The notes beneath the pieces were generated by a model, which saw only the letters and a program-made list of their open reading frames with translations, was not told the origin of the DNA and ran no database searches. This document shows, piece by piece, positions 1-64,000 of a DNA stretch of 64,000 nt; within the stretch, counting starts at the first letter, position 1; every line of letters starts with the position of its first letter. A program made the position numbers and the translations under genes. The DNA comes from Longimicrobiales bacterium (GTDB lineage: Bacteria > Gemmatimonadota > Gemmatimonadetes > Longimicrobiales > Gaopeijiaceae): contig OX638356.1 of NCBI GenBank assembly GCA_951813395.1, positions 2,368,501 through 2,432,500 of the forward strand. Direction: 5' to 3'.

Positions 1-86
1 TCGATGTAGTCCAACACCTGGTAGACCTGCACCTCGGGGAGGCTCTCGATCTTCCGTACGACGCGGGCTCTGAGGACATCGTGCAT
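1..86 (-). CDS. Hypothetical protein, N-terminal fragment cut by the window edge
   Basis: An ATG at position 86 on the minus strand opens a frame of 28 codons that runs off the left edge. The visible peptide (MHDVLRARVVRKIESLPEV, then QVYQVLDYI) is amphipathic and helical. It resembles the start of small helical proteins with an 'IESLPE..V..VLDYIEFL' pattern (DUF2281-like), but the fragment is too short to assign. An AGGA lies a few bases before the ATG. The gene is divergent from the acyltransferase at 209, and the 122-bp gap between them must hold both promoters. Confidence 0.5.
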   Translation of the reverse strand, partial: MHDVLRARVVRKIESLPEVQVYQVLDYI

Positions 87-208
87 ATTCCTAAGAAGCC
101 GCTGACGGATCATTAACGCAAGCCGGGGTTATTTTCGGGCACATCCCGTGGCCCCGGGCGTCATTCGGCGGCCCCACGGCTTCCCGACGGCCCACGAACG
201 CCTTCGAC

Positions 209-1021
209 ATGTCAGACACGACCGAATATCGATTCCTCCCGCTGCGCGGCGTTCCCCTCGGCGAGGAATGCGAGGCGCGGTATGACCGCTGGCTCGAATC
301 GCTGGAGGAAGAGCTCTCCGATCCCGGCACCGACCGGTACGAATTCTGCCGGAGGGTGCTGGAGGAGATCTACTTCCCCGGTGGCCTCGAGGCCGCCAGC
401 CCGATTCTCCGCGATCAGATGGACCCGCGCAACGTCACGCTGGAGCCTGAGTACTATGTCGACACCGATCTCGGCCGGTACGATCGCGTGAAGCCGCTGA
501 TCTGGCTCTGGGAGATGTTCGACAAGAGCCTGCTGGGAGAAAACGTGCACCTGGGCGTGAAGTTCCGCCGCATGCTCGCCAAGCGCATCTTCGCCCGGTG
601 CGGGAAGAACTTCAAGGCCTTCCACTTCGTGAAACTCTCGTTCGGCTACGGGATCGAGGTCGGGGACGATGTCGTCGTGCACCGGCACGTCCTCCTCGAC
701 GACCGGGGCGGGATCCGGATCGGGAGCCGGGTGTCCATCTCCGACTACGCGAACGTCTACTCGCACAGTCATCACATCTGCGAGCCGCGCGACGTGCGCA
801 CCCCGCGCACCGTGATCGGCGACGGCGTGCGCATCGCCTATCACGCCACGGTGCTCGCCGGCACGAACCTGGCGCCCAATTCGATGGTTGGCGCACACGC
901 GCTCGTCACCAGGGACACCGAACCCGACACGGTCCACGTGGGAATACCCGCCAAACCGGTGACGCGCAAGCCGAAGCGAAAGCGCCGTCCGCCCACACCG
1001 GACCCGCTTGGCGAGGGGTAG
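209..1021 (+). CDS. Hexapeptide-repeat (left-handed beta-helix) acyltransferase
   Basis: A 270-residue protein whose residues about 135-245 show the isoleucine-rich hexapeptide pattern of left-handed beta-helix acyltransferases (IEVGDDVVVHR, IRIGSRVSISDYAN, TVIGDGVRIAYHATV, then NSMVGAHALVTRD and GIPAKPV). This is the arrangement of maltose/galactoside O-acetyltransferases and of capsule or LPS acetyltransferases. The HSHHI segment probably supplies the catalytic histidine. The N-terminal 130 residues are a charged helical region that is longer than in LacA or Maa, and the C-terminus is a basic proline-rich tail. The acceptor substrate cannot be told from sequence. No sugar-biosynthesis genes are nearby, and it converges on acs. 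Confidence 0.85.
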   Translation: MSDTTEYRFLPLRGVPLGEECEARYDRWLESLEEELSDPGTDRYEFCRRVLEEIYFPGGLEAASPILRDQMDPRNVTLEPEYYVDTDLGRYDRVKPLIWLWEMFDKSLLGENVHLGVKFRRMLAKRIFARCGKNFKAFHFVKLSFGYGIEVGDDVVVHRHVLLDDRGGIRIGSRVSISDYANVYSHSHHICEPRDVRTPRTVIGDGVRIAYHATVLAGTNLAPNSMVGAHALVTRDTEPDTVHVGIPAKPVTRKPKRKRRPPTPDPLGEG

Positions 1022-1051
1022 CCGCGCAAGCGCCCGGACACGCCGGTTTCG

Positions 1052-3004
1052 TTAGGCCTCCTTCGCCTCGTAACGCTTCTTCAGACCCTCCACCACCGCG
1101 GGGTCCGCCAGGGTCGTCGTGTCGCCCAGCGCCCGGCCGGCCGCAATGTCGCCGAGGAGCCTCCGCATGATCTTGCCGGACCGCGTCTTGGGGAGGTCGG
1201 CGGCGAACAGGATGTCCTCCGGCCGGGCAATGGGTCCGATGGCCGCCGCCACGTGCGCCCGCAACTCCACCGCCAGGGCATCGCCCGCCTCGAACTCTTG
1301 CATGAGTGTGACGAATGCGGCGATCGCCTGACCCTTCACCGCGTGCTCCTTGCCCACCACCGCGGCCTCCGCGACCGCGGGATGTTCGACCAGCGCGCTC
1401 TCGACCTCCATGGTGCCGATCCGGTGTCCCGCAACGTTCAGGACGTCGTCGACCCTCCCGAGGATCCACAGATAGCCGTCCTCGTCCACCTTGGCGCCGT
1501 CTCCCGGGAAATACACCCCGTCCCACTTGGACCAGTAGGTCTCGCGGTAGCGTTCGTCGTCGCCCCAGATCGTCCTGAGCATCGACGGCCATGGCCGCGT
1601 GACGGCCAGGTATCCCGCATCGACCTGTTCCCCCGCGTCGTTCAGCAGCGTGGCCTGAATGCCCGGAAAGGGACGGCATGCGCTTCCGGGACGGGTGTGC
1701 GTGACACCGGGAAGCGGGGTGATCATGATCCCGCCGGTCTCCGTCTGCCACCACGTGTCGACGATTGGACAGCGCTCGCCGCCGATCACCCGGTGGTACC
1801 ACATCCAGGCCTCCGGATTGATCGATTCTCCCACCGTACCGAGGAGGCGCAGGCGTTGGAGATCGTGTCTTGCGGGCCACGTTTCTCCCCACTGCATGAA
1901 CGCCCGGATCGCCGTGGGTGCCGTGTAGAAGACGGTGACGCCGTACGATTCGCACATCTTCCAGAACCTGCTCTTGTCGGGCCAGTCGGGGGCGCCTTCA
2001 TACATGACCACCGTCGCTCCGGCGGCCAGCGGCCCGTAAACGATGTAGCTGTGCCCCGTCACCCAGCCGACATCGGCCGTGCACCAGTAGATGTCGTCTT
2101 CCCTGAGGTCGAACACGGTCCGCGTCGTCGCGTGCACCTGGGTGAGGTATCCGCCGGTCGTGTGAACGACGCCCTTGGGCTTCCCCGTGGTGCCCGACGT
2201 GTAGAGGATGAAGAGGAGGTCTTCGGCGTCCATGACCTCGGGTTCACAGGCCGCGTCGACGCCGGCGGCGAGATCGTGATACCAGTGATCGCGGCCGGGG
2301 GTCATGGCGGCGCGAAGGCGGATGTCCGTCCCGCCGCGAGCGACGACCACCACGTGCTCGATGCAGGCGCAACGCGCCACTGCCCTGTCCGCATTGTCCT
2401 TCAGTGGCACGACGGAGCCGCGCCGGTATCCGCCGTCCGCGGTGACGAGCACCCTGGCCTCGGCATCGTTGATCCGGTCCGCGAGCGAGTGCGGGCTGAA
2501 TCCACCGAAGACCACCGAGTGGGCCGCCCCGATCCTCGCGCACGCAAGCATGGCGAAGGCGGCCTCCGGGATCATGGGGAGATAGATTGCGACCCGGTCG
2601 CCTTTCTTCACCCCCAATCCCCTGAGCACGTTGGCGAAACGCCGCACCTCGCTGGCCAGCTCCGCGTAGGTGAAGGTCCTTCTGTCCCCCGGCTCGCCCT
2701 CCCAGACCAGTGCGGGCTTGTTGCGCCGGGGGCCGTCGAGGTGACGGTCGACGCAATTGTGGCAAACGTTGAGCTTTCCACCGGCAAACCAGCGCGCGTG
2801 CGGCGGATTCCACTCGAGGACCCTGTCCCATTTCCGGAACCAGTCGAGTTCCTCGGCCCAGTCGGCCCAGAAGTCCTCGAAAGCCTCCGCCTCGTCGTAG
2901 ATGGAGTCATCGGACACCACAGCCGCCGCCGCAAAGTCCTCAGGCGGTGCGAACAGCCGCTTTTCGGTGAGCAGCGCGTCGAGAGCGGCACGATCCTGTT
3001 TCAT
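1052..3004 (-). CDS. acs: Acetyl-CoA synthetase
   Basis: AMP-forming acetate-CoA ligase of 650 residues, the usual Acs length. It activates acetate to acetyl-CoA through acetyl-AMP. The nucleotide-binding loop [12 protein letters not shown], the [10 protein letters not shown] region and the C-terminal [13 protein letters not shown] with catalytic and acetylatable Lys611 are all intact. An in-frame extension upstream exists, but the ATG at 3004 ([12 protein letters not shown]) is preceded by AGGAG at good spacing and matches the family start. It is divergent from the Fur-type regulator at 3214. It would feed acetyl-CoA to the citrate synthase encoded at 24.9 kb. Confidence 0.97.
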
Positions 3005-3213
3005 GCGCGGGTCTCCTGAACGGGTTGTCGTCGGACCGGAAGGGTTGCAACCGGTCGGCTGGCCGGACGCGCGGCGCAGCGGCACACGCATCCCGAACGC
3101 CCGGCGTCCGAGTATGGAAGACGATTCGCGAACCGGCAACCCGTTGACACCGTGCCACGGGCCGCACATGCTAGTGAGAGCGCTCGCGCCGGTTCCATCG
3201 AGGAGGCAGGAAC

Positions 3214-3648
3214 GTGCCCCAGGTCAGTTCATCCGTGTCCGCGGATCGCCTCAGGGAGACCCTGGAGGCGCACGGGCACCGGTTCACGGAACAAAGAGGG
3301 GCCGTCTACGGGTTTCTCTCGGGCACCGACACGCATCCGACGGCCGAAGACGTGTTCAACGGCGTTCGCGAGCTGATCCCCGCGATTTCGCTCGCAACCG
3401 TCTACAAGAACCTGGAAACCCTCGTCGGATGCGGAATGGCGCTGAAGCTGACCTACTCTGACGGCTCAGCCCGATACGACGGACGAACGGATCCCCACCA
3501 CCACGCAAGATGTACGCAATGCGGCACGGTTAGGGACGTTCCCGGGAGCCTTCCACGTGATCTGGTGGCCGGGCCGGGAGCCTGTGCCGATTTTCACGTG
3601 ACGGGATACCGGCTGGAGTTGACGGGCTATTGCGCCGATTGCGCCTGA
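3214..3648 (+). CDS. Fur/PerR-family metal-dependent repressor
   Basis: A 144-residue Fur-superfamily regulator. The N-terminal winged helix includes TAEDVFNGV and the recognition segment [13 protein letters not shown]. The dimerisation half carries the DPHHHARC metal-site segment and two cysteine pairs (CTQC about residue 106, CADC at the C-terminus) that form the structural Zn site. The presence of both Cys-x2-Cys pairs and the short length favour a PerR-like peroxide sensor over classical Fur, but this cannot be settled without modelling. The start is GTG at 3214, chosen because AGGAGG lies nine bases upstream. It is divergent from acs; no catalase or peroxiredoxin is adjacent. Confidence 0.9.
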
Positions 3649-3657
3649 GCCCACCTG

Positions 3658-3918
3658 TTACAAAGCAGAGGCAGGCATCCCCGCCCGGCCCAAAGCCGAG
3701 CGCAGCCGCCGCCGCAGTTCCACACCCGACATCGTCGCCAGCGTTCGCTCCGCCGTTCGGGTCGAGTTCCAGCGAACGTCGGTCAAGGCCACGGGATCGC
3801 CACCCTGGTCGCCGGCCCGCTCCATCGCGAGGTAGAAGGCCCCCTTGTAGTCCCCGCCTTCCGCGCGGGCAACGAACCCCACCCAGGTGTCGCCGCTGTC
3901 GTCAACGAACTGTCGCAC
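3658..3918 (-). CDS. Small conserved-style hypothetical protein
   Basis: An 86-residue protein starting VRQFVDDSGDTWVGFVARA. The GTG at 3918 is preferred over the longer frame because GAGG sits eight bases before it and a TATATT -10 box sits 38 bases upstream. The N-terminal half reads as a short antiparallel beta unit (DDSGDTWVGFVARAEGGDYK, then GAFYLAMER) and the C-terminal half as a helix (ERTLATMSGVELRRRLRSAL). Similar small proteins are, in my recollection, common in Gemmatimonadota with no known function. It converges on the Fur-type gene with only nine bases between them. Confidence 0.65.
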   Translation of the reverse strand: MRQFVDDSGDTWVGFVARAEGGDYKGAFYLAMERAGDQGGDPVALTDVRWNSTRTAERTLATMSGVELRRRLRSALGRAGMPASAL

Positions 3919-3955
3919 GCAATACCTCGCTGAACGTGTTGGAAAAGCCCGGACC

Positions 3956-3961
3956 AATATA
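3956..3961 (-). promoter_or_regulatory. Candidate -10 box (TATATT) for the 86-aa protein gene
   Basis: TATATT on the minus strand in otherwise GC-rich DNA, 38 bases before the GTG at 3918, which would give a leader of about 30 nt. No good TTGACA-like -35 lies at 16-18 bases. A nearly identical box precedes the gene at 26780. Confidence 0.35.
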
Positions 3962-4011
3962 ACGCGGGCACCGGCAATCCGTGGAGCACTCCCGCGCCCT
4001 CCCCGAGGCCG

Positions 4012-4815
4012 CTAATCGGCGTCGCCGGATCCCAGCCTGTTCCTGTGCCTCACCTCGGGAAACTCGTAGTACAACACCCCTTCAGCGGTAATCTCCGAGC
4101 GCACCCGGAAGCCGTCATCCATCGCCACCAGGATTTTCTCCGCAGCGGGAATGGTGAGGTCCAGGTCCGCCGCCACGTCGGTGACGGTGAGCACCCCCCC
4201 ACGCCGGGTGGCCAGCATCAGGACCTTGCGGTTGAGGGCGTTCAGCACCGATTCGCGCCGCTGCTGAAGCGCCTTCCAGCCCCACAGGAAGAGCCCCGAG
4301 CCCGTCATGCCGAACAGGGAGCCGATGACGACGGGCTCAAAGACGCTCGTGGAAATGCCCGCCGTGATCATGATGGTTGCGAGCACGGCCAGCGTTCCCC
4401 CGAATATGCGCCTGCCGATTCCGCTGGGCGGCAACGGCGCCTCCGGTGCGGGCGCCACCGACGTGGACCGGGTTCTGACGGGCGCGAGCCCCTCCGTAGC
4501 GAGTCCTTCGCCCGGCTCCCGGCTGTGTTCCCAGCCCAGCCCACAGTTGGGACAGACGCGGCGACGGCGGCGAAGGGCGTAGTAGACCACGCCGCCCACG
4601 CCGTAGGTGAACACGCTGAGGCCGACCAGCAATCCCACGTGACTGGCCTTGCGGAAGTACGAGATGCCGTCGCCGCGGTAGGCACACCTTGGACACTGGC
4701 GGACGTGCCGTTGCGACACGGGGACCCTGGACGCGACCGCGGCGCCGCAGGTCGGGCACCGCGCCTCGCCAGCGCCCAGGGTCTCGCCACAGGTCGAACA
4801 CCGCATCAGGTCCAT
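4012..4815 (-). CDS. Membrane zinc-ribbon protein with a C-terminal winged-helix-like domain
   Basis: A 267-residue protein of unassigned function. Residues 1-25 contain a zinc ribbon (CSTCGETLGAGEARCPTCG). A second Cys-x2-Cys (CPRC) and a third (CPNC) flank a hydrophobic segment (VGLLVGLSVFTYGVGGVVYYAL). A further hydrophobic pair (FGGTLAVLATIMITAG and VIGSLFGMTGSGLFLWG) lies near residues 140-180. The C-terminal 75 residues (ESVLNALNRKVLMLATRRGG, then LTVTDVAADLDLTIPAAEKI) look like a winged helix. A membrane-tethered regulator is one reading. The ATG at 4815 follows GAAGGGAT; longer in-frame extensions lack a site. Divergent from the beta-barrel gene. Confidence 0.8.
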   Translation of the reverse strand: MDLMRCSTCGETLGAGEARCPTCGAAVASRVPVSQRHVRQCPRCAYRGDGISYFRKASHVGLLVGLSVFTYGVGGVVYYALRRRRRVCPNCGLGWEHSREPGEGLATEGLAPVRTRSTSVAPAPEAPLPPSGIGRRIFGGTLAVLATIMITAGISTSVFEPVVIGSLFGMTGSGLFLWGWKALQQRRESVLNALNRKVLMLATRRGGVLTVTDVAADLDLTIPAAEKILVAMDDGFRVRSEITAEGVLYYEFPEVRHRNRLGSGDAD

Positions 4816-4936
4816 GATCCCTTCGCGGGGACGGGTACGGGCAACCATTCTGCGCCCACGGAACACCTCTTCCATACGAAACCGCACCCGCCAGGATTCA
4901 CTCCGGCAGGCGGCGGTCGGTCCACGTTGATGAATC

Positions 4937-4965
4937 AGATTACATTCACTGCAGTTTCGCGTAAA
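4937..4965 (-). promoter_or_regulatory. Candidate promoter for the zinc-ribbon membrane protein
   Basis: On the minus strand TTTACG (4965-4960) and TAATCT (4942-4937) are separated by 17 bases in an AT-rich pocket of the divergent intergenic region. Matches to the consensus are 4/6 and 3/6, so this is weak. The same pocket must hold the promoter of the divergent beta-barrel gene. Confidence 0.3.
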
Positions 4966-4986
4966 CCACGATAAAGACCCGAATCG

Positions 4987-5685
4987 ATGACCGCATCCGG
5001 TATCTCCCGTGCTGGCACGCTCTTTACCCTTTTCGTCCTCTTCGCCGGCAATCCGGTCCAGGGCCAGTCCATTCCGTCTTCCTACCGCTACATCGAGCAC
5101 GGCCAGGAGGCGTCCGCACTCTGGGGCACCCTCTACCTTTCCCCGGGATCGCTCGATCTGGGGCCCAAATCGGCGTCGTTCCTCGGTGGCCGGTACGTGG
5201 TCGAAGCCAGCGGTCCGCTGTTTATCGAGGGAATGCTCACCTATCTGCCGACCACCCGGGACGTGATCGATCCACGCAGAGCCGAAGGAGACCGCTCGAT
5301 CGGAGAGACCGACGTGCACCTGTTCATGCTGGACGCGCGCCTGGGCTTCAGCCTGACCGGGCGCCGCACCTGGAACAGGATCAGCCCACACCTGTTCTTG
5401 GGCGGCGGCATCGCCTACGACGCCGCGAGCCTGAGCGGGCTGGAGGAGGTCCTGCTCCCGGAGGACGTCTTCGACTTCGGCACCGCGTTCACGGCCAGCG
5501 CCGGCACCGGAATCAAGCTTGCGATCTCGTCCAGGCTCATGCTTCGGGCCGACGGCAGCCTGAAGCTGTGGCAGCTGACAACTCCCTCCGGCTTTGACGA
5601 CGGCACCAAGGATCTGGGCTCCATCGAGCAGAGCGAATGGGCCAGCGGATACGGGGTGTCGGTCAGCCTGGCGCTGCGCTTCTGA
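4987..5685 (+). CDS. Secreted outer-membrane beta-barrel-like protein
   Basis: A 232-residue protein with an N-terminal signal peptide (ISRAGTLFTLFVLFAGNPVQG, with cleavage expected near GQS). The mature part has alternating aromatic/hydrophobic strands (GGRYVVEASGPLFIEGMLTY, VHLFMLDARLGFSL, ISPHLFLGGGIAYD, TAFTASAGTGIKLAISSRLM) and ends VSVSLALRF, with a terminal phenylalanine as BAM-dependent barrels have. It is most like the small OmpW/OmpA-like barrels of unknown cargo. It ends 11 bases before moeA, so the two may be co-transcribed although their roles are unrelated. Confidence 0.75.
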   Translation: MTASGISRAGTLFTLFVLFAGNPVQGQSIPSSYRYIEHGQEASALWGTLYLSPGSLDLGPKSASFLGGRYVVEASGPLFIEGMLTYLPTTRDVIDPRRAEGDRSIGETDVHLFMLDARLGFSLTGRRTWNRISPHLFLGGGIAYDAASLSGLEEVLLPEDVFDFGTAFTASAGTGIKLAISSRLMLRADGSLKLWQLTTPSGFDDGTKDLGSIEQSEWASGYGVSVSLALRF

Positions 5686-5696
5686 CCGACCGCCGA

Positions 5697-6977
5697 ATGG
5701 GTGAGTTCGAGAGCCTCCCGGCCGATTGGCTGTCATACGAGGACGCGCTTTCACACGTCCTGAACGAAGCCTCGCCGATGCCGACGGCGCACGTGCGGAC
5801 GTGGAACGCCACCGGGCGATCCCTGGCCGAGCCTATCCGGGCCCGTGCGCATCTTCCCGCCTGGCCCAACAGTGCGATGGACGGCTTCGCCGCGCGCAGC
5901 GAGGACCTGACCGCCGCACCCACACCGATCGCCATGCCCGTGGCGGGAGCGTCCTACCCCGGCTCCGTGCCCCTGGAAGACGTCCCGCGCGGGGCCGTGG
6001 TGCGGATCATGACGGGTGGAGCCGTTCCACAGGGCTTCGACACGGTGATCCGGGTCGAGCACACCGACGGCGAGGAGTCCCCGGGATGGGTGGTCATCCG
6101 CCGCACCGACGACCTGGGCAAGCACGTGCGCGGCGCGGGCAATGACATGACCGTCGGCGAAGAGACCGTCCCGGCCGGGACGATCGTGCATTCGGGCTCG
6201 GTGGCGGTGATCCTTGCCAGCGGGCACGACCCGGTGACCGTATACCGGCGGCCCCGGGTCGGAGTGCTCTCCAGCGGAGACGAGCTGGTGGGCCCGGACC
6301 GGTTCGACCGCGTGATCGAAGGCCGGGCGGTGCCCGACACGAACCGGGCGATGATCGCCGCAGGTGTGCGCGAGGCCGGCGGCGTTCCCGTCGATCTGGG
6401 CGTGGCCGACGACGATCCCGAGTCGCTGCGCGACCGTTTGGCTTCCGTGCCGGATGTCGACGTGCTGGTAACCACCGGGGGCGCGTCGATGGGAGAGAGG
6501 GACCTGCTGAAGCGCATCCTGCTGGACATGCCGTTCCGCCTCGGCTTCTGGCGGGCCCGGGTGCGGCCGGGCAGCCCCATCTCGTTCGGGCACCTGCGGC
6601 GCGAGGGCCGCGATCTGCCGGTCTTCGGACTTCCCGGGAATCCGGCATCGGCATTCGTGACCTTTCATGTCTTCGTCGTCCCCTACGTGCGGGCTTGCCT
6701 GGGGTCGCCCCACCCGCGCGGGACGGCGGTGGCCGTGCGCACGGAGGCGGCGCTCGCCTCTCCGGAGCAGCTGACCCAGTTCTACCGCGTGACTCTGCAC
6801 GGTCCCGAACGTGGCGGGCGGTCCCGGTGGGCACGTTGCGCGCTGACGGGACCCCAGGGGAGCGGGCTCGTCCGTTCCCTCCGGGACGCCGAGGGGCTGG
6901 CCATCGTGCCCGAGGGCGTGGCACGGATCCGGAAGAACGACCCCGTTGCGGTGATGCTGCTCCCCGGTGCCCGATGA
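5697..6977 (+). CDS. moeA: Molybdopterin molybdenumtransferase MoeA
   Basis: A 426-residue cytoplasmic enzyme that inserts molybdate into adenylylated molybdopterin. Visible MoeA features are PAWPNSAMDGFAARSEDL (domain with catalytic Asp), the GAVVRIMTGGAVPQGFDTVI segment, VGVLSSGDELV, TTGGASMGERD in the MogA-like domain, PGSPISFG and LPVFGLPGNPASAFVTF. The ATG at 5697 aligns with the family start; a longer frame runs back into the barrel gene. The next gene starts inside its stop codon (ATGA). No other molybdopterin gene is in the window. Confidence 0.95.
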   Translation: MGEFESLPADWLSYEDALSHVLNEASPMPTAHVRTWNATGRSLAEPIRARAHLPAWPNSAMDGFAARSEDLTAAPTPIAMPVAGASYPGSVPLEDVPRGAVVRIMTGGAVPQGFDTVIRVEHTDGEESPGWVVIRRTDDLGKHVRGAGNDMTVGEETVPAGTIVHSGSVAVILASGHDPVTVYRRPRVGVLSSGDELVGPDRFDRVIEGRAVPDTNRAMIAAGVREAGGVPVDLGVADDDPESLRDRLASVPDVDVLVTTGGASMGERDLLKRILLDMPFRLGFWRARVRPGSPISFGHLRREGRDLPVFGLPGNPASAFVTFHVFVVPYVRACLGSPHPRGTAVAVRTEAALASPEQLTQFYRVTLHGPERGGRSRWARCALTGPQGSGLVRSLRDAEGLAIVPEGVARIRKNDPVAVMLLPGAR

Positions 6978-7414
6978 AACGCACCCTGGCCGCACTCATG
7001 GCCCTCGTGTCGATGTCGTGTCAGACGCCCCAGTGGCCGGTCCAGGGTGCCCTGCGGTCCCCGTACGGGGTGCGGATGGAGGGCGTCGTGGGCGACCTTC
7101 ATCGCGGTGTGGACATCGCGGCCGCACACGGGACTCCGGTTCGGCCGGTCCTGTCCGGCCGGGTCCGCTTTGCGGGCACCATGAGCGGCTATGGTCGAGT
7201 GATCTGGCTGGACCACCGGGATGAGGTGATCACGGTGTACGGCCACCTCTCCGAAATCTCGGTCGAGGTGGGGCAGGAGGTGTCCAAGGCGACGGTGATC
7301 GGCTTGACGGGGCAATCCGGGAACGCGGCCGGCCCGCACCTCCACCTGGAGATCTGGCGATGGGGCCGCGAGGTGGATCCGGTGGCGATGCTCGGCCGGC
7401 CCCCCGGAAGCTGA
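6974..7414 (+). CDS. M23-family metallopeptidase (LytM/peptidoglycan endopeptidase)
   Basis: A 146-residue secreted protein with a short hydrophobic leader ending LVSMSCQ, possibly an imperfect lipobox. The rest is one LytM domain: GVRMEGVVGDLHRGVDIAA supplies the zinc-binding His and Asp, GYGRVIWLDH and VITVYGHLS follow, and GPHLHLEIWRWG supplies the catalytic and ligand histidines. These enzymes cut peptide cross-links in the cell wall. It overlaps moeA by four bases. The small size, without an N-terminal coiled coil, separates it from EnvC/NlpD-type activators. Confidence 0.9.
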   Translation: MKRTLAALMALVSMSCQTPQWPVQGALRSPYGVRMEGVVGDLHRGVDIAAAHGTPVRPVLSGRVRFAGTMSGYGRVIWLDHRDEVITVYGHLSEISVEVGQEVSKATVIGLTGQSGNAAGPHLHLEIWRWGREVDPVAMLGRPPGS

Positions 7415-7517
7415 ACGCAACGCAGGACCGGTGCGGTGCCCCGGACGCGGCACGGCCCGACGCATCCGCGAGCCGGTGCCGGACGGGCTTCGTCCGCGGA
7501 CAGCCGGCTTCCCGCGG

Positions 7518-8489
7518 CTAGCCTTCGCGCAGCTCGCGAATTGCCGCCGCCAACGTCGGGACGACCTCGAAGGCGTCACCTACGATTCCGTAGTCGGCGA
7601 CGCCGAAGATCGGCGCGTCGGCATCGCGGTTCACGGCCACGATCACTCCCGAGGTGCGCATCCCGGCGAGGTGCTGAATCGCGCCCGAGATCGCGACCGC
7701 GAAGTAGAGTTTGGGAGTGACGGTCTTCCCCGTCTGGCCCACCTGTTCGGAGTGCGGGCGCCAGCCGGCATCGACTACCGCGCGCGAAGCGCCCAGCGCG
7801 GCGGATTCGCCGAGCGCGTCCCTGAGGCCCTCGACCACATGCCAGTTTTCCGGACCCTTGAGGCCACGTCCCCCCGAGACGACGACCGTGGCTTCGCTGA
7901 CATCCACGGATGCGCCGCGGGACGCCTCGAAGCCGACAACCCGGTAGCCCGAAGGCCGATCCGACGTGTCCGCGGCGACCGTCTCCAGCGTCGCGTCGCG
8001 CGGAGACTCGGCCGTGGGGAAGACGTTGGGCCGGATCGAAAGCAGTGCCGGCGCGGAAAGTGGCCGTACCTGTGCCAGCGCCTTGCCGGCGAAGACGGGG
8101 CGCGTGACCAGGATGCCGCCCGCGTCGACCGCAACGTCCGTAACGTCCGTGAGCAGCGACGTTCCCAGCTTCGCGGCGACCCGGGGCGCAAGGTCCTTGC
8201 CCGACGCGGTGGCCGCGATGATCACCGCCGCATAGTCTCCCGCGCGGATCCGGCTCGCCAGCGCGGCGGCCCAGGCGTCGACCTGGCCGGGCCGCAGATC
8301 GCCATCGACCAGCCGCACGATCCGATCGGCGCCGAAGGACGCGAGCTCGTCGCCGGGCGCACCCGTGACGGCCACCTCAACCCCGCAGCCCAGTTCGTCG
8401 GCCATTTTGCGGGCGGCCGCAACCACTTCCCGCGACACCCCCGCCAGCGCCTCAGATTTCGTTTCGGCTACCGCAAGCACGTCCGCCAT
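7518..8489 (-). CDS. etfA: Electron transfer flavoprotein, alpha subunit
   Basis: A 323-residue FixB/EtfA protein. The C-terminal FAD domain is clear: VVSGGRGLKGPENW, YFAVAISGAIQHLAGM, IVAVNRDADAPIFGVADYG and a final VPTLAAAIREL. With EtfB it accepts electrons from acyl-CoA dehydrogenases and passes them to ETF:quinone oxidoreductase. Its ATG overlaps the etfB stop codon (TGATG), which implies translational coupling. An acyl-CoA dehydrogenase that could use it is encoded at 44.4 kb. Confidence 0.97.
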   Translation of the reverse strand: MADVLAVAETKSEALAGVSREVVAAARKMADELGCGVEVAVTGAPGDELASFGADRIVRLVDGDLRPGQVDAWAAALASRIRAGDYAAVIIAATASGKDLAPRVAAKLGTSLLTDVTDVAVDAGGILVTRPVFAGKALAQVRPLSAPALLSIRPNVFPTAESPRDATLETVAADTSDRPSGYRVVGFEASRGASVDVSEATVVVSGGRGLKGPENWHVVEGLRDALGESAALGASRAVVDAGWRPHSEQVGQTGKTVTPKLYFAVAISGAIQHLAGMRTSGVIVAVNRDADAPIFGVADYGIVGDAFEVVPTLAAAIRELREG

Positions 8490-9238
8490 CAGAGGACCTT
8501 CGCCTCCTCGCGCAGAAGTCGCACCAGTTCGGGGACCGCCTCGGGTCCCTCACCCACGATCCGCCCTTCAGGCCGCTCGGACGGATAGCGCAGCTCCTGG
8601 ACCGCAAGGCCCGACTCCACGTCCGGAGCCGCCTTCTCCGTCAGCGGCTTCCGCTTCGCCATCATGATCCCGCGCAGAGACGCATAGCGCGGTTCGTACC
8701 TGCCCTTGGTGATCGTCGCCACGGCCGGGAGGTCCATCTCCACGACCTCCTGTCCCCCCTCCACCGCCCTGCGACAGGTCGCCACCCCACCGGCAATGTC
8801 GACCGCCGTGACCGAGGTCGCACAGGGCCGCTTCAGCAGTTCCGCGACCATGGGACCCACCTGCTGCTGATCGTCGTCCACCGCCTTGATCCCGAAGAGT
8901 ACCAGCCCCGCGTCGCCATCCTTCAGTTCGGAGGCAAGCACCCGCGCGGTCGCCCACCCGTCCATCGATGGATGGCCCCTCAGGAGCACTGCCCGGTGGG
9001 CCCCCAGCGCGAGGCCCGCGCGGAGCGACTCGCTGATCGCCTCGTCACCGTAGCTGAGCAATGTGACTTCCCCGGCACCCGCTTGCTCGACCAGCTGGAG
9101 TGCGGCCTCGACCGCGAATTCATCGTAGGGACTGAGCACGTATTTCACGCCGTCCCGCGAGATGTCCTTCCCGTCGTCGGTGATCCGGATGCGGGTTTCG
9201 GTATCGGGAACCCGCTTGACGCATACCGTGATGTTCAC
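8489..9238 (-). CDS. etfB: Electron transfer flavoprotein, beta subunit
   Basis: A 249-residue EtfB/FixA protein: MNITVCVKRVPDTETRI at the start, LSPYDEFAVEAALQLVEQ, and the AMP-binding region VLFGIKAVDDDQQQVGPM. The start is GTG at 9238, with GAGGAA at proper spacing; an in-frame extension upstream has no family similarity. It is first in the etfB-etfA pair and follows the antiporter gene by 19 bases, so the three may share a transcript. Confidence 0.97.
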   Translation of the reverse strand: MNITVCVKRVPDTETRIRITDDGKDISRDGVKYVLSPYDEFAVEAALQLVEQAGAGEVTLLSYGDEAISESLRAGLALGAHRAVLLRGHPSMDGWATARVLASELKDGDAGLVLFGIKAVDDDQQQVGPMVAELLKRPCATSVTAVDIAGGVATCRRAVEGGQEVVEMDLPAVATITKGRYEPRYASLRGIMMAKRKPLTEKAAPDVESGLAVQELRYPSERPEGRIVGEGPEAVPELVRLLREEAKVL

Positions 9239-9257
9239 GCTTCCTCGCTGCCGTGCG

Positions 9258-10679
9258 TCACTGGAGGGACGTCCCCACGAGCGCAAAGCACACCGTTGCA
9301 GCGGCCCCGCCGGCGAGCGCATAGGGCAGCTGGGTACGCACGTGGTCGACATGGTCCGTCGCCGCGGCCATCGACGAGATGATCGTGGTGTCGCTGATCG
9401 GCGAACAGTGATCGCCGAAGATCCCCCCGGAGAGGGCCGCCGCCAGGAACGGAGCCAGGTCCAGGCCGAGACCGGCGGCAGCCGGGACGATGATCGGGAT
9501 CATGATCGCGAACGTCCCCCAACTCGACCCGATCGAAAACGCGATCGCGGACGCGACCAGGAAGACAAGGGGGAGAAAGACCCCGGGTGACAGAACCCCC
9601 TGGGCCACTGAGGCAACGTAGTCACCGGTCCCCAGTACTCTCGTCACGCTGCCCAGCGCCAGCGCCAGGAGGAGGATTACCGCAAGCGGTATCAGGCCGC
9701 CGGCGCCGCGTAGCGCGATCCGGGTCAGTTCGTCCAGGGTATACGCCCTTTGCAACAACAACAGGATCCACGCCACCGCCAGGGCGGCCAGAGAAGCCCA
9801 CAGGACCGACGTCGAACCGTTTCCGGCCGCCAGGTTGCCGTCTCCGGTCACCCACAGGCCGACCGGCATCATTGCGACCAGCACCACAACCGGCACGACC
9901 ATGTTGAGGGCTCGGGGCGCGATCGGCGGTTCGACGTTCTGTCCGAGCACCTCCTCGTCCATCATCGGGGTGGCTCCGGGCCAGAGGATTTCGCCCTTCC
10001 CCGCGCGGGCTTCCGCACGCTTCATCGGACCCCAGTCCATTCGGAAGAGCACCACCGCCAGTGCGAGGGCCACGGCCGCAAACGAGTAGAAGTTGAACAG
10101 GATCGACCGCAGGAACACGGACAGGGCTTCGGTCTGGGGGACGCCCGCTTCGGCGAGCAGGCGCAGGTTGGTCGCGCCCCACGCGTTCAACGGTATGAGG
10201 ATGCAGATCGGCGCGCTGGTGGAATCGATCAGGTAGGCCAGCTTCTCGCGGGAATGGCGATAGCGGTCGAAGAGTGGCCGGGCCACGGATCCGGCGACGA
10301 GCACGGTAATGTTCGACTCGATAAAGATGACCACGCCGATCACCCAGGCCAGCAACTGCGCCCTGCGGCCGCTGGTAACCCAGCGTTTGTGTTCCAGCCA
10401 GCCCACGAAGCCCGCAACGCCACCCGACGATCCGACCGTCGAAATCAGGGCGCCCATCACAAGCGTGAACATGATGACCTGCGCGTTTCCGGGATCCCCC
10501 AACACGCCGACGGTGGATTCCACGGTATCCATCAGGCCGGCACCGAAATCCCAGCCCGCAAGGATGGACCACGCGAGCCAGAGTCCTCCCGCGAGCGACA
10601 GGTATACCTGACGGGTCCAGATCGCCAGACCGATCGCAAGCAGGGGCGGCAACACGGAAACCCAGGTGGGATCGTTCAT
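9258..10679 (-). CDS. Na+/H+ antiporter NhaC family protein
   Basis: A 473-residue inner-membrane protein with about 11-12 hydrophobic segments. The hallmarks of the NhaC/ion-transporter family are present: FIESNITVLVAGS, LIDSTSAPICILIPLNAWG and, near the C-terminus, GGIFGDHCSPISDTTIIS. It probably exchanges Na+ for H+, or a dicarboxylate/amino acid as in MleN/YheL relatives. The ATG at 10679 is chosen because GGAG lies eight bases upstream; a GTG three codons earlier overlaps that site. The gene stands just upstream of etfBA. Confidence 0.88.
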   Translation of the reverse strand: MNDPTWVSVLPPLLAIGLAIWTRQVYLSLAGGLWLAWSILAGWDFGAGLMDTVESTVGVLGDPGNAQVIMFTLVMGALISTVGSSGGVAGFVGWLEHKRWVTSGRRAQLLAWVIGVVIFIESNITVLVAGSVARPLFDRYRHSREKLAYLIDSTSAPICILIPLNAWGATNLRLLAEAGVPQTEALSVFLRSILFNFYSFAAVALALAVVLFRMDWGPMKRAEARAGKGEILWPGATPMMDEEVLGQNVEPPIAPRALNMVVPVVVLVAMMPVGLWVTGDGNLAAGNGSTSVLWASLAALAVAWILLLLQRAYTLDELTRIALRGAGGLIPLAVILLLALALGSVTRVLGTGDYVASVAQGVLSPGVFLPLVFLVASAIAFSIGSSWGTFAIMIPIIVPAAAGLGLDLAPFLAAALSGGIFGDHCSPISDTTIISSMAAATDHVDHVRTQLPYALAGGAAATVCFALVGTSLQ

Positions 10680-10784
10680 GTCGGTCACTCCGCGGATGGC
10701 GATCGTCGGAGCACAATCACGTCGGACCCGATCGCCGGAGCCGCTGGAAGCAGGAAGTCCACGTGGAGTCGGTCAGCCCATAAA

Positions 10785-11405
10785 CTACCATCTCGGCGCC
10801 TTCACCGCCGGATGCCCCCGGACAAAGAACCGGAGGGGCCAATCCTCGGCGCGGGAAACCCCGATACGGCCTGAGCTGCCGACATCGGCGTCCGACACGG
10901 GTGCGCCCTTCACGAGCTGGACGGGTGGCCGGGCAAGGTCGTGGTAGTTGTGCCGCAGCGTGATCCCAAGCGCCTGGGCGAGCCGCCCCGGCCCGTTGCA
11001 CAGATCGCCGGCCCGTCCGCGCCGCTCGGCCATGGCGTCCAGGCCCGTGGAGGGCTCGAGGGCCCGCACGAGAACCGCGACCGGATCACCCGCTTCGCCG
11101 GTCACCACGTTCAGGCAGTGATGTATCCCGTAGGAGACGTATACGTACAGCGTGCCGAGGCCTGCGAACATGGCGTCGTTTCGCGGCGTGCGTCCCTTGG
11201 AGGCGTGCGCGTGCGAGGCCGGATCTTTCAGTCCGAGATAGGCCTCGGTCTCCACGATCACGCCGCCGGTCTCCACGCCGTCCAGCGTCGAGACCAGGGT
11301 ACAGCCGAGCAGCCGTCGAGCCGCCGCGACGGTGTCGCCGGCAAGGTACCCCCAGTGGCGGGGCACGACGCGCCGACTGTCAGCGCTGGTGGCCCGCGCC
11401 TTCAC
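10785..11405 (-). CDS. mpg: DNA-3-methyladenine glycosylase (AAG/MPG family)
   Basis: A 206-residue alkyladenine DNA glycosylase, which excises 3-methyladenine, hypoxanthine and related bases. Diagnostic segments are GGVIVETEAYLG (catalytic Glu), DPASHAHASKGRTPRNDAMF, YVYVSYGIHHCLNVV and GPGRLAQALGI. It begins with GTG at 11405, inside the last 26 bases of the upstream NYN-domain gene, so translation of the two is likely coupled. A start further in would still keep the whole catalytic domain. Confidence 0.95.
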   Translation of the reverse strand: MKARATSADSRRVVPRHWGYLAGDTVAAARRLLGCTLVSTLDGVETGGVIVETEAYLGLKDPASHAHASKGRTPRNDAMFAGLGTLYVYVSYGIHHCLNVVTGEAGDPVAVLVRALEPSTGLDAMAERRGRAGDLCNGPGRLAQALGITLRHNYHDLARPPVQLVKGAPVSDADVGSSGRIGVSRAEDWPLRFFVRGHPAVKAPRW

Positions 11406-13134
11406 GGGTACGGCGCCCGCGACGGAATAACCCCATCAGACCCGACCGCGCCGGCTTGCCGTCGCCGGAAGCGCCTTTCTCGCCATCGACGGTCGCCCCT
11501 GCCCGATCCGAACCGCCGGACGGCGCGTCCTGCGATCCCTGCGCCGCGCGTCCGGACGACCGGGCCGTGGAAGCCTGTACGGCCGCCGCTCCCGTCGCCT
11601 TGCCGGGGTTCCGGCCGGACGCTGGGGAGGTGTTCCCCGACTGTTTGGACGCGTCTGCCGCCCTCGACCGTGCCAAAGCGGCGCTCTTCCGCTTGTAGTC
11701 CTCCTCCCAGGCGGCCCTGACGCTGCTGGCGCGAGCACCAACCGCCTTCCCTATGCGGTCCGGATGGCGGTGCAGAACGGCAAAGACCTCGGCGCCGAAA
11801 GCGTCGACGAGCCGCTCGGCCGTCTTGACCCCCACGCCCTTGTACCGGTTGGCGAGATAGCTCTGGATGGATCCCTCGGTCACCGGAAGCCCCAAAGCCC
11901 TCGGATCGAAGGGCATGGCGGCCGACTTCCGCCGAGGCTCCACCAACGCGATGGCGAAGCTGCCGTCCTTGGCGCGCTCAAGCCTGACAGCGCCCTGTTT
12001 CTCGGCGAAGCCCAGGAACTTGCTGAATTTGCCGAATCCATGCGCCGACTCGGAGAAGCTCCTGTCGATTGCCAGCATCCGGCGCTTGACGTCGGAGTCG
12101 CGGACACGACCCTTTTGCTTGCCGCCGACATCCACCACGGCTCGCTTCAGAAGATCCAGCGCGGGGGCCGGGTCCTTTACGGGGCGGCCCGGCTGCGGCG
12201 CGGCAGGCTCCCGCACCGCCTGGGCCGGGGGACCCCCTCCGCGCGATTCGGCACCCCGGCCTCCCCGGCCGGCCGGCCGGCGCGCCTGAGGCGACCGCCT
12301 CGCTCGCTTGCGGCGCTCTTCCCCGTTTCCGGCCGTGCCCCTCGGCTTTTCGACCGTTCCCTTCGCCGCCGAGGCATCTCCGGAGGGGGCGATGTGGTAC
12401 TGGCCATTCTCCCCTCGCTCAATGTTCAGCAGACCTCTGTTCGCCGCCTCCATGAGGAATTTGGAGAACTTCTTGAATCCCAGGTTTCGCTCGTCGAACG
12501 AGGGCGACACCTCCATGATGACCTGCTTCAGGCGGTCGGAGCGCATCACGTCACCGCGAGAGACCATCTGCGCGACCGCTTCTTCCACGCACTGCCAGGC
12601 GTCGGGTGCGCCCGTCGTGTGCTCGGAAGTGCGGCTGAGGCCCGTAAGCGCCGTGTACGAGTAGTACTCGTCGCAGTTCTGAACGAGGATGTCCGAACTG
12701 GACTCCTGGATCCCGATCCCGATCACGTACTTCCCGTACTCCTTCAGCTTGAGGACCAGGCTGGAAAAGTCCGAATCGCCCGTCAGCAGGATGAAGGTGC
12801 CGATCTCGGGCCGGATGAAGACAAGTTCGATGCCGTCGATCGCCATCCGGATGTCGGTCGCGTTCTTCTTCGAGCTGCCGTAGGCGGGCGCGAAGATGAG
12901 GTCGATCGAGGCTTCCGAAAGAGGCACGATGTACTGGGGATACCGGCGCCAGTCGGCATAGGCCCGCTGGACCGTCACCTTCCCCTTGATGATGTCCGAG
13001 TCCAGGAGGTTCTTCAGTTCCTTGGCCAGATCGCTGCGCATGCCCATCGTGACGTTGTCGAAGTCGATGAGCAGCGCTGCATTGGGAGCCTCCCGGGCAA
13101 CCGGCTGACCCGGGTCGGCATGAGGGGCTTTCAT
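11380..13134 (-). CDS. NYN (PIN-like) nuclease-type protein with two OST-HTH/LOTUS domains and a helix-hairpin-helix
   Basis: A 584-residue protein. Residues 18-165 form a LabA-like NYN domain with the acidic residues kept (LLIDFDN, Asp24/26; ATDI, Asp94; LTGDSDF, Asp120/122), suggesting metal-dependent RNA cleavage. Residues about 177-250 and 322-398 are two OST-HTH/LOTUS repeats (LGFKKFSKFLMEAANRGLL and HGFGKFSKFLGFAEKQGAV) joined by an Arg/Gly/Pro-rich linker. Residues 420-465 (YLANRYKGVGVKTAERLVDA) resemble RuvA/RecD2-type HhH motifs. A basic disordered tail ends the protein. Start: ATG 13134 with CGGA upstream; ATG 13149 is possible but abuts GAGG. The precise substrate is unknown. Overlaps mpg by 26 bases. 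Confidence 0.88.
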   Translation of the reverse strand: MKAPHADPGQPVAREAPNAALLIDFDNVTMGMRSDLAKELKNLLDSDIIKGKVTVQRAYADWRRYPQYIVPLSEASIDLIFAPAYGSSKKNATDIRMAIDGIELVFIRPEIGTFILLTGDSDFSSLVLKLKEYGKYVIGIGIQESSSDILVQNCDEYYSYTALTGLSRTSEHTTGAPDAWQCVEEAVAQMVSRGDVMRSDRLKQVIMEVSPSFDERNLGFKKFSKFLMEAANRGLLNIERGENGQYHIAPSGDASAAKGTVEKPRGTAGNGEERRKRARRSPQARRPAGRGGRGAESRGGGPPAQAVREPAAPQPGRPVKDPAPALDLLKRAVVDVGGKQKGRVRDSDVKRRMLAIDRSFSESAHGFGKFSKFLGFAEKQGAVRLERAKDGSFAIALVEPRRKSAAMPFDPRALGLPVTEGSIQSYLANRYKGVGVKTAERLVDAFGAEVFAVLHRHPDRIGKAVGARASSVRAAWEEDYKRKSAALARSRAADASKQSGNTSPASGRNPGKATGAAAVQASTARSSGRAAQGSQDAPSGGSDRAGATVDGEKGASGDGKPARSGLMGLFRRGRRTREGAGHQR

Positions 13135-13151
13135 GTACGGATTCCGCATCC

Positions 13152-14774
13152 TCAGTCTGTCGTCAAGCGTGGTTTCGCGATCGCCTTCGGCTGGCCGGTC
13201 GGTCCGGATGACACTCGCCGAGCCAACTCCTGCCGCCAAACGCTGCCGGAGGCGGTACGCGGAAAGTCGTCCATGAAACTAACAGAGTCGGGCACCTTGT
13301 ACGCCGAGAGCGTCGCCGCGCACCACTCCCTCACCCCCTTTTCCGAAACCACACCGCCTTCGACGCGGATCACACACGCGCAGATCGCCTCCCCCAGGAT
13401 TTCGTCCGATACACCGACTACCACTGCTCGTGCAATGGCGGGATGAGCCAGCAGCCGATCCTCCAGTTCCCTTGGATACACATTGAATCCGCCGCGGATC
13501 ATCACGTCTTCCCTGCGTCCGATCAGGTGGAGGCACCCCTCATCGTCCAGCATTCCCAGGTCGCCCGTCTTCAGGAATCCGTCCTCGTCAAACGACGCGG
13601 CCGTCTCTTGCGGCTGGCGGTGGTACCCGCACATCACGCCCGGTCCCCGTACCCGGATTTCCCCGACACTTTCGCCGGGGAGCGGCGTGCCGTCGTCCTC
13701 GGTCACTCGTACAACCGTGCCCTCCAGGGGACGCCCCACCGTGAACCACCGCGTCGCGGGCGCTTCCTGATGGCGCCCGATAGCGAGGGTGGATGCCGCT
13801 TCGGTCAGCGAATACGCGATGATCAAGGGCACGCCGAAGAACTCCTCCACGCGGCGGGCAAACGACTCGCGAACCGGTGCACCGGCCACGACGCACAGCC
13901 TGAGGGAGTCGGGGGCCGGCGAGGGATCGTCGATGTCCCCAAGCGCGGCGGCGAAGAGAGTGGGAACCGCGCTGAGCACCGTCGCGCCATGGCGCTTCGC
14001 CAATGCGAACGTCTCGGCCGGGTCGGGGTCATCCTGCAGAGTCAGACTGGCTCCCTCGAGGGCCGTGCCCAGGAGCCCGGGACCGAGACCGAAGGCGTGA
14101 TGCAAGGCACCGACTCCGGCCACTACGTCACTGGCGCTCATCCCCGTTGCGGCGGTTGTGCCGGCCGCTGCGTAGAGCAGGTTGCCGTGCGACAGTTCCA
14201 CCCCCTTCGGCTTGCCCGTCGTTCCGAACGTGTACACGGTCGCAAAGGGCGTCCGCGGGTCGACCTCCCGGGCCACGAAGTCACGTCCCCGCCCCGGCGA
14301 CACAAGGTCTTCCCACTGGAAGATCCGGTCGTCGTACCAAAGGTCCTCCTCACCCACGGTGACCACATGGCGCAGTCCCGGCAGCTCGTTGAGCAGGTCC
14401 TCGAAGAGTTGGAGGTAGTCGATCCCGTATGCATCCTCCGCCGAGACGGCACAAACCGCACCCGAATGCCGCAGCATGTAACGGAGATCCGGCAACGTAA
14501 GCCCGGGATCCAGCGGCACGACTCGAGCCCCCAGCTTTGCTGCGGCAAACACCGCAACCGCGAATTCGGGCCACGCCGGAAGCAGCAAAGCCACCGGGTC
14601 GCCCCTGCCGATACCCAGATTCTGCAACGAAGCGGCAAGAGACAGCGCCTGTGCCTCGACCTCCCCGTACGACCACGTTGCCTCACCGAAATGGAGGAAC
14701 GGCGACCCCGGGGCGTCCGCTGCACGCCGGGCCAGGACCGAAGAGACCGAGAGGTGCGGTAATCCTTCAAGCAA
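13152..14774 (-). CDS. Fatty-acyl-CoA/AMP ligase-like protein lacking the catalytic lysine
   Basis: An ANL-superfamily protein of 540 residues. The A3 loop reads [11 protein letters not shown] (Phe in place of the usual Ser), with IAYSLTEAASTLA (A5), FLKTGDLGMLDDEG (A7), and GRREDVMIRGGFNVYPRELE (A8). The last core motif is DFPRTASGSVWRQEL: Ser511 stands where the invariant adenylation lysine (PxxxxGK) should be. It may do only part of the reaction, use another residue, or act after acylation. The start chosen is TTG 14774, nine bases after GAGAGGG; ATG 14804 is an alternative without a site. The stop lies 17 bases before the NYN gene. Confidence 0.85.
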   Translation of the reverse strand: MLEGLPHLSVSSVLARRAADAPGSPFLHFGEATWSYGEVEAQALSLAASLQNLGIGRGDPVALLLPAWPEFAVAVFAAAKLGARVVPLDPGLTLPDLRYMLRHSGAVCAVSAEDAYGIDYLQLFEDLLNELPGLRHVVTVGEEDLWYDDRIFQWEDLVSPGRGRDFVAREVDPRTPFATVYTFGTTGKPKGVELSHGNLLYAAAGTTAATGMSASDVVAGVGALHHAFGLGPGLLGTALEGASLTLQDDPDPAETFALAKRHGATVLSAVPTLFAAALGDIDDPSPAPDSLRLCVVAGAPVRESFARRVEEFFGVPLIIAYSLTEAASTLAIGRHQEAPATRWFTVGRPLEGTVVRVTEDDGTPLPGESVGEIRVRGPGVMCGYHRQPQETAASFDEDGFLKTGDLGMLDDEGCLHLIGRREDVMIRGGFNVYPRELEDRLLAHPAIARAVVVGVSDEILGEAICACVIRVEGGVVSEKGVREWCAATLSAYKVPDSVSFMDDFPRTASGSVWRQELARRVSSGPTGQPKAIAKPRLTTD

Positions 14775-14879
14775 GATTGTGAACCCTCTCTTCACCAGCA
14801 TCATGACAGCGCCGATCGTCAACGCTCGCCGCTCGCGGCGGCCCGGTCAAATGCCGCACGCCGGAGACGGACCTGCGGC

Positions 14880-15995
14880 TCACCGCCACTTCTCCATCAT
14901 CGTCACAAACTCATCGACTGCAACCGGGATGGTGACCTCGCTCCCACTTCCCGCGCGTCCCACTTCCTCCAACCGGACCAGGTGCACGACTCCCGACCGC
15001 GTCTTCTTGTCGCTCATCATCAGTTCGGCGAGCCGCTGCGGCCGCTTCAGACCGTCATGGGTGTCGGGCAGCCCGAAGGCGCGCACCAGACGCCGGATGC
15101 GATCGGCCGTGCCCCCGGCCGTGACGGACAGCTCCTCTCCGACTCGTGCTTCCGCCACCATCCCTACGGCCACCGCGTGGCCATGTGACAGCCGGTAGCC
15201 CGAGTCGGCCTCGAGCGCGTGGCCCACGGTATGGCCGAAGTTGAGGATCTGGCGGCGGCCGGCCTCAAATTCGTCGGCCGAAACGACCCCGGCCTTGATC
15301 TCGACCGAACGGACCACCGCGCGCTCCACATCGTCGCCGCGGCCATCCAGCAGCGACGCGGCGCGGCTCGCAAGCCATTGTCCATAGTCCGCGTCCACGA
15401 TGACGCCGTGCTTGACCGCCTCCGCATATCCCTCCGCCCTGGCACCACGCCCGAGCGTAGCAAGGAATCCGGGATCCGCCAGAACCATTTCGGGCGCGTG
15501 GAACGCCCCGACGAGGTTCTTGCCCAGCGGGTGGTCGACGCCGGTCTTTCCCCCGACGGAGGCGTCGATCATTGCCAGGGTGGTGGTCGGAACCTGGATG
15601 AAGGGGATCCCGCGCAGATACGTGGCGGCAATGAAGCCCGCGACATCGCCGACCACCCCGCCTCCGAGCGACACGATGCAACTGTCCCGTCCCAGGCGGG
15701 CCTCAAGGAGCGAATCGGTGAGATCCACCCACGTTTCCCGGGTCTTGTGGGCTTCTCCGGCCGGAAAGGAGACAGCCACAACGTCCATTCCGGCCGACGC
15801 CAAGTGTGCCTGCACCTTGCGGCCCCAAAGCCTCTTCACGTTGTGGTCGGTGATCAGAGCGCATCGACCCGATGGCGCCGCCTCGGCCACCGCCGAATCA
15901 AGAAGCCGGCGCACTCCCGCACCCACGCACACGCGGTAGTCGCCAAACGCGGAACGAACGGACACTTCGCTGTGCTTTACCAGTGACCGCTCCAA
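14880..15995 (-). CDS. aroB: 3-dehydroquinate synthase
   Basis: A 371-residue AroB, second step of the shikimate pathway (DAHP to 3-dehydroquinate, using NAD+ and a divalent metal). Typical segments are SLGGGVVGDVAGFIAATYLRG, VPTTTLAMIDASVGGKTGVD, GYAEAVKHGVI (metal Glu and catalytic residues), ILNFGHTVGHALE and SHGHAVAVGM (metal histidines). The frame opens with TTG at 15995 behind TCAGG; a GTG a few codons later (VSVRSAFGDYRV) is an equally plausible start by alignment. A chorismate mutase, further down the same pathway, is encoded at 41.1 kb. Confidence 0.95.
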   Translation of the reverse strand: MERSLVKHSEVSVRSAFGDYRVCVGAGVRRLLDSAVAEAAPSGRCALITDHNVKRLWGRKVQAHLASAGMDVVAVSFPAGEAHKTRETWVDLTDSLLEARLGRDSCIVSLGGGVVGDVAGFIAATYLRGIPFIQVPTTTLAMIDASVGGKTGVDHPLGKNLVGAFHAPEMVLADPGFLATLGRGARAEGYAEAVKHGVIVDADYGQWLASRAASLLDGRGDDVERAVVRSVEIKAGVVSADEFEAGRRQILNFGHTVGHALEADSGYRLSHGHAVAVGMVAEARVGEELSVTAGGTADRIRRLVRAFGLPDTHDGLKRPQRLAELMMSDKKTRSGVVHLVRLEEVGRAGSGSEVTIPVAVDEFVTMMEKWR

Positions 15996-16276
15996 TTGCC
16001 TGACAAAACCGCGGATGGCTTCACAGATGAAGCATCATCGTCGGTCGGCGCCCGGTCAACCCGTGCGGGGGCCTGGGGAGCCGGTCAGGGATCGGTCCGC
16101 GACCGACAGGGTACGGCGCCCGGCGGAGCCATCCGCGACGATCGAAATGGTGATAGATTGGAGCGGGCGGGCCCGGTCTCGAAACCGGCCGAAGGCGGCA
16201 GTGGCGACGGGCGAAACCGGAATACGCGCGGGTGCGTCCGGGGTGGAGATTCGTACGGTCGGGAGGAGTGACAAGC
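15996..16276. other. Divergent intergenic region between aroB and the penicillin-binding protein
   Basis: 281 bases without a supportable gene. It must carry the promoters of both divergent genes. A TAGATT -10-like hexamer is seen at 16154-16159 on the plus strand, without a convincing -35. The GC-rich frames crossing it lack ribosome-binding sites and family features. Confidence 0.5.
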
Positions 16277-18424
16277 GTGCTTCGTGGAGTCTTGAAGAGG
16301 ATTCGGGACATCCCTCGGATCGTCTGGCTCGTGGGACTGTTTCTGGGCGCCGGCGGTCTTGGACTCGCCGCGGGCAGTTGGCGGAACCTTTGCGCCGATT
16401 GTCCCTCGATCGCCCAGATCTACACCTACGAGCCGCAGCAGACATCCAAGGTTTTCGCGCGCGATTCGACACTGATAAGCGAAATCGGCCTGCAGCGACG
16501 CACCCCGGTGTCGCTGGCCAGCCTTCCGGCGCACGTTCCCCAGGCGTTCATCGCGATCGAGGATCGTCGATTCTACTCGCACGGCGGTCTCGACTGGAGG
16601 GGAATAGCCCGGGCGGGTCTGCAGGCGATAAGGAACCTGTCGCTGTCCGGTGCCGGCGGCAGCACGATCACGCAGCAGCTGGCGCGCCACATGTTCACGG
16701 ATCGCATCGGCTTCGAGAAGCGGGTGTTGCGCAAGCTCAAGGAGTGGCAGGTCGCGCTGGCGTTGGAAGAGGCGTATACCAAGGACCAGATCATCGAGGC
16801 ATACATGAACCAGATCGGGTATGCCCATGGCTGGTATGGACTTCAGACTGCATCGCGAAACTACTTCGGCAAGAACGCCATCGACATGAACCCGGCGGAG
16901 GCCGCTCTGCTGGCGGCGATCGCCAACCTGCCGGAGGTCTATAGTCCCTTCAATAACCACGACGCCGGGCTGCGACGGCGCAACCTCGTTCTGGATCTGA
17001 TGACGCGCGAGGGCTACCTCACCGGGGAAGAGGCGGAGCTCTGGAAGGCCGAGCCCCTCCCCACCGAGCGGGCCCGCAACGTGCAGGTGCAGGCGCCGTA
17101 TTTCGTGGAATGGGTGCGGGGGATTCTCGCCGACCGGTTCGGAGGCAAGCTCTACACGGGGGGGCTGAGAATCTACACGACTCTCGATCTCGAGATGCAG
17201 GCGGCGGCCCGGGCAGCAATGGAAAACGGCTGGGACCGGATCGAGCAGCGGCCCGGATTCGCCCACACGACCTATCGGGAATTCTCCGAGAAGACGGACG
17301 GGGCGGACGTTCCGGAGATCCCCTACGTACAGGGAATGTTCATCGCCGCCGACCCTGCTACGGGTCATGTCCGCGCGATGATCGGTGGGCGGGACTTCGT
17401 GCATTCCAAGTTCAACCGCGCGATCCAGGCAAGACGGCAGGCCGGGTCGTCCTTCAAGCCGTTCGTCTACACCGCGGCGCTGGAAAGCGGCATCCCGGCC
17501 TCGGAGGTCTTCACGGACGGTCCGGTCGTCCTTGACCAGGTCGACGGAACGACGTGGGCGCCCAGCAACTACGAACCGGAATTCCTCGGGTCCATCACCA
17601 TGCGCGAGGCCATGAGCAAGTCGATCAACATGGTCGCCATCAAGGTCGGCAGACAGGTCGGGCTCGAAAGCGTGGCCCAGATGGCCCGCCGTCTGGGCAT
17701 CCGAACGGAGGTCGAGCGGTATCCGTCGAGCGCCATCGGTGCCGCCGAGGTGATCCCCATCCAGATGCTGGAAGCCTACTCGGTGTTCGCGACGCTGGGA
17801 GAGAGGGTTCGTGCGTTCCCGATCCTGAGGGTCGAGAGCGCCGATGGCGAAGTGCTCTGGGAACCCAGGCCCGAGCGCACCCGGGTGCTGGATCCACTCG
17901 TGGCCCGGCTGGCAGTGTCCATGCTGGAAGAGGTCGTGGCGCGGGGAACCGGCAACATCGGAATCCACCAGGTGGCGGGACTCCCCGCGGCCTTGCCCGC
18001 CGCCGGCAAGACCGGGACGACCAACGAGGGCAGAAACGTCTGGTTCCTCGGCTTTACCCCGACGCTGGCGGCCGCGGTCTGGTTCGGAATGGACCAGCCC
18101 GTCCCGATCGCCCCCCGCGCCACAGGCGGCGGGCTCGCGTCACCTGTCTGGGGCGAGTTCATGAGGCGCGTATACTACGGAGACGTGCTACCGCACAGCG
18201 AGAGTGCCCTCGCCGCCGAGCTCGGCGCACTCCTGCCCGCTCCCGAGCCGTGGCCGGTGCCCACAGCGCTGATCACTCGCAGGGTCGACAGCCGGACGGG
18301 GTTGCTGGCATCCCGGTGGTGCCCACCGGACGACGCCTACGACGAGCTGTACCTTCCCGGCACGGAACCCACGCAGCCGTGCGACCGTCCCGATCAGTCC
18401 GTCATTCCGAACCGCGAACCCTGA
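16277..18424 (+). CDS. Class A penicillin-binding protein (PBP1A-type transglycosylase/transpeptidase)
   Basis: A 715-residue bifunctional peptidoglycan synthase anchored by one membrane helix (about residues 13-33). The GT51 domain has IAIEDRRFYSHGGLDW (catalytic Glu95) and GGSTITQQLARHMF; the transpeptidase has AGSSFKPF (Ser391, SxxK), KSINM (SxN, 449-451) and GKTGTTNEG (KTG, 578-580). The start is GTG 16277, preceded by GGGAGGAG at eight bases; an in-frame extension 15 codons longer lacks a site. The C-terminal tail has two cysteines (RWCPPDD, QPCDRP) that could pair in the periplasm. The DUF3343 gene follows by 20 bases. Confidence 0.96.
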   Translation: MLRGVLKRIRDIPRIVWLVGLFLGAGGLGLAAGSWRNLCADCPSIAQIYTYEPQQTSKVFARDSTLISEIGLQRRTPVSLASLPAHVPQAFIAIEDRRFYSHGGLDWRGIARAGLQAIRNLSLSGAGGSTITQQLARHMFTDRIGFEKRVLRKLKEWQVALALEEAYTKDQIIEAYMNQIGYAHGWYGLQTASRNYFGKNAIDMNPAEAALLAAIANLPEVYSPFNNHDAGLRRRNLVLDLMTREGYLTGEEAELWKAEPLPTERARNVQVQAPYFVEWVRGILADRFGGKLYTGGLRIYTTLDLEMQAAARAAMENGWDRIEQRPGFAHTTYREFSEKTDGADVPEIPYVQGMFIAADPATGHVRAMIGGRDFVHSKFNRAIQARRQAGSSFKPFVYTAALESGIPASEVFTDGPVVLDQVDGTTWAPSNYEPEFLGSITMREAMSKSINMVAIKVGRQVGLESVAQMARRLGIRTEVERYPSSAIGAAEVIPIQMLEAYSVFATLGERVRAFPILRVESADGEVLWEPRPERTRVLDPLVARLAVSMLEEVVARGTGNIGIHQVAGLPAALPAAGKTGTTNEGRNVWFLGFTPTLAAAVWFGMDQPVPIAPRATGGGLASPVWGEFMRRVYYGDVLPHSESALAAELGALLPAPEPWPVPTALITRRVDSRTGLLASRWCPPDDAYDELYLPGTEPTQPCDRPDQSVIPNREP

Positions 18425-18444
18425 CTCCGCAACCGATCCGTGCC

Positions 18445-18672
18445 ATGACCGACGATTCCCCTGCCCGCATCTTCATCTTCGAAACCACTCACCACGCAAT
18501 GTGGGCCGAGGACGTCGCACGGGAGCAGACGATACCCGTGGAGGTCGTACCCGCGCCCCCCGACGGCGGCGCCAAGTGCGGAATCGCCCTGCGCATTCCC
18601 GAACGCCGCTCGGACGAGCTTACGAACGCGCTCGACGAGGAACGGATTCTCTATCGGGTTCTGCCGGCCTGA
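18445..18672 (+). CDS. DUF3343 (putative Se/S carrier-like) small protein
   Basis: A 75-residue cytoplasmic protein matching the DUF3343 pattern: IFIFETTHHAMWAEDVA, then IPVEVVPAPPDGGAKCGIAL with the single conserved cysteine in the KCGIALR segment. The family has been proposed to carry selenium or sulfur, but the role is unproven. It lies 20 bases behind the penicillin-binding protein gene on the same strand, so it is probably co-transcribed; no selenium genes are seen nearby. Confidence 0.85.
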   Translation: MTDDSPARIFIFETTHHAMWAEDVAREQTIPVEVVPAPPDGGAKCGIALRIPERRSDELTNALDEERILYRVLPA

Positions 18673-18702
18673 ACTCGCCGGACGGGCCGGCGGCACGCTC
18701 CG

Positions 18703-20016
18703 TCAGCCGCTGACGACTCGCTCGAGGACAAGGGGCAATGGATCGACTGTCAGCCGGTCGGCGACCTTGACCGCGTCTTCCAGGACCCTGGCCCCAACGA
18801 ACAGGTCGTCGGGCGAGGCGCCGTGGACGATGGCCAGAGGATCACCGCGCGACACCCGGTCGCCCACCCGGGCACACAGTTCGAAGCCGACCCCGGGATC
18901 GATGTCCTGATCCTGGCGCGTCCGGCCTCCGCCCAATGGGATCACGCCATACCCGAAGGCCCGGGGATCGATTCCCGCGACGACCCCTCCTCTGTTCGCG
19001 GTAACGACCTTGGTCATTGGCGCGACCGGCAGCCCGCAGTCGTCCCTCGATAGACGCAACGTGCCCCCCTGGGCTCTCACAAGCCGCCGGAACCTCTCCA
19101 GCGCACCTCCGCCCGCCAGAACGTCGGCCGCGCGTCTGCGACCCTCCGCCAACGTCAGGACAAGACCTGACGAGACCGCCATCTCTCCGGCCAGTTCGCA
19201 CACCAGGTCGCGAAGGTCGTCCGGTCCCTTGCCTGCAAGGCACGCCACCGATTCACGGACCTCAAGGGCGTTGCCGACCGACCGCCCCAGCGGACGATCC
19301 ATCGCCGACAGAACCGCCGTCACGGCCAGACCGCGGGCGCGCCCGACGCCGACCATCGCCCGGGCGAGTCTCCTGGCGTCTTCGGTTCGAGAGAGGAAGG
19401 CGCCCGAGCCCACCTTGACGTCCAGGACGAGGCCATCCAGGCTTTCCGCCAGCTTCTTGGACATGATCGACGCCGTGATCAGCGGAAGCGACGGTACGGT
19501 GGCCGTGACGTCACGCAGCGCGTACAGGCGCCGGTCCAGCGGCGCGATCTCATCCGTCTGGCCGATCATTGCGCACCCGACCGAATCGAGGATCCCGTTG
19601 AAGCGTCCCAGCGACATGCGGGTTCGAAAGCCGGGAATCGATTCGAGTTTGTCCAGGGTCCCGCCCGTGTGCCCAAGGCTCCGTCCCGACATCATCGGCA
19701 CGATCATGCCCATCTCCGCCGCCAGAGGGGCGAGCACGATCGATACCTTGTCCCCCACTCCACCGGTAGAGTGCTTGTCCACCCGTGGACCCGGCGCATC
19801 GCTTCTGTCGAGAACATCGCCGGAGCGCAGCATGACCTCGACCAGCGTCTCCAGCTCCGAATCGTCGAGCCCCCTGAAGTACACGGCCATGAGGAACGCG
19901 GCCATCTGGTCGTCCCCGACGTCGCCCTGCAGGTAGCCCTTCAGCAGGGCCTCCAGCTCCAGCCGGGACAGGGCATGGCCGTCCCGTTTGCGGGCGATCA
20001 GTTGCTGGGGGATCAT
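18703..20016 (-). CDS. deoA: Thymidine/pyrimidine-nucleoside phosphorylase
   Basis: A 437-residue nucleoside phosphorylase that converts (deoxy)pyrimidine nucleosides and phosphate to base and (deoxy)ribose-1-phosphate. Visible features: RVDKHSTGGVGDKVSI (phosphate site), SGRSLGHTGGTLDKLE, ITASIMSKKLAESLD and VLDVKVGSGAF (substrate Lys/Ser). DeoA and Pdp cannot be separated reliably by eye; Pdp is the alternative. The ATG at 20016 directly abuts GGAAGG, so the ribosome site is unusually close. It converges on the DUF3343 gene and follows the direction of the downstream half of the S9 peptidase cluster. Confidence 0.93.
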   Translation of the reverse strand: MIPQQLIARKRDGHALSRLELEALLKGYLQGDVGDDQMAAFLMAVYFRGLDDSELETLVEVMLRSGDVLDRSDAPGPRVDKHSTGGVGDKVSIVLAPLAAEMGMIVPMMSGRSLGHTGGTLDKLESIPGFRTRMSLGRFNGILDSVGCAMIGQTDEIAPLDRRLYALRDVTATVPSLPLITASIMSKKLAESLDGLVLDVKVGSGAFLSRTEDARRLARAMVGVGRARGLAVTAVLSAMDRPLGRSVGNALEVRESVACLAGKGPDDLRDLVCELAGEMAVSSGLVLTLAEGRRRAADVLAGGGALERFRRLVRAQGGTLRLSRDDCGLPVAPMTKVVTANRGGVVAGIDPRAFGYGVIPLGGGRTRQDQDIDPGVGFELCARVGDRVSRGDPLAIVHGASPDDLFVGARVLEDAVKVADRLTVDPLPLVLERVVSG

Positions 20017-20109
20017 CCTTCCACGCTCGGGGCGCCGCCGCTCGACGCCGCCGCAGCGCCTGCCAGGTGGCCGATGGAGGGCAGCCTCAGCACGGCTTCC
20101 CCCGACCGA

Positions 20110-22164
20110 TCACGATATCGCCGCCACTTCCTTCTCTGCGCCCGCGTCCGGACGTGCCGGCGGCTCCCAGTCCATGCCCCTGACGTACCGCTGCAGCCAC
20201 CGCATCTCCTCGACCAACAGGGTGCGGCGGTGCCTGGGTTCCCGGATGCCGTGACCCTCGCGCGGGAAGAGGATGAAGCGCGCCTCCACGCCCAGGTGAC
20301 GAAGCCCGGCGAAAAAGTTCATGGACTGCTCCATCGTGTCGGTGCGATCCTCGGTCCCGTGGAACAGGATGGTCGGGGTGCTCACCCGGTCGAGGTGGCT
20401 GTAGGCCGAGCGCTCGGTCCAGTAGTCGGCATTCGACCAGGGATCACCCCCGAGGTACCAGCGCGCGACGTCGAAGTTGAATCCCGCCCCGAACTCGCTC
20501 CGCCAGTCCGCGACCATCGCCCCGAGGCTCGCGGCCTTGAAACGTTCCGTTCTGGTGATCGTCCACCCGCCCAGAATGCCTCCGTAGCTCCATCCCTTGA
20601 CGGCCAGGGAGTCCGGGTGTGCCACACCCCGCTCGACTATCGCGTCGACACCGGTCATGAGGTCGTGGTAATCTCCGCCGCCAATGTCGTTCATGTTGCC
20701 GCGCAGCAGTTCGTCTCCGTAGCCGGACGAACCGCGAACGTTGGGCTGCAGCACCGCGTACCCCTGCGCGACCAGGATCTGCGCGTCGGCGTCGAACCCC
20801 CTGGTGAACACGCCGGCCGGGCCCCCGTGAATCTCGAGGACCGCCGCGCCTGGCGCCGCTCTTCCCTCGGGCCGATAGAGAATCCCCTCGATCTCCAGCC
20901 CGTCGGTGCTCTCCCAGCGAACGACCTCCGGTTCGGCCAGATTCCTCTCCGCGATTTCCGGGTTTGCCTCGGTGAGCCGCACCCTGGAATCGTCCGACAG
21001 GTCGACGAGCCACAGGTCGCCGGGTGCGCGAGGACTCGCGTGGACGAACGCCGCCATGCCGTGGAGCGCATCGAACGAGGCTCCCGATATGATGCCCTGC
21101 CCGTGGGTAAGCTGCTCCACCTCGCCCGATCGGACATCCACGCGGAAGATATTCGCGTCGGTACGGTCGAGCGCCACGATCTCGATGGACCGTCCACCGG
21201 GGTTCCAGCGATAGCTCCGTATGTCGACATCGGTGTCCGAGGCGAGCTGACGGACGTTGCCGGTCGGAATGTCGTAGTGGTAGAGATTGCCCTGGTCCAG
21301 CTCCCAGGTCTCCAGATCGGGCGCCCCGAAGGTGATCGCGCGTCCATCCGGGGACCACGCCAGTTGCGACTCGGGTGCATCGTTGTCGGTGATCTGCAGC
21401 TCCTCGCCCGTGGAGATCGTGTGCAGCACCACCTCGGTAAGATGGCCCGCGTTGCGGCGGTTCTCCTGTCGATAGACGTACACGAGGAAGTTGCCGTCCG
21501 GCGACGGGGCGTAGTCCCCGATTCGGCGGGGCCCGGGAGTGACACGCGTCGCGTCCAGCGGAGCGTCGGCCAACGAAACCGTCACGCGCCAGACGCCGTT
21601 CCACGACCCCCGGGTCTGGCCGTTCGGCCCCTCGTCGATGAACACGGCGTCGTCTCCCTTCTTGCGTTCCTCCTCCACATCGTCGGGAAGCGAATCGTTG
21701 GCCAGGAAGAACACCGATGCCCCGTCCTCCGACCAGCGGTAGCTTCCCACGGCCGTCGGGTGCCTGGTCAGCTGAACGGCCTCTCCGCCGTCGACCGGGA
21801 GCACGAAGAGCTGCCGCACCTTGTCGCTGTCCCCGACCGGACGGGTGAACGAAACCCACCGTCCGTCGGGAGACCACTCAGGGTTGCTGTCGTCGGCGGA
21901 ACCCGTGAACGGGCGAGCGCCTTCGCCATCCGCTCCAACCACCCAGATCCGGCTCTTCCGCTTGTTCTCGTCCCAGTCCAGTTCGTCCTTCACAAAAAGA
22001 ATCCGCGTGCCGTCCGGGGCCAGCTTCGGACCCGACACGCGCACCATGTCGATGGCGTCGTCGACGGTGAAGGCAGCGGCATCGGCCGCCTGGCCGGCCG
22101 CCGGAGAAGGGCCGATGCAGCCCAGGAGGACGAGAAAGGACCACTTGCTGGGGTGAATGCGCAT
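20110..22164 (-). CDS. Secreted S9-family prolyl oligopeptidase-type peptidase
   Basis: A 684-residue two-domain peptidase. The leader MRIHPSKWSFLVLLGC could be a lipoprotein signal (VLLGC) or a normal signal peptide. Residues about 30-400 form a WD40-like propeller (repeats such as NPEWSPDGRWVSF and QLAWSPDGRAITF). The C-terminal alpha/beta hydrolase has GWSYGG (catalytic Ser), ILFHGTEDRTD (Asp) and REGHGI (His). These enzymes cut oligopeptides in the periplasm, supporting protein feeding. A second S9 gene lies 0.6 kb away in the opposite direction, with a small lipoprotein gene between. Confidence 0.93.
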   Translation of the reverse strand: MRIHPSKWSFLVLLGCIGPSPAAGQAADAAAFTVDDAIDMVRVSGPKLAPDGTRILFVKDELDWDENKRKSRIWVVGADGEGARPFTGSADDSNPEWSPDGRWVSFTRPVGDSDKVRQLFVLPVDGGEAVQLTRHPTAVGSYRWSEDGASVFFLANDSLPDDVEEERKKGDDAVFIDEGPNGQTRGSWNGVWRVTVSLADAPLDATRVTPGPRRIGDYAPSPDGNFLVYVYRQENRRNAGHLTEVVLHTISTGEELQITDNDAPESQLAWSPDGRAITFGAPDLETWELDQGNLYHYDIPTGNVRQLASDTDVDIRSYRWNPGGRSIEIVALDRTDANIFRVDVRSGEVEQLTHGQGIISGASFDALHGMAAFVHASPRAPGDLWLVDLSDDSRVRLTEANPEIAERNLAEPEVVRWESTDGLEIEGILYRPEGRAAPGAAVLEIHGGPAGVFTRGFDADAQILVAQGYAVLQPNVRGSSGYGDELLRGNMNDIGGGDYHDLMTGVDAIVERGVAHPDSLAVKGWSYGGILGGWTITRTERFKAASLGAMVADWRSEFGAGFNFDVARWYLGGDPWSNADYWTERSAYSHLDRVSTPTILFHGTEDRTDTMEQSMNFFAGLRHLGVEARFILFPREGHGIREPRHRRTLLVEEMRWLQRYVRGMDWEPPARPDAGAEKEVAAIS

Positions 22165-22272
22165 GTTGGTGCTCCCGAAAAGCGTTTACCTGCTGTCAGC
22201 CCTCTGATAATAGGCAGGCAATGCCTCGGGGGCATCCGGGTGCCGTGCTCGCCGGCTGGCGGCCCCGGACTG

Positions 22273-22656
22273 CTATCTGGCCTGGATAATCAGCTCCAGC
22301 AGTTCTCCCGGCCCCACCGGCATCGTTTCGGTGAGGAATTCGGAGCCCGCGAGGAACTTCACGCGCAGCTGAATGTCGGGAAGCGGCCACCGGGTCTGGA
22401 AGGTCGCTTCACCCTTTCCGGGCACGATCCCCAGGCGACGGGACGCCCCCCCTCGCACGGTATAGACGGTAGCCTGGCTGAAGTTGTTGTTCCGCACCAG
22501 GATCTCAATGTCTTCCGAAGCTCGCGGATCCCCCTCCACGGGGTTCGTCCTTGTACCGTTCGCGGACGCGCACGCGCCCAGGAGCGCAAGCGCCATCGCG
22601 GCAACCGCGTGAAGAGGAAAGCGATGCCCCGTCCGTGCTGAACGCCCGTTCCACAT
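22273..22656 (-). CDS. Small hypothetical lipoprotein
   Basis: A 127-residue protein with signal peptide and lipobox LALLGAC (Cys about residue 30). The mature part is predicted mostly beta (IEILVRNNNFSQATVYTVR, RRLGIVPGKGEATF, LRVKFLAGSEFLTETMPVG, LLELIIQ), like a single small sandwich domain. The ATG at 22656 is preceded by AGGAG at six bases. It lies between two S9 peptidases; a link to them is only positional. Confidence 0.8.
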   Translation of the reverse strand: MWNGRSARTGHRFPLHAVAAMALALLGACASANGTRTNPVEGDPRASEDIEILVRNNNFSQATVYTVRGGASRRLGIVPGKGEATFQTRWPLPDIQLRVKFLAGSEFLTETMPVGPGELLELIIQAR

Positions 22657-22785
22657 AATCGGCTCCTGTTTTCGCGAGACCCCGGGACCTGCGTGACCGG
22701 ATTGCTCGCCTGTGCCGGTCACCGTGGGTATTGTAGTCTCCACTGCTCCATTCAACATGCGCACACAGTTCCACAGGAGGTAACC

Positions 22786-24852
22786 GTGCGGCCCTTCTTC
22801 GTCTACCCCGCTGTCGCCCTTTTGGTTGCATCTCCCCTCGCGGCCCAGTCCGGCCGCCTGACCGAAATCGACGTCTTCGACCTCGAATACGCCGGCGACC
22901 CGAGGATCTCTCCGGACGGCGACCAGGTCGTGTACGCGCGCCAGTACGCCGACGTCATGACCGATATGAACTACTCCAACCTGTGGCTGATCGGATCCGA
23001 CGGCGGCGATCATCGCCCCCTGACGACCGGCAAGTTCACCGACCACAGCCCACGCTGGTCCCCGGACGGGTCGAGAATCGCGTACATGTCGAACCGGGAC
23101 GGAACGCCGCAGATCTACATGCACTGGCTGGAGACCGGACAGACGGCGGCCATCACCAACCTCACGGACCCCGCGACCGGCCTCTCCTGGTCTCCGGACG
23201 GATCGCTCCTGGCGTTTCACAAGCTGGTTCCCGAGGCACCCCTGACCATCGGGCAGCTCCCCGCCGCCCCCGCGGGCGCGCAGTGGGCCGAACCGGCGAA
23301 GTACACGGACAAGCTGGTGTTCCGCTTCGACGGACTGGGTGACCTGCCGTCCGGATACTGGCATCTCTTCGTCATCCCGGCGGAAGGCGGCACGCCGAGA
23401 CAGCTCACCTCCGGCGACAGGCACTACAACGGCGGCTTCTTCGGCGCCCAGGGAGGCGCACCGCAGTGGGCCCCTGCATCCGATGCCATCGTGCTGTCGG
23501 CGAACCTGCGGGAAGACTGGGAGTTGGAGTGGGGGGACTCCGAGGTCTACGAGGTCTCGGTCGCTGACGCGGGCGTCCGGGCGCTGACCGACCGGCGGGG
23601 ACCCGACTCATCGCCGACGGTGTCGCCGGACGGCAGGCGGGTGGCCTATCTCGGCTACGACGACCGGTACCAGGGATACCAGGTTACGCGGCTCCACGTG
23701 ATGGACCGTGACGGCTCGAACCCGCGGACGGTGAGCGGCGGCCTGGACCGATCCGTCTACCAGATCCGCTGGGCGCCCGGGGGCGACGGCATCTACGGGC
23801 TCTACGACGACGAGGGGAACACGAAGCTCGCCCTCTTCCAGCTGGACGGCACCCACGAAGTCATTGCCGAGGACGGTGGAAGCGGGTTCATGGCGTACGG
23901 CGGCTTTGGCGTATCGTACACCGTGGCGGGCGACGGGACGTTCGCCTTCACCACCAGCCGTCCGGACCGGCCGGGAGACGTGATGGTCGGCGGGAGCGGC
24001 GGCGCCAACCGGGTCGTCACCGCCGTCAACGCCGATCTGTTCGCCGGCAAGACGCTGGGCGCCGTCGAGGAGATCTGGTGGGAGTCGTCGCGCGATGGCC
24101 GTCCGGTCCAGGGCTGGATCATGAAGCCTCCGGATTTCGATCCGGAAAACGAGTACCCCCTCATCCTCGAGATACACGGAGGCCCATTCGCCAACTACGG
24201 CGACCGCTTCGATGTCGAGAAGCAGCTTATGGCTTCCCACGGCTTCGTGGTCTTCTACGCCAACCCTCGCGGCAGCACCAGCTACGGCGAGGAGTTCGGC
24301 AACCTCATACACCACGCCTATCCCGGCGACGACTTCCATGACCTTGATTCCGGCGTCGACGCCGTCATCGCGCAGGGCTACATCGACGAGGACAACCTTT
24401 TCGTCACCGGGGGCAGCGGCGGCGGCGTGCTGACCGCGTGGATGATCGGGAACACCGACCGGTTCAAGGCCGCGGTGTCCTTCTACCCCGTGATCAACTG
24501 GTACAGCTTCTCGCTGACCGCCGACATGTCTCCGATGGCCGTCAGGTACTGGTTCCCGGGGTTGCCGTGGGACAACGTCGAGCACTACGAAAGCCGGTCA
24601 CTGCTGTCCGTGGTGAACGACGTGACCACGCCAACGCTGATCATGACGGGTGAGGAGGACTGGCGCACCCCCATGTCGGAGTCGGAGCAGTACTACAAGG
24701 CCCTCAAGCTGGTGGGCGTCGACGCCGTGCTCGTTCGCGTCCCGGGCGAGGCCCACGGCATCTGGGGGCGCCCGTCCCACGGCATGGCGAAGATCACGAC
24801 CGTGAAGGGATGGTTCGACAAGTACGCCACGGAGCGCAGGCCGGTGTCGTAG
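22786..24852 (+). CDS. Secreted S9-family peptidase (acylaminoacyl-peptidase-like)
   Basis: A 688-residue secreted peptidase with signal peptide (FFVYPAVALLVASPLAAQ). The propeller shows LEYAGDPRISPDGDQVVYAR, PRWSPDGSRIAYMS and LSWSPDGSLLAF; the hydrolase domain shows ILEIHGGPFANYG (oxyanion region), TGGSGGGVLTAWM (catalytic Ser), TLIMTGEEDWRTP (Asp) and PGEAHGIWGRPSH (His). The start is GTG 22786 behind a strong AGGAGG. It differs from the neighbour at 20110 in the GGSGGG nucleophile elbow, so it is a distinct S9 subfamily and not a recent duplicate. Confidence 0.94.
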   Translation: MRPFFVYPAVALLVASPLAAQSGRLTEIDVFDLEYAGDPRISPDGDQVVYARQYADVMTDMNYSNLWLIGSDGGDHRPLTTGKFTDHSPRWSPDGSRIAYMSNRDGTPQIYMHWLETGQTAAITNLTDPATGLSWSPDGSLLAFHKLVPEAPLTIGQLPAAPAGAQWAEPAKYTDKLVFRFDGLGDLPSGYWHLFVIPAEGGTPRQLTSGDRHYNGGFFGAQGGAPQWAPASDAIVLSANLREDWELEWGDSEVYEVSVADAGVRALTDRRGPDSSPTVSPDGRRVAYLGYDDRYQGYQVTRLHVMDRDGSNPRTVSGGLDRSVYQIRWAPGGDGIYGLYDDEGNTKLALFQLDGTHEVIAEDGGSGFMAYGGFGVSYTVAGDGTFAFTTSRPDRPGDVMVGGSGGANRVVTAVNADLFAGKTLGAVEEIWWESSRDGRPVQGWIMKPPDFDPENEYPLILEIHGGPFANYGDRFDVEKQLMASHGFVVFYANPRGSTSYGEEFGNLIHHAYPGDDFHDLDSGVDAVIAQGYIDEDNLFVTGGSGGGVLTAWMIGNTDRFKAAVSFYPVINWYSFSLTADMSPMAVRYWFPGLPWDNVEHYESRSLLSVVNDVTTPTLIMTGEEDWRTPMSESEQYYKALKLVGVDAVLVRVPGEAHGIWGRPSHGMAKITTVKGWFDKYATERRPVS

Positions 24853-24917
24853 CCGTGGGCCGACATTGAAATAGTCAGGGTGCGCGCGGAGATCTCCGGG
24901 AACGCGCCTGCCTGGTG

Positions 24918-26219
<1,302 letters not shown>

Positions 26220-26277
26220 CAGATCTCCGGATCGGGCCGGCGCCGGGTCGGGGGAACGGATCGTGTGTGCAGCCCTT

Positions 26278-26305
26278 ATTCTACCACGGAACGCAAATCT
26301 GCGAA
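26278..26305 (-). promoter_or_regulatory. Candidate sigma-70-type promoter of gltA
   Basis: Minus strand: TTCGCA (26305-26300), 16-base spacer, TAGAAT (26283-26278). Matches are 4/6 and 5/6. Expected transcription start is about 26271, giving a leader of about 50 nt before the gltA ATG. Confidence 0.45.
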
Positions 26306-26318
26306 ATCGTTGTGAATC

Positions 26319-26780
26319 CTACGGCTCGACCCGCTCGAACACTCCCCGATTGCCGTCCTTGTCGAACGCGAGAACATCGTACGGGCGCGGATTCGCACCT
26401 TCCATCCCGGGGGATCCGATGGGCATCCCCGGCACGGCGATTCCAAGGGCCGCGGGAGCCTCGTCGAGAAACGCCCGCACGACGCGGGCGGGAACGTGGC
26501 CCTCGATCACGTAGTCGCCAACGAGGGCGGTATGGCACGACGCCAGGTCCAGCGGAACCCCGGTCTGCCGCTTCACGGCGGTGATGTCCATCACATTCTC
26601 GACGCTCACGGTGAAGCCCGCGGCCCTCATGTGGTCCACCCACTTGGCGCAACATCCGCACGTGGCGGTCTTGTAGACGTGCATCTCGGCGTCGGTGTCC
26701 GGCCCGGCCGGCCGGAACGACGCGACCAGGGCCGCGCCGCCGATGAGCAGGATCCCCGCAAGCAGCTTCTTCATGTTCAT
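26319..26780 (-). CDS. DUF411 secreted metal-binding protein
   Basis: A 153-residue protein with an N-terminal membrane/signal segment (LLAGILLIGGAALVASF) and a DUF411 domain: HVYKTATCGCCAKWVDHMRA with Cys41, Cys43 and Cys44, then CHTALVGDYVIEGHVPA and FLDEAPAALGIAVPGMPIGS. Family members occur with copper and silver resistance genes and are thought to bind metal in the periplasm. Here it is alone, between gltA and tRNA-Leu. ATG 26780 (MNMKK) follows GGAAGG at ten bases; ATG 26774 is the alternative. Confidence 0.9.
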   Translation of the reverse strand: MNMKKLLAGILLIGGAALVASFRPAGPDTDAEMHVYKTATCGCCAKWVDHMRAAGFTVSVENVMDITAVKRQTGVPLDLASCHTALVGDYVIEGHVPARVVRAFLDEAPAALGIAVPGMPIGSPGMEGANPRPYDVLAFDKDGNRGVFERVEP

Positions 26781-26813
26781 CCGGTGCGTCCCTTCCTTCG
26801 GTGAGAGAGACCA

Positions 26814-26819
26814 AATATA
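26814..26819 (-). promoter_or_regulatory. Candidate -10 box (TATATT) of the DUF411 gene
   Basis: TATATTTGG on the minus strand, 33 bases before the ATG. TATATT matches the -10 consensus 5/6, and TATATTTG also fits the TAnnTTTG element known from Bacteroidota. No clear -35 is seen in the GC-rich stretch upstream. Confidence 0.4.
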
Positions 26820-27021
26820 GCCCGCGCCCGGCCCGCCCAGAAAGCGCCCAGGCCGGCCATTCGGGTTTTCGTCCCATACACGCATGGCCGTGGCCCGCCT
26901 CGTGGTGCCGCGACCCCGAATGGGTACAACCCCGGCCTCCCGTCACCTCCGTCGTCGCCGGCAAGCGCGGCCATCGTGCATTGTGTCCGCCGGTGGCCGC
27001 AGAGCGCGATCCGCCCGGGAG

Positions 27022-27105
27022 TGCCGAGGGAGGGACTCGAACCCTCACGCCCGCAAGGGCAAAGGTTTTTGAGACCTTCGCGTCTACCGGTTCCGCCACC
27101 TCGGC
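27022..27105 (-). tRNA. tRNA-Leu (anticodon CAA)
   Basis: A class II tRNA of 84 nt read on the minus strand. The acceptor arms GCCGAGG (27105-27099) and CCTCGGC (27029-27023) pair fully, with discriminator A at 27022. The anticodon arm is AAGGT-CTCAAAA-ACCTT, so the anticodon is CAA, reading UUG. The long variable arm (TGCCCTTGCGGGCGTG) and the T arm GAGGG-TTCGAGT-CCCTC identify tRNA-Leu. The 3' CCA is not encoded. Several protein-like frames crossing this locus are artefacts of the tRNA. Confidence 0.95.
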
Positions 27106-27143
27106 CCGGGTGCGCCGCCCGCAAGCGCGATCGCACCGGAACT

Positions 27144-27172
27144 ATGTTACTCCAGCAACCCCCGTTGTTGAA
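27144..27172 (-). promoter_or_regulatory. Candidate promoter of tRNA-Leu
   Basis: Minus strand: TTCAAC (27172-27167), 17-base spacer, TAACAT (27149-27144), about 39 bases before the tRNA 5' end. The -10 matches 4/6 and the -35 only 3/6. Confidence 0.3.
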
Positions 27173-27312
27173 CCCTGTGCGCCCCACAGGCCCGGACGCA
27201 TCGGTGCTCCGCTGGGGCCGCGATGCCTCCGCGACCCGGCAACGGGCATTGAGTTCGGTGTTTCCCGTCGCCATGCTTCGTGTACGGCACCGACCAACCC
27301 GAAAGGACGCGA

Positions 27313-30069
27313 ATGCGAATGCCCCGCCCCACCGACCCGTTCGGCGCTCTCGCCACCGTCGACCTGAGCGAAGGCACGACCTCCTTCTACCGCCTCGCGC
27401 GACTCGAGGAAGAGGGCCTTGTCCGGCTGGACCGCCTTCCCTTCTCCATTCGCGTCCTCCTCGAAAACGTGCTGCGCAACGCCGGGGACGGGTACGTGTC
27501 TCCGGACCATGTCGCGGCCGTCGCGGCGTGGAGCCCGAGCAACGCGGGCACGGATTTCCCCTTCATGCCCACCCGGGTGGTTCTGCAGGATTTCACCGGC
27601 GTTCCCGCAATCGTCGACCTTGCGTCCATGCGCGACGGGATCCGCGAGATGGGGGGCGACCCCGCGCGGATCAATCCACTCGTTCCCGCCGACCTGGTCA
27701 TCGACCACTCCGTGCAGGTCGATTTCTTCGGCACCGACCATGCGTTCGAAAAGAACGTGGCCCGCGAGTACGAACGGAACGGTGAGCGCTATGCCCTGCT
27801 CCGCTGGGCCCAGGAGGCGTTCGAGAACTACAGCGTCGTGCCCCCCGGAACGGGAATCGTTCACCAGGTCAACCTGGAATACCTGGCGTCGGTGATTCAC
27901 CGCCGCGAACACGCCGGGACTCATCTGGCCTATCCCGACACGGTGGTGGGGACCGATTCGCACACCACGATGATCAACGGCCTGGGTGTCGTCGGCTGGG
28001 GGGTCGGGGGGATCGAAGCCGAGGCTGTGCTCCTGGGACAACCGTACTACATGCTGCTGCCCGAAGTGGTGGGCGTAAGACTCACCGGCGCCTTGCCCGA
28101 AGGGGCCACGGCGACCGACCTCGTGTTGCGCGTGACCGAGCTCCTGCGCGCGCACGGCGTGGTCGGCCGATTCGTCGAATACTACGGCGCCGGCCTCTCC
28201 GGCCTCAGCCTTCCCGACAAGGCGACGCTTGCCAACATGTCTCCGGAGTATGGCGCGACGGTCGGTTTCTTCCCGGTCGACGAAGAGACGCTGCGGTACC
28301 TGCACGGCACCGGCAGGAGTCCGGAACTGGTGGAACGGGTCGAGAGGATCGCCCGTGAGCAGGCGCTGTTCCGCACCGACGACACACCCGATCCCGAGTA
28401 CACCTCCACACTGGACCTGGATCTTTCCTCCATCGAGCCCAGCGTGGCCGGGCCGAAGCGGCCGCAGGACCGGATCGACCTGACCGATGTCCGCCGGGCC
28501 TTCACGCGGGATCTCCCCGGCCTGGTGCCGAGCGGCTTCACGGTGAATGGCGACGCGGGCGGTGCGGGAGGCGGCACGGCAGTGGCCGCGCGCACCCGCA
28601 GAGCGGTCGACATCGAGATCGACGGCCGCACCGTCGAGATCGGTGACGGGACGATCGTGGTGGCCGCGATCACGAGCTGCACCAACACCTCCAACCCGTC
28701 CGTGATGGTGGGCGCCGGACTGATGGCCAGGAAGGCGTGCGCCCTCGGCCTGCAGGTCCAGCCCTGGGTCAAGACGAGCATGGCGCCCGGCTCCCAGGTG
28801 GTCACCGACTACCTGGAGGCGGCGGGCCTGATGGAATACCTGGAAGAACTGCGCTTCAACCTCGTGGGATACGGGTGCACGACCTGTATCGGCAACAGCG
28901 GACCGCTTCCCGAACCCGTCGCCGAAGCCGTCTCCGAACACGGGCTCGTGGTCGCGTCCATCCTCTCGGGGAACCGAAACTACGAGGCCCGGATCCACAC
29001 CCTGGTCCGCGCCAACTACCTCGGCTCTCCGATGCTGGTGGTCGCCTTCGCGCTGGCCGGGCGCATCGACATCGACGTGTACAACGAGCCGCTGGGCCGG
29101 GGGCGTGACGGCCGCCCCGTATTCCTGGCGGACATCTGGCCGTCCCCGGAGGAGGTGCGTGACACCATCGCCTCCTCGCTAAGGCCGGAGATGTACCGCG
29201 AGCGCTACCGGGGGGTCTTCGACGGCGACGAGCACTGGCGGGCGCTTCCCCTCCCCGAGGAGGGAGACCTCTACGCCTGGGACCCGGAGTCCACCTACAT
29301 CCGCAACCCGCCGTTCTTCCAGGGAATGAGCGACGAGCCGCCGCCGCCGCAGGACATCCGCAGCGCGCGGGTGCTCGCCCTGCTCGGTCAGACCGTCACC
29401 ACCGATCACATCTCTCCCGCGGGAGCGATTCCGCGCAACGAGCCCGCCGGCCGCTACCTGCAGGAACATGGCGTGGCGCCGATCCGCTTCAACACCTTCG
29501 GCTCCCGCCGGGGGAACCACGAGGTGATGATGCGCGGGACCTTCGGCAACGTCCGGCTCCGGAACCTCATGCTCGACGACAAGGAGGGAGGCTACACCGT
29601 GCACGTGCCGACCGGAGAGATGACCACGATCTTCGAGGCGTCCGAGCGCTACCGGGGTGCCGGCACGCCCCTGATCGTGATCGCCGGACGCGAATACGGA
29701 ACCGGCAGCTCGCGGGACTGGGCCGCGAAAGGCACACAACTGCTGGGGGTCGGGGCGGTGATCGCGGAGAGCTACGAACGCATCCACCGCTCCAACCTGG
29801 TGGGAATGGGCGTGCTGCCTCTCCAGTTCGCAGATGGGGACGGCGCCGAGCGGCTGGGGTTGACGGGGTTTGAAGAGTTCGACCTGACCGGTATCGCGAA
29901 CGGCCTCGCGCCGGGCGGGACGGTCCGGGTACGCGCGACAGGGAAGGACGGCGTTTCCGTCGACTTCCAGGCGGTCGTGCGCCTCGACTCGGATGTCGAG
30001 TTGGAGTACTACCGCAACGGCGGTATCCTCCACACCGTACTGCGGAAGCTGGCCACGGGAGCCATGTAG
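27313..30069 (+). CDS. acnA: Aconitate hydratase A
   Basis: A 918-residue aconitase of the AcnA/IRP1 type, which isomerises citrate to isocitrate. The [4Fe-4S] ligands are Cys456 (AITSCTNTSNPSVM) and Cys522/Cys525 (GYGCTTCIGNSG). Other typical segments: LQDFTGVPAIVDLASMRD, VGTDSHTTMINGLGVVGWG and the swivel-domain IAGREYGTGSSRDWAAKG. The pair ATG 27313/27319 follows AAAGGA; 27313 is taken as the start. A role as an RNA-binding iron sensor is known for relatives but cannot be seen here. Confidence 0.97.
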   Translation: MRMPRPTDPFGALATVDLSEGTTSFYRLARLEEEGLVRLDRLPFSIRVLLENVLRNAGDGYVSPDHVAAVAAWSPSNAGTDFPFMPTRVVLQDFTGVPAIVDLASMRDGIREMGGDPARINPLVPADLVIDHSVQVDFFGTDHAFEKNVAREYERNGERYALLRWAQEAFENYSVVPPGTGIVHQVNLEYLASVIHRREHAGTHLAYPDTVVGTDSHTTMINGLGVVGWGVGGIEAEAVLLGQPYYMLLPEVVGVRLTGALPEGATATDLVLRVTELLRAHGVVGRFVEYYGAGLSGLSLPDKATLANMSPEYGATVGFFPVDEETLRYLHGTGRSPELVERVERIAREQALFRTDDTPDPEYTSTLDLDLSSIEPSVAGPKRPQDRIDLTDVRRAFTRDLPGLVPSGFTVNGDAGGAGGGTAVAARTRRAVDIEIDGRTVEIGDGTIVVAAITSCTNTSNPSVMVGAGLMARKACALGLQVQPWVKTSMAPGSQVVTDYLEAAGLMEYLEELRFNLVGYGCTTCIGNSGPLPEPVAEAVSEHGLVVASILSGNRNYEARIHTLVRANYLGSPMLVVAFALAGRIDIDVYNEPLGRGRDGRPVFLADIWPSPEEVRDTIASSLRPEMYRERYRGVFDGDEHWRALPLPEEGDLYAWDPESTYIRNPPFFQGMSDEPPPPQDIRSARVLALLGQTVTTDHISPAGAIPRNEPAGRYLQEHGVAPIRFNTFGSRRGNHEVMMRGTFGNVRLRNLMLDDKEGGYTVHVPTGEMTTIFEASERYRGAGTPLIVIAGREYGTGSSRDWAAKGTQLLGVGAVIAESYERIHRSNLVGMGVLPLQFADGDGAERLGLTGFEEFDLTGIANGLAPGGTVRVRATGKDGVSVDFQAVVRLDSDVELEYYRNGGILHTVLRKLATGAM

Positions 30070-30157
30070 CCCGGCCGCCGGTTCGCGGAACGGGGCTTAT
30101 CCCGCAAGCCCGTGTGCGGTCCCACGGTCGGCCTCCGGGTCGCCGCCCTGCTGGTCC

Positions 30158-30733
30158 CTACGTCCGCCGCTCTCCGTCCCGCAGCGCGAGTGGCGGGCCC
30201 AGCACCTCCCGCGCAACGACGAGTCCGCGCAGCCCTTGGGTCGATCCAAGTCCCAGCCGGCCGCCCCGCCCCGCCCCGGTCGGCGCTCCGACGCTCCCGA
30301 CCGATGGCGCACGCCCTTGCCGCAACGCGCCCGGGAGCACCTGCTCCCTGGCCGCCGCTGCCGGCTCGGGGACCGGCAGACCCACGGCCGGCGGTCTGCG
30401 CTCCGGCCTCGGCTCGATCGGACGTGCCTCGCGCGACCGCAAGGTGACCGGCCGCGGAGTCCGGTCGCGGTATCCCTCCGGCGGCACCGCCGGAGGCAAT
30501 GGCCGCGGCGGCGGGGGAAGCGGGTCCGGCTCCCGCGCCGCCCGCTGCTCGTCCTCCTCCTGGTGAACGCCGGGCCGCCAATCCAGATCCTCCAACCGCG
30601 GCATCGACGGGTCCACGCCGTCCGGACGGGGCACGCGCGGCGCCTCCGTGCCCGCGCCCTTGCGCGCCAGCCTGCCCAGGATTTCCATGATCGCGGCCAC
30701 GACCGCGAGGATCAGGAGGAATCTGATGTCCAC
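30158..30733 (-). CDS. Proline-rich single-pass membrane protein, third gene of the nfeD-floA operon
   Basis: A 191-residue protein of unknown function. Residues 2-20 (DIRFLLILAVVAAIMEILG) form one membrane anchor. The middle is low-complexity, rich in Pro, Arg and Glu, and probably disordered and cytoplasmic. The C-terminus ends in a short ordered helix (GLRGLVVAREVLGPPLALRD), which looks like a conserved docking or interaction segment. The start is GTG 30733, two bases after the floA stop, so it is almost certainly translated with floA. A partner or scaffold role for flotillin microdomains is a guess from position. Confidence 0.7.
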   Translation of the reverse strand: MDIRFLLILAVVAAIMEILGRLARKGAGTEAPRVPRPDGVDPSMPRLEDLDWRPGVHQEEDEQRAAREPDPLPPPPRPLPPAVPPEGYRDRTPRPVTLRSREARPIEPRPERRPPAVGLPVPEPAAAAREQVLPGALRQGRAPSVGSVGAPTGAGRGGRLGLGSTQGLRGLVVAREVLGPPLALRDGERRT

Positions 30734-30735
30734 GC

Positions 30736-31722
30736 TTAGCTCGTGGGTGCCTGCTGGTCTGGTTCGCCCTCGGCGATGGCGCGCCTCATGTGCGTGTCCG
30801 ATTCGATGTTGCGGTATTTCGCGTAATCCATGATGCCCATGTTGCCGCTGCGGAAGGCGTCGGCCATCGCCAGCGGAATCTGCGCCTCGGCCGCGATGAC
30901 CTCGGCCCTCATCTCCTCCACGCGCGCCTTCATCTCCTGCTCGTGGGCCATGGCCATCGCCCGGCGCTCCTCTGCACGTGCCTGGGCGACGCGCTTGTCG
31001 GCCTCGGCCTGGTCCGTCTGCAGTTCGGCCCCGATGTTCTTGCCCACGTCCACATCCGCGATGTCAATGGACAGGATCTCGAATGCGGTGCCCGAATCCA
31101 GCCCCTTCTGCAGGACCGTCTTGGAGATCACGTCCGGGTTCTCGAGCACGCTCTTGTGCGTGTCGGCGGACCCGATGGTCGAGACGATCCCTTCGCCGAC
31201 CCGTGCCAGGATCGTTTCCTCTCCGGCGCCGCCCACGAGGCGGTTGATGTTCGCCCGCACCGTCACGCGCGCGATGGCGATGAGTTGAATCCCGTCCTTG
31301 GCCATCGCGGCGACGCGGGGCGTCTGGACCACCTTCGGGTTCACGGAAACCTGTACCGCCTCGAAGACATCGCGGCCCGCCAGGTCGATCGCCGCCGCCT
31401 GCTGGAACGGGAGATCAATCGTGGCCTTGTCGGCACTGATCAGCGCCCGCACGACACGATCCACGCTGCCCCCGGCCAGGTAGTGGGCCTCCAGGTGCGA
31501 GACATCGAGCGGAAGGCCGGCCTTGGTCGCGGCGATGAGCGGCCGCACCACCGCGGGCGGGCTGACCTTTCGCAGGCGCATGCCGACCAGGACGCCGAGC
31601 CCGAGACGCACACCGGAGAAGATCGCCTCGATCCACAGGCGAACCGGTACCGCCCAGGTAAGCACCAGAATCCCGATGAAGACCAGGAAGACGATAAGAG
31701 CCGGCATGATCAATGGGTTCAT
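30736..31722 (-). CDS. floA: Flotillin-like protein FloA
   Basis: A 328-residue SPFH-type membrane scaffold of the YqfA/FloA family. An N-terminal hairpin anchor (residues 4-27) leads into [39 protein letters not shown] and [20 protein letters not shown]. The C-terminal coiled coil is [20 protein letters not shown] onward. FloA proteins organise membrane microdomains together with an NfeD protein, encoded directly upstream here (15-base gap). Length and order are as in the Bacillus yqeZ-yqfA-yqfB operon, but the third gene differs. Confidence 0.95.
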
Positions 31723-31737
31723 TTGCTGTTCCGTTCC

Positions 31738-33090
31738 TTACGTTGACTTGACGGCACGGACGAGGTGCCGATACCCCTCTGCACTGATGATCCGGATCCT
31801 GGTCCCTTCCTCGATCCACTCGCTCTCCGAGACGACATCCATGCGCTCGTCCTGGAAGAGCCCCACACCGGCGGGGCGCAGGGCCGTGATCGCCACCCCG
31901 ACGGCACCTTCCAGATCGGAGCGCACGTCCGCCGAGGTGTACCCCTCGTCGCGGTCGGTGGATTCGGGAAGCAGGACCCCGCTGCGCTTCAACCGCCAGC
32001 TGCCCGGTATCGAGCGCAGGATGAGCCAGGCGGCCACTCCGACCAGGAGGGTCGACACGGTGAGCACCGTACCCGCCTGGGCAAAGTCCGCCCCGGTCGG
32101 GTAGGCCCCGACCTGGGCGAGGACGATTCCTCCAACGAGAGCCAATCCCCCGAGGACTCCGAATATCCCGAAGCCGGGGATTACGAACACCTCGACAAGG
32201 ATGAGCACGATACCCGCCAGGACGAGGATGATGTCCTCGGCGCCGGCCAGGCCCAGCAACAGGTGAGCCCCGAAGAACATGGCCAGCGAAAGGAGACCCG
32301 CAATCCCGGCCAGCCCGAAGCCCGCGCTCTTGATTTCGACGATAAGGCCCAGGAAACCCAGCGAAAGCAGGAAGGGAGCAATCACCGGATTGGTCAGAAA
32401 CCGGACCAGGCGTTCGGCCCAGTTGACGGTGGCCTCGTTCACCGGGGCCTGCTCCAGTTCGAGCACCTCCATCACCCCGGCCCAATCGTCCACGGCCGTC
32501 GCATAGCCCAGCGCAACCGCTTCGCTCGTTGTCAGCGTGAGCAGCCTTCCTTCGTCGACGACGCCCTCGATCGCGATCTCTTCGTCCACCATCGCCTCGG
32601 CGACGGCCGGGTCGAGACCACGCGCCTCGGCAAGCGCCCGCATCCGGGCCCGCATTGCAGACACGATCTTCTCCGAACCCTTGGTGCCGCTGCCGTCCAC
32701 CGGCGTCGCCGCGCCCATGACGGCCCCATCCCTCATGAACACCCGCTCGGTCGCCAGTGCGATCATCGCCCCGGCCGAGTATGCGTGCAGATTCACATAG
32801 GCGTAGACCGGCAATTCCGCGCGGCTGATCGCGCTGGTGATCCGTTCCGCCGCGTCGACACGCCCGCCGGGAGTCTCGATTTCGAGGACGACGGCGGCGG
32901 CTCCGTCCGCTTCGGCCTCTTCGATGGTCCGCTCGATGAACGGGGCAAGCCCCATCTCGACGGTGCCCGACACCGGCACCCGGACCACATGTTCCTGACC
33001 GGCGGCTGCGGTGGCGGCGGCGGAAAGCCAGAGCAGTACAAGGGCGGACCCGCCGACGCGTCCCGATCTTTCCATATAGGATGTGTTCAT
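31738..33090 (-). CDS. NfeD-family membrane protease with ClpP-like domain
   Basis: A 450-residue long-form NfeD protein. A signal/anchor segment (SALVLLWLSAAATAAAG) is followed by a ClpP-class serine protease domain (VLEIETPGGRVDAAERI, then AYSAGAMIALATERVFM with the probable nucleophile Ser). Four to five membrane helices follow (FLLSLGFLGLIVEIKSAGF onward), and the C-terminal OB-fold NfeD domain ends GTRIRIISAEGYRHLVR. Relatives cut flotillin/stomatin partners. ATG 33090 is chosen because GGA lies nine bases before it; ATG 33099 and 33075 are alternatives. It is first in nfeD-floA-proline-rich gene. Confidence 0.92.
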   Translation of the reverse strand: MNTSYMERSGRVGGSALVLLWLSAAATAAAGQEHVVRVPVSGTVEMGLAPFIERTIEEAEADGAAAVVLEIETPGGRVDAAERITSAISRAELPVYAYVNLHAYSAGAMIALATERVFMRDGAVMGAATPVDGSGTKGSEKIVSAMRARMRALAEARGLDPAVAEAMVDEEIAIEGVVDEGRLLTLTTSEAVALGYATAVDDWAGVMEVLELEQAPVNEATVNWAERLVRFLTNPVIAPFLLSLGFLGLIVEIKSAGFGLAGIAGLLSLAMFFGAHLLLGLAGAEDIILVLAGIVLILVEVFVIPGFGIFGVLGGLALVGGIVLAQVGAYPTGADFAQAGTVLTVSTLLVGVAAWLILRSIPGSWRLKRSGVLLPESTDRDEGYTSADVRSDLEGAVGVAITALRPAGVGLFQDERMDVVSESEWIEEGTRIRIISAEGYRHLVRAVKST

Positions 33091-33290
33091 GGCGCTCATT
33101 CCATCGTGGTCGGTGTGACCCTCCATCCGGGGGCGGCCAGGGCACCCCGTGGTTCCACGCGCTCCCGACGCGGAACTCGCGGCACCCACGCGTTCATGAC
33201 GGAGTACGTTCGACGCACGCGGAACAATCTACGTCCGGGACACGCGACACGCGCCCCCTCCGCCACCGGCGTCCGTCCCCGCGCGTCGCG

Positions 33291-34079
33291 TCACTGAATG
33301 TCGACGCCCAACAGCCGACAAGCATAGTAGGCGCGCTGAATGGCCTTTTCGTAGTCTCCCGTATCCACCGCCGATCGCGCCCATTCCGTGAGCCGGCGTG
33401 CCCTCGCGTGGCCCGTGGGCGCCGACTCCGGCACCTCCCCTCCAGCGGCCTCAAGCGCGTGTTCAGCGGCCTCCACGAGGTTCAGCGCGACCATTCTCGG
33501 CGTCGTCCCGCGGAGCGCGTCCGCGGACCGCAGCGTCGACAGCACGGATTCGGCCGCATCCCCCTGGTCCCACGCCGTCACGGCGGCCCCGAGCAGGCGC
33601 TTTGCGTTGGCAAGCTGCCGTGAGAGGTGAGGCGGCAGCGGATGCGCAACGCCCTCGATTTCGGCGATCGTCGCGTGAACCGACTCGATCGCGGTCCGGG
33701 CCGAGATCGTATCGAACGCTACGTCCCGCGCCGGGAACGAATCGTAGATCCCGGCCCGCAGGCGGCTGCCCTCGGACACCGGCATCCTCCACGAATCCTC
33801 CCAGCGATCCAGCACCGCCCCGCGGGCGTTCCGCGTCTCATCCGTCACCAGATCCGCGAGGCGCGGCAAGCCGGCCGCGATATCCAGCGCCGGTCGCGTG
33901 GCCGGGGCCACCACCCGCGAGTCGACCTGTGTCAGGCTCTCATGGCAACCGCTCGACAGGCCCGCGAGCGCCGCGCTCCCGATGCCCAACAGCACGACGC
34001 GCAGGCCACGGCGGACACCGCGCCGCGCACGCCGCCCGCCGTCACTTCCGGCAGGCCCGATCAGATCCTCTTCATACAT
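33291..34079 (-). CDS. Hypothetical lipoprotein, helical repeat type
   Basis: A 262-residue protein with a long, Arg-rich N-terminus, a hydrophobic segment (LRVVLLGIGSAALAGLSSGC) and a lipobox cysteine near residue 45. The mature part is almost all alpha-helical (SARTAIESVHATIAEIEGVA, LANAKRLLGAAVTAWDQGDA, ALNLVEAAEHALEA), resembling TPR-like bundles, and ends WARSAVDTGDYEKAIQRAYY. No family is recognised. The 200-base gap to nfeD shows nothing definite; it is divergent from the hydratase gene at 34167. Confidence 0.75.
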   Translation of the reverse strand: MYEEDLIGPAGSDGGRRARRGVRRGLRVVLLGIGSAALAGLSSGCHESLTQVDSRVVAPATRPALDIAAGLPRLADLVTDETRNARGAVLDRWEDSWRMPVSEGSRLRAGIYDSFPARDVAFDTISARTAIESVHATIAEIEGVAHPLPPHLSRQLANAKRLLGAAVTAWDQGDAAESVLSTLRSADALRGTTPRMVALNLVEAAEHALEAAGGEVPESAPTGHARARRLTEWARSAVDTGDYEKAIQRAYYACRLLGVDIQ

Positions 34080-34166
34080 GCGCTCAATCTAACGGCCGGG
34101 CGGGAATTCCTTGAGCCCCGTGTTATCTTTGCTCCAAGCTCCAGACCCTCCACAGGATCGATCCCG

Positions 34167-34970
34167 ATGTCCGAAAAGACCCTTGTTCGCTACGCGGCCG
34201 CCGGGGACGGCGTCGCCGTCATCACGCTCGACGACCCCCCCGCCAACACCTATACCCACGAAATGATGCGTCAACTGGACGACGCGATCCTGCGCGCGCG
34301 CTTCGACGACGACGTCCACGTGATCGTCCTGACCGGGGCTGGCGAGAAGTTCTTTTCGGCGGGCGCGAACATCGGCATGCTTTCGACGGTAACGACGGGC
34401 TTCAAGTACTGCTTCTGCCTCCACGCCAACGAAACGCTCAACCGCCTCGAGCACACGCCGAAGCTGACCATCGCCGCCCTGAACGGTCACACGGTGGGTG
34501 GCGGGCTGGAGATCGCAATGGCCGCCGACCTGCGGATCGCCCGCGCCGGCCGCAGCGTGTGCGGACTGCCCGAGGTCAATCTCGGCGTTCTTCCCGGCAC
34601 CGGCGGAACCCAGCGGCTTACCCGGCTCGTGGGCAAGTCCGCCGCGATCGAGCTGATGACGACCGGCAGCACGTTCGGGTTCGACCGCGCCCTGGAACTG
34701 GGCATCGTCAACCAGGTGTGGGAGACGGATACGCACGACCAGTTCATGGTCCGGGTCGTCGAATACGCCGGCACCTTCTGTCCTCCCGGACGCGCCTCGA
34801 AGGCGGTCGGCCTGATCAAGCGGTCGGTGCAGACCGGCGCCGAGATCCCCTTCGAGACCGCGCTGGCGCTCGAGCGCGAACTGCAGCAGCAACTGTTCGC
34901 CAGCGACGACGCCACCGAGGGGCTGAACGCCTACGTCGAGAAGCGGAAGCCCGACTTCTCCGGCAGCTGA
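34167..34970 (+). CDS. Enoyl-CoA hydratase/isomerase family protein
   Basis: A 267-residue crotonase-fold enzyme. The oxyanion segment FFSAGANIGML and both catalytic glutamates of true hydratases are present (GGGLEIAMAADL and GLPEVNLGVLPGTGG). It would hydrate trans-2-enoyl-CoA. It opens a five-gene plus-strand cluster (hydratase, aldehyde dehydrogenase, thiolase, 3-hydroxyacyl-CoA dehydrogenase, second hydratase). The second hydratase at 38541 is clearly different, so the two probably act on different acyl groups. Confidence 0.93.
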   Translation: MSEKTLVRYAAAGDGVAVITLDDPPANTYTHEMMRQLDDAILRARFDDDVHVIVLTGAGEKFFSAGANIGMLSTVTTGFKYCFCLHANETLNRLEHTPKLTIAALNGHTVGGGLEIAMAADLRIARAGRSVCGLPEVNLGVLPGTGGTQRLTRLVGKSAAIELMTTGSTFGFDRALELGIVNQVWETDTHDQFMVRVVEYAGTFCPPGRASKAVGLIKRSVQTGAEIPFETALALERELQQQLFASDDATEGLNAYVEKRKPDFSGS

Positions 34971-34991
34971 CGTCCGGTGTCCGCAACGCAA

Positions 34992-36449
34992 ATGGCGGAG
35001 GAGGTTCGCACGCGGCTCTGGATCGGGAACGAGTGGACCGACGCGCAGGGGGGCGGCACCTTCGCCACGACCAACCCGGCGACCGGGGAAGTCATCGCGG
35101 AAGTGGCGGAGGCGCGTGCGGAGGACATCGATCGCGCGGTCCAGGCGGCCCGCGCCGCCTTCGCGGACAGCCGCTGGCGCCGCATGAACCCTCACAAGCG
35201 TTCACGGCTGCTGTGGAGGCTCGCCGACCTCGTGGACGCGAACGCGGACGAGCTTGGGTTGCTGGAGACGCGGGACAACGGCAAACCCTACTTCGAGGCC
35301 CGCCGGATCGACGTCCCGAGCGTCGCCCAGACCCTGCGGTACTACGCGGGCCTGGCCGACAAGGTGCAGGGCGACACCGTGCCCGTGCCCGGGCCATACC
35401 TCAATTACACGCTGCGCGAACCGGTGGGCGTGGTAGGAGCGATCATCCCCTGGAACTTCCCGCTGTCGATGGCGGCGTGGAAGGTCGCCCCGGCGCTGGC
35501 GTGCGGAAACACCGTGGTCCTGAAACCTGCCGAGGAGACCCCCCTCACCGCACTGCGCCTCGGAGAGCTGGCGGCCGAGGCCGGGCTGCCCGCGGGCGTG
35601 CTGAACGTCGTGCCCGGGTTCGGAGAGACCGCGGGCGCGGCGCTGGTGCGTCACCCGGGCGTGGACGCCATCTCGTTCACCGGATCGACCGAGGTCGGCA
35701 AGGTCATCATGCGCGAGGCCGCGGATACGCTGAAGAAGGTCTCGCTCGAACTGGGCGGCAAGTCCCCGAACATCGTGTTCGCGGACGCGGACCTCCGCGG
35801 CGCGCTGAAGGGCGCGTCGTCGGGAATCTTCTACGGAAAGGGCGAGGTGTGCGCCGCGGGCAGCCGCATCCTCGTCGAGTCCCGGATCCACGACGAATTC
35901 GTCGCCGGGCTGCAGGCGGGCGCGGCCCGAGCCACCGTGGGCGACCCCATGGACCCCTCGACGCGCCTGGGGGCCATCGTGAGCGAGGCGCAGCTGGACC
36001 GCGTCATGGGGTACATCGAGGCGGGAAAGCGGGACGGCGCCTGCCTGGTCGCGGGCGGTGAGCGGATGACGGTCAACGGCCGCGGCAATTTTGTAGGCGC
36101 CACGGTGTTCCGCGATGTGGATACGGAGATGTCGATCGCCCGCGAAGAGATCTTCGGTCCGGTGGCCGCGGTCATCCCCTTCGACGATGTCGAAGACGCA
36201 ATCCGGAAGGCCAACGACTCGCTGTACGGTCTCGCAGCGGGCGTCTGGACCCGTGACATCGGCAGGGCCCATCGCCTGGCCGGGTCCATCGACGCGGGTA
36301 CGGTCTGGGTCAATACGTACAACCAGTACTCGCCCGCCTCGCCGTTCGGGGGATACAAGCAGAGCGGCTTCGGACGCGACCTCGGCTTCCACTCCGCACT
36401 CGAGAAGTACACGCAACTCAAGAGCGTCTGGGTGGCGCTGGACGGATAG
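34992..36449 (+). CDS. NAD(P)+-dependent aldehyde dehydrogenase
   Basis: A 485-residue ALDH of the betaine/phenylacetaldehyde/general type: IIPWNFPLSMAAWKVAPALA, the nucleotide-binding SFTGSTEVGKVIM, catalytic Glu in SLELGGKSPNIVFADADL and nucleophile Cys in GKGEVCAAGSRILVE, ending SPFGGYKQSGFGRD. The usual GQxC context is GEVC here. Position within a CoA-ester oxidation cluster suggests it oxidises an aldehyde whose acid is then activated. ATG 34992 is taken; a GTG at 34977 is also in frame and neither has a strong site. Confidence 0.93.
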   Translation: MAEEVRTRLWIGNEWTDAQGGGTFATTNPATGEVIAEVAEARAEDIDRAVQAARAAFADSRWRRMNPHKRSRLLWRLADLVDANADELGLLETRDNGKPYFEARRIDVPSVAQTLRYYAGLADKVQGDTVPVPGPYLNYTLREPVGVVGAIIPWNFPLSMAAWKVAPALACGNTVVLKPAEETPLTALRLGELAAEAGLPAGVLNVVPGFGETAGAALVRHPGVDAISFTGSTEVGKVIMREAADTLKKVSLELGGKSPNIVFADADLRGALKGASSGIFYGKGEVCAAGSRILVESRIHDEFVAGLQAGAARATVGDPMDPSTRLGAIVSEAQLDRVMGYIEAGKRDGACLVAGGERMTVNGRGNFVGATVFRDVDTEMSIAREEIFGPVAAVIPFDDVEDAIRKANDSLYGLAAGVWTRDIGRAHRLAGSIDAGTVWVNTYNQYSPASPFGGYKQSGFGRDLGFHSALEKYTQLKSVWVALDG

Positions 36450-36458
36450 TCGACCGGC

Positions 36459-37655
36459 ATGCGCGAGGCATGGATCATCGACGCGGTTCGCACTCCGATC
36501 GGCCGGCACGGAGGCACGCTCGCGCCCGTGCGCCCCGACGATCTGGCCGCGACGACCATCCAGGCGCTGCTGGACCGCACGCGCTTCCCCGCCGCACAGC
36601 TGACCGACGTGATCTTCGGGTGCACCAACCAGGCCGGCGAAGACAACCGCAACGTCGCACGCATGGGCCTCCTCCGCGCCGGGCTGCCCGTCGAGGTTCC
36701 GGGCCAGACGGTGAACCGCCTCTGCGGATCCGGGCTGCAGGCGGTCGTCAGCGCCTTCCACGCGATTCGGGCGGGCGAAGGCAATGCGTTCATCGCGGGC
36801 GGCGTGGAATCCATGAGCCGGGCCCCCTTCGTGATGTTGAAGCCGGAACGCGGCTACACGCGAGGCGTGCCCGAAATGGCCGACACGGTCCTGGGGTGGC
36901 GCTTCACCAACCCGCGCCTGCCGGACGAATGGACGATCGGCCTCGGGCGGACTGCCGAGGTGGTCGCGCGCGAGTTCGGCGTGAGCCGCGCGGAGCAGGA
37001 TGCGTTCGCAGCGAACAGCCAGGCCAGGGCGGCGGCCGCAATCGACGCCGGCCGCTTCGAGCCCGAGATCGTGCCGGTCACCGTGCCCCGGCGGCGCGGG
37101 GAGCCCGTGGTCATGGCCGCCGACGAGCACCCCCGCCCGGGGACCACAGTCGAGGCCCTGGCCCGGCTGCGTCCCGTATTCGAGCGCGACGGCACCGTCA
37201 CTGCGGGAAACTCGTCCGGGATCAACGACGGGGCCGCCGCGGTGCTGGTCGTCGAGGGCGAGGCCGCGCGTGCCCGGGGGCTCTTGCCCATGGCGGTCAT
37301 TCGCGGGGGGGGCGTGGCGGGAGTCGAGCCCCACCGCATGGGGATCGGCCCGGTCCCGGCGACACGCCGGTGCCTCGAGACGGTGGGCGCGTCGACGCGA
37401 GACCTGGACCTGGTGGAGTTGAACGAGGCCTTCGCGGCCCAGGCGATCCCGTGCATGCGGGAGCTGGCGCTCGACCCCGATACGGTCAACGTGAACGGGG
37501 GCGCCATCGCGCTTGGGCACCCGGTCGGGTGCTCGGGTGCCCGCATACTGACCACGCTGGTCCACGAGATGGCCCGCTGCGAAACACAGCTGGGACTGGC
37601 CACGATGTGCATCGGCGTTGGCCAGGGGATCGCGGCCGTTGTGGAGCGCGTCTGA
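36459..37655 (+). CDS. Acetyl-CoA C-acyltransferase (thiolase)
   Basis: A 398-residue thiolase. Catalytic residues are Cys89 (NRLCGSGLQAVVSAF), His354 (GGAIALGHPVGCSGAR) and Cys384 (ATMCIGVGQG). It cleaves 3-ketoacyl-CoA to acetyl-CoA and a shortened acyl-CoA, or runs in reverse. The sequence is close in style to PcaF/PaaJ and FadA-type degradative thiolases. The stop codon overlaps the next ATG (TGATG), so it is translationally coupled to the dehydrogenase gene. Confidence 0.95.
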   Translation: MREAWIIDAVRTPIGRHGGTLAPVRPDDLAATTIQALLDRTRFPAAQLTDVIFGCTNQAGEDNRNVARMGLLRAGLPVEVPGQTVNRLCGSGLQAVVSAFHAIRAGEGNAFIAGGVESMSRAPFVMLKPERGYTRGVPEMADTVLGWRFTNPRLPDEWTIGLGRTAEVVAREFGVSRAEQDAFAANSQARAAAAIDAGRFEPEIVPVTVPRRRGEPVVMAADEHPRPGTTVEALARLRPVFERDGTVTAGNSSGINDGAAAVLVVEGEAARARGLLPMAVIRGGGVAGVEPHRMGIGPVPATRRCLETVGASTRDLDLVELNEAFAAQAIPCMRELALDPDTVNVNGGAIALGHPVGCSGARILTTLVHEMARCETQLGLATMCIGVGQGIAAVVERV

Positions 37656-38527
37656 TGTCGGACCACGGGATCGGGAAGGTGGCGGTCATCGGCGCCGGCA
37701 CCATGGGGCGCGGCATCGCCCAGGTCTCCGCATTGGCGGGCCACGAGACCGGTCTCTACGATGTCGACCGGCGGCAGCTCGCTCGCGCCCTCGCCCGGAT
37801 CGAGGCCACCCTCGACAAGGGCGTGCAGCTGGGCAAGGTGGCTGCGGCCAGCCGCGACGAGGCCCTGCAGCGCCTGTCCGGAACCACCGGATTGAACGAG
37901 GTGGTCGACGGCGCGGACCTGGTGATCGAGGCCGTGCCGGAGGTGATGGAACTGAAGCGGGGCGTTTTCCGCGAGGTGGCGGAAGCCGTGTCCGGCGAGG
38001 TGATCCTGGCCAGCAACACCTCCTCCCTGTCGGTGACCCGGATCGGTGCCGGGCTGCCTTCGCCGGGACGCTTCCTCGGGCTCCATTTCTTCAACCCGGT
38101 GCACATCATGGCGCTCGTCGAGGTGGTGCGGGGCGACGATACCGAGGCCGCCGTCGTCAACCGTGGACTTGCGTTCGTGAAGGGGCTGGGCAAGGAGCCG
38201 ATCATCGTGGCGGACTCGCCGGGCTTCGCGTCGTCGCGACTGGGCATCGTCCTGGGACTCGAGGCCATGCGCATGGTGGAAGCCGGGGTCGCGTCCCCGG
38301 CCGACATCGACAAGGCGATGGTCCTTGGATACCGCCATCCGATGGGTCCTCTGCGGCTGACGGATCTCGTTGGACTGGACGTGCGTCTCGGAATCGCTCG
38401 CTACCTCCACGAAACGCTGGACTCCGAGGCGTTTCGGCCGCCGGTCATTCTGGAGCGGATGGTGGCCGAAGGCCGGCTCGGAAAGAAGACGGGAAAGGGA
38501 TTCTACGATTGGGACACCGAACGATGA
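37655..38527 (+). CDS. 3-hydroxyacyl-CoA (3-hydroxybutyryl-CoA) dehydrogenase
   Basis: A 290-residue NAD-dependent dehydrogenase with the Rossmann motif VIGAGTMGRGIAQ, then VIEAVPEVMELK, ILASNTSSLSVTRI, GLHFFNPVHIMALVEVV (catalytic His) and a C-terminal dimer domain ending KKTGKGFYDW. The length is that of stand-alone HBD/PaaH enzymes, not the fused FadB type. It acts between the hydratases and the thiolase encoded beside it. Confidence 0.95.
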   Translation: MSDHGIGKVAVIGAGTMGRGIAQVSALAGHETGLYDVDRRQLARALARIEATLDKGVQLGKVAAASRDEALQRLSGTTGLNEVVDGADLVIEAVPEVMELKRGVFREVAEAVSGEVILASNTSSLSVTRIGAGLPSPGRFLGLHFFNPVHIMALVEVVRGDDTEAAVVNRGLAFVKGLGKEPIIVADSPGFASSRLGIVLGLEAMRMVEAGVASPADIDKAMVLGYRHPMGPLRLTDLVGLDVRLGIARYLHETLDSEAFRPPVILERMVAEGRLGKKTGKGFYDWDTER

Positions 38528-38540
38528 AGCGCGCCTCCCC

Positions 38541-39317
38541 ATGAACCCAGCACACGTCCTGCTCTCCGTGGATGCCGGGATCGCCGAGGTCACGATCAAC
38601 CGGCCCGAGAAGCTGAACGCTCTCAACGAGACCGTGCGCCGGGAGCTGACCGAGGTCTTCGATGCCATCGCCGACCGCGGCGACGTCAAGGTCGCGATTC
38701 TCACCGGAGCCGGGGACAAGGCGTTCGTCGCCGGGGCGGACGTGAGCGAGTTCGCCGCGCGCACACCGGCCGAGCAGCGTGACGTGTACGAAAGGCGGCG
38801 GGTCTATGACGCACTCGCGGAGTTCCCGAAACCGGTGATCTGCGCGGTTCACGGCTTCTGTCTGGGGGGCGGCAACGAACTCGCACTGGCGTGCGACCTG
38901 AGGGTCGCCGACGCAACAGCCCGCTTCGGCCAGTTCGAGATTCGCCTGGGCCTCATTCCCGGTGCCGGCGGCACACAGCGGCTGGCTCGACTGGTAGGGC
39001 CCGGACAGGCCATGCGGATCGGTTTGTGCGGCGATTTCGTGGACGCGCCGGAGGCTCACCGGATCGGCCTGGTGGAGTTCCTCGTTGCGGAGGGGCAACA
39101 CGTTGCCGAAGCCCGCCGCATTGCCGGCCGCATGGCACGCTGGAGCCCGGTGACGCTCCAGCTGGTCAAGAAGGCGGTGCGCGAAGCCGGTGAGCACCAC
39201 CTGTCGGAGGGCCTCGCAACCGAAAAGGAGTTGTTTCTCGAGGCCTTCGCGTCCGCGGACGGGCGAGAGGGAGTCAAGGCCTTCGTGGAAAAGCGCCGGG
39301 CCAGGTTTACCGGATAG
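38541..39317 (+). CDS. Enoyl-CoA hydratase
   Basis: A 258-residue crotonase with both catalytic glutamates (LGGGNELALACDLRVAD and FGQFEIRLGLIPGAGGTQRL) and the FVAGADVSEFA oxyanion region. It looks like a short-chain hydratase (PaaF/Crt style). It starts 13 bases after the dehydrogenase gene and closes the five-gene cluster. Confidence 0.95.
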   Translation: MNPAHVLLSVDAGIAEVTINRPEKLNALNETVRRELTEVFDAIADRGDVKVAILTGAGDKAFVAGADVSEFAARTPAEQRDVYERRRVYDALAEFPKPVICAVHGFCLGGGNELALACDLRVADATARFGQFEIRLGLIPGAGGTQRLARLVGPGQAMRIGLCGDFVDAPEAHRIGLVEFLVAEGQHVAEARRIAGRMARWSPVTLQLVKKAVREAGEHHLSEGLATEKELFLEAFASADGREGVKAFVEKRRARFTG

Positions 39318-39378
39318 ACCTCCCACGGGTGCCACAGGCTCCGCGCGCGTGCCCCTCGCCTCCGCGTCACAGCCGCGA

Positions 39379-39384
39379 TAGAAT
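39379..39384 (+). promoter_or_regulatory. Candidate -10 box for the DUF3311-symporter operon
   Basis: TAGAAT (5/6 to consensus), 58 bases before the ATG at 39437, in a 119-base gap. No convincing -35 is found, so the promoter is tentative. Confidence 0.3.
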
Positions 39385-39436
39385 CGGAGGCCGGGCCAGC
39401 GAATCCCACCGCATCATCCGGAGACGCATTCATCCA

Positions 39437-39649
39437 ATGACTCTGCGCCACTGGCAACGCATCACCTGGATCTACCACATCGCCTTCGCGGCCGCCGTCA
39501 CCTGGCCTGTGCAGTCGCTCGTGAACACTCCCGATCCATTCGTGCTGGGCCTGCCCCGCCAAATGGCCTGGGCTGCCGTCTGGATTCTCGGAAGCCTGTT
39601 CGTGCTGTGGCGGCTCGACGCGGCCCGAGCCCGGACGAACGACGCGTGA
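39437..39649 (+). CDS. DUF3311-like small membrane protein
   Basis: A 70-residue protein with two membrane helices (WIYHIAFAAAVTWPVQSLV and MAWAAVWILGSLFVLWRL) separated by PFVLGLPRQ. This is the pattern of DUF3311 proteins, which are regularly encoded just before sodium:solute symporters, as here. Its stop codon overlaps the symporter ATG (TGATG). It is probably a small accessory subunit, though no function is established. Confidence 0.8.
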   Translation: MTLRHWQRITWIYHIAFAAAVTWPVQSLVNTPDPFVLGLPRQMAWAAVWILGSLFVLWRLDAARARTNDA

Positions 39650-41109
39650 TGGACAAGTCCACCCTCATCACCGTCGTCATCTTCGCGTACCTCGCGGTGA
39701 CGCTCGGGGTCGGAATCGTCGCCGGCCGACGGGCATCCCGTAGCGTCCAGGGCTTTGTGGCGGGCGACCGGGACTTCGGTCTCCTGGTCATGTATTTCAT
39801 CACCGGCGCCACCGTGTTCTCGGCCTTCGCCTTTCTGGGAGGACCGGGGTGGGCCTACTCCCGTGGCGCAGCCGCCTTCTACATCCTGACCTACGGGGTG
39901 CTGGGAATGGCCCCGTGGTACGCAATGGGCCCCAGGGCCGCCGCGCTGGGACGCCGCTTCGGGTTCGTCACCCAGGCCCAGCTCCTCGTGGGCCGCTTTC
40001 CGTCGCGCACCCTGTCGGCGCTCATGGCCCTGCTCACCCTGGCGGCCTTCGTTCCGTATGTCACCATCCAGATGCGCGGCGCCGGCATCGTGATCGAGGC
40101 GGTGACCGACGGCGCGGTCCCGCTCGCGGCAGGCGCAGCGCTGGCCTACGGGATTGTCCTCGTCTATGTGCTCACCAGCGGTGTTTCCGCGGTAGGGTGG
40201 ACGAACACGTTCCAGGGCGTCTTCATGGTTGGCATCGCGTGGGCGCTGGGGATCTATCTCCCGAACCGACTATACGGCGGTGTCGGTCCCATGTTCCAAC
40301 AGATCCTGGCCGATCGCCCCGAACTGCTGTCCCTGCCCGGGTTGGACGGCGGCGGCGAGCCGTGGAGCTGGGGAGCGTACTCTACCGCGATCCTGGCGAG
40401 TGCGATCGGGCTGACCATGTGGCCGCACCTGTTCATGAAGGCCTTCACGGCCCGCAGCGATGCGACGATTCGGCGAACCGTGATCCTCTTCCCCACGTTT
40501 CAGCTGTTCCTCATACCTGTCTTCCTGATCGGGTTCGCGGGCGTCATGTTCCCGGAATCCCCGGAGCAGTCCGACTTCATCCTTCCCTTCCTGATCCTGC
40601 GTTCCGATCTCCCCGCGCTGGTGGTCGGCCTGTTCTGCGCGGGAGCGCTGTCCGCCTCCATGTCCACCGGCGACGCCCTCCTTCACGGCGCGGCGTCGGT
40701 TGCCGTCCAGGACGGCGTGCAGCCCTTCACAAAACTCACGGACCGGGCTCAGAGGCTGCTGATGAGAGTGCTGGTCGTGGCCGTCGGGGCTGTGGCCTAT
40801 CTGTTCGCGCTGGTGGAGAGGGTTTCCCTGGTGGACCTCCTGCTCGCTTCCTACGGGATCATCGCCCAGTTCATGCCCTCGCTGCTGTCCGCCATGTACT
40901 GGAAAAGAGCCAACACCACCGGTGTCATCTGGGGCCTGGTGGCCGGTTCGGCGGTGTCCGTGTTCTTCTTCCGGTTCCCGGAACTCAAGCCGTTCGGGAT
41001 GCACGAGGGCATCCTGGGCCTGGTGGTCCACGTCCCCGTCCTGCTGATCGTCAGCCTGCTCGGGAAGGCACAGGATCCGGGACATGTCGACCGGTACGTG
41101 AATGTCTAG
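39649..41109 (+). CDS. Sodium:solute symporter family transporter
   Basis: A 486-residue SSS-family protein with about 13 membrane helices: FVAGDRDFGLLVMYFITGAT and FSAFAFLGGPGWAYSRGAAA at the N-terminus, YGVLGMAPWYAMGPR, then FCAGALSASMSTGDALLHGA (helix 8 sodium-site region) and a C-terminal LVVHVPVLLIVSLLG. Organic acids, amino acids and sugars are all possible substrates. Coupled to the DUF3311 gene before it and overlapping the chorismate mutase gene after it by eight bases. Confidence 0.93.
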   Translation: MDKSTLITVVIFAYLAVTLGVGIVAGRRASRSVQGFVAGDRDFGLLVMYFITGATVFSAFAFLGGPGWAYSRGAAAFYILTYGVLGMAPWYAMGPRAAALGRRFGFVTQAQLLVGRFPSRTLSALMALLTLAAFVPYVTIQMRGAGIVIEAVTDGAVPLAAGAALAYGIVLVYVLTSGVSAVGWTNTFQGVFMVGIAWALGIYLPNRLYGGVGPMFQQILADRPELLSLPGLDGGGEPWSWGAYSTAILASAIGLTMWPHLFMKAFTARSDATIRRTVILFPTFQLFLIPVFLIGFAGVMFPESPEQSDFILPFLILRSDLPALVVGLFCAGALSASMSTGDALLHGAASVAVQDGVQPFTKLTDRAQRLLMRVLVVAVGAVAYLFALVERVSLVDLLLASYGIIAQFMPSLLSAMYWKRANTTGVIWGLVAGSAVSVFFFRFPELKPFGMHEGILGLVVHVPVLLIVSLLGKAQDPGHVDRYVNV

Positions 41110-41446
41110 CGAGGACGCGCGTTCGGGGCACCGCGTGTCTGGTGACACCTCTCCCGGGGACGCGGGAGACGAGATGGCGTGGTTGCGCGATGCCGTACTC
41201 CAGTGCGATCGACAGTTGATCGAGATCCTTGCCCGGCGCCGTGATCTGGTGATCCGGATCGGCGACCTGAAGAAGCGCAGGGGACTGCCCGTCACCGACC
41301 CGCAACGGGAGGCGACGGTGGTGCGGAAGGCCGCCGTGCTGGCAAGGGATTCGGGATTGGACGAGGAACTGGTGCGCGATCTGATCTGGAAGGTGATCGC
41401 ATCGGCGCGAACACGGCAGTTCATCCTGGACGAACCAACCGAATAG
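41102..41446 (+). CDS. Chorismate mutase, AroQ type
   Basis: A 114-residue single-domain chorismate mutase (chorismate to prephenate). The all-helical AroQ fold is visible: WLRDAVLQCDRQLIEILARR, RDLVIRIGDLKKRRGLPVTD, then REATVVRKAAVLA and VRDLIWKVIASARTRQ. The conserved Arg, Lys and Glu residues of the active site are in place. The N-terminal 25 residues are polar and probably disordered. The start overlaps the symporter's 3' end, so it is the last gene of that operon, followed at once by a strong terminator. Confidence 0.9.
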   Translation: MSSEDARSGHRVSGDTSPGDAGDEMAWLRDAVLQCDRQLIEILARRRDLVIRIGDLKKRRGLPVTDPQREATVVRKAAVLARDSGLDEELVRDLIWKVIASARTRQFILDEPTE

Positions 41447-41448
41447 AG

Positions 41449-41495
41449 GAAGCCCCCGGCGGGCAGCACACTACCCGCTCGGGGGCTTCGTTTCG
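41449..41495 (+). terminator. Rho-independent, probably bidirectional terminator
   Basis: Inverted repeat GAAGCCCCCG (41449-41458) with CGGGGGCTTC (41480-41489), extended by GCGGG/CCCGC after one bulged base, with a short loop, then TTTCG. It lies three bases after the chorismate mutase stop. Read on the minus strand it also closes the candidate RNA in this entry's neighbourhood, ending with CCTC in place of a T-run. Confidence 0.85.
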
Positions 41496-41816
41496 CTGGC
41501 GAGTCCAGAGAGTTCCGTTTCGGCGCCGTCATGTGCGACGACCGGTTCTCCGTCTCTTCACCCTTCCGGCATTTCAGCCGTCCGGGCCGTCCCCCGTTCC
41601 CAGGGACTCCGGCTGCTTCCAGCGACCCCGCAGCCGTCGCAATCTCCGCCGAATCAGAGACCGCGCCCGCCTCGAACCCCGTTTCCGGCGCTCTCGGCGC
41701 TTCGGACCTCGTCTGGCTCCATCTGCCGGGAGTTTCCCCCCTTCGACGGCCTCTTCGAGACCCTTCCCGGTGCTTCGGCTCCGTTCCTTGCGGCCCGTCT
41801 CCTCTGCCTCGGGGAA
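41449..41816 (-). ncRNA. Candidate structured noncoding RNA of about 370 nt
   Basis: No supportable gene lies between the chorismate mutase stop and rpmA, yet the minus strand is full of hairpins. Examples are GGCTGC/GCAGCC (41611-41616 with 41630-41635), GTCCC/GGGAC (41589-41593 with 41603-41607), CCG-GAAA-CGG (41679-41688), CTGG/CCAG (41496-41508), CGTC/GACG (41527-41540) and GGUCUC-GAA-GAGGCC (41748-41762). The last has a G-U pair that would be a mismatch on the plus strand. A seven-base long-range helix CGGGCCG/CGGCCCG joins 41791-41797 with 41583-41589. Loops and linkers on the minus strand are purine-rich (GAAA, GGAA, GAA), as in GNRA-looped RNAs. It ends in the 41449-41495 terminator. 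It matches none of RNase P, tmRNA, SRP or 6S RNA by their conserved motifs. Confidence 0.5.
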
Positions 41817-41822
41817 ACCACG

Positions 41823-41848
41823 TTAATACATGAATCGGAAAAGCGCAA
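41823..41848 (-). promoter_or_regulatory. Candidate promoter before the structured RNA
   Basis: An AT-rich island with TTGCGC (41848-41843) and TATTAA (41828-41823) on the minus strand; the 14-base spacer is short, so only the -10 may be real. Transcription would begin about 41816. The same island contains AAAAGC-GCAA-GCTTTT followed by T residues on the plus strand, which could alternatively be a small plus-strand terminator. Confidence 0.35.
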
Positions 41849-41906
41849 GCTTTTTTCTTTGTCCAGAGGGCCGGATGCCCTGCCCGCCGCAGACGCCCGG
41901 GGTCCT

Positions 41907-42164
41907 CTAGCGGGCTTCGTCGTAGACCGAAACGACCCTGCGCCGACGGAGGTTCTCGAACTTCACGACCCCGTCCGCCTTGGCGAACAGGGTGTCGTCC
42001 CTCCCTCTTCCCACGTTGTTTCCCGGGTGGAAACGCGTCCCCCGCTGGCGGACCAGGATGTTCCCGGCCAACACCCGCTCACCCGCGTAACGCTTTACCC
42101 CCAAACGTTTTGGGTTGCTGTCGCGTCCATTCCGCGACGACCCGACGCCTTTCTTGTGAGCCAT
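41907..42164 (-). CDS. rpmA: 50S ribosomal protein L27
   Basis: An 85-residue L27: [20 protein letters not shown], then [17 protein letters not shown] and [20 protein letters not shown]. The short N-terminal tail, without the cleavable extension of Firmicutes, reaches the peptidyl-transferase centre. It lies nine bases after rplU, in the widespread order rng-rplU-rpmA. Confidence 0.98.
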
Positions 42165-42173
42165 TGGATCCTC

Positions 42174-42494
42174 CTATACGGCGATGTCGGCCACGCGCAC
42201 GACGGTGAAGCCCTGCCGGTGTCCCTGCTTCCGCCGGTAGCCCTTGCGACGCTTGCGCTTGAACACCGTGATCTTCTTCGTGCGGTCGTGCGCCACGACC
42301 TCCGCGGTCACTTTCGCCCCCTCCAACAGCGGCTCCCCCACCGAAACCTCTCCCCCCTCGTCCCCCTGCGAAGCCAACAGCACCTCCTCGAACGTCACCG
42401 TCGTCCCCGGCTCTGCGTCCAGCGTGGGGATCAGAAGAGTCGCACCGGGCTCGGCCCGAAACTGTTTGCCGCCCGTCCTGAATACAGCGAACAT
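42174..42494 (-). CDS. rplU: 50S ribosomal protein L21
   Basis: A 106-residue L21: MFAVFRTGGKQFRAEPGATL, TVTFEEVLLAS, KVTAEVVAHDRTKKITVFKR and the typical KGYRRKQGHRQGFTVVRV end. ATG 42494 is used because GGA sits seven bases upstream; the in-frame ATG at 42506 has no site and would add four residues. Forms an operon with rpmA. Confidence 0.97.
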   Translation of the reverse strand: MFAVFRTGGKQFRAEPGATLLIPTLDAEPGTTVTFEEVLLASQGDEGGEVSVGEPLLEGAKVTAEVVAHDRTKKITVFKRKRRKGYRRKQGHRQGFTVVRVADIAV

Positions 42495-42558
42495 TGGAGC
42501 GTCCATCGTTGGTTTGTCTATGGATGAGAACTGCCTGGCAGACCCGGGGCAGCCAATA

Positions 42559-42586
42559 AAGGTATCCACACGGACCCCACGGTCAA
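42559..42586 (-). promoter_or_regulatory. Candidate promoter of rplU-rpmA
   Basis: Minus strand: TTGACC (42586-42581; 5/6), 16-base spacer, TACCTT (42564-42559). A start near 42552 would give a leader of about 58 nt, which contains a small CTGCC-AGG-CAG-type repeat. L21 leaders are known sites of ribosomal-protein feedback in some bacteria; none is proven here. Confidence 0.45.
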
Positions 42587-42588
42587 CC

Positions 42589-42619
42589 TTCGCGGCCCGG
42601 CGCCTCCGGGCGCCGCGAA
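42589..42619 (-). terminator. Strong hairpin between rng and rplU
   Basis: TTCGCGG/CCGCGAA encloses CCCGG/CCGGG with a two-base bulge and a five-base loop. It lies 56 bases after the rng stop and only three bases before the rplU -35 box. There is no T-run, so it may be a Rho-dependent/processing signal or insulating hairpin and not a classical terminator. Confidence 0.4.
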
Positions 42620-42674
42620 CCCCGGGCCGGATGCATCGGTCCTCGAAGAGCCGCGATGTATCCGTGACTCGACA

Positions 42675-44213
42675 CTACGCAGCCCGGTACTTGCCCGTCA
42701 CATCCGATTGGGCGCGCCCGGCGAGGAGCCTGAACTCGTCGTGACGCATGAGCGGGTCGTCCCGCAATTCCAGGCGAAGCCGGGTCCGCCGCCTGAGCTT
42801 CCGCAGAAACTGGGGCTCGGACTCCATGACCTGCAGTGCAACCTCCGGATGGACCCGCACCTGGATGTCCTGTGTCTCACCGGCGGCGGCGGCCCTTCTC
42901 ACGCAGCGCTCGATTTCCCTGACGACCGTGGTGGGTGTCCACACGTGTCCGGTACCGTCGCAAGCGGCGCAGGGCTCGGTGAGCGACTGCAACAGCGAAG
43001 GACGGACTCGTTGCCGGGTCATTTCGATCAGCCCGAGGTCGGACACTTCCCACGTCCGCGTGCGCGCCCGGTCCCGGCCCAGGCAGGTTCGCAGCTCCTG
43101 CAGGACCTTGTCCCGGTTCTCCTGCGACTCCATGTCGATGAAGTCAATGACGATGATCCCGCCGATGTCGCGCAGGCGAAGCTGCTCCGCGATCCGGCGG
43201 GCGGCGTCCAGATTGGTCTTCAGGATCGTCTGCTCCGGGTCCTTCTTCTTCTTGCCGGTAAACCGTCCGGTGTTGACGTCCACGGACACCAGCGCCTCGG
43301 TCTGCTCGATGATCACGTGCCCGCCGGAGGGTAGATCGACCTTGCTGTGGAAGGCGCGCTGAATGTCCGTCTCGATCCCCGCATGATCGAAGAGGGGTGC
43401 TTCGCCCGCGTAGTAGTGGACTCGATCGAGGAGATCGGGATCGAAGGTCCGGACGTAGTGGACGATCTGATTGTAGACGTCCTGGTTGTCCACCGTGACA
43501 CCGTCAAAGCGGTTGGTGAAGAGGTCCCGGATAACTCCGGAGATCAGCTTTGCCTCCGCGTGGAGCAGCGCGGGTGCGTCGGACCTGTCCGCCTTCCTGC
43601 GGATCGCGCGCCACTGCTTGCGGAGGTGGTGATACTCCTTCTCCAGCCGCTCCTGCGTTAGCTCTTCACCGGCCGTGCGCACGATCACGCCCCCCGAACC
43701 GTCCTCGACAACCGCCCTGGCCATGCCGCGGAGCCGGCCGCGTTCACGCCGGTGTTCGATCTTGCGGCTCACGCCCACGTGGTCGGTCTCGGGCATGTAG
43801 ACAAGGAAGCGGCCGGGCAGCGAGATCTCGGTCGTGACCCGGGGGCCCTTCGTCGAGATCGCCTCCTTGGTCACCTTGACCACGACGACCTGACCCTTCG
43901 TCAGGACCTCCTGGATGGGAGGCGAGTTGCGGTCCCGTCCCCGGGCCCTCCGGCCACCGCCTTCGCCGGGCTCTCCGTTCTCGGCGGGTCTGGCGAGGTC
44001 TGCAGCGTGCAGGAACGCCGCCTTCCCCTCCCCGATGTCTACGAAAGCGGCCTGAATGCCGGGCAGTACCGATTCGACACGGCCGAGAAAGATGTCACCG
44101 ACGAGCCGGCCCTGGTCCGGCCGGTCGAACATGAGTTCGGCGAGTGCGCCGTCTTCGGTGATCGCAACCCAGGACTCCTCGTCCGAGGTGCTGATCAGGA
44201 TTTCTCTCTTCAA
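42675..44213 (-). CDS. rng: Ribonuclease G/E family endoribonuclease
   Basis: A 512-residue RNase G. The N-terminal S1 region is LVGDIFLGRVESVLPGIQAA, with FVDIGEGKAAFLH. The catalytic part has ALVSVDVNTGRFTGKKKKD and IGGIIVIDFIDMESQENRD with the metal-binding aspartates, and the Zn-link is CAACDGTGHV. An acidic/Gly-rich insert (about residues 75-100) breaks the S1 domain. It lacks the long scaffold tail of RNase E. The start is TTG 44213 (MKREILIS) behind GGGAG; an in-frame extension upstream has no family similarity. Functions in 16S rRNA 5' maturation and mRNA decay. Encoded before rplU-rpmA, a conserved order. Confidence 0.95.
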   Translation of the reverse strand: MKREILISTSDEESWVAITEDGALAELMFDRPDQGRLVGDIFLGRVESVLPGIQAAFVDIGEGKAAFLHAADLARPAENGEPGEGGGRRARGRDRNSPPIQEVLTKGQVVVVKVTKEAISTKGPRVTTEISLPGRFLVYMPETDHVGVSRKIEHRRERGRLRGMARAVVEDGSGGVIVRTAGEELTQERLEKEYHHLRKQWRAIRRKADRSDAPALLHAEAKLISGVIRDLFTNRFDGVTVDNQDVYNQIVHYVRTFDPDLLDRVHYYAGEAPLFDHAGIETDIQRAFHSKVDLPSGGHVIIEQTEALVSVDVNTGRFTGKKKKDPEQTILKTNLDAARRIAEQLRLRDIGGIIVIDFIDMESQENRDKVLQELRTCLGRDRARTRTWEVSDLGLIEMTRQRVRPSLLQSLTEPCAACDGTGHVWTPTTVVREIERCVRRAAAAGETQDIQVRVHPEVALQVMESEPQFLRKLRRRTRLRLELRDDPLMRHDEFRLLAGRAQSDVTGKYRAA

Positions 44214-44402
44214 TTGGTTTCTCCCACTGTGAATCCGTGATCGGCCGACGCCTGTGCCGCCCGTCCCGGCCGCGTAACCGCCACAAAGTGACGTGGTACG
44301 CAAACCGGCGACCGGACTCGGCAGCAACGCCTCCGAACCGCGGATCATGAATTCGTCGCGGCCCCGCCAGGAGTCCCCACGGGCCCGAATCGACCGGGCG
44401 CA

Positions 44403-45614
44403 TCATGGGGCGTACTCCCGCGCAAGGTGCCGCGCGACTACGGTTTTCTGGATTTCGCTCGTGCCCTCGCCGATCTCGCAGGCCTTCGCATCCCGCATCA
44501 TCCGTTCGACCGGATGGTCGGTGGTGTAGCCCGCGCCCCCGAGCGCCTGGACCGCGACCCGAGCCGATTCTGCCGCCAACTCGGATGCGGTGAGTTTCGC
44601 CATGGCCGCCTCCTTCGCGAAGGGGAGGCCCCGTTCCTTGAGCCAGGCAGCGTGATAGGTCAGGTGCCGGGCACCCTGGATCCCGGTCGCAAGCTCGGCC
44701 AGCGAAAACCGGATGTCCTGGAAGTCCCAGACGGGTCGCTTGAACTGACGCCTCCGATTGGTGTACCGGACGGCCTCGTCCAGGGCGCCCTGAGCGATTC
44801 CGAGCGAAAGCGCGGCAATGCCGATCCGACCGGCATCGAGCGTGCGCATGAAGTTGGCGAACCCTTCGCCCTCCGATCCCAGCCGCTGGTCCTCGCTGAC
44901 CCAGGTGTCTTGAAAGTGGAGTTCGCGGGTGTCCGAGGCCCGCCAGCCGAGCTTGTCTTCCCTTGCTCCCGGAGTCACCCCGCTCGAATAGGGGAGTTCG
45001 GGACGGTGACCCACCCCGACTCGCGCCGACTCGTCCATGTCGATGGTCGGCTTGCATACAATGAAGCTCGTAATCCCGCGATGACCTTCACCCGGTGTCG
45101 TCACGGCGGTGACGACGAAGATCTCTCCCACGCCCGCGTGCGTGATGAAGATCTTGCTGCCTGTGATGCTGTAGCCGCCATCCACCGCAACGGCCCTCGT
45201 CCGGGTGCCGGAGGCGTCCGATCCGGCACCGGACTCGGTCAGCCCGAAGCCGCCGAGCACCTGTCCGGAGGCCAGCAGCGGTATGAAGCGCTCCCTCTGC
45301 GCGTCCGATCCGAATGCGAGAATCGGCGCCGTGCCCAGGGTCGTGTGGGCGGAGACGGTGATCGCGTGACTTGCGTCGTGGCGCGCAAGTTCCTCGACCA
45401 CGAGAACGTAGCTGAGATAGTCGAGCCCCATCCCGGACAATTCGCGGGGCACGGGAACGCCGAACCAGCCCCGCTCGGCCATGGCTTCGACGTTGTCCCA
45501 CGGAAAGCGCCCCGTCTCGTCGAGTTCCCGCGCAACCGGCGCGATGGCCTCGAGCGCAAAACGGCGCACGTCGGCCTGAAGATTAATGTGATCGCGATCC
45601 AGATATGGGAACAT
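44403..45614 (-). CDS. Acyl-CoA dehydrogenase
   Basis: A 403-residue FAD enzyme: FGLTESGAGSDASGTRT and YSITGSKIFITHAGVG (flavin-binding beta domain), RRRQFKRPVWDFQDIRFSLA, ALGGAGYTTDHPVERMMRD and CEIGEGTSEIQKTVVARHL. It oxidises acyl-CoA to 2-enoyl-CoA and passes electrons to ETF (encoded at 7.5-9.2 kb). An extra loop of about 20 residues (VGVGHRPELPYSSGVTPGAR) interrupts the middle domain. Position at the end of the atu/liu-like cluster suggests a branched substrate (isovaleryl- or citronellyl-CoA). Confidence 0.94.
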   Translation of the reverse strand: MFPYLDRDHINLQADVRRFALEAIAPVARELDETGRFPWDNVEAMAERGWFGVPVPRELSGMGLDYLSYVLVVEELARHDASHAITVSAHTTLGTAPILAFGSDAQRERFIPLLASGQVLGGFGLTESGAGSDASGTRTRAVAVDGGYSITGSKIFITHAGVGEIFVVTAVTTPGEGHRGITSFIVCKPTIDMDESARVGVGHRPELPYSSGVTPGAREDKLGWRASDTRELHFQDTWVSEDQRLGSEGEGFANFMRTLDAGRIGIAALSLGIAQGALDEAVRYTNRRRQFKRPVWDFQDIRFSLAELATGIQGARHLTYHAAWLKERGLPFAKEAAMAKLTASELAAESARVAVQALGGAGYTTDHPVERMMRDAKACEIGEGTSEIQKTVVARHLAREYAP

Positions 45615-45653
45615 CGAACAGAGAAAAAGAACTGTTTTCGCGCTGGCCGGTCT

Positions 45654-47174
45654 TCAGGACTGCACGCCCCATCGACGCTCGCACCTGTCGCACGAGCCGC
45701 ATGACCGCCAGCCGGGCACTTCTCCAAGGTAACGCAAAAGCGCCATTCTCCTGCATTTGCGCCGGCCGCAGTAGTGCTTCATGGCACGCAATCGGTCAAC
45801 GGCCTGGCGGCGCGCGGCCTCGAGCGGCCCGAGATCGGGAGAGCCACCGGTCAGGACGACAGGGCGTCCCCGGACGCGTGGCGGGCCTTCCGTCTCACCA
45901 TCCGGCCAGTTCTCCACCCACTCGGCCAGTACCGGATCGAGCCGCAGCGCGCCGGAGCGCATGAGCCACTTGAAGTGCGCCACATTGCCGGCGTCCGGGA
46001 CCGGGATCCGTGGCGCCGAAACGCCCGACCTCGCCCGCCGGGTTGCCCGAAGTCTCCGCAGAAGCGCGAGGACATCGCGTGGCCTGGGGTAGGCACGCTC
46101 CAGGAAGGCTTCGGGAACTCGCCAGTCGTGCCGATGTACGAAGCCCAGGGCCAGAGAGTCGGTGCCGTCCCGTCCGGCGCGTCCGGCCTCCTGGTAGTAG
46201 CTCTCGAGCGAGCCGGGAAACGCGTAGTGAAAGACGGCCCAGACGTCCCCGCGGTCGATCCCCATGCCGAAAGCGCAGGTCGCCACAACGACGTTGGACG
46301 CTCCCGACATGAAACGCTCCTGGACGGCCTGACGTTCCTCGCCGGGAAGAGCCGCATGATACGCGTCTCCTATCACACCCCGGCCGGCCAGGGCCCTGCG
46401 CACGCTCACGACGAGGCGGCGCGTGGGCGCATAGACGATCAACGCCCGCCCGGCGCACTCGGGCGGGGCGCGCCGGACCAGTCGAACCATGGCCCGGATC
46501 CGCTCGGCACCGGAATTCCGTCTCGTCACCACCCAGCGGATATTGGGACGGTCGAATGACGTCACGACCCTGACGGGGTTGTTCATGCCGAGCACCCGCG
46601 CAATGTCGTCCCGGACCGCCGGCGTCGCGGTGGCGGTTACCGCCAGCACCGGAGCCGCGATGATCTCCCGGAGGGGCAGCATGCGGCGGAATGCGGGGCG
46701 AAACTCGTGTCCCCACTCGGAGATGCAGTGGGCTTCGTCGATGGTGATCAGTGAGACCCGGGTGCGGCGCAGGATGTCTCGAAGCCGCCTGGCTTCCAGG
46801 CGCTCGGGTGAGCAGAAGAGCAGATCGAGCCGGCCCTGCCGGAGCCGTCGTTCGTGCCCCTGCTGCGCGTCTTTCGGGTCCTGAGAGGTGAGCGAGGCCG
46901 CTCGCAGGCCGATACGGCGCGCGCGGTCGACCTGGTCCTTCATCAGGGAGATGAGCGGGCTGACCACCAGCACGAGGCCATTCGACATGAACGCGGGGAG
47001 CTGGTAGCACAGCGTCTTCCCTCCGCCCGTCGGGAGTACTCCCAGCGTGTCGTTCCCCGACAGGACGCTGACAATCAGGCGTTCCTGCCCCGGCCTGAAC
47101 CCGTCGAACCCGAATTTCGCGCGCAGCGTGGCACGGGCTGCGCGTGCCAGGGAGCGTTGGTCTTTCGTTGCCAT
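45654..47174 (-). CDS. RecQ-family ATP-dependent DNA helicase
   Basis: A 506-residue superfamily 2 helicase: motif I LGVLPTGGGKTLCYQLP, motif II ITIDEAHCISEWGHEFR, ATATPAVRDDIARVLG, motif V VVATCAFGMGIDRGDVW and motif VI YYQEAGRAGRDG. The C-terminal zinc site is HYCGRRKCRRMALLRYLGE with SCGSCDRC. No HRDC domain follows, so it is a short RecQ (RecS-like). It sits inside a catabolic cluster with 39 bases to the dehydrogenase gene; a functional link is not implied. The start ATG 47174 is preferred to a TTG four codons earlier. Confidence 0.94.
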   Translation of the reverse strand: MATKDQRSLARAARATLRAKFGFDGFRPGQERLIVSVLSGNDTLGVLPTGGGKTLCYQLPAFMSNGLVLVVSPLISLMKDQVDRARRIGLRAASLTSQDPKDAQQGHERRLRQGRLDLLFCSPERLEARRLRDILRRTRVSLITIDEAHCISEWGHEFRPAFRRMLPLREIIAAPVLAVTATATPAVRDDIARVLGMNNPVRVVTSFDRPNIRWVVTRRNSGAERIRAMVRLVRRAPPECAGRALIVYAPTRRLVVSVRRALAGRGVIGDAYHAALPGEERQAVQERFMSGASNVVVATCAFGMGIDRGDVWAVFHYAFPGSLESYYQEAGRAGRDGTDSLALGFVHRHDWRVPEAFLERAYPRPRDVLALLRRLRATRRARSGVSAPRIPVPDAGNVAHFKWLMRSGALRLDPVLAEWVENWPDGETEGPPRVRGRPVVLTGGSPDLGPLEAARRQAVDRLRAMKHYCGRRKCRRMALLRYLGEVPGWRSCGSCDRCERRWGVQS

Positions 47175-47240
47175 ACCCGGCAACAATGCGCGATGGAACG
47201 GGCATGGGAATGGCCGGATGGGACAGCCGGCGCGCCGGGG

Positions 47241-47435
47241 TCAGGAGTCGTCGCGCGCGGGCAGGAAGCGAAGCAACAAGCCAAGAGCCAGGACCCCGAT
47301 TCCCGACCAGACGAGCCAGCCCAGGCCGAAGCCCATGCCGGCAATGGCCAATGCGGCCCCGATCCCGAAAGCGCGAACCTTCCACGGCAGGAAGCGGTCC
47401 GGCTCAGCGGACCTGTAGCTGGACGGACGAAACAT
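47241..47435 (-). CDS. Small two-helix membrane protein
   Basis: A 64-residue protein with a polar N-terminus (MFRPSSYRSAEPDRFLPWK) and two hydrophobic helices (FGIGAALAIAGMGFGLGWLV and GIGVLALGLLLRFL), ending in an acidic tail. AGGGA lies seven bases before the ATG, and the gene follows the hydratase stop by ten bases, so it is likely real and co-transcribed. No family recognised. Confidence 0.65.
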   Translation of the reverse strand: MFRPSSYRSAEPDRFLPWKVRAFGIGAALAIAGMGFGLGWLVWSGIGVLALGLLLRFLPARDDS

Positions 47436-47445
47436 CGGTGATTCC

Positions 47446-48228
47446 CTACCCGCCTCTCTTGCGCAGGAATCGGCGGACGCCGTCCCGGCACTCGTCGCTC
47501 AGCCGTGCGGCGGCGTTCACCTCGGCGCCCCGCGCGATTGCATCGGCGAAGGCAGTGCCCTCGATGCCGTAGAACAGGTGCTTCGTGAGCGTGATCGCTC
47601 CCGGTGGACGACGAGCGAGGTCGCGGAGATACCGGTCGACCGCCGGCCCAAAACCCTCCTCGGGAATGACGCGGGTGACCAGACCGATCGCAGCCGCCTC
47701 CGCCGCGTCGATCCGGTGACCCCGGACGACCAGCTCGAACGCTGCCGTCTCGCCCACCTTCCTTCTCAGCATGGCCATCACAAGCGCCGGCACGAAGCCG
47801 AGATGGACCTCCGGATACCCGAAGGCCGCCGTCTCGGAGGCCAGCACCAGGTCGCACGCGGTCGCGAGACCGCATCCGCCGCCCAGGGCCCGTCCGCGCA
47901 CGATCGCTACGACAGGCCTGGCGGCTTGCCTGATTTCCCGGAACAGCGCTCCGAGATGTTGTGCGTCGGCCAGACCGGCTTCGAGTCCCCTTTCCTGCGA
48001 CGCAGCAATCTCTTCGAGATCGGCACCGGCACAGAAGTCGCTGCCGGCACCCTGAATCGCGATCACGCGGACCGAATCGTTCCCGTTCGCCTCCGCGAGC
48101 GCTGCGCGAAGCTCGCCGACCAGCGCCGCGCTCAGGGCATTGCGCTTATGTTGGCGATGAAGCGTGAGCACAGCCACACCCGCAGCGTATTCCCGCAGCA
48201 CGGATTGGGCTCCGGCCGGGCGGGTCAT
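47446..48228 (-). CDS. Enoyl-CoA hydratase family protein, methylglutaconyl/isohexenylglutaconyl-CoA hydratase-like
   Basis: A 260-residue crotonase. The first catalytic glutamate of ordinary hydratases is replaced (GGGCGLATACDLVLAS, Gly for Glu), while the second is kept (FGYPEVHLGFVPALV). Loss of the first glutamate in a GG.xGL context is typical of LiuC/AtuE glutaconyl-CoA hydratases. Together with the AtuA pair and carboxylase encoded upstream this supports a leucine or acyclic terpene role. Its start overlaps the preceding gene by four bases. Confidence 0.88.
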   Translation of the reverse strand: MTRPAGAQSVLREYAAGVAVLTLHRQHKRNALSAALVGELRAALAEANGNDSVRVIAIQGAGSDFCAGADLEEIAASQERGLEAGLADAQHLGALFREIRQAARPVVAIVRGRALGGGCGLATACDLVLASETAAFGYPEVHLGFVPALVMAMLRRKVGETAAFELVVRGHRIDAAEAAAIGLVTRVIPEEGFGPAVDRYLRDLARRPPGAITLTKHLFYGIEGTAFADAIARGAEVNAAARLSDECRDGVRRFLRKRGG

Positions 48229-48608
48229 GACGCGCTCTCCTTTCTCCGTGCGGGTTGGCGGCCGCGTCCGGCCACGCGTGTCGCCACCTCTTCGGGGACC
48301 TCGATTTCCATGCGCAACAGGGCCGTGCTGAACACCTTCCCCTGTGCGTCGGTCATCAGGGACACGGTGCCGCCGCCGTCCAGGGCGCCGTGGAGGAGGA
48401 AGTTCACCGCGTAAAGATTGTCGAGCTCGAAACGCTCTACCGCCCCACGCACCAGGCTGCCGAAGTGATGCTTCACACGATCCGCCGTAACTTGTTCCAG
48501 AATCAAAGGGTAGTCCATTGGATCGTAAGCGATCAGGCCGATGTTGGCGGTGTCCCCCTTGTCTCCCGACCGGGCGTGGGCCAACTCCAGCAACGGTATC
48601 CTAGGCAA
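48225..48608 (-). CDS. AtuA-associated ferredoxin-fold protein
   Basis: A 127-residue protein matching the small domain that accompanies AtuA: IPLLELAHARSGDKGDTANI, then FELDNLYAVNFLLHGALDGG and LRMEIEVPEEV. In some bacteria it is fused to the C-terminus of AtuA; here it is a separate gene 65 bases after atuA. Function unknown, but the RSGDKG segment is strongly conserved in that family. Confidence 0.88.
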   Translation of the reverse strand: MPRIPLLELAHARSGDKGDTANIGLIAYDPMDYPLILEQVTADRVKHHFGSLVRGAVERFELDNLYAVNFLLHGALDGGGTVSLMTDAQGKVFSTALLRMEIEVPEEVATRVAGRGRQPARRKESAS

Positions 48609-48673
48609 GGCGCATACACCTCCTGAAGTCCACCCCGAAAGCGCTTCCGCAAGCGTTCATGTGATGCTCCTCC

Positions 48674-50080
48674 TCATACCTCGAAGACGTCTACGGCGAG
48701 ATGCGGTTCCACCACGGTCCGCTCAATGAGCGCGGGCCAATAGGCGACCATCTCCTGAACCCTGGGCCTTCCGCCCGCAAAGCCCGTAACCGAGGGAGGG
48801 CCCGTCAGAACCAGCGGGGCGATCTCGCGGGTGAAGCGCTCCACGGCAGCGCGGTCCTGCCCTCTGACGCCGACACGCAGCTGGACCTCGGGCAGATCCG
48901 GTGGCGGTTCCCCCGCCAGGTGTCCGTGCGTGGCGTCCCAGCCGACCAGCTCGACCAGTACCCTGTCGAAGGCGAGGCCCAGCCGGTCCAGACGCTCGCG
49001 CAGGATCCTGGCGGCGGCGCGTGCCTTGGCGGCCGCATCGGGCCACGCATAGACCAGGGTTCCCACGGCCTTGTAGCCCGCGGAGCAGGCAACCGAGACC
49101 TTGAGAAAGGGTGTTGGAGGCCCGCCGCGGATCCCGTGCACACGGATCCGGTCGGGGCCCTGTCGCGCAAGCCGTATCGTTGTGAAATCGGCCGTAACGT
49201 CCGGGGTAATGTAGCTTTCGGGATCACCCATTTCGTACAGGAGCTGCTCCTTGACGGTGCGCAGAGTCACGACGCCTCCCGATCCGGGGTGCTTGGTGAC
49301 CACGAAGCTGCCGTCCGGGCCGGCTTCGATGATCGGGAAGCCGACCCGGGCAAGATCGGGGATCTCCCACCAGTCCGCCGAGCAATTGCCTCCGCTGGCC
49401 TGGGCGCCGCATTCGTTGATGTGCCCCGCCACGACGCCACTGGCGAGGAGGTCGTAGGCGTCCCAGGACCAGCCGAACTCCCAGGCCATCGGGGCGTACG
49501 TGAGTGCCGTGTCGGTCGACCTGCCGGTGACGACAATGCGCGCTCCCCGACGCAATGCCTCCACGATCGGCCGGGCACCCAGATAGACGTTGGCGCTGCG
49601 AACGAGGTGGCGAACCGATTCCAGCGGCTCCCCGCTTTCCATGTGTTCGAGGGGATGCCCGGCCGCGATGAGGTCGTCGAGCCGGTCCACGATGTCATCG
49701 CCCGTGACAACGCCAATGCGAGCCCTCCCCCCGGCGCCGGCCCGCCGTCCCGCCTCCGCCACCGCCCTCGCACACTCGGACGGATTCACACCGCCTGCGT
49801 TGGTCACCACGCGAATATCGCGCTCCACGCAGTCGCCGATTATCCTCTCCATCAGGGGCACGAAGTCGCGCGCGTACCCGGCGGCCGGGTCCCGCAACTG
49901 CTGCTTCCGCATGATCGACATCGTGACCTCGGCGAGGTAGTCCAGCATGAGGTAGTCGATCCGGCCTCCCCGCACTTGCCGGACCGGCGCGTCGAGGTCG
50001 TCGCCCCAGAAGCCCTGTCCACTCGCGATCCGTACGGTCCTGGCGGATCGGGTCGATCGTACGCCGCGTGCTATGCTCAC
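48674..50080 (-). CDS. atuA: Acyclic terpene utilisation AtuA family protein (DUF1446)
   Basis: A 468-residue DUF1446 protein: [72 protein letters not shown] and the [20 protein letters not shown] segment. AtuA is needed for growth on citronellol/geraniol in Pseudomonas, but its reaction is unproven. The start is GTG 50080, overlapping the carboxylase stop by four bases (GTGA), so they are coupled. The symbol reflects family, not a proven substrate. Confidence 0.92.
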
Positions 50081-51792
50081 CGGCGGCTGCCGTCCAGTCC
50101 CGGCGGCAGCACGAACGGCCCCAGATGCGGTCCCGAGTTGCCCTGTGCCGCCCGCAACAGCAGGGTCACGGCCTCCCGCATCTCCTCGGGAAGCACGACC
50201 GCGTCCACAAACCCCCGTGCCGCCGCGTACGTCGCGTCCAGCTGGCGATCGTACTCGGCCCGCACGGCGTCCATGCGCTTGCTCAGATCCTCATCGGGCG
50301 TCCTGCCCTCCGCCTTGAGGCGCTCCAGTTCCGCCCCGAAGAGCGCGACGACCGCGCTTTCTCCCTCCATGACCCCCATGCGTCCGGTCGGGAGCGTAAG
50401 GATGAAGTCGGGGTCGAATCCCTGTCCCGCCATCGCATAGTACCCGGCGCCCGAGGCATGGTTCAGCGTCAGGACGATCTTGGGCACCAACGCGGTAGCC
50501 ATGGCCTCCACGAACCGGGCTCCGGCACGGATGATCCCGCTGTGCTCGGCATCGATGCCCACCATGAACCCGGAGACATCCTGGACAAAGATGATGGGCG
50601 TGCCGTGGCGGTTCATCGTATCGATGAAATAGGCGGCCTTGTCCGCCGACTCGGAGTAGACGATTCCGCCGAAACGGGCCGGTCCCTCGCGACCGTCCCT
50701 GATCATGCCGCGGCGGTTGGCGATGACGCCTACACCGCATCCCGACACCGAACCCGTTCCGCAGATCAGCTCGGCTGCGTATTCGGGCTGGAACTCCGAC
50801 AATCCACCCTCGTCGAGCAGCACCTCCAGGAAGGCGCCCATGTCGTACGGCTGCCGGTGGTCCTCGGGCAGCAACCGGTACAGGTCGTCGGCCGGACGGA
50901 CCGGGCTCGCCGTGGTTGCCGCGGGGTTCCGCTGCCCCTCGCCGTCCGGCAGCGCGGCCACGAGTTCCCTGAGGCGCGCGATACAGGCATCGTCATCGGC
51001 CACGCGATAGTGTGCGACCCCACTGATCCCGGTATGCACCGCTGCGCCACCCAGCTCCTCGCGACCGACGGACTGACCGGTCGCTCCCATGACCAGGTTC
51101 GGCCCACCGAGGCCCATGAAGCTGGTGCCCTCGACCATCAGAATGACATCGGACAGGGCTGGCAGATACGCACCCCCCGCGATGCAGGGGCCCATCACGG
51201 CCGCGAACTGCGGGATTTTCAGGTACCGGCGCATGATCGAGTTGTAGTAGAAGATCCTCGCCGCTCCGTACTGTCCAGGAAATACACCTCCCTGATACGG
51301 CAGATTAACCCCCGCCGAATCGACCAGGTAGATAATCGGGATACGGCAGCGCATGGCGATTTCCTGCGCCCGCAGGATCTTCCTGATGGTCTCCGGCCAC
51401 CACGAGCCCGCCTTCACGGTCGCGTCGTTGGCGACCACCACCACCTCCCTGCCCTCCACAACCCCCACGCCGGTCACTACACCGGCGCCGGGCGCGTTCC
51501 CATCGTAACGGTCGTATGCTACGAGGAGCCCCACCTCGAACCAGGACGCCTCCGCGTCGAGCAGGAGATGCAGTCGATCTCTCGCCGTGAGCTTTCCCTT
51601 GTCGCGCTGCCGGCGAATCTTCCCGGTCCCGCCACCGAGCCTCAGACGGCGTCGGAGTTCCTCGAGTTCCACGCTGAGGCGTGCAAGGCGCCCCGAGCGA
51701 CCGCGCAGGTCACGATCCTCCGAACCGGCATTGCCACCCGGCGAGGCGGAGCTCGCGCGGCGCCGCGCCGTGAACCGCGCCGAGTCGCTCAT
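50077..51792 (-). CDS. Acyl-CoA carboxylase, beta (carboxyltransferase) subunit
   Basis: A 571-residue carboxyltransferase of the MCC/GCC/AtuC type: [32 protein letters not shown]-like [35 protein letters not shown], then [18 protein letters not shown] and [20 protein letters not shown]. Methylcrotonyl-, geranyl- or another enoyl-CoA is the likely substrate. A partner biotin carboxylase/BCCP alpha subunit should exist but is not in this window. The Arg-rich N-terminus (ATG 51792) has only a weak ribosome site, so the start is uncertain. Confidence 0.92.
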
Positions 51793-51829
51793 GGCTGCTC
51801 GCTGCCGTTCGCGGTTCCCGGCGTTTCCA

Positions 51830-52249
51830 CTAGTATGGATCCACGTTTTCGGCGAACCATCCGCGGATATAGTCGATCGCCTCGGCGGTGGCCGTCCCGG
51901 GTCCGAACACGCGTCCCACACCCTTTTCTCCCAGCGTGACGGCATCTTCGCGGGGGATGATCCCGCCACCGGTCAGGAGCACATGGTCCAGACCCTCCCG
52001 GTCAAGCAGCTCGCGGACTCTGGGAAAAAGGGTCATGTGCGCCCCCGACAGCACGGACATCGCCACGACGTCCACATCTTCCTGGACCGCGGCGGCAGCC
52101 ACCATCTCCGGCGTCTGGTGCAAGCCCGTATAGATGACCTCGAAGCCCGCATCGCGGAACGCGGCCGCGATGACCTTCGCGCCGCGGTCGTGTCCATCCA
52201 GGCCGGGCTTTGCGACCAGCACCCGGATTTTTCTCTCCGCAACAGACAT
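51830..52249 (-). CDS. Cobalamin-binding small subunit (methylmalonyl-CoA mutase C-terminal-like)
   Basis: A 139-residue stand-alone B12-binding domain: [17 protein letters not shown] with cobalt ligand His20, [16 protein letters not shown] and [13 protein letters not shown]. It matches the MCM/ICM/ECM C-terminal domain. Separate small subunits pair with a large TIM-barrel subunit encoded elsewhere; none is in the window. It leads the atu/liu-like genes by 37 bases, hinting at a mutase step (isobutyryl- or methylmalonyl-CoA) in the same pathway. Confidence 0.92.
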
Positions 52250-52394
52250 TCGCTACACAGTTCCTTCGGACGGGTTGGCGCCTGGCAGCCGGAGGTTGGC
52301 TGCACGGATAAGGTAAGCCGGAGTGTCGCTTGTTTGCACCGACCAGGGCGGGAACGGGGCGGCCACGGCTCTGCGGTCGGGCCGCCGGACCGGA

Positions 52395-53150
52395 TCAGAT
52401 GTCGAAGCCGCTTTGCTCCAGGTGATGGGCGCCCCGGCTGTCCCCTTCGTCCACGACCTGGCCGTCGAACAGATGCACGGTTCGCTCGGCCGAATGAGCA
52501 TAGCGCGGGTCATGCGTCACCATGCAGATTGTCGCCCCTTCGTCGTGAAACTCATGAAGGAGGGTCATCACCGACTGTCCGTTTCTCGAATCCAGGTTGC
52601 CGGTCGGCTCGTCCGCCAGCAGGATCAGGGGCTTCCCCACAATGGCGCGGGCGACCGCGACCCGCTGTTGCTGACCCCCGGAAAGCTGCGACGGATAGTG
52701 GTTGATTCTGTGCGCCATACCCACGCGCTCCAGCGATTTCCGAATCCTGTGCCTCCGTTCGCGGCCCGGCATGCCCCGATAGCTCAAGGGCAGTTCGACA
52801 TTCTCGAAAACGGTCAGATCGCCGATGAGGTTGAACGCCTGGAAGATGAACCCGATCGACTGGTTGCGGATTCTCGCCCTCCGCCCGGCGGACAGCCGCT
52901 CCACCGGCTCTCCGTCGAGCACATACGTGCCGCCCGTGGGAGAATCGAGCAGACCGAGGATGGACAGGAGCGTGGTCTTGCCGCACCCGGACGGTCCAGC
53001 AATCGATACGAACTCGCCTCGTTCGATCCCCAGAGTGATGTTCGAGAGTGCGTGGGTCTCGACCTCATCCGTGTGGAAGACCTTGCTGAGCGACGCCAGC
53101 CTGATCAGGGGCGTCACCGGCGCTTGTTCTTCGCGGCGCTCGTGGATCAT
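52395..53150 (-). CDS. ABC transporter ATP-binding protein, MacB/LolD type
   Basis: A 251-residue ATPase: Walker A GPSGCGKTTLLSILG, Q-loop FIFQAFNLI, signature SQLSGGQQQRVAVARAI, Walker B LILLADEPTGNLDS and switch His in VTHDPRYAHSAERTV. The style (THALSNITLGIERGEFVSIA) is that of MacB/LolD/FtsE exporters. No permease gene is adjacent, so it is an orphan in this window. Its stop is 145 bases before the B12-subunit start. Confidence 0.93.
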   Translation of the reverse strand: MIHERREEQAPVTPLIRLASLSKVFHTDEVETHALSNITLGIERGEFVSIAGPSGCGKTTLLSILGLLDSPTGGTYVLDGEPVERLSAGRRARIRNQSIGFIFQAFNLIGDLTVFENVELPLSYRGMPGRERRHRIRKSLERVGMAHRINHYPSQLSGGQQQRVAVARAIVGKPLILLADEPTGNLDSRNGQSVMTLLHEFHDEGATICMVTHDPRYAHSAERTVHLFDGQVVDEGDSRGAHHLEQSGFDI

Positions 53151-53608
53151 GTGTATCGGATGATGTCGGTTTGCCTCGAGAATCGGTTTCCTGCCCCGAG
53201 AACTGCGGTCGGTTCCCCACCTGGAATATGGAATATGATACGCTGCAGCCCAGTGTCAGGTTTCTCCGCCAACCGCGGCCGCGACACCGCTCAGCCCGGG
53301 TCCGGCTCCGACCGGGTGCACCTTGCCCCACAACACCACCCCCCATCCCGGATAGCCCGGCCGGAGCCACATCCATCGGTTGGGGGCCTTCAATTGGAAG
53401 AAGCGTGCCAAACCACGGGCTGAATCCGTATGTGGTTGTCAAAAGGGCGCTTACCGAACGCATCGGTCTCGGGCGGCACATGCCCGGACGACCGGAAACG
53501 GGACGGAGGTGTGCGGAAACGAACAAGCCGCCGATGTTGCCCGGCGCGGTCGTTCGGGGCGAAACTTCTTCGTCGCCCAAGTGATCCCTTCACACCCGGG
53601 CAACTGAC
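53151..53608. other. Intergenic region, no gene seen
   Basis: 458 bases between two divergent genes. Frames crossing it lack ribosome sites and look like GC-rich noise. It holds the candidate promoter at 53232-53259 for the ABC gene, an AT-rich spot (TATGAT at 53234-53239 on the plus strand), and a GGGCGA/TCGCCC hairpin about 30 bases before murB. Confidence 0.5.
53232..53259 (-). promoter_or_regulatory. Candidate promoter of the ABC ATPase gene
   Basis: Minus strand: CTGACA (53259-53254; 5/6), 16-base spacer, CATATT (53237-53232; 4/6). Predicted start near 53225, with a leader of about 75 nt. Confidence 0.4.
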
Positions 53609-54562
53609 TTGGCACTGCCTACGGATTCCCCGACTCTCGACCGGTTCAGGTTTGCCGTGGACCCCAGGCGGGTTCGGCGCAACGTGCCGCTGGCACCCCT
53701 TACCACCTTCGGAATCGGAGGTCCCGCGGATCTCTTCTATCGGGCGCGCTCGACCGAGGAGCTGTATCTGGCCGTGTCGACCGCCCGCGAGATGGAGATT
53801 CCCTGGTTCGTTCTGGGGCGCGGCGCGAACATTCTCGTTGGTGATCGCGGGTTTCGGGGGGTGGTCATAAAATGCGATATCTCGGACATGACCTTCGGGC
53901 CCGACGGCAGGGTCACCGCCGGGGCCGGGCTCGACACCTTCCCCGACCTGATCAACGCGAGTGTGACGAGGGGGCTGGGCGGCATTCATCACTTCGTGGG
54001 CATTCCCAGTACCGTCGGCGGCGCGGTGTGGCAGAACCTGCACTTCCTGTCGCCCGCGCCGGAGCGCGAACGCACGGTGTTCTGGGACGAGGTGATGGAG
54101 GGTGCGACCATTCTCACACCCCGGAACCGGATCCGCACCGTCGGAACCGAGTACTTCCGGTTCGGATACGACTACAGCGTCATCCACGACACCGGTGATC
54201 TCGTTCTCGACGTCACGCTCAGGCTTGAGCCGACCCCCACCGCGGAGCTCAGGCGCGTGATGCGGGAGAACCTGGCGTGGCGCGACGAACGGCACCCGGA
54301 CCTTTGGCTCTATCCCTGCGTAGGATCGATTTTCAAGAAGATCGACGGGATCGGCGCGGGTCGTCTGATCGACGAATGCGGGCTCAAGGGCCATGTCCAC
54401 GGGGCCGCCGAGATCTTCCACAGGCACGCGAACATCATCGTGAACATCGGGGGGGCAACGGCGACCGAGGTCCTGACGTTGATTGAACTTGCCCGCTCGA
54501 CGGTCCTTCGCGAGACCGGCTACGAACTCGAGACCGAGATAGGATTCGTCGGCGAGTTCTAG
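53609..54562 (+). CDS. murB: UDP-N-acetylmuramate dehydrogenase (MurB-like), divergent
   Basis: A 317-residue FAD enzyme of the MurB family: TTFGIGGPADLFYRA, FVLGRGANILVGDRG, GLGGIHHFVGIPSTVGGAV, active-site Ser in YPCVGSIFKKIDG and the final glutamate in TEIGFVGEF. Two standard features differ: the NAGAYG segment after GGAV is replaced by WQNLHFLSP, and the Arg of FGYR.S is Asp (FGYDYSV). It still looks like the cell-wall reductase, but a specialised paralogue is possible. The start is TTG 53609, without a clear ribosome site. Confidence 0.85.
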   Translation: MALPTDSPTLDRFRFAVDPRRVRRNVPLAPLTTFGIGGPADLFYRARSTEELYLAVSTAREMEIPWFVLGRGANILVGDRGFRGVVIKCDISDMTFGPDGRVTAGAGLDTFPDLINASVTRGLGGIHHFVGIPSTVGGAVWQNLHFLSPAPERERTVFWDEVMEGATILTPRNRIRTVGTEYFRFGYDYSVIHDTGDLVLDVTLRLEPTPTAELRRVMRENLAWRDERHPDLWLYPCVGSIFKKIDGIGAGRLIDECGLKGHVHGAAEIFHRHANIIVNIGGATATEVLTLIELARSTVLRETGYELETEIGFVGEF

Positions 54563-54641
54563 CCGTGGACAGAATCCCCCCGGCAGTCGAAAGGCGATGC
54601 ATCCGGGCCTGTGGCCCTCGTCCGTGGACCGCCCGGCTAGA

Positions 54642-56033
54642 CTAGGAGGAAGTCCTGTGTGCGACGTGAAGGCGGACCAGCGGTCCGTGGAATCGGATCC
54701 ATAGCCGCCACAGGAGCAGCACCGCCACCGCGCCCAGCCCGGCCGCGAGACCCCACCACAAGCCGACCGGACCGATATCGCGGCCGAACCCGAGCCACAG
54801 GCTCAACGGAATGCCGAATAGCCAGAAGCCCAGCACATTGTACACCATCGGTCGCAGCGTGTCGGCGACTCCGCGGAGGGCGCCGGTGCATACGACCTGC
54901 AGGCCATCGAACAGCTGGAACATCCCGGCAACGGGGATGAGCGCTGCGGCGACGGCGGCCACGCTCGCGTCGGTGGTGAACTGCCTGGCCAGCAGACCCG
55001 GAAAGGCAAGGAAGAGCGCGGCGGTCACCGACATGGCGACGCAACAGAGCAGAACCGCACCCCCACCGGCTCTCCGCGCCTTGTCCGGATTCTCATTGCC
55101 CACCGCCCTGCCGACGAGCACAGCCGCCGCCTGAGATATCCCCAGAGGGATCATGAAGGCGAAGGCCGCAAGGTTTAGCGCGATCTGGTGGCCCGCGATG
55201 GCATGGGTCCCCAACCAGCCCATGGCTATGCCGATCGCCCCGAAGGCTCCGAACTCCATGAACAGCTGCAGCCCGATCGGCGAACCGAGGCGTACGACCC
55301 GCCACAGCGGCCTGACTTGCCACACCTCACGCCGCACACGCCGCAGGTATGGTGCCAGGAGGCGCCACCCGAGACAGAGCGCACAGAGCCACATGAACCA
55401 CCTGGAAATGGCAGTCGCCCAACCCGAGCCCATGGCGCCCATGGCCGGCGCCCCGAGGTTGCCATAGATCAGAACCCAGTTGGCGCCCACGTTCAACAGA
55501 TTCGCCAGGACGATTGTCCAGACGACCGGCGCGACTCGGCCTACGGCCTGCAGAGTCTGACGAAAGACGATGAACCCGTAGAACGGCAACATTCCGGGAA
55601 TCAGCGCATACGTGTACCTGGCCGCGACGGGAATCACCTCCGGTGGCTGCCGGAGCAGCACGAAGATCGGTTCCGCCAGGGCAAGCAATGCCGAGGCCAC
55701 CGCAGCGAGTCCCACGCTCAGCAGGAGTCCCCGTTGTATGGATGCCGCGATCTCGTCATGGTCGTCCGCCCCGAACGCCTGCGAGACGAGAGGGTCCAGG
55801 GCGAAGAGAAGCCCCATGCCGAACACGGCCACGCTGAAGAAGTAGACGTTCCCCAGCGTCACCGCTCCCAGTTCGGCAGCGGTTACCCTGCCGACCATTG
55901 CGGTGTCCACCAGCCCTTGCGACACCAGCCCCATCTGAACGACTGCGACTGGCGTCGCGAGCATGAGGAGATCGCGAAACTCGGCCCTTCGGGGGCGAAA
56001 GGCGGACAGACGAGCCCGCGTGGCGGCGGTCAA
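54642..56033 (-). CDS. MATE-family multidrug/Na+ efflux transporter
   Basis: A 463-residue inner-membrane protein with 12 hydrophobic segments in two homologous halves (LLMLATPVAVVQMGLVSQGL with DTAMVGR in the first half; RLGSPIGLQLFMEFGAFGAI in the second), plus the NorM signature FALDPLVSQAFGADDHDEI and PLGISQAAAVLVGRAVGN. Probably exports cationic compounds using H+ or Na+. It begins ten bases after the histidine kinase stop, so it may be the output end of the signalling operon upstream. Confidence 0.94.
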   Translation of the reverse strand: MTAATRARLSAFRPRRAEFRDLLMLATPVAVVQMGLVSQGLVDTAMVGRVTAAELGAVTLGNVYFFSVAVFGMGLLFALDPLVSQAFGADDHDEIAASIQRGLLLSVGLAAVASALLALAEPIFVLLRQPPEVIPVAARYTYALIPGMLPFYGFIVFRQTLQAVGRVAPVVWTIVLANLLNVGANWVLIYGNLGAPAMGAMGSGWATAISRWFMWLCALCLGWRLLAPYLRRVRREVWQVRPLWRVVRLGSPIGLQLFMEFGAFGAIGIAMGWLGTHAIAGHQIALNLAAFAFMIPLGISQAAAVLVGRAVGNENPDKARRAGGGAVLLCCVAMSVTAALFLAFPGLLARQFTTDASVAAVAAALIPVAGMFQLFDGLQVVCTGALRGVADTLRPMVYNVLGFWLFGIPLSLWLGFGRDIGPVGLWWGLAAGLGAVAVLLLWRLWIRFHGPLVRLHVAHRTSS

Positions 56034-56043
56034 ATGCGAACCG

Positions 56044-58278
56044 TCAGGAGCCGGGCACGGATGCGTAGTTCCTCCGTGGCAGCGTTATCTTGAATTCGGT
56101 GAACTCCCCGGGCACGGTATCGACCTCGATCTTGCCTCCGTGCTCCTGGACGATTTCATGGGATATCGAGAGTCCCAGTCCGGTGCCCTGTGTCCCGGAC
56201 TTGGTCGTGAAGAACGGGTCGAAGATTCTGTCGAGGACGTGCTGCGGAATGCCGGTCCCGTTGTCATGCACCGCGATGCTTACTTCGTTCTTGCGTCCCT
56301 CGGTCCTGATCGTGACCGCGGGCTGATAGCCCGGCTCCCCCTCTTCGGTCCTGCGCGCATGGGTCGCGTGGCAGGCGTTCGTGACGATGTTGAGGAATAC
56401 CCTGCTGAGGTCGCGGGCAATCGCTTCCACCTCGCCCGCATTTGAATCGAACTCGTACACCATGTCCACGTTGAAGGAGGAGTCGGTGCCCCGGATGCCG
56501 TGGTAGGCGAGCTTGGCGTATTCCTGGACCAGGACGTTGATCTCGACCGATTCCAGCTCGCCCGCCTCGTCTCTGGAATGCGCGAGCATCCCTTCGACGA
56601 TTCTGTTGGCCCGGGAACCGTGCTCGTTCACCTTGATGACATTCGTATCCAGGTCGTCGAGAATTTCGGAGATGAACTCGCGGTCCAGCTCTCCATCCCC
56701 GTTGTCCTCCATCTTCAACTCCTCCCGCAACTCCTCGATGAGTTCCGAGGACAGCGCCGCGAAGTTGTTCACGAAGTTCAGCGGGTTCCGGATCTCGTGG
56801 GCAATTCCCGCGGTCAGCGCCCCCAATGAAGCCAGTTTCTCCTGCTTGACCACCTGTTGCTGGGTGCGCCGCAGGTTGTCGAGGGTATCCTCCAGCTCCG
56901 CGTTCTTCGCCTGAACCTCGTCGGCCAGCTTTTCGACCAGATTCAGGCGTTGCACCTCGACCGCGTGCTGCCGGAACACCTCCAGGGCGCCCGCCATGTC
57001 CGTGAGTTCGTCGTTGCCCTCGATCTCCACCTGCACCTCCAGGTCGCCCTTGGACATGCGGCGGGTGGCACTGGACAGCGCGCCCATGCGTACAAGCAGC
57101 CGCTCGCCGAAGAACTTCCATGCCACGTATGCCGCGGCGACCGTGAGGAAGGTGACGATCAGCAGGAACCAGACCCCCAACTGAACCAGCGTGCCCGAGC
57201 GGTTCGCGGCCGAGCGCGCCGAGGTCTCGGCATCACCCACGAGCGTTTGAACGCGGTTGACCAGTTCGGCGGTCGTCTGCTGGTTGCGCGCGACCAGTTC
57301 GGCTGCCCGCCCGTTTTCCGCAAGCTCCAGGCCTCGAGTTTCGAAGACACCATCCGAGGACTGATAGAGGTCTTTCAACTCGTCCACCTGTTCCTGCAGC
57401 CCCGCTCGGACCCGGGGCCTGATTCTGGGGAGCGCGCCTTCAACGTCCCCGATCGCGGTCTCGACCCTTTCACGGTTGGCCAGCAGCACTTCCGGGTCGT
57501 CTTCCGTCATGGCCTGGGCGATCAGCGTCCCAGCCTCGTTCTGATACGCCTTGAAGTTGAGAAGACCCCCGTAGTGGTCCAGTTCGGCCTCGGTTCTGCG
57601 CCGGGCCACCGGAGCGGGTGCTTCGTTGAGCGCTCGCAGACCGGTGTACATGAAGAACTCCTGATCGTCAATTCCCTCCTCGAGCAGGAGTTGCAGCGCC
57701 AGGCCCGCGTCGGCCAGCTGGGTTTCGAGTTCCTCCAGCCGTCCCCGCGCCGTCATTCGGCGAAGGACCGACTCGTGGATCTGGTCGATGCTCTCCACCA
57801 GGCTGTCGACCAACGGTTCGACGATGGCCTCGATCTCCCCCTGGTTCCCTTCCCCGCCTTCCGCCTCGGCGATCAGCGTAATCCGGCTGCGCAGCTCCCG
57901 TTCCTGCCGGCGAACTTCGATCATCACCTCGTCGAGGACGTCGGGACTCGTGGCGGCGAGCAGACGGGGTGACGCCCGCACCAGCTCGGTGCTCTGCTGC
58001 GCGACCTCGAATGCTGCCACCAGTGCCGGCATGTACGCTTCCGTCACCTGACTCTGCTGCGAATTCACGACGCTCATCAGGATCAGCGCGAGCACGATGG
58101 CGCCGATGGTCATCACGACGCCGCCTCCCAGCCCCACGACCACCTGGCTCCCGATGCCGAAGCGGCCGCCGGTGGCCTCGCGGACGCGGTCGCCAAGACG
58201 GCTGGGCAACCGCTTCAGTATCCATTCGAAGGCGAAATGCACCCGGTGATCGAGCGTCTTCATCCCGCGGGAACTCAT
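56044..58278 (-). CDS. HAMP-domain sensor histidine kinase with large periplasmic sensor
   Basis: A 744-residue membrane kinase. TM1 is about residues 46-71 and TM2 about 364-388, enclosing a 290-residue, mostly helical periplasmic domain. HAMP (389-445) and a coiled coil (445-482) lead to the phospho-accepting His494 (GIAHEIRNPLNFVNNF). The ATP domain has N box VFLNIVTNACHAT (627-639), G1 DNGTGIP (672-678) and G2 GTGLGLS (698-704). The acidic insert EDNGDGELDREF in the dimerisation domain is unusual. Its ATG overlaps the stop of the binding-protein gene by four bases; likely target is the response regulator two genes upstream. Confidence 0.94.
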   Translation of the reverse strand: MSSRGMKTLDHRVHFAFEWILKRLPSRLGDRVREATGGRFGIGSQVVVGLGGGVVMTIGAIVLALILMSVVNSQQSQVTEAYMPALVAAFEVAQQSTELVRASPRLLAATSPDVLDEVMIEVRRQERELRSRITLIAEAEGGEGNQGEIEAIVEPLVDSLVESIDQIHESVLRRMTARGRLEELETQLADAGLALQLLLEEGIDDQEFFMYTGLRALNEAPAPVARRRTEAELDHYGGLLNFKAYQNEAGTLIAQAMTEDDPEVLLANRERVETAIGDVEGALPRIRPRVRAGLQEQVDELKDLYQSSDGVFETRGLELAENGRAAELVARNQQTTAELVNRVQTLVGDAETSARSAANRSGTLVQLGVWFLLIVTFLTVAAAYVAWKFFGERLLVRMGALSSATRRMSKGDLEVQVEIEGNDELTDMAGALEVFRQHAVEVQRLNLVEKLADEVQAKNAELEDTLDNLRRTQQQVVKQEKLASLGALTAGIAHEIRNPLNFVNNFAALSSELIEELREELKMEDNGDGELDREFISEILDDLDTNVIKVNEHGSRANRIVEGMLAHSRDEAGELESVEINVLVQEYAKLAYHGIRGTDSSFNVDMVYEFDSNAGEVEAIARDLSRVFLNIVTNACHATHARRTEEGEPGYQPAVTIRTEGRKNEVSIAVHDNGTGIPQHVLDRIFDPFFTTKSGTQGTGLGLSISHEIVQEHGGKIEVDTVPGEFTEFKITLPRRNYASVPGS

Positions 58279-59513
58279 CGCGAAAGGCTGTTCACCGAGA
58301 CGAACCTGCCCCCCCGTATCACCGTCAGGAACACCGCGTCGGATCCCTGGTTGTCCCCCGCCCCGTACTGGACCGTGAAGCCGCCCAGATCAATCGGCCC
58401 GGCCTCTTCGAGCCGCGTCAGGAAGGCCTCGCGGGTGGGAGGCCCCTCGCCGGACTCGCCGATTTCGCGCAGAACCTGCACCACGAGCCGCCCCGCCAGG
58501 TAGCCCTCCAGCGACACGAATCCCGGTTCGGCCGCCGGATCGAGTTCCCGGAGGGCGGCATGGTACCGGGCCACGACCGGGATCGACGTGTCGCGCGGAA
58601 AAGGCACGACCTGGGTCACGACGACGCCGTCCCCGGACCGACCGAGTTCGTTGAGCAGCGCGTTGCTGCCGACGAACGATATGTTCACGAAGACCGCGCG
58701 CATCCCGATCTTGCGGGCCCACATGATGAACTGCGCTGCGGGGCGGTAGGCTCCGATAATGACCACCGCCTGCGGATTGTCCTCGCGGATGTCCAGCAGC
58801 GCGCGCTTGACCGCCATTGTATTGCGGACATAGGTGCCCTCGCCCGCGAGGACCATCTGACGCTTGTTCAGGGCCTGACGAACGCCCGTATAGCCGGCCA
58901 GGCCGTAGCTGTCGTCCTGGTACAGAATGGCAACCCGCTCGAACCCGAGGTCCCGGGTCAGACGCTCGACCATCTGATCCGTTTCCTGGTAGTAGGAGGC
59001 GCGTACGTTGACCACATAGCGCTGGTCGGGACCCCTGAGCAGCTCCGCGCCCGTGAAGGCGCCGATATACGGCACCCTGGCCTCTTCGGCGATGGGCGCG
59101 GCGCGGCTGGAGGTCGGCGTCCCCACCGCGCCGATCAGCGCGAAGACACCATGCGCGATGAGCTCTCTGGTATTCGCGATGGCCGCCTCGGGCTCATACC
59201 GGTCGTCCCGGAGCATGAGCTTCAACAACCGGCCGTGCACGCCGCCCTCCCGATTCGCCTCCTCAAACGCGACGCGAACCCCCAGGTTCATGTTCCTGCC
59301 GAGTTCACCCGCTGGGCCCCGCAGTGCCGCCGACTGGCCGAACACGATCGAGTCGGCGAAGACCCCATCGGCGCCGGTTTCGGGCTGCTGCGCGGACGCT
59401 CCCGCGACCACGCCCAGCAGCAGGGCCCAAGCCACCGGCAACGCTCGGGCCCGGGTCCGTGGACCGCCCTTGAGGGCTATTGCGAATCCTTCAGGTAACA
59501 GAGAGTAAGGCAT
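58275..59513 (-). CDS. Periplasmic ligand-binding protein, branched-chain amino acid type (Peripla_BP_6)
   Basis: A 412-residue type 1 periplasmic binding protein. A signal peptide (ALPVAWALLLGVVAGASA) is followed by IVFGQSAALRGPAGELGRNM, GVRVAFEEANREGGVHGRLL, FALIGAVGTPTSSRAAPIAE and VAILYQDDSYGLAGYTGVR, the LivJ/urea-binding pattern. No ABC permease or ATPase is adjacent. It lies between a response regulator and a kinase gene, overlapping both (37 and 4 bases), so it probably works as a ligand receptor for the kinase and not as a transport component. Confidence 0.92.
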   Translation of the reverse strand: MPYSLLPEGFAIALKGGPRTRARALPVAWALLLGVVAGASAQQPETGADGVFADSIVFGQSAALRGPAGELGRNMNLGVRVAFEEANREGGVHGRLLKLMLRDDRYEPEAAIANTRELIAHGVFALIGAVGTPTSSRAAPIAEEARVPYIGAFTGAELLRGPDQRYVVNVRASYYQETDQMVERLTRDLGFERVAILYQDDSYGLAGYTGVRQALNKRQMVLAGEGTYVRNTMAVKRALLDIREDNPQAVVIIGAYRPAAQFIMWARKIGMRAVFVNISFVGSNALLNELGRSGDGVVVTQVVPFPRDTSIPVVARYHAALRELDPAAEPGFVSLEGYLAGRLVVQVLREIGESGEGPPTREAFLTRLEEAGPIDLGGFTVQYGAGDNQGSDAVFLTVIRGGRFVSVNSLSR

Positions 59514-60634
59514 GTGATGTCATCGGACTGGGCGGCTCCGCCCGCGTGGGCCTGCACCGCTTGCACGGCCTCGCGATTCATCGTCGCCGCGTTCGATCCT
59601 GCGGTTTCGGACAGCACGCTGGCGAGTTGCCGGTCGCCGTATTCGACTCCGTCCTTGTCCATCGCCTCGGTGATTCCGTCCGTGTAGAAGAAGACCGCGT
59701 CACCCGACTCCAACTGGACGGATCCGCCGGGGAATTCGAAGCCCGGCATCACGGCAAGCACCAGTCCCGAGTCACAGTCGATCTGTTGGACCTCCCCTCC
59801 GGGCTTCACGATGTACGGGAGATTATGGCCTGCGTTTGCGAAATCGAGACGGCCCGTCGCGGGATCGAAGCTGGCGTAGAAGACCGTGACGAACATGGAT
59901 TCCTCGTTCGACTCCACCAGCAGCTGGTTCACTTCCTCAAGACACCTGGCCGGATCCTGCTCACCGATGGCGGTCCCCTTCATCAGGGTTCGGCTGACCA
60001 TCATGAAAAGTGCCGCGGGCACTCCCTTGCCCGAAACGTCGGCCATGACGATCCCGATGCGTCCGTCCTCCAGATGGAAGAAGTCGTAGAAGTCCCCGCC
60101 GACCTCCTTGGCCGGCGTCATCCAGGCATGAATCTCGTAGCGCGAGTCTTCCGGGAACCGGGTCGGCAGAATCGACTCCTGCATCCGGGCCGCAACGCCC
60201 AGTTCCTGCCGGAGCGCAACCAATTCGTCCCTGGACCGCAACGCATCCCTCATGACCTCGAGATGCGCGAGCGTCTTGGAAATCGTGGTCTCGAGGTCCT
60301 TGAAGTCCAGGGGCTTCGTGACAAAGTCAAAAGCGCCCCGGTTCATCGCGGTCCGGATGTTCTTCATGTCTCCGTACGCGGTCACGATGACCGCCCGGAG
60401 ATCGTAGTTCAACTGGTTGAGTTGATGCAGTAGCGTCAGCCCGTCCATCTGGGGCATGTTGATGTCGGACAGAACCATGTCGACATCTCTGTGGGCCTCG
60501 AGTTTTTCGAGCGCCTCGACCCCGTTCTGGGCGAACACCAGACTCAGTTCGCCGCTACGCACCTTGCGTCGGAATTTCTGGCGGAGCAGCAATTCCAGAT
60601 CGGGCTCGTCATCAACGACGAGAATCTTCGCCAT
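59477..60634 (-). CDS. Response regulator with PP2C-type (SpoIIE/RsbU) phosphatase output
   Basis: A 385-residue protein. Residues 1-120 are a receiver domain (ILVVDDEPD, phospho-acceptor Asp57 in VLSDINMPQMDG, VTAYGD, FVTKPLDF), followed by a coiled-coil linker (ALRSRDELVALRQELGVAA). A PP2C-like SpoIIE domain carries metal aspartates (KEVGGDFYDFF, VMADVSGKGVPAALFM, FANAGHNLPYIV, GDAVFFYTDGITEAM, SDDITCLTL). These proteins dephosphorylate anti-anti-sigma factors in partner-switching cascades. ATG 60634 begins at the family start. First gene of the three-gene signalling operon. Confidence 0.95.
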   Translation of the reverse strand: MAKILVVDDEPDLELLLRQKFRRKVRSGELSLVFAQNGVEALEKLEAHRDVDMVLSDINMPQMDGLTLLHQLNQLNYDLRAVIVTAYGDMKNIRTAMNRGAFDFVTKPLDFKDLETTISKTLAHLEVMRDALRSRDELVALRQELGVAARMQESILPTRFPEDSRYEIHAWMTPAKEVGGDFYDFFHLEDGRIGIVMADVSGKGVPAALFMMVSRTLMKGTAIGEQDPARCLEEVNQLLVESNEESMFVTVFYASFDPATGRLDFANAGHNLPYIVKPGGEVQQIDCDSGLVLAVMPGFEFPGGSVQLESGDAVFFYTDGITEAMDKDGVEYGDRQLASVLSETAGSNAATMNREAVQAVQAHAGGAAQSDDITCLTLCYLKDSQ

Positions 60635-60761
60635 CTGCTCAGGTCCACAGGCGGCTGGCGGGAGCAGCCGGTCCATTTGTCTCGCGAGCCGTCCCGCACG
60701 GTCGCCGGAGTCATTCCGCAAATAGTCTAACGCCTGCGAACCGGTCTGCCTACCGCGTCAG

Positions 60762-60791
60762 TGGACCTCGTGTGAGCGGACATGGTAGATT
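60762..60791 (+). promoter_or_regulatory. Candidate promoter of the GlnE-like gene
   Basis: TGGACC (60762-60767), 18-base spacer, TAGATT (60786-60791), each 4/6 to consensus, in the 272-base divergent region. Expected leader is about 108 nt. Confidence 0.3.
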
Positions 60792-60906
60792 GGGCTGTAC
60801 GACCGGCCAGGGGATTTCCGCAACGAGTATTGTTCCAGGCCTGTCGCGCTCCGTGAAGCTTTCCGCACCAGCTCGGGGGGCTATCCTGGATCCTCAAAAC
60901 GTCACC

Positions 60907-63849
60907 ATGCTCGCCGAAACAGCCCGAAACAACGAGTTCGCTGTGCTGCGGGAGCATCGGCCGGAGGCCGCCGCCTCGGGCCTGGCCGCATTGCGGAATC
61001 GGGCCGTCCGCGACGATCGAGGCAGATTGCTGGAAGCCCTCGAAAACGAGGCGGGCCGTTCCTTCTTTTCCCGGCTTTTCGGCAACAGTCCCTACCTGAC
61101 CCGCCTGCTGCTCCGGGACACGGAATTCGCCGAGGCACTCACTCAGCGAAGCTCCAGAGATCTCGCCGACGGAATCCTCGGGGAGCTCTCGGTAGCCGAC
61201 CCGACGATGAACCGCGACCTGCTGATGCGGCTTCTCAGGCGACAGCGGGGCCGGATCGCGACCCTGGTCGCCGCGTGCGATTGCTACGGAGTCTGGGACG
61301 TCATGCAATGCGCCGCGACGCTGTCGGAGACGGCCGACCGGGCCGTCCATCTCGCAACGGAGCACCTGCTCCTCGACCGCGTCCGGCGTGGGGAACTCGC
61401 GCACCCGGAGGGACCGCCGACCGAGCTCCGGTGGGGATACTTCCTGCTGGCCGCCGGCCGGCACGGTGCGAGGGAGCCGGGGTACACCGAGGACCTGTCC
61501 CTGATCGCGCTGTACGACCCGGATGTCGTGGAATACACGGGGGCCAGGTCTCCGGAGGACTGCTTCGCTCGCGTCACCCGTGACATGGCCCGCATTCTCC
61601 AGGCCCGTACGCGGGACGGATACGCCTTCAGGACCGACCTTCGCCTGCGGCCGGACGCGCCGGCCACGCCACTCGCGATCACGCGGCAGTTCGCCCTGGA
61701 ATACTATCGGCGGTCGGGACGCACCTGGGAGCGCGGGACCCTGATCAACGCGCGGCCGGTAGCCGGCGACGTCACCGCCGGCAACAGCTTTCTGGCCGAG
61801 CTCCGACCCTTCATCTGGGAGGGAGGCCTCGATTTCGACTCCGTCGAGGATATCCACTCGATAAGCCGGCAGATCCACCTGTTCCGGCGCCGCGGTGTGC
61901 CCCGAGCCACGGGACTCGACCTGGCGCTCAGCGCCGGTGGTATCCGCGAGATCGAGTTCTTCGTCCTGATGCACCAGCTGGCCTACGGCGGGAGAAGCCG
62001 TCAACTGAGGGGGTCGAGTGTGCTGCCGATGCTCGACACGATCGAACGGGAGCACTTCATCCTCCCCCGGGAAGCGGCCGACCTGCGCGATGCGTACCGG
62101 ACGCTGCGGCGAATCGAGCACCGTGTCCAGATGGTGAACGACCAGCCGACCCGCGCGCTGCCCGCGTCGAGAAGCGGTCTCGACAACGTGGCCTGCCTGG
62201 CAGGATTCGAGTCTGGGGACGAGCTGACCATGGTCGCGCAACGAGCGATGGAGCGCGTCCACCAGCTTTTCCGGACCCGCTTCACGGCACCCGAGAAGAA
62301 GCGGGACCTCGCGGAGCTGATCCTCGACGGCCCGGTCGGCGGCTCCGAGTCGGAACCGTTGTTGAAAAAGGAGGGATTCCGGAAGCCCGGGGACGCCGTG
62401 GAGATCTTCAAGGGCTGGGCCGAAGGAGGGCACCCGTCCACCTCGTCCACGCGCGCGCGCGCTGCGGTCAGAGCGGTGCTGCCGGAACTGGTTGCCGCTC
62501 TGGGGCGCACGCCGGAACCCGACCGGACGCTGGCCCGAGTCGACCGCTTCTTCCATGCCCTGCCGGCCGACATCTCGTTTTTTCCAATGGTCAAGGCAAA
62601 CACCTGGCTGCTCAATCTGGTAGCGGTGGTGATGGGCAGCGCACCACGGCTGGCGGAATCGCTTCGTCTCAACCCGCGTATCCTCGAGGCCGTCCTGGAT
62701 CCCGCCTTCTTTCTCCCGCTGCCCGGCAAGGAAGCGTTGGCCGGGGCGCTTGCAGAGAGACTGGATGGGGTGGACGACTTTCGAGAGCGCGTCGCCGTAT
62801 TGGAGACGTGGACCCGCGAACACCGGTTCCAGGTCGGGATCCAGACGCTCCAGAACCTGGTCACGGCCGAAGACGCGCTGCGATGCCATTCCGATTTGGC
62901 GGACATCGCGACGGCCACGATTCTGCAGATGGCGATTGCGGAGACCGAGAAACGCTTCGGAGCAGTCGCCGCAGGCCGCTGTGCGGTTCTCGCCCTGGGT
63001 GACCTGGGCGCCAGCGAACTCACGCGGGATTCGGAACTCGACCTCGTACTGGTCGCGGACTACCCGTCGTCCGGCTACGTCGGCGATGCCGTCGACGCAC
63101 GCGGTCATGTCGACTGGGCCCGATTCTACGACCGGGCGGCCAACCGCCTCTTCTCCACCCTGGAACGCCACGCCGAGCGCGGTTCGCTCTACCGGATCCG
63201 GGAGCGAAGCCGCGGCGACGTCCCCGGCGCATCGCCGATGATCACGCTCTCCGGGCTCAAGGCGCGACTCTCCGGCACCACGAGTACGCGTGACCTGATG
63301 GCGCTCGTGGGGGCACGCGTGATCTGTGGAGACGAACAGGTTCGGGAGGCCGTAGAGCAGAGCATCGGTGGTGTCTTCTCCCGGCGCGCGGACCCCGCGC
63401 GGCTCGCCGCGGACGCCTCCGAGATACGCAGGATGCATGCGAAGGAGTCTCCGGACGATCCATTCGGCCTTCTTCGCGCCGCCGGTGGACTGCTGGACCT
63501 GCGGTTGCTTGCCCAGTATCTTGTCGTGCGGCATGTTCACCAACTTCCAGGAACCATCCCCGGAGAGACCCTCAACTGTTTCGAAACCCTGGCCGCCGCC
63601 GACGTGATCAGTGCGGACGAGTTGCGGGCGCTGTCAGGTGCCACGCGCATGCAACGCGCGATCGGAGACATGTTGAGGCTGGCTTCCGAAGGAGGCATCA
63701 CGATTCATGACGCCCCAGGCGTGCTGCGCGAGAAGCTGGCGGTCGCGCTCCAGTATGACAGCCCCGAGGCCATGGAAGAGGGCTATGGTAGTGCGCGCGA
63801 GCGGGTTCTCGGTATCTTTCAGAATCGTGTTGAATTGAAGTCCGGATGA
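60907..63849 (+). CDS. GlnE-like protein (glutamine synthetase adenylyltransferase family) with degenerate active sites
   Basis: A 980-residue protein with the two-domain layout and length of GlnE, which adenylylates and deadenylylates glutamine synthetase. Family segments are clear: DGYAFRTDLRLRPDA, SGRTWERGTLINARPVAGD and GGIREIEFFVLMHQLAYGG. Yet both nucleotidyltransferase motifs are eroded. In the N-terminal domain the expected G.GKLGG..LN..SDIDL reads GRHGAREPGYTEDLSL (second Asp is Ser198). In the C-terminal domain SDLDL is SELDL (709-713) and the third metal site VDARLRP reads IRERSRG (764-770). Catalysis may be weak or lost. ATG 60907 has a poor ribosome site. It is followed by the RsbW-like gene. 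Confidence 0.85.
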   Translation: MLAETARNNEFAVLREHRPEAAASGLAALRNRAVRDDRGRLLEALENEAGRSFFSRLFGNSPYLTRLLLRDTEFAEALTQRSSRDLADGILGELSVADPTMNRDLLMRLLRRQRGRIATLVAACDCYGVWDVMQCAATLSETADRAVHLATEHLLLDRVRRGELAHPEGPPTELRWGYFLLAAGRHGAREPGYTEDLSLIALYDPDVVEYTGARSPEDCFARVTRDMARILQARTRDGYAFRTDLRLRPDAPATPLAITRQFALEYYRRSGRTWERGTLINARPVAGDVTAGNSFLAELRPFIWEGGLDFDSVEDIHSISRQIHLFRRRGVPRATGLDLALSAGGIREIEFFVLMHQLAYGGRSRQLRGSSVLPMLDTIEREHFILPREAADLRDAYRTLRRIEHRVQMVNDQPTRALPASRSGLDNVACLAGFESGDELTMVAQRAMERVHQLFRTRFTAPEKKRDLAELILDGPVGGSESEPLLKKEGFRKPGDAVEIFKGWAEGGHPSTSSTRARAAVRAVLPELVAALGRTPEPDRTLARVDRFFHALPADISFFPMVKANTWLLNLVAVVMGSAPRLAESLRLNPRILEAVLDPAFFLPLPGKEALAGALAERLDGVDDFRERVAVLETWTREHRFQVGIQTLQNLVTAEDALRCHSDLADIATATILQMAIAETEKRFGAVAAGRCAVLALGDLGASELTRDSELDLVLVADYPSSGYVGDAVDARGHVDWARFYDRAANRLFSTLERHAERGSLYRIRERSRGDVPGASPMITLSGLKARLSGTTSTRDLMALVGARVICGDEQVREAVEQSIGGVFSRRADPARLAADASEIRRMHAKESPDDPFGLLRAAGGLLDLRLLAQYLVVRHVHQLPGTIPGETLNCFETLAAADVISADELRALSGATRMQRAIGDMLRLASEGGITIHDAPGVLREKLAVALQYDSPEAMEEGYGSARERVLGIFQNRVELKSG

Positions 63850-63875
63850 CGCATCTCTCGTGGAGGGACCGTTAA

Positions 63876-64000
63876 GTGGACGTCAAGCTCGAGATGGAAG
63901 TGGGGCTCGGCCAGGATGAGCCGCGGCGCGCGGTGGAGCGTTTCGAGCGCTTTGCCAACGCCCACGAATTGCCAATGGGGCTGGTCTTCAAGTTCCAGCT
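63876..64000 (+). CDS. Anti-sigma factor kinase (RsbW-like), N-terminal fragment
   Basis: GTG at 63876, nine bases after GGAGG, opens a frame of 41 codons that runs off the right edge. The pattern EPRRAVERFERFANAHELP followed by LVFKFQL fits the N-terminus of RsbW/HATPase_c_2 serine kinases, just before the 'LALDE..TN' N box. It lies 26 bases after the GlnE-like gene. Such kinases are the usual partners of PP2C phosphatases like the one encoded at 59477. The fragment is short, so the call is tentative. Confidence 0.5.
   Translation, partial: MDVKLEMEVGLGQDEPRRAVERFERFANAHELPMGLVFKFQ

Follow-up and report, generated by a model that had tools for sequence, protein, structure and literature searches.

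What does the gene-free gap between rpmA and the chorismate mutase gene encode in this member of the Longimicrobiales? The window analyzed is a stretch of DNA of 64,000 nucleotides, and the gap lies in it exactly where the original prediction had placed it, flanked by rpmA (Pfam Ribosomal_L27, 41907-42164, minus strand) and by the chorismate mutase gene (CM_2, 41102-41446, plus strand). That prediction, made from the sequence alone, was of an undescribed and perhaps lineage-specific structured RNA on the minus strand. This has held up well: relatives carry the RNA, its pairs covary strongly, no protein family match was found, and in the genomes tested the matches are confined to Gemmatimonadota.

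Open frames are uninformative for coding here because of the high GC content. The ORFs across the region match no Pfam family, and indels of 1, 2 and 4 nt are common in the genus alignment. Together these observations are evidence against protein coding, which was rejected. A DNA search found the segment in 21 of the 23 genomes of the genus, once in each apart from short chance matches, as 20 full-length copies and one fragment at the end of a contig. Among the 20 full-length copies, pairwise identity is 34.3% just upstream of the block and 35.4% just beyond the terminator, compared to 62.7% in the A-rich promoter-like island, 66.0% in the 5' part, 83.2% in the 3' core and 95.6% in the terminator hairpin. 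These sharp edges, at a promoter-like motif and at a terminator, are the pattern expected of a separate RNA gene, and put the predicted start near 41816 and the end near 41447. In the suggested folding check, shuffled sequence folded far less well than the minus strand with its terminator (z -4.8). The effect is moderate when the terminator is omitted (z -2.5), and folding of the plus strand is weaker (z -1.9). It is concluded from these sequence comparisons that the minus strand carries an independently placed non-coding RNA gene, single-copy here, with its own promoter-like motif and terminator hairpin. Its predicted features are as follows.

41818-41860, minus strand: promoter-like island, consisting of an A-rich run, TTGCGC (41848-41843), 14 nt and TATTAA (41828-41823)
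41448-41816, minus strand: whole RNA gene, about 370 nt, from conservation boundaries and covariance-model matches, both ends predicted
41701-41816, minus strand: 5' domain, less conserved (66%) in the genus alignment
41797-41782 and 41741-41728, minus strand: GNRA hairpins of the 5' domain, with loops GCAA and GAAA respectively, from the loop tally
41668-41699, minus strand: helix H1 (CGCC/GGCG) with an inner CCG-GAAA-CGG GNRA hairpin
41638-41665, minus strand: helix H2, 9 bp, UUCGG in the loop; 9/9 pairs covary (57 members)
41610-41636, minus strand: helix H3, 7 bp, closing the most conserved loop, GGGGUCGCUGGAA
41619-41625, minus strand: pseudoknot strand 1, UCGCUGG, in the H3 loop
41589-41607, minus strand: helix H4, GNRA-type loop (GGAA), alignment-sensitive
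41559-41587, minus strand: helix H5, outer 3 bp plus inner hairpin (41580-41567)
41525-41542, minus strand: helix H7, 6 bp, loop GCACAU (41536-41531); 94% paired, all pairs covary (57 members)
41493-41499, minus strand: pseudoknot strand 2, CCAGCGA, in the 3' tail
41449-41489, minus strand: terminator hairpin, loop GUGUGC (41471-41466); 15/15 pairs covary (57 members)

RNAalifold alone gave a partly wrong nesting, and H2 and H4 were therefore set by hand and then tested. In an alignment of 21 sequences (A5), the 65 proposed pairs are 90.6% paired, and 34 of them have changes on both sides, against a mean of 14.6 after shuffling. When the partner is shifted by 1-3 columns, the two-sided changes drop to 11-17. 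In a second alignment of 57 members (A6), 50 of the 51 modelled pairs have compensatory changes and 91.0% of cells are paired, against 68.8% in shuffled data; these helix counts lean towards the model structure because A6 was fitted to the model. An R-scape-like tree-based null, written for this analysis, gave 15 significant column pairs among 23,220, of which 12 fall exactly in the proposed helices and 2 no more than two columns away.

The GGCTGC/GCAGCC stem proposed originally is the core of H3. It extends to 7 bp (41636-41610) and is 100% paired in 20 species of the genus; over the 57 members, 98% of cells are paired and 6 of the 7 pairs covary. In the same 57 members, H5 is paired in 98.8% of cells in the outer helix and 88.7% in the inner one, with every pair covarying, and H4 is paired in 74% of cells, with compensatory changes in 6 of 6 modelled pairs. 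Two further helices of the original prediction fared poorly. The long-range helix (41583-41589 with 41791-41797) breaks down in many species, with 73% pairing over the genus, and the stem with a G-U pair (41748-41762) reaches 70% there. The purine-rich loops remarked on at the outset are mostly GNRA tetraloops with variable N and R positions: within the genus, nearly all loop variation in hairpins 5a, 5b, H1 and H5 stays inside the GNRA consensus. The H2 loop (41656-41647) contains UUCGG in the window and UUCGA in several relatives. The UUCGA form resembles a tRNA T-loop, and could be a docking module.

Two tertiary contacts are predicted, neither of which is part of any covariance model. The first is a pseudoknot between the H3 loop and the 3' tail. 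In other members loop and tail occur as matched variants (CACUGG/CCAGUG, CGCCGG/CCGGCG, CGUUGG/CCAACG), and pairing of the variant loops is 6.05 with their own tail, versus 4.65 with the consensus tail. The second is a kissing contact, in which the H7 loop is complementary to the terminator loop: GCACAU/GUGUGC in the window, and GCAUCU/AGAUGC, ACACGC/GCGUGU, CAAGU/ACUUG and UUACGG/CCGUAA elsewhere. At least five Watson-Crick pairs are present in 32 of 52 distinct loop pairs, while 2000 random re-pairings gave a mean of 10.4 and a maximum of 18 such loop pairs. Several members have a UUCG- or CUUG-like terminator loop together with an H7 loop that is a GNRA tetraloop or is replaced, a pattern that fits gain and loss of the contact as a unit. 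No single pair of either contact is significant in the tree-based test on the full alignment, mainly because the tail and the loops vary little and align poorly. As modelled from these comparisons, the 3' half is made up of hairpins H2, H3, H4, H5 and H7 and the terminator, tied together by the pseudoknot and by the H7-terminator loop pairing.

The H7-terminator contact may form within one molecule or between two, and both fit the data. The covariation of the loops is consequently also consistent with an RNA-only homo-oligomer, in which the H7 loop would pair with the terminator loop of another molecule, and GNRA loops would dock between chains. GNRA-type loops occur on five hairpins in the genus. 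Kissing loops are known to hold large RNAs together, also between molecules, and OLE, ROOL and GOLLD homo-oligomerise by means of kissing loops and A-minor contacts (PMC12286853). We regard a homo-oligomer as rather unlikely here, in that the two loops could well meet inside one chain, several members have other loops in place of the kissing pair, and no GNRA receptors were identified.

The AT-rich upstream island, which had been described as promoter-like, contains a motif conserved in the genus, TTGCG[CG]-N14-[AG]TTA[AC], of which TTGCG and [AG]TTA[AC] are kept in all 20 full-length sequences. A sigma-70 scan found no promoter, and the island is not sigma-70-like. In eight members outside the genus (L185-L190, L230, L248), sigma-54-type sites (TGGCACG-N4-TTGCA, with 10-12 of 12 consensus matches) sit 45-83 nt upstream of the RNA core; the window's own genus is without such a site. 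This difference between distant members and the window's genus, with its different conserved motif, has the appearance of promoter switching. At the other end, a strong terminator had been proposed. The hairpin is indeed very strong, and 96% identical in the genus. The U-run that goes with it, however, is weak in this species (CUUCCUCUAUUCG), and only relatives have a good one.

A stand-alone gene with a terminator, and with sigma-54-type sites in eight members, would suit a base-pairing regulatory sRNA that acts on mRNAs and is induced by sigma-54 in part of the family; one genome also has copies with diverged loops. The RNA shares an intrinsic terminator and, in part of the family, sigma-54-type promoters with sigma-54-dependent sRNAs of the CrcZ and Qrr types. 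Those sRNAs work via exposed single-stranded motifs, whereas the RNA described here is folded nearly throughout. It is structured and constrained over almost its whole length, unlike typical sRNAs, and its most conserved loop is tied up in the pseudoknot. With the sigma-54 site missing in the window's genus as well, a base-pairing sRNA is considered unlikely. A CsrA-sequestering sRNA (RsmY/CsrB-like) was rejected, the genome itself having no CsrA.

Three covariance models were used to find homologues: R1, covering the 3' half; R2, which adds the terminator; and R3, built on diverse members. Few candidates were scored per genome, and all genome counts are therefore lower bounds. The models were calibrated only briefly, which makes E-values rough and leaves the bit scores (often 60-220) unaffected. 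R1 gave strong matches in further genera of this family. With R2 the RNA is present in at least 74 of 154 genomes and at least 36 of 61 genera of the order, and with R3 in at least 125 of 394 genomes and at least 58 of 143 genera of the class. In 200 genomes drawn from the phylum, R3 found it in at least 59, all in the same class among the matches listed. A specificity check on 38 genomes from many phyla gave 3 matches, all to Gemmatimonadota records. Some genomes have several copies: there are four in one (G049), and several in the named species Gemmatirosa kalamazoonensis, whose genome is complete and where two copies (G252) are on plasmid NZ_CP007130.1. Many Gemmatimonadota yielded no copy, two species of the window's genus (G008 and G010) among them. 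This is partly a matter of search sensitivity, and suggests that the RNA is not universally essential.

The neighbourhood of the RNA was compared between these loci. In the window's genus it comes after rpmA. Many other genera of the family have it between lipB and rnhA, the latter convergent, and carA and a gene for a 2-oxoacid dehydrogenase E2 are close by. In other families its neighbours are unrelated to either set, and mostly to each other. The orientation of the neighbours varies, and the 3' neighbour is often convergent. A fixed downstream gene on the same strand, as would characterize a riboswitch or leader, is not present across the loci. Since a cis element would keep its target gene, action in trans is the natural reading of such changing neighbours, and the RNA probably acts in trans. 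In the window itself, the RNA follows rpmA on the same strand, and the terminator hairpin directly adjoins the stop codon of the convergent chorismate mutase gene (41444-41489), such that one hairpin may end both transcripts. Seen in isolation, this arrangement would suit a cis element, namely a 3' UTR or attenuator of the rpmA operon, or a terminator for chorismate mutase. Such a role is highly improbable, given the conserved promoter-like motif that separates rpmA from the RNA and the unrelated, variously oriented neighbours in other genera.

Is this a known RNA? The original prediction had seen no sign of RNase P, tmRNA, SRP or 6S RNA, and no Rfam match lies in the region. At curated thresholds no Rfam family matches the RNA, either in the window or in 20 distant loci, and permissive thresholds give only unrelated chance matches. 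Among the candidates rejected was a match to sodF sRNA (27.6 bits, against a cut-off of 46), which reflects the GC-rich terminator. The only Rfam or ARAGORN match in the window is tRNA-Leu (CAA) at 27021-27105. RNase P RNA and tmRNA resemble the RNA in length and in having pseudoknots, but both genes are elsewhere in the genome: RNase P RNA (RF00010) at G000:C1:3290029-3290410 and tmRNA (RF00023) at G000:C1:2510622-2510979. A divergent form of either was rejected on this ground. SRP models have no match in the region at E up to 10. 6S RNA (RF00013) also has no match there, and none was detected in this genome. This last result, together with the long-term synteny and wide spread of the RNA, could point to a highly diverged housekeeping RNA, such as 6S or SRP RNA, that Rfam misses. 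6S RNA is trans-acting and widespread, as the RNA here probably is, but it is a rod of about 190 nt, and neither the multi-hairpin architecture with two tertiary contacts nor the Rfam score of our RNA fits it. A diverged housekeeping RNA is thus judged very unlikely, with a permissive cmscan finding no 6S or SRP match in the region. The compact fold, the pseudoknot and the highly conserved unpaired nucleotides could also suggest a self-cleaving or other catalytic RNA. It is unlike any ribozyme family in Rfam, cleavage products gave no sign of themselves, and we think catalysis extremely improbable.

The closest comparison is with OLE RNA, another stand-alone large bacterial RNA with an intricate conserved fold and a poorly known function. 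OLE RNA is about 600 nt and comes from Gram-positive extremophiles, while the RNA here is about 370 nt and comes from Gemmatimonadota. OLE RNA is reported to assemble into a ribonucleoprotein and to dimerise with a kissing loop (PMC9723947, PMC12286853). ROOL and GOLLD are also large and have covarying loop-loop pairs; both are larger than the RNA here, and GOLLD is found in phages and prophages, in contrast to the chromosomal location seen here (with the Gemmatirosa plasmid in addition). The Rfam models for OLE, ROOL and GOLLD do not match the RNA, and no OLE-associated gene was recognised beside the RNA loci scanned. Searches of open-access papers turned up no description of it. As judged by its conservation and covariation, it is an undescribed family of Gemmatimonadota. 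It adds a new family to a known kind of RNA, that of the stand-alone ornate bacterial RNAs, and can be filed under no existing family.

What might such an RNA do? The reading we prefer, and hold to be somewhat more likely than not, is of a trans-acting non-coding RNA whose compact 3' half, including the terminator, would be a protein-binding scaffold. The family and its fold are well supported; the scaffold function is what we infer. Acting in trans, the compact scaffold would bind one or more proteins, and would serve as a regulator or as the core of a ribonucleoprotein, much like OLE RNA. The fold would be closed once the terminator hairpin is complete, such that only full-length and properly terminated molecules would be active. 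The conserved working surface of the RNA would be made up of the GAGGUCGCUGG loop and the loop of H2. Protein binding is suggested by analogy with OLE RNA (PMC9723947). No gene accompanies the RNA at every locus, and no protein partner was found. More tentatively, the RNA could possibly be a new kind of machine in which the terminator is a tertiary element that closes the fold, or that joins two copies via loop-loop pairing, correct termination then licensing the active RNA or the homo-oligomer. If the terminator loop does serve as a folding partner, RNA maturation would be linked to the termination of transcription.

Few large, strongly structured bacterial RNAs have genes to themselves, and among these, RNase P RNA, tmRNA, 6S RNA and OLE RNA proved to be central machines. 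The RNA described here occurs across an entire class of Gemmatimonadota. Little molecular biology has been done on this widespread phylum, which thus appears to employ a sizeable RNA as machine or regulator. The alignment, the covariance model and the two predicted tertiary contacts make it directly testable.

Several minor observations concern the limits of the family. Some weak model matches (L191, L192 and L161-L163), and a second R1 match in the window (62845-63017, 18 bits), were treated as chance or unproven. Viral contigs gave 102 matches to an exact pattern, which sees only part of the RNA family; 80 of these loci were checked, and the best model score was 22 bits, with none convincing. 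In G008, chorismate mutase directly follows rpmA, without the RNA. In G010, which has a genome of 2.8 Mb, both the RNA and chorismate mutase are absent beside rpmA, and about 150 bases of repeat-like sequence occupy their place (L032:1334-1500). Finally, the Gemmatimonadaceae members L284, L285, L294 and L296 have an enlarged H7 and different terminator loops, for example UAGCGAUA, and are perhaps a second subtype of the RNA.
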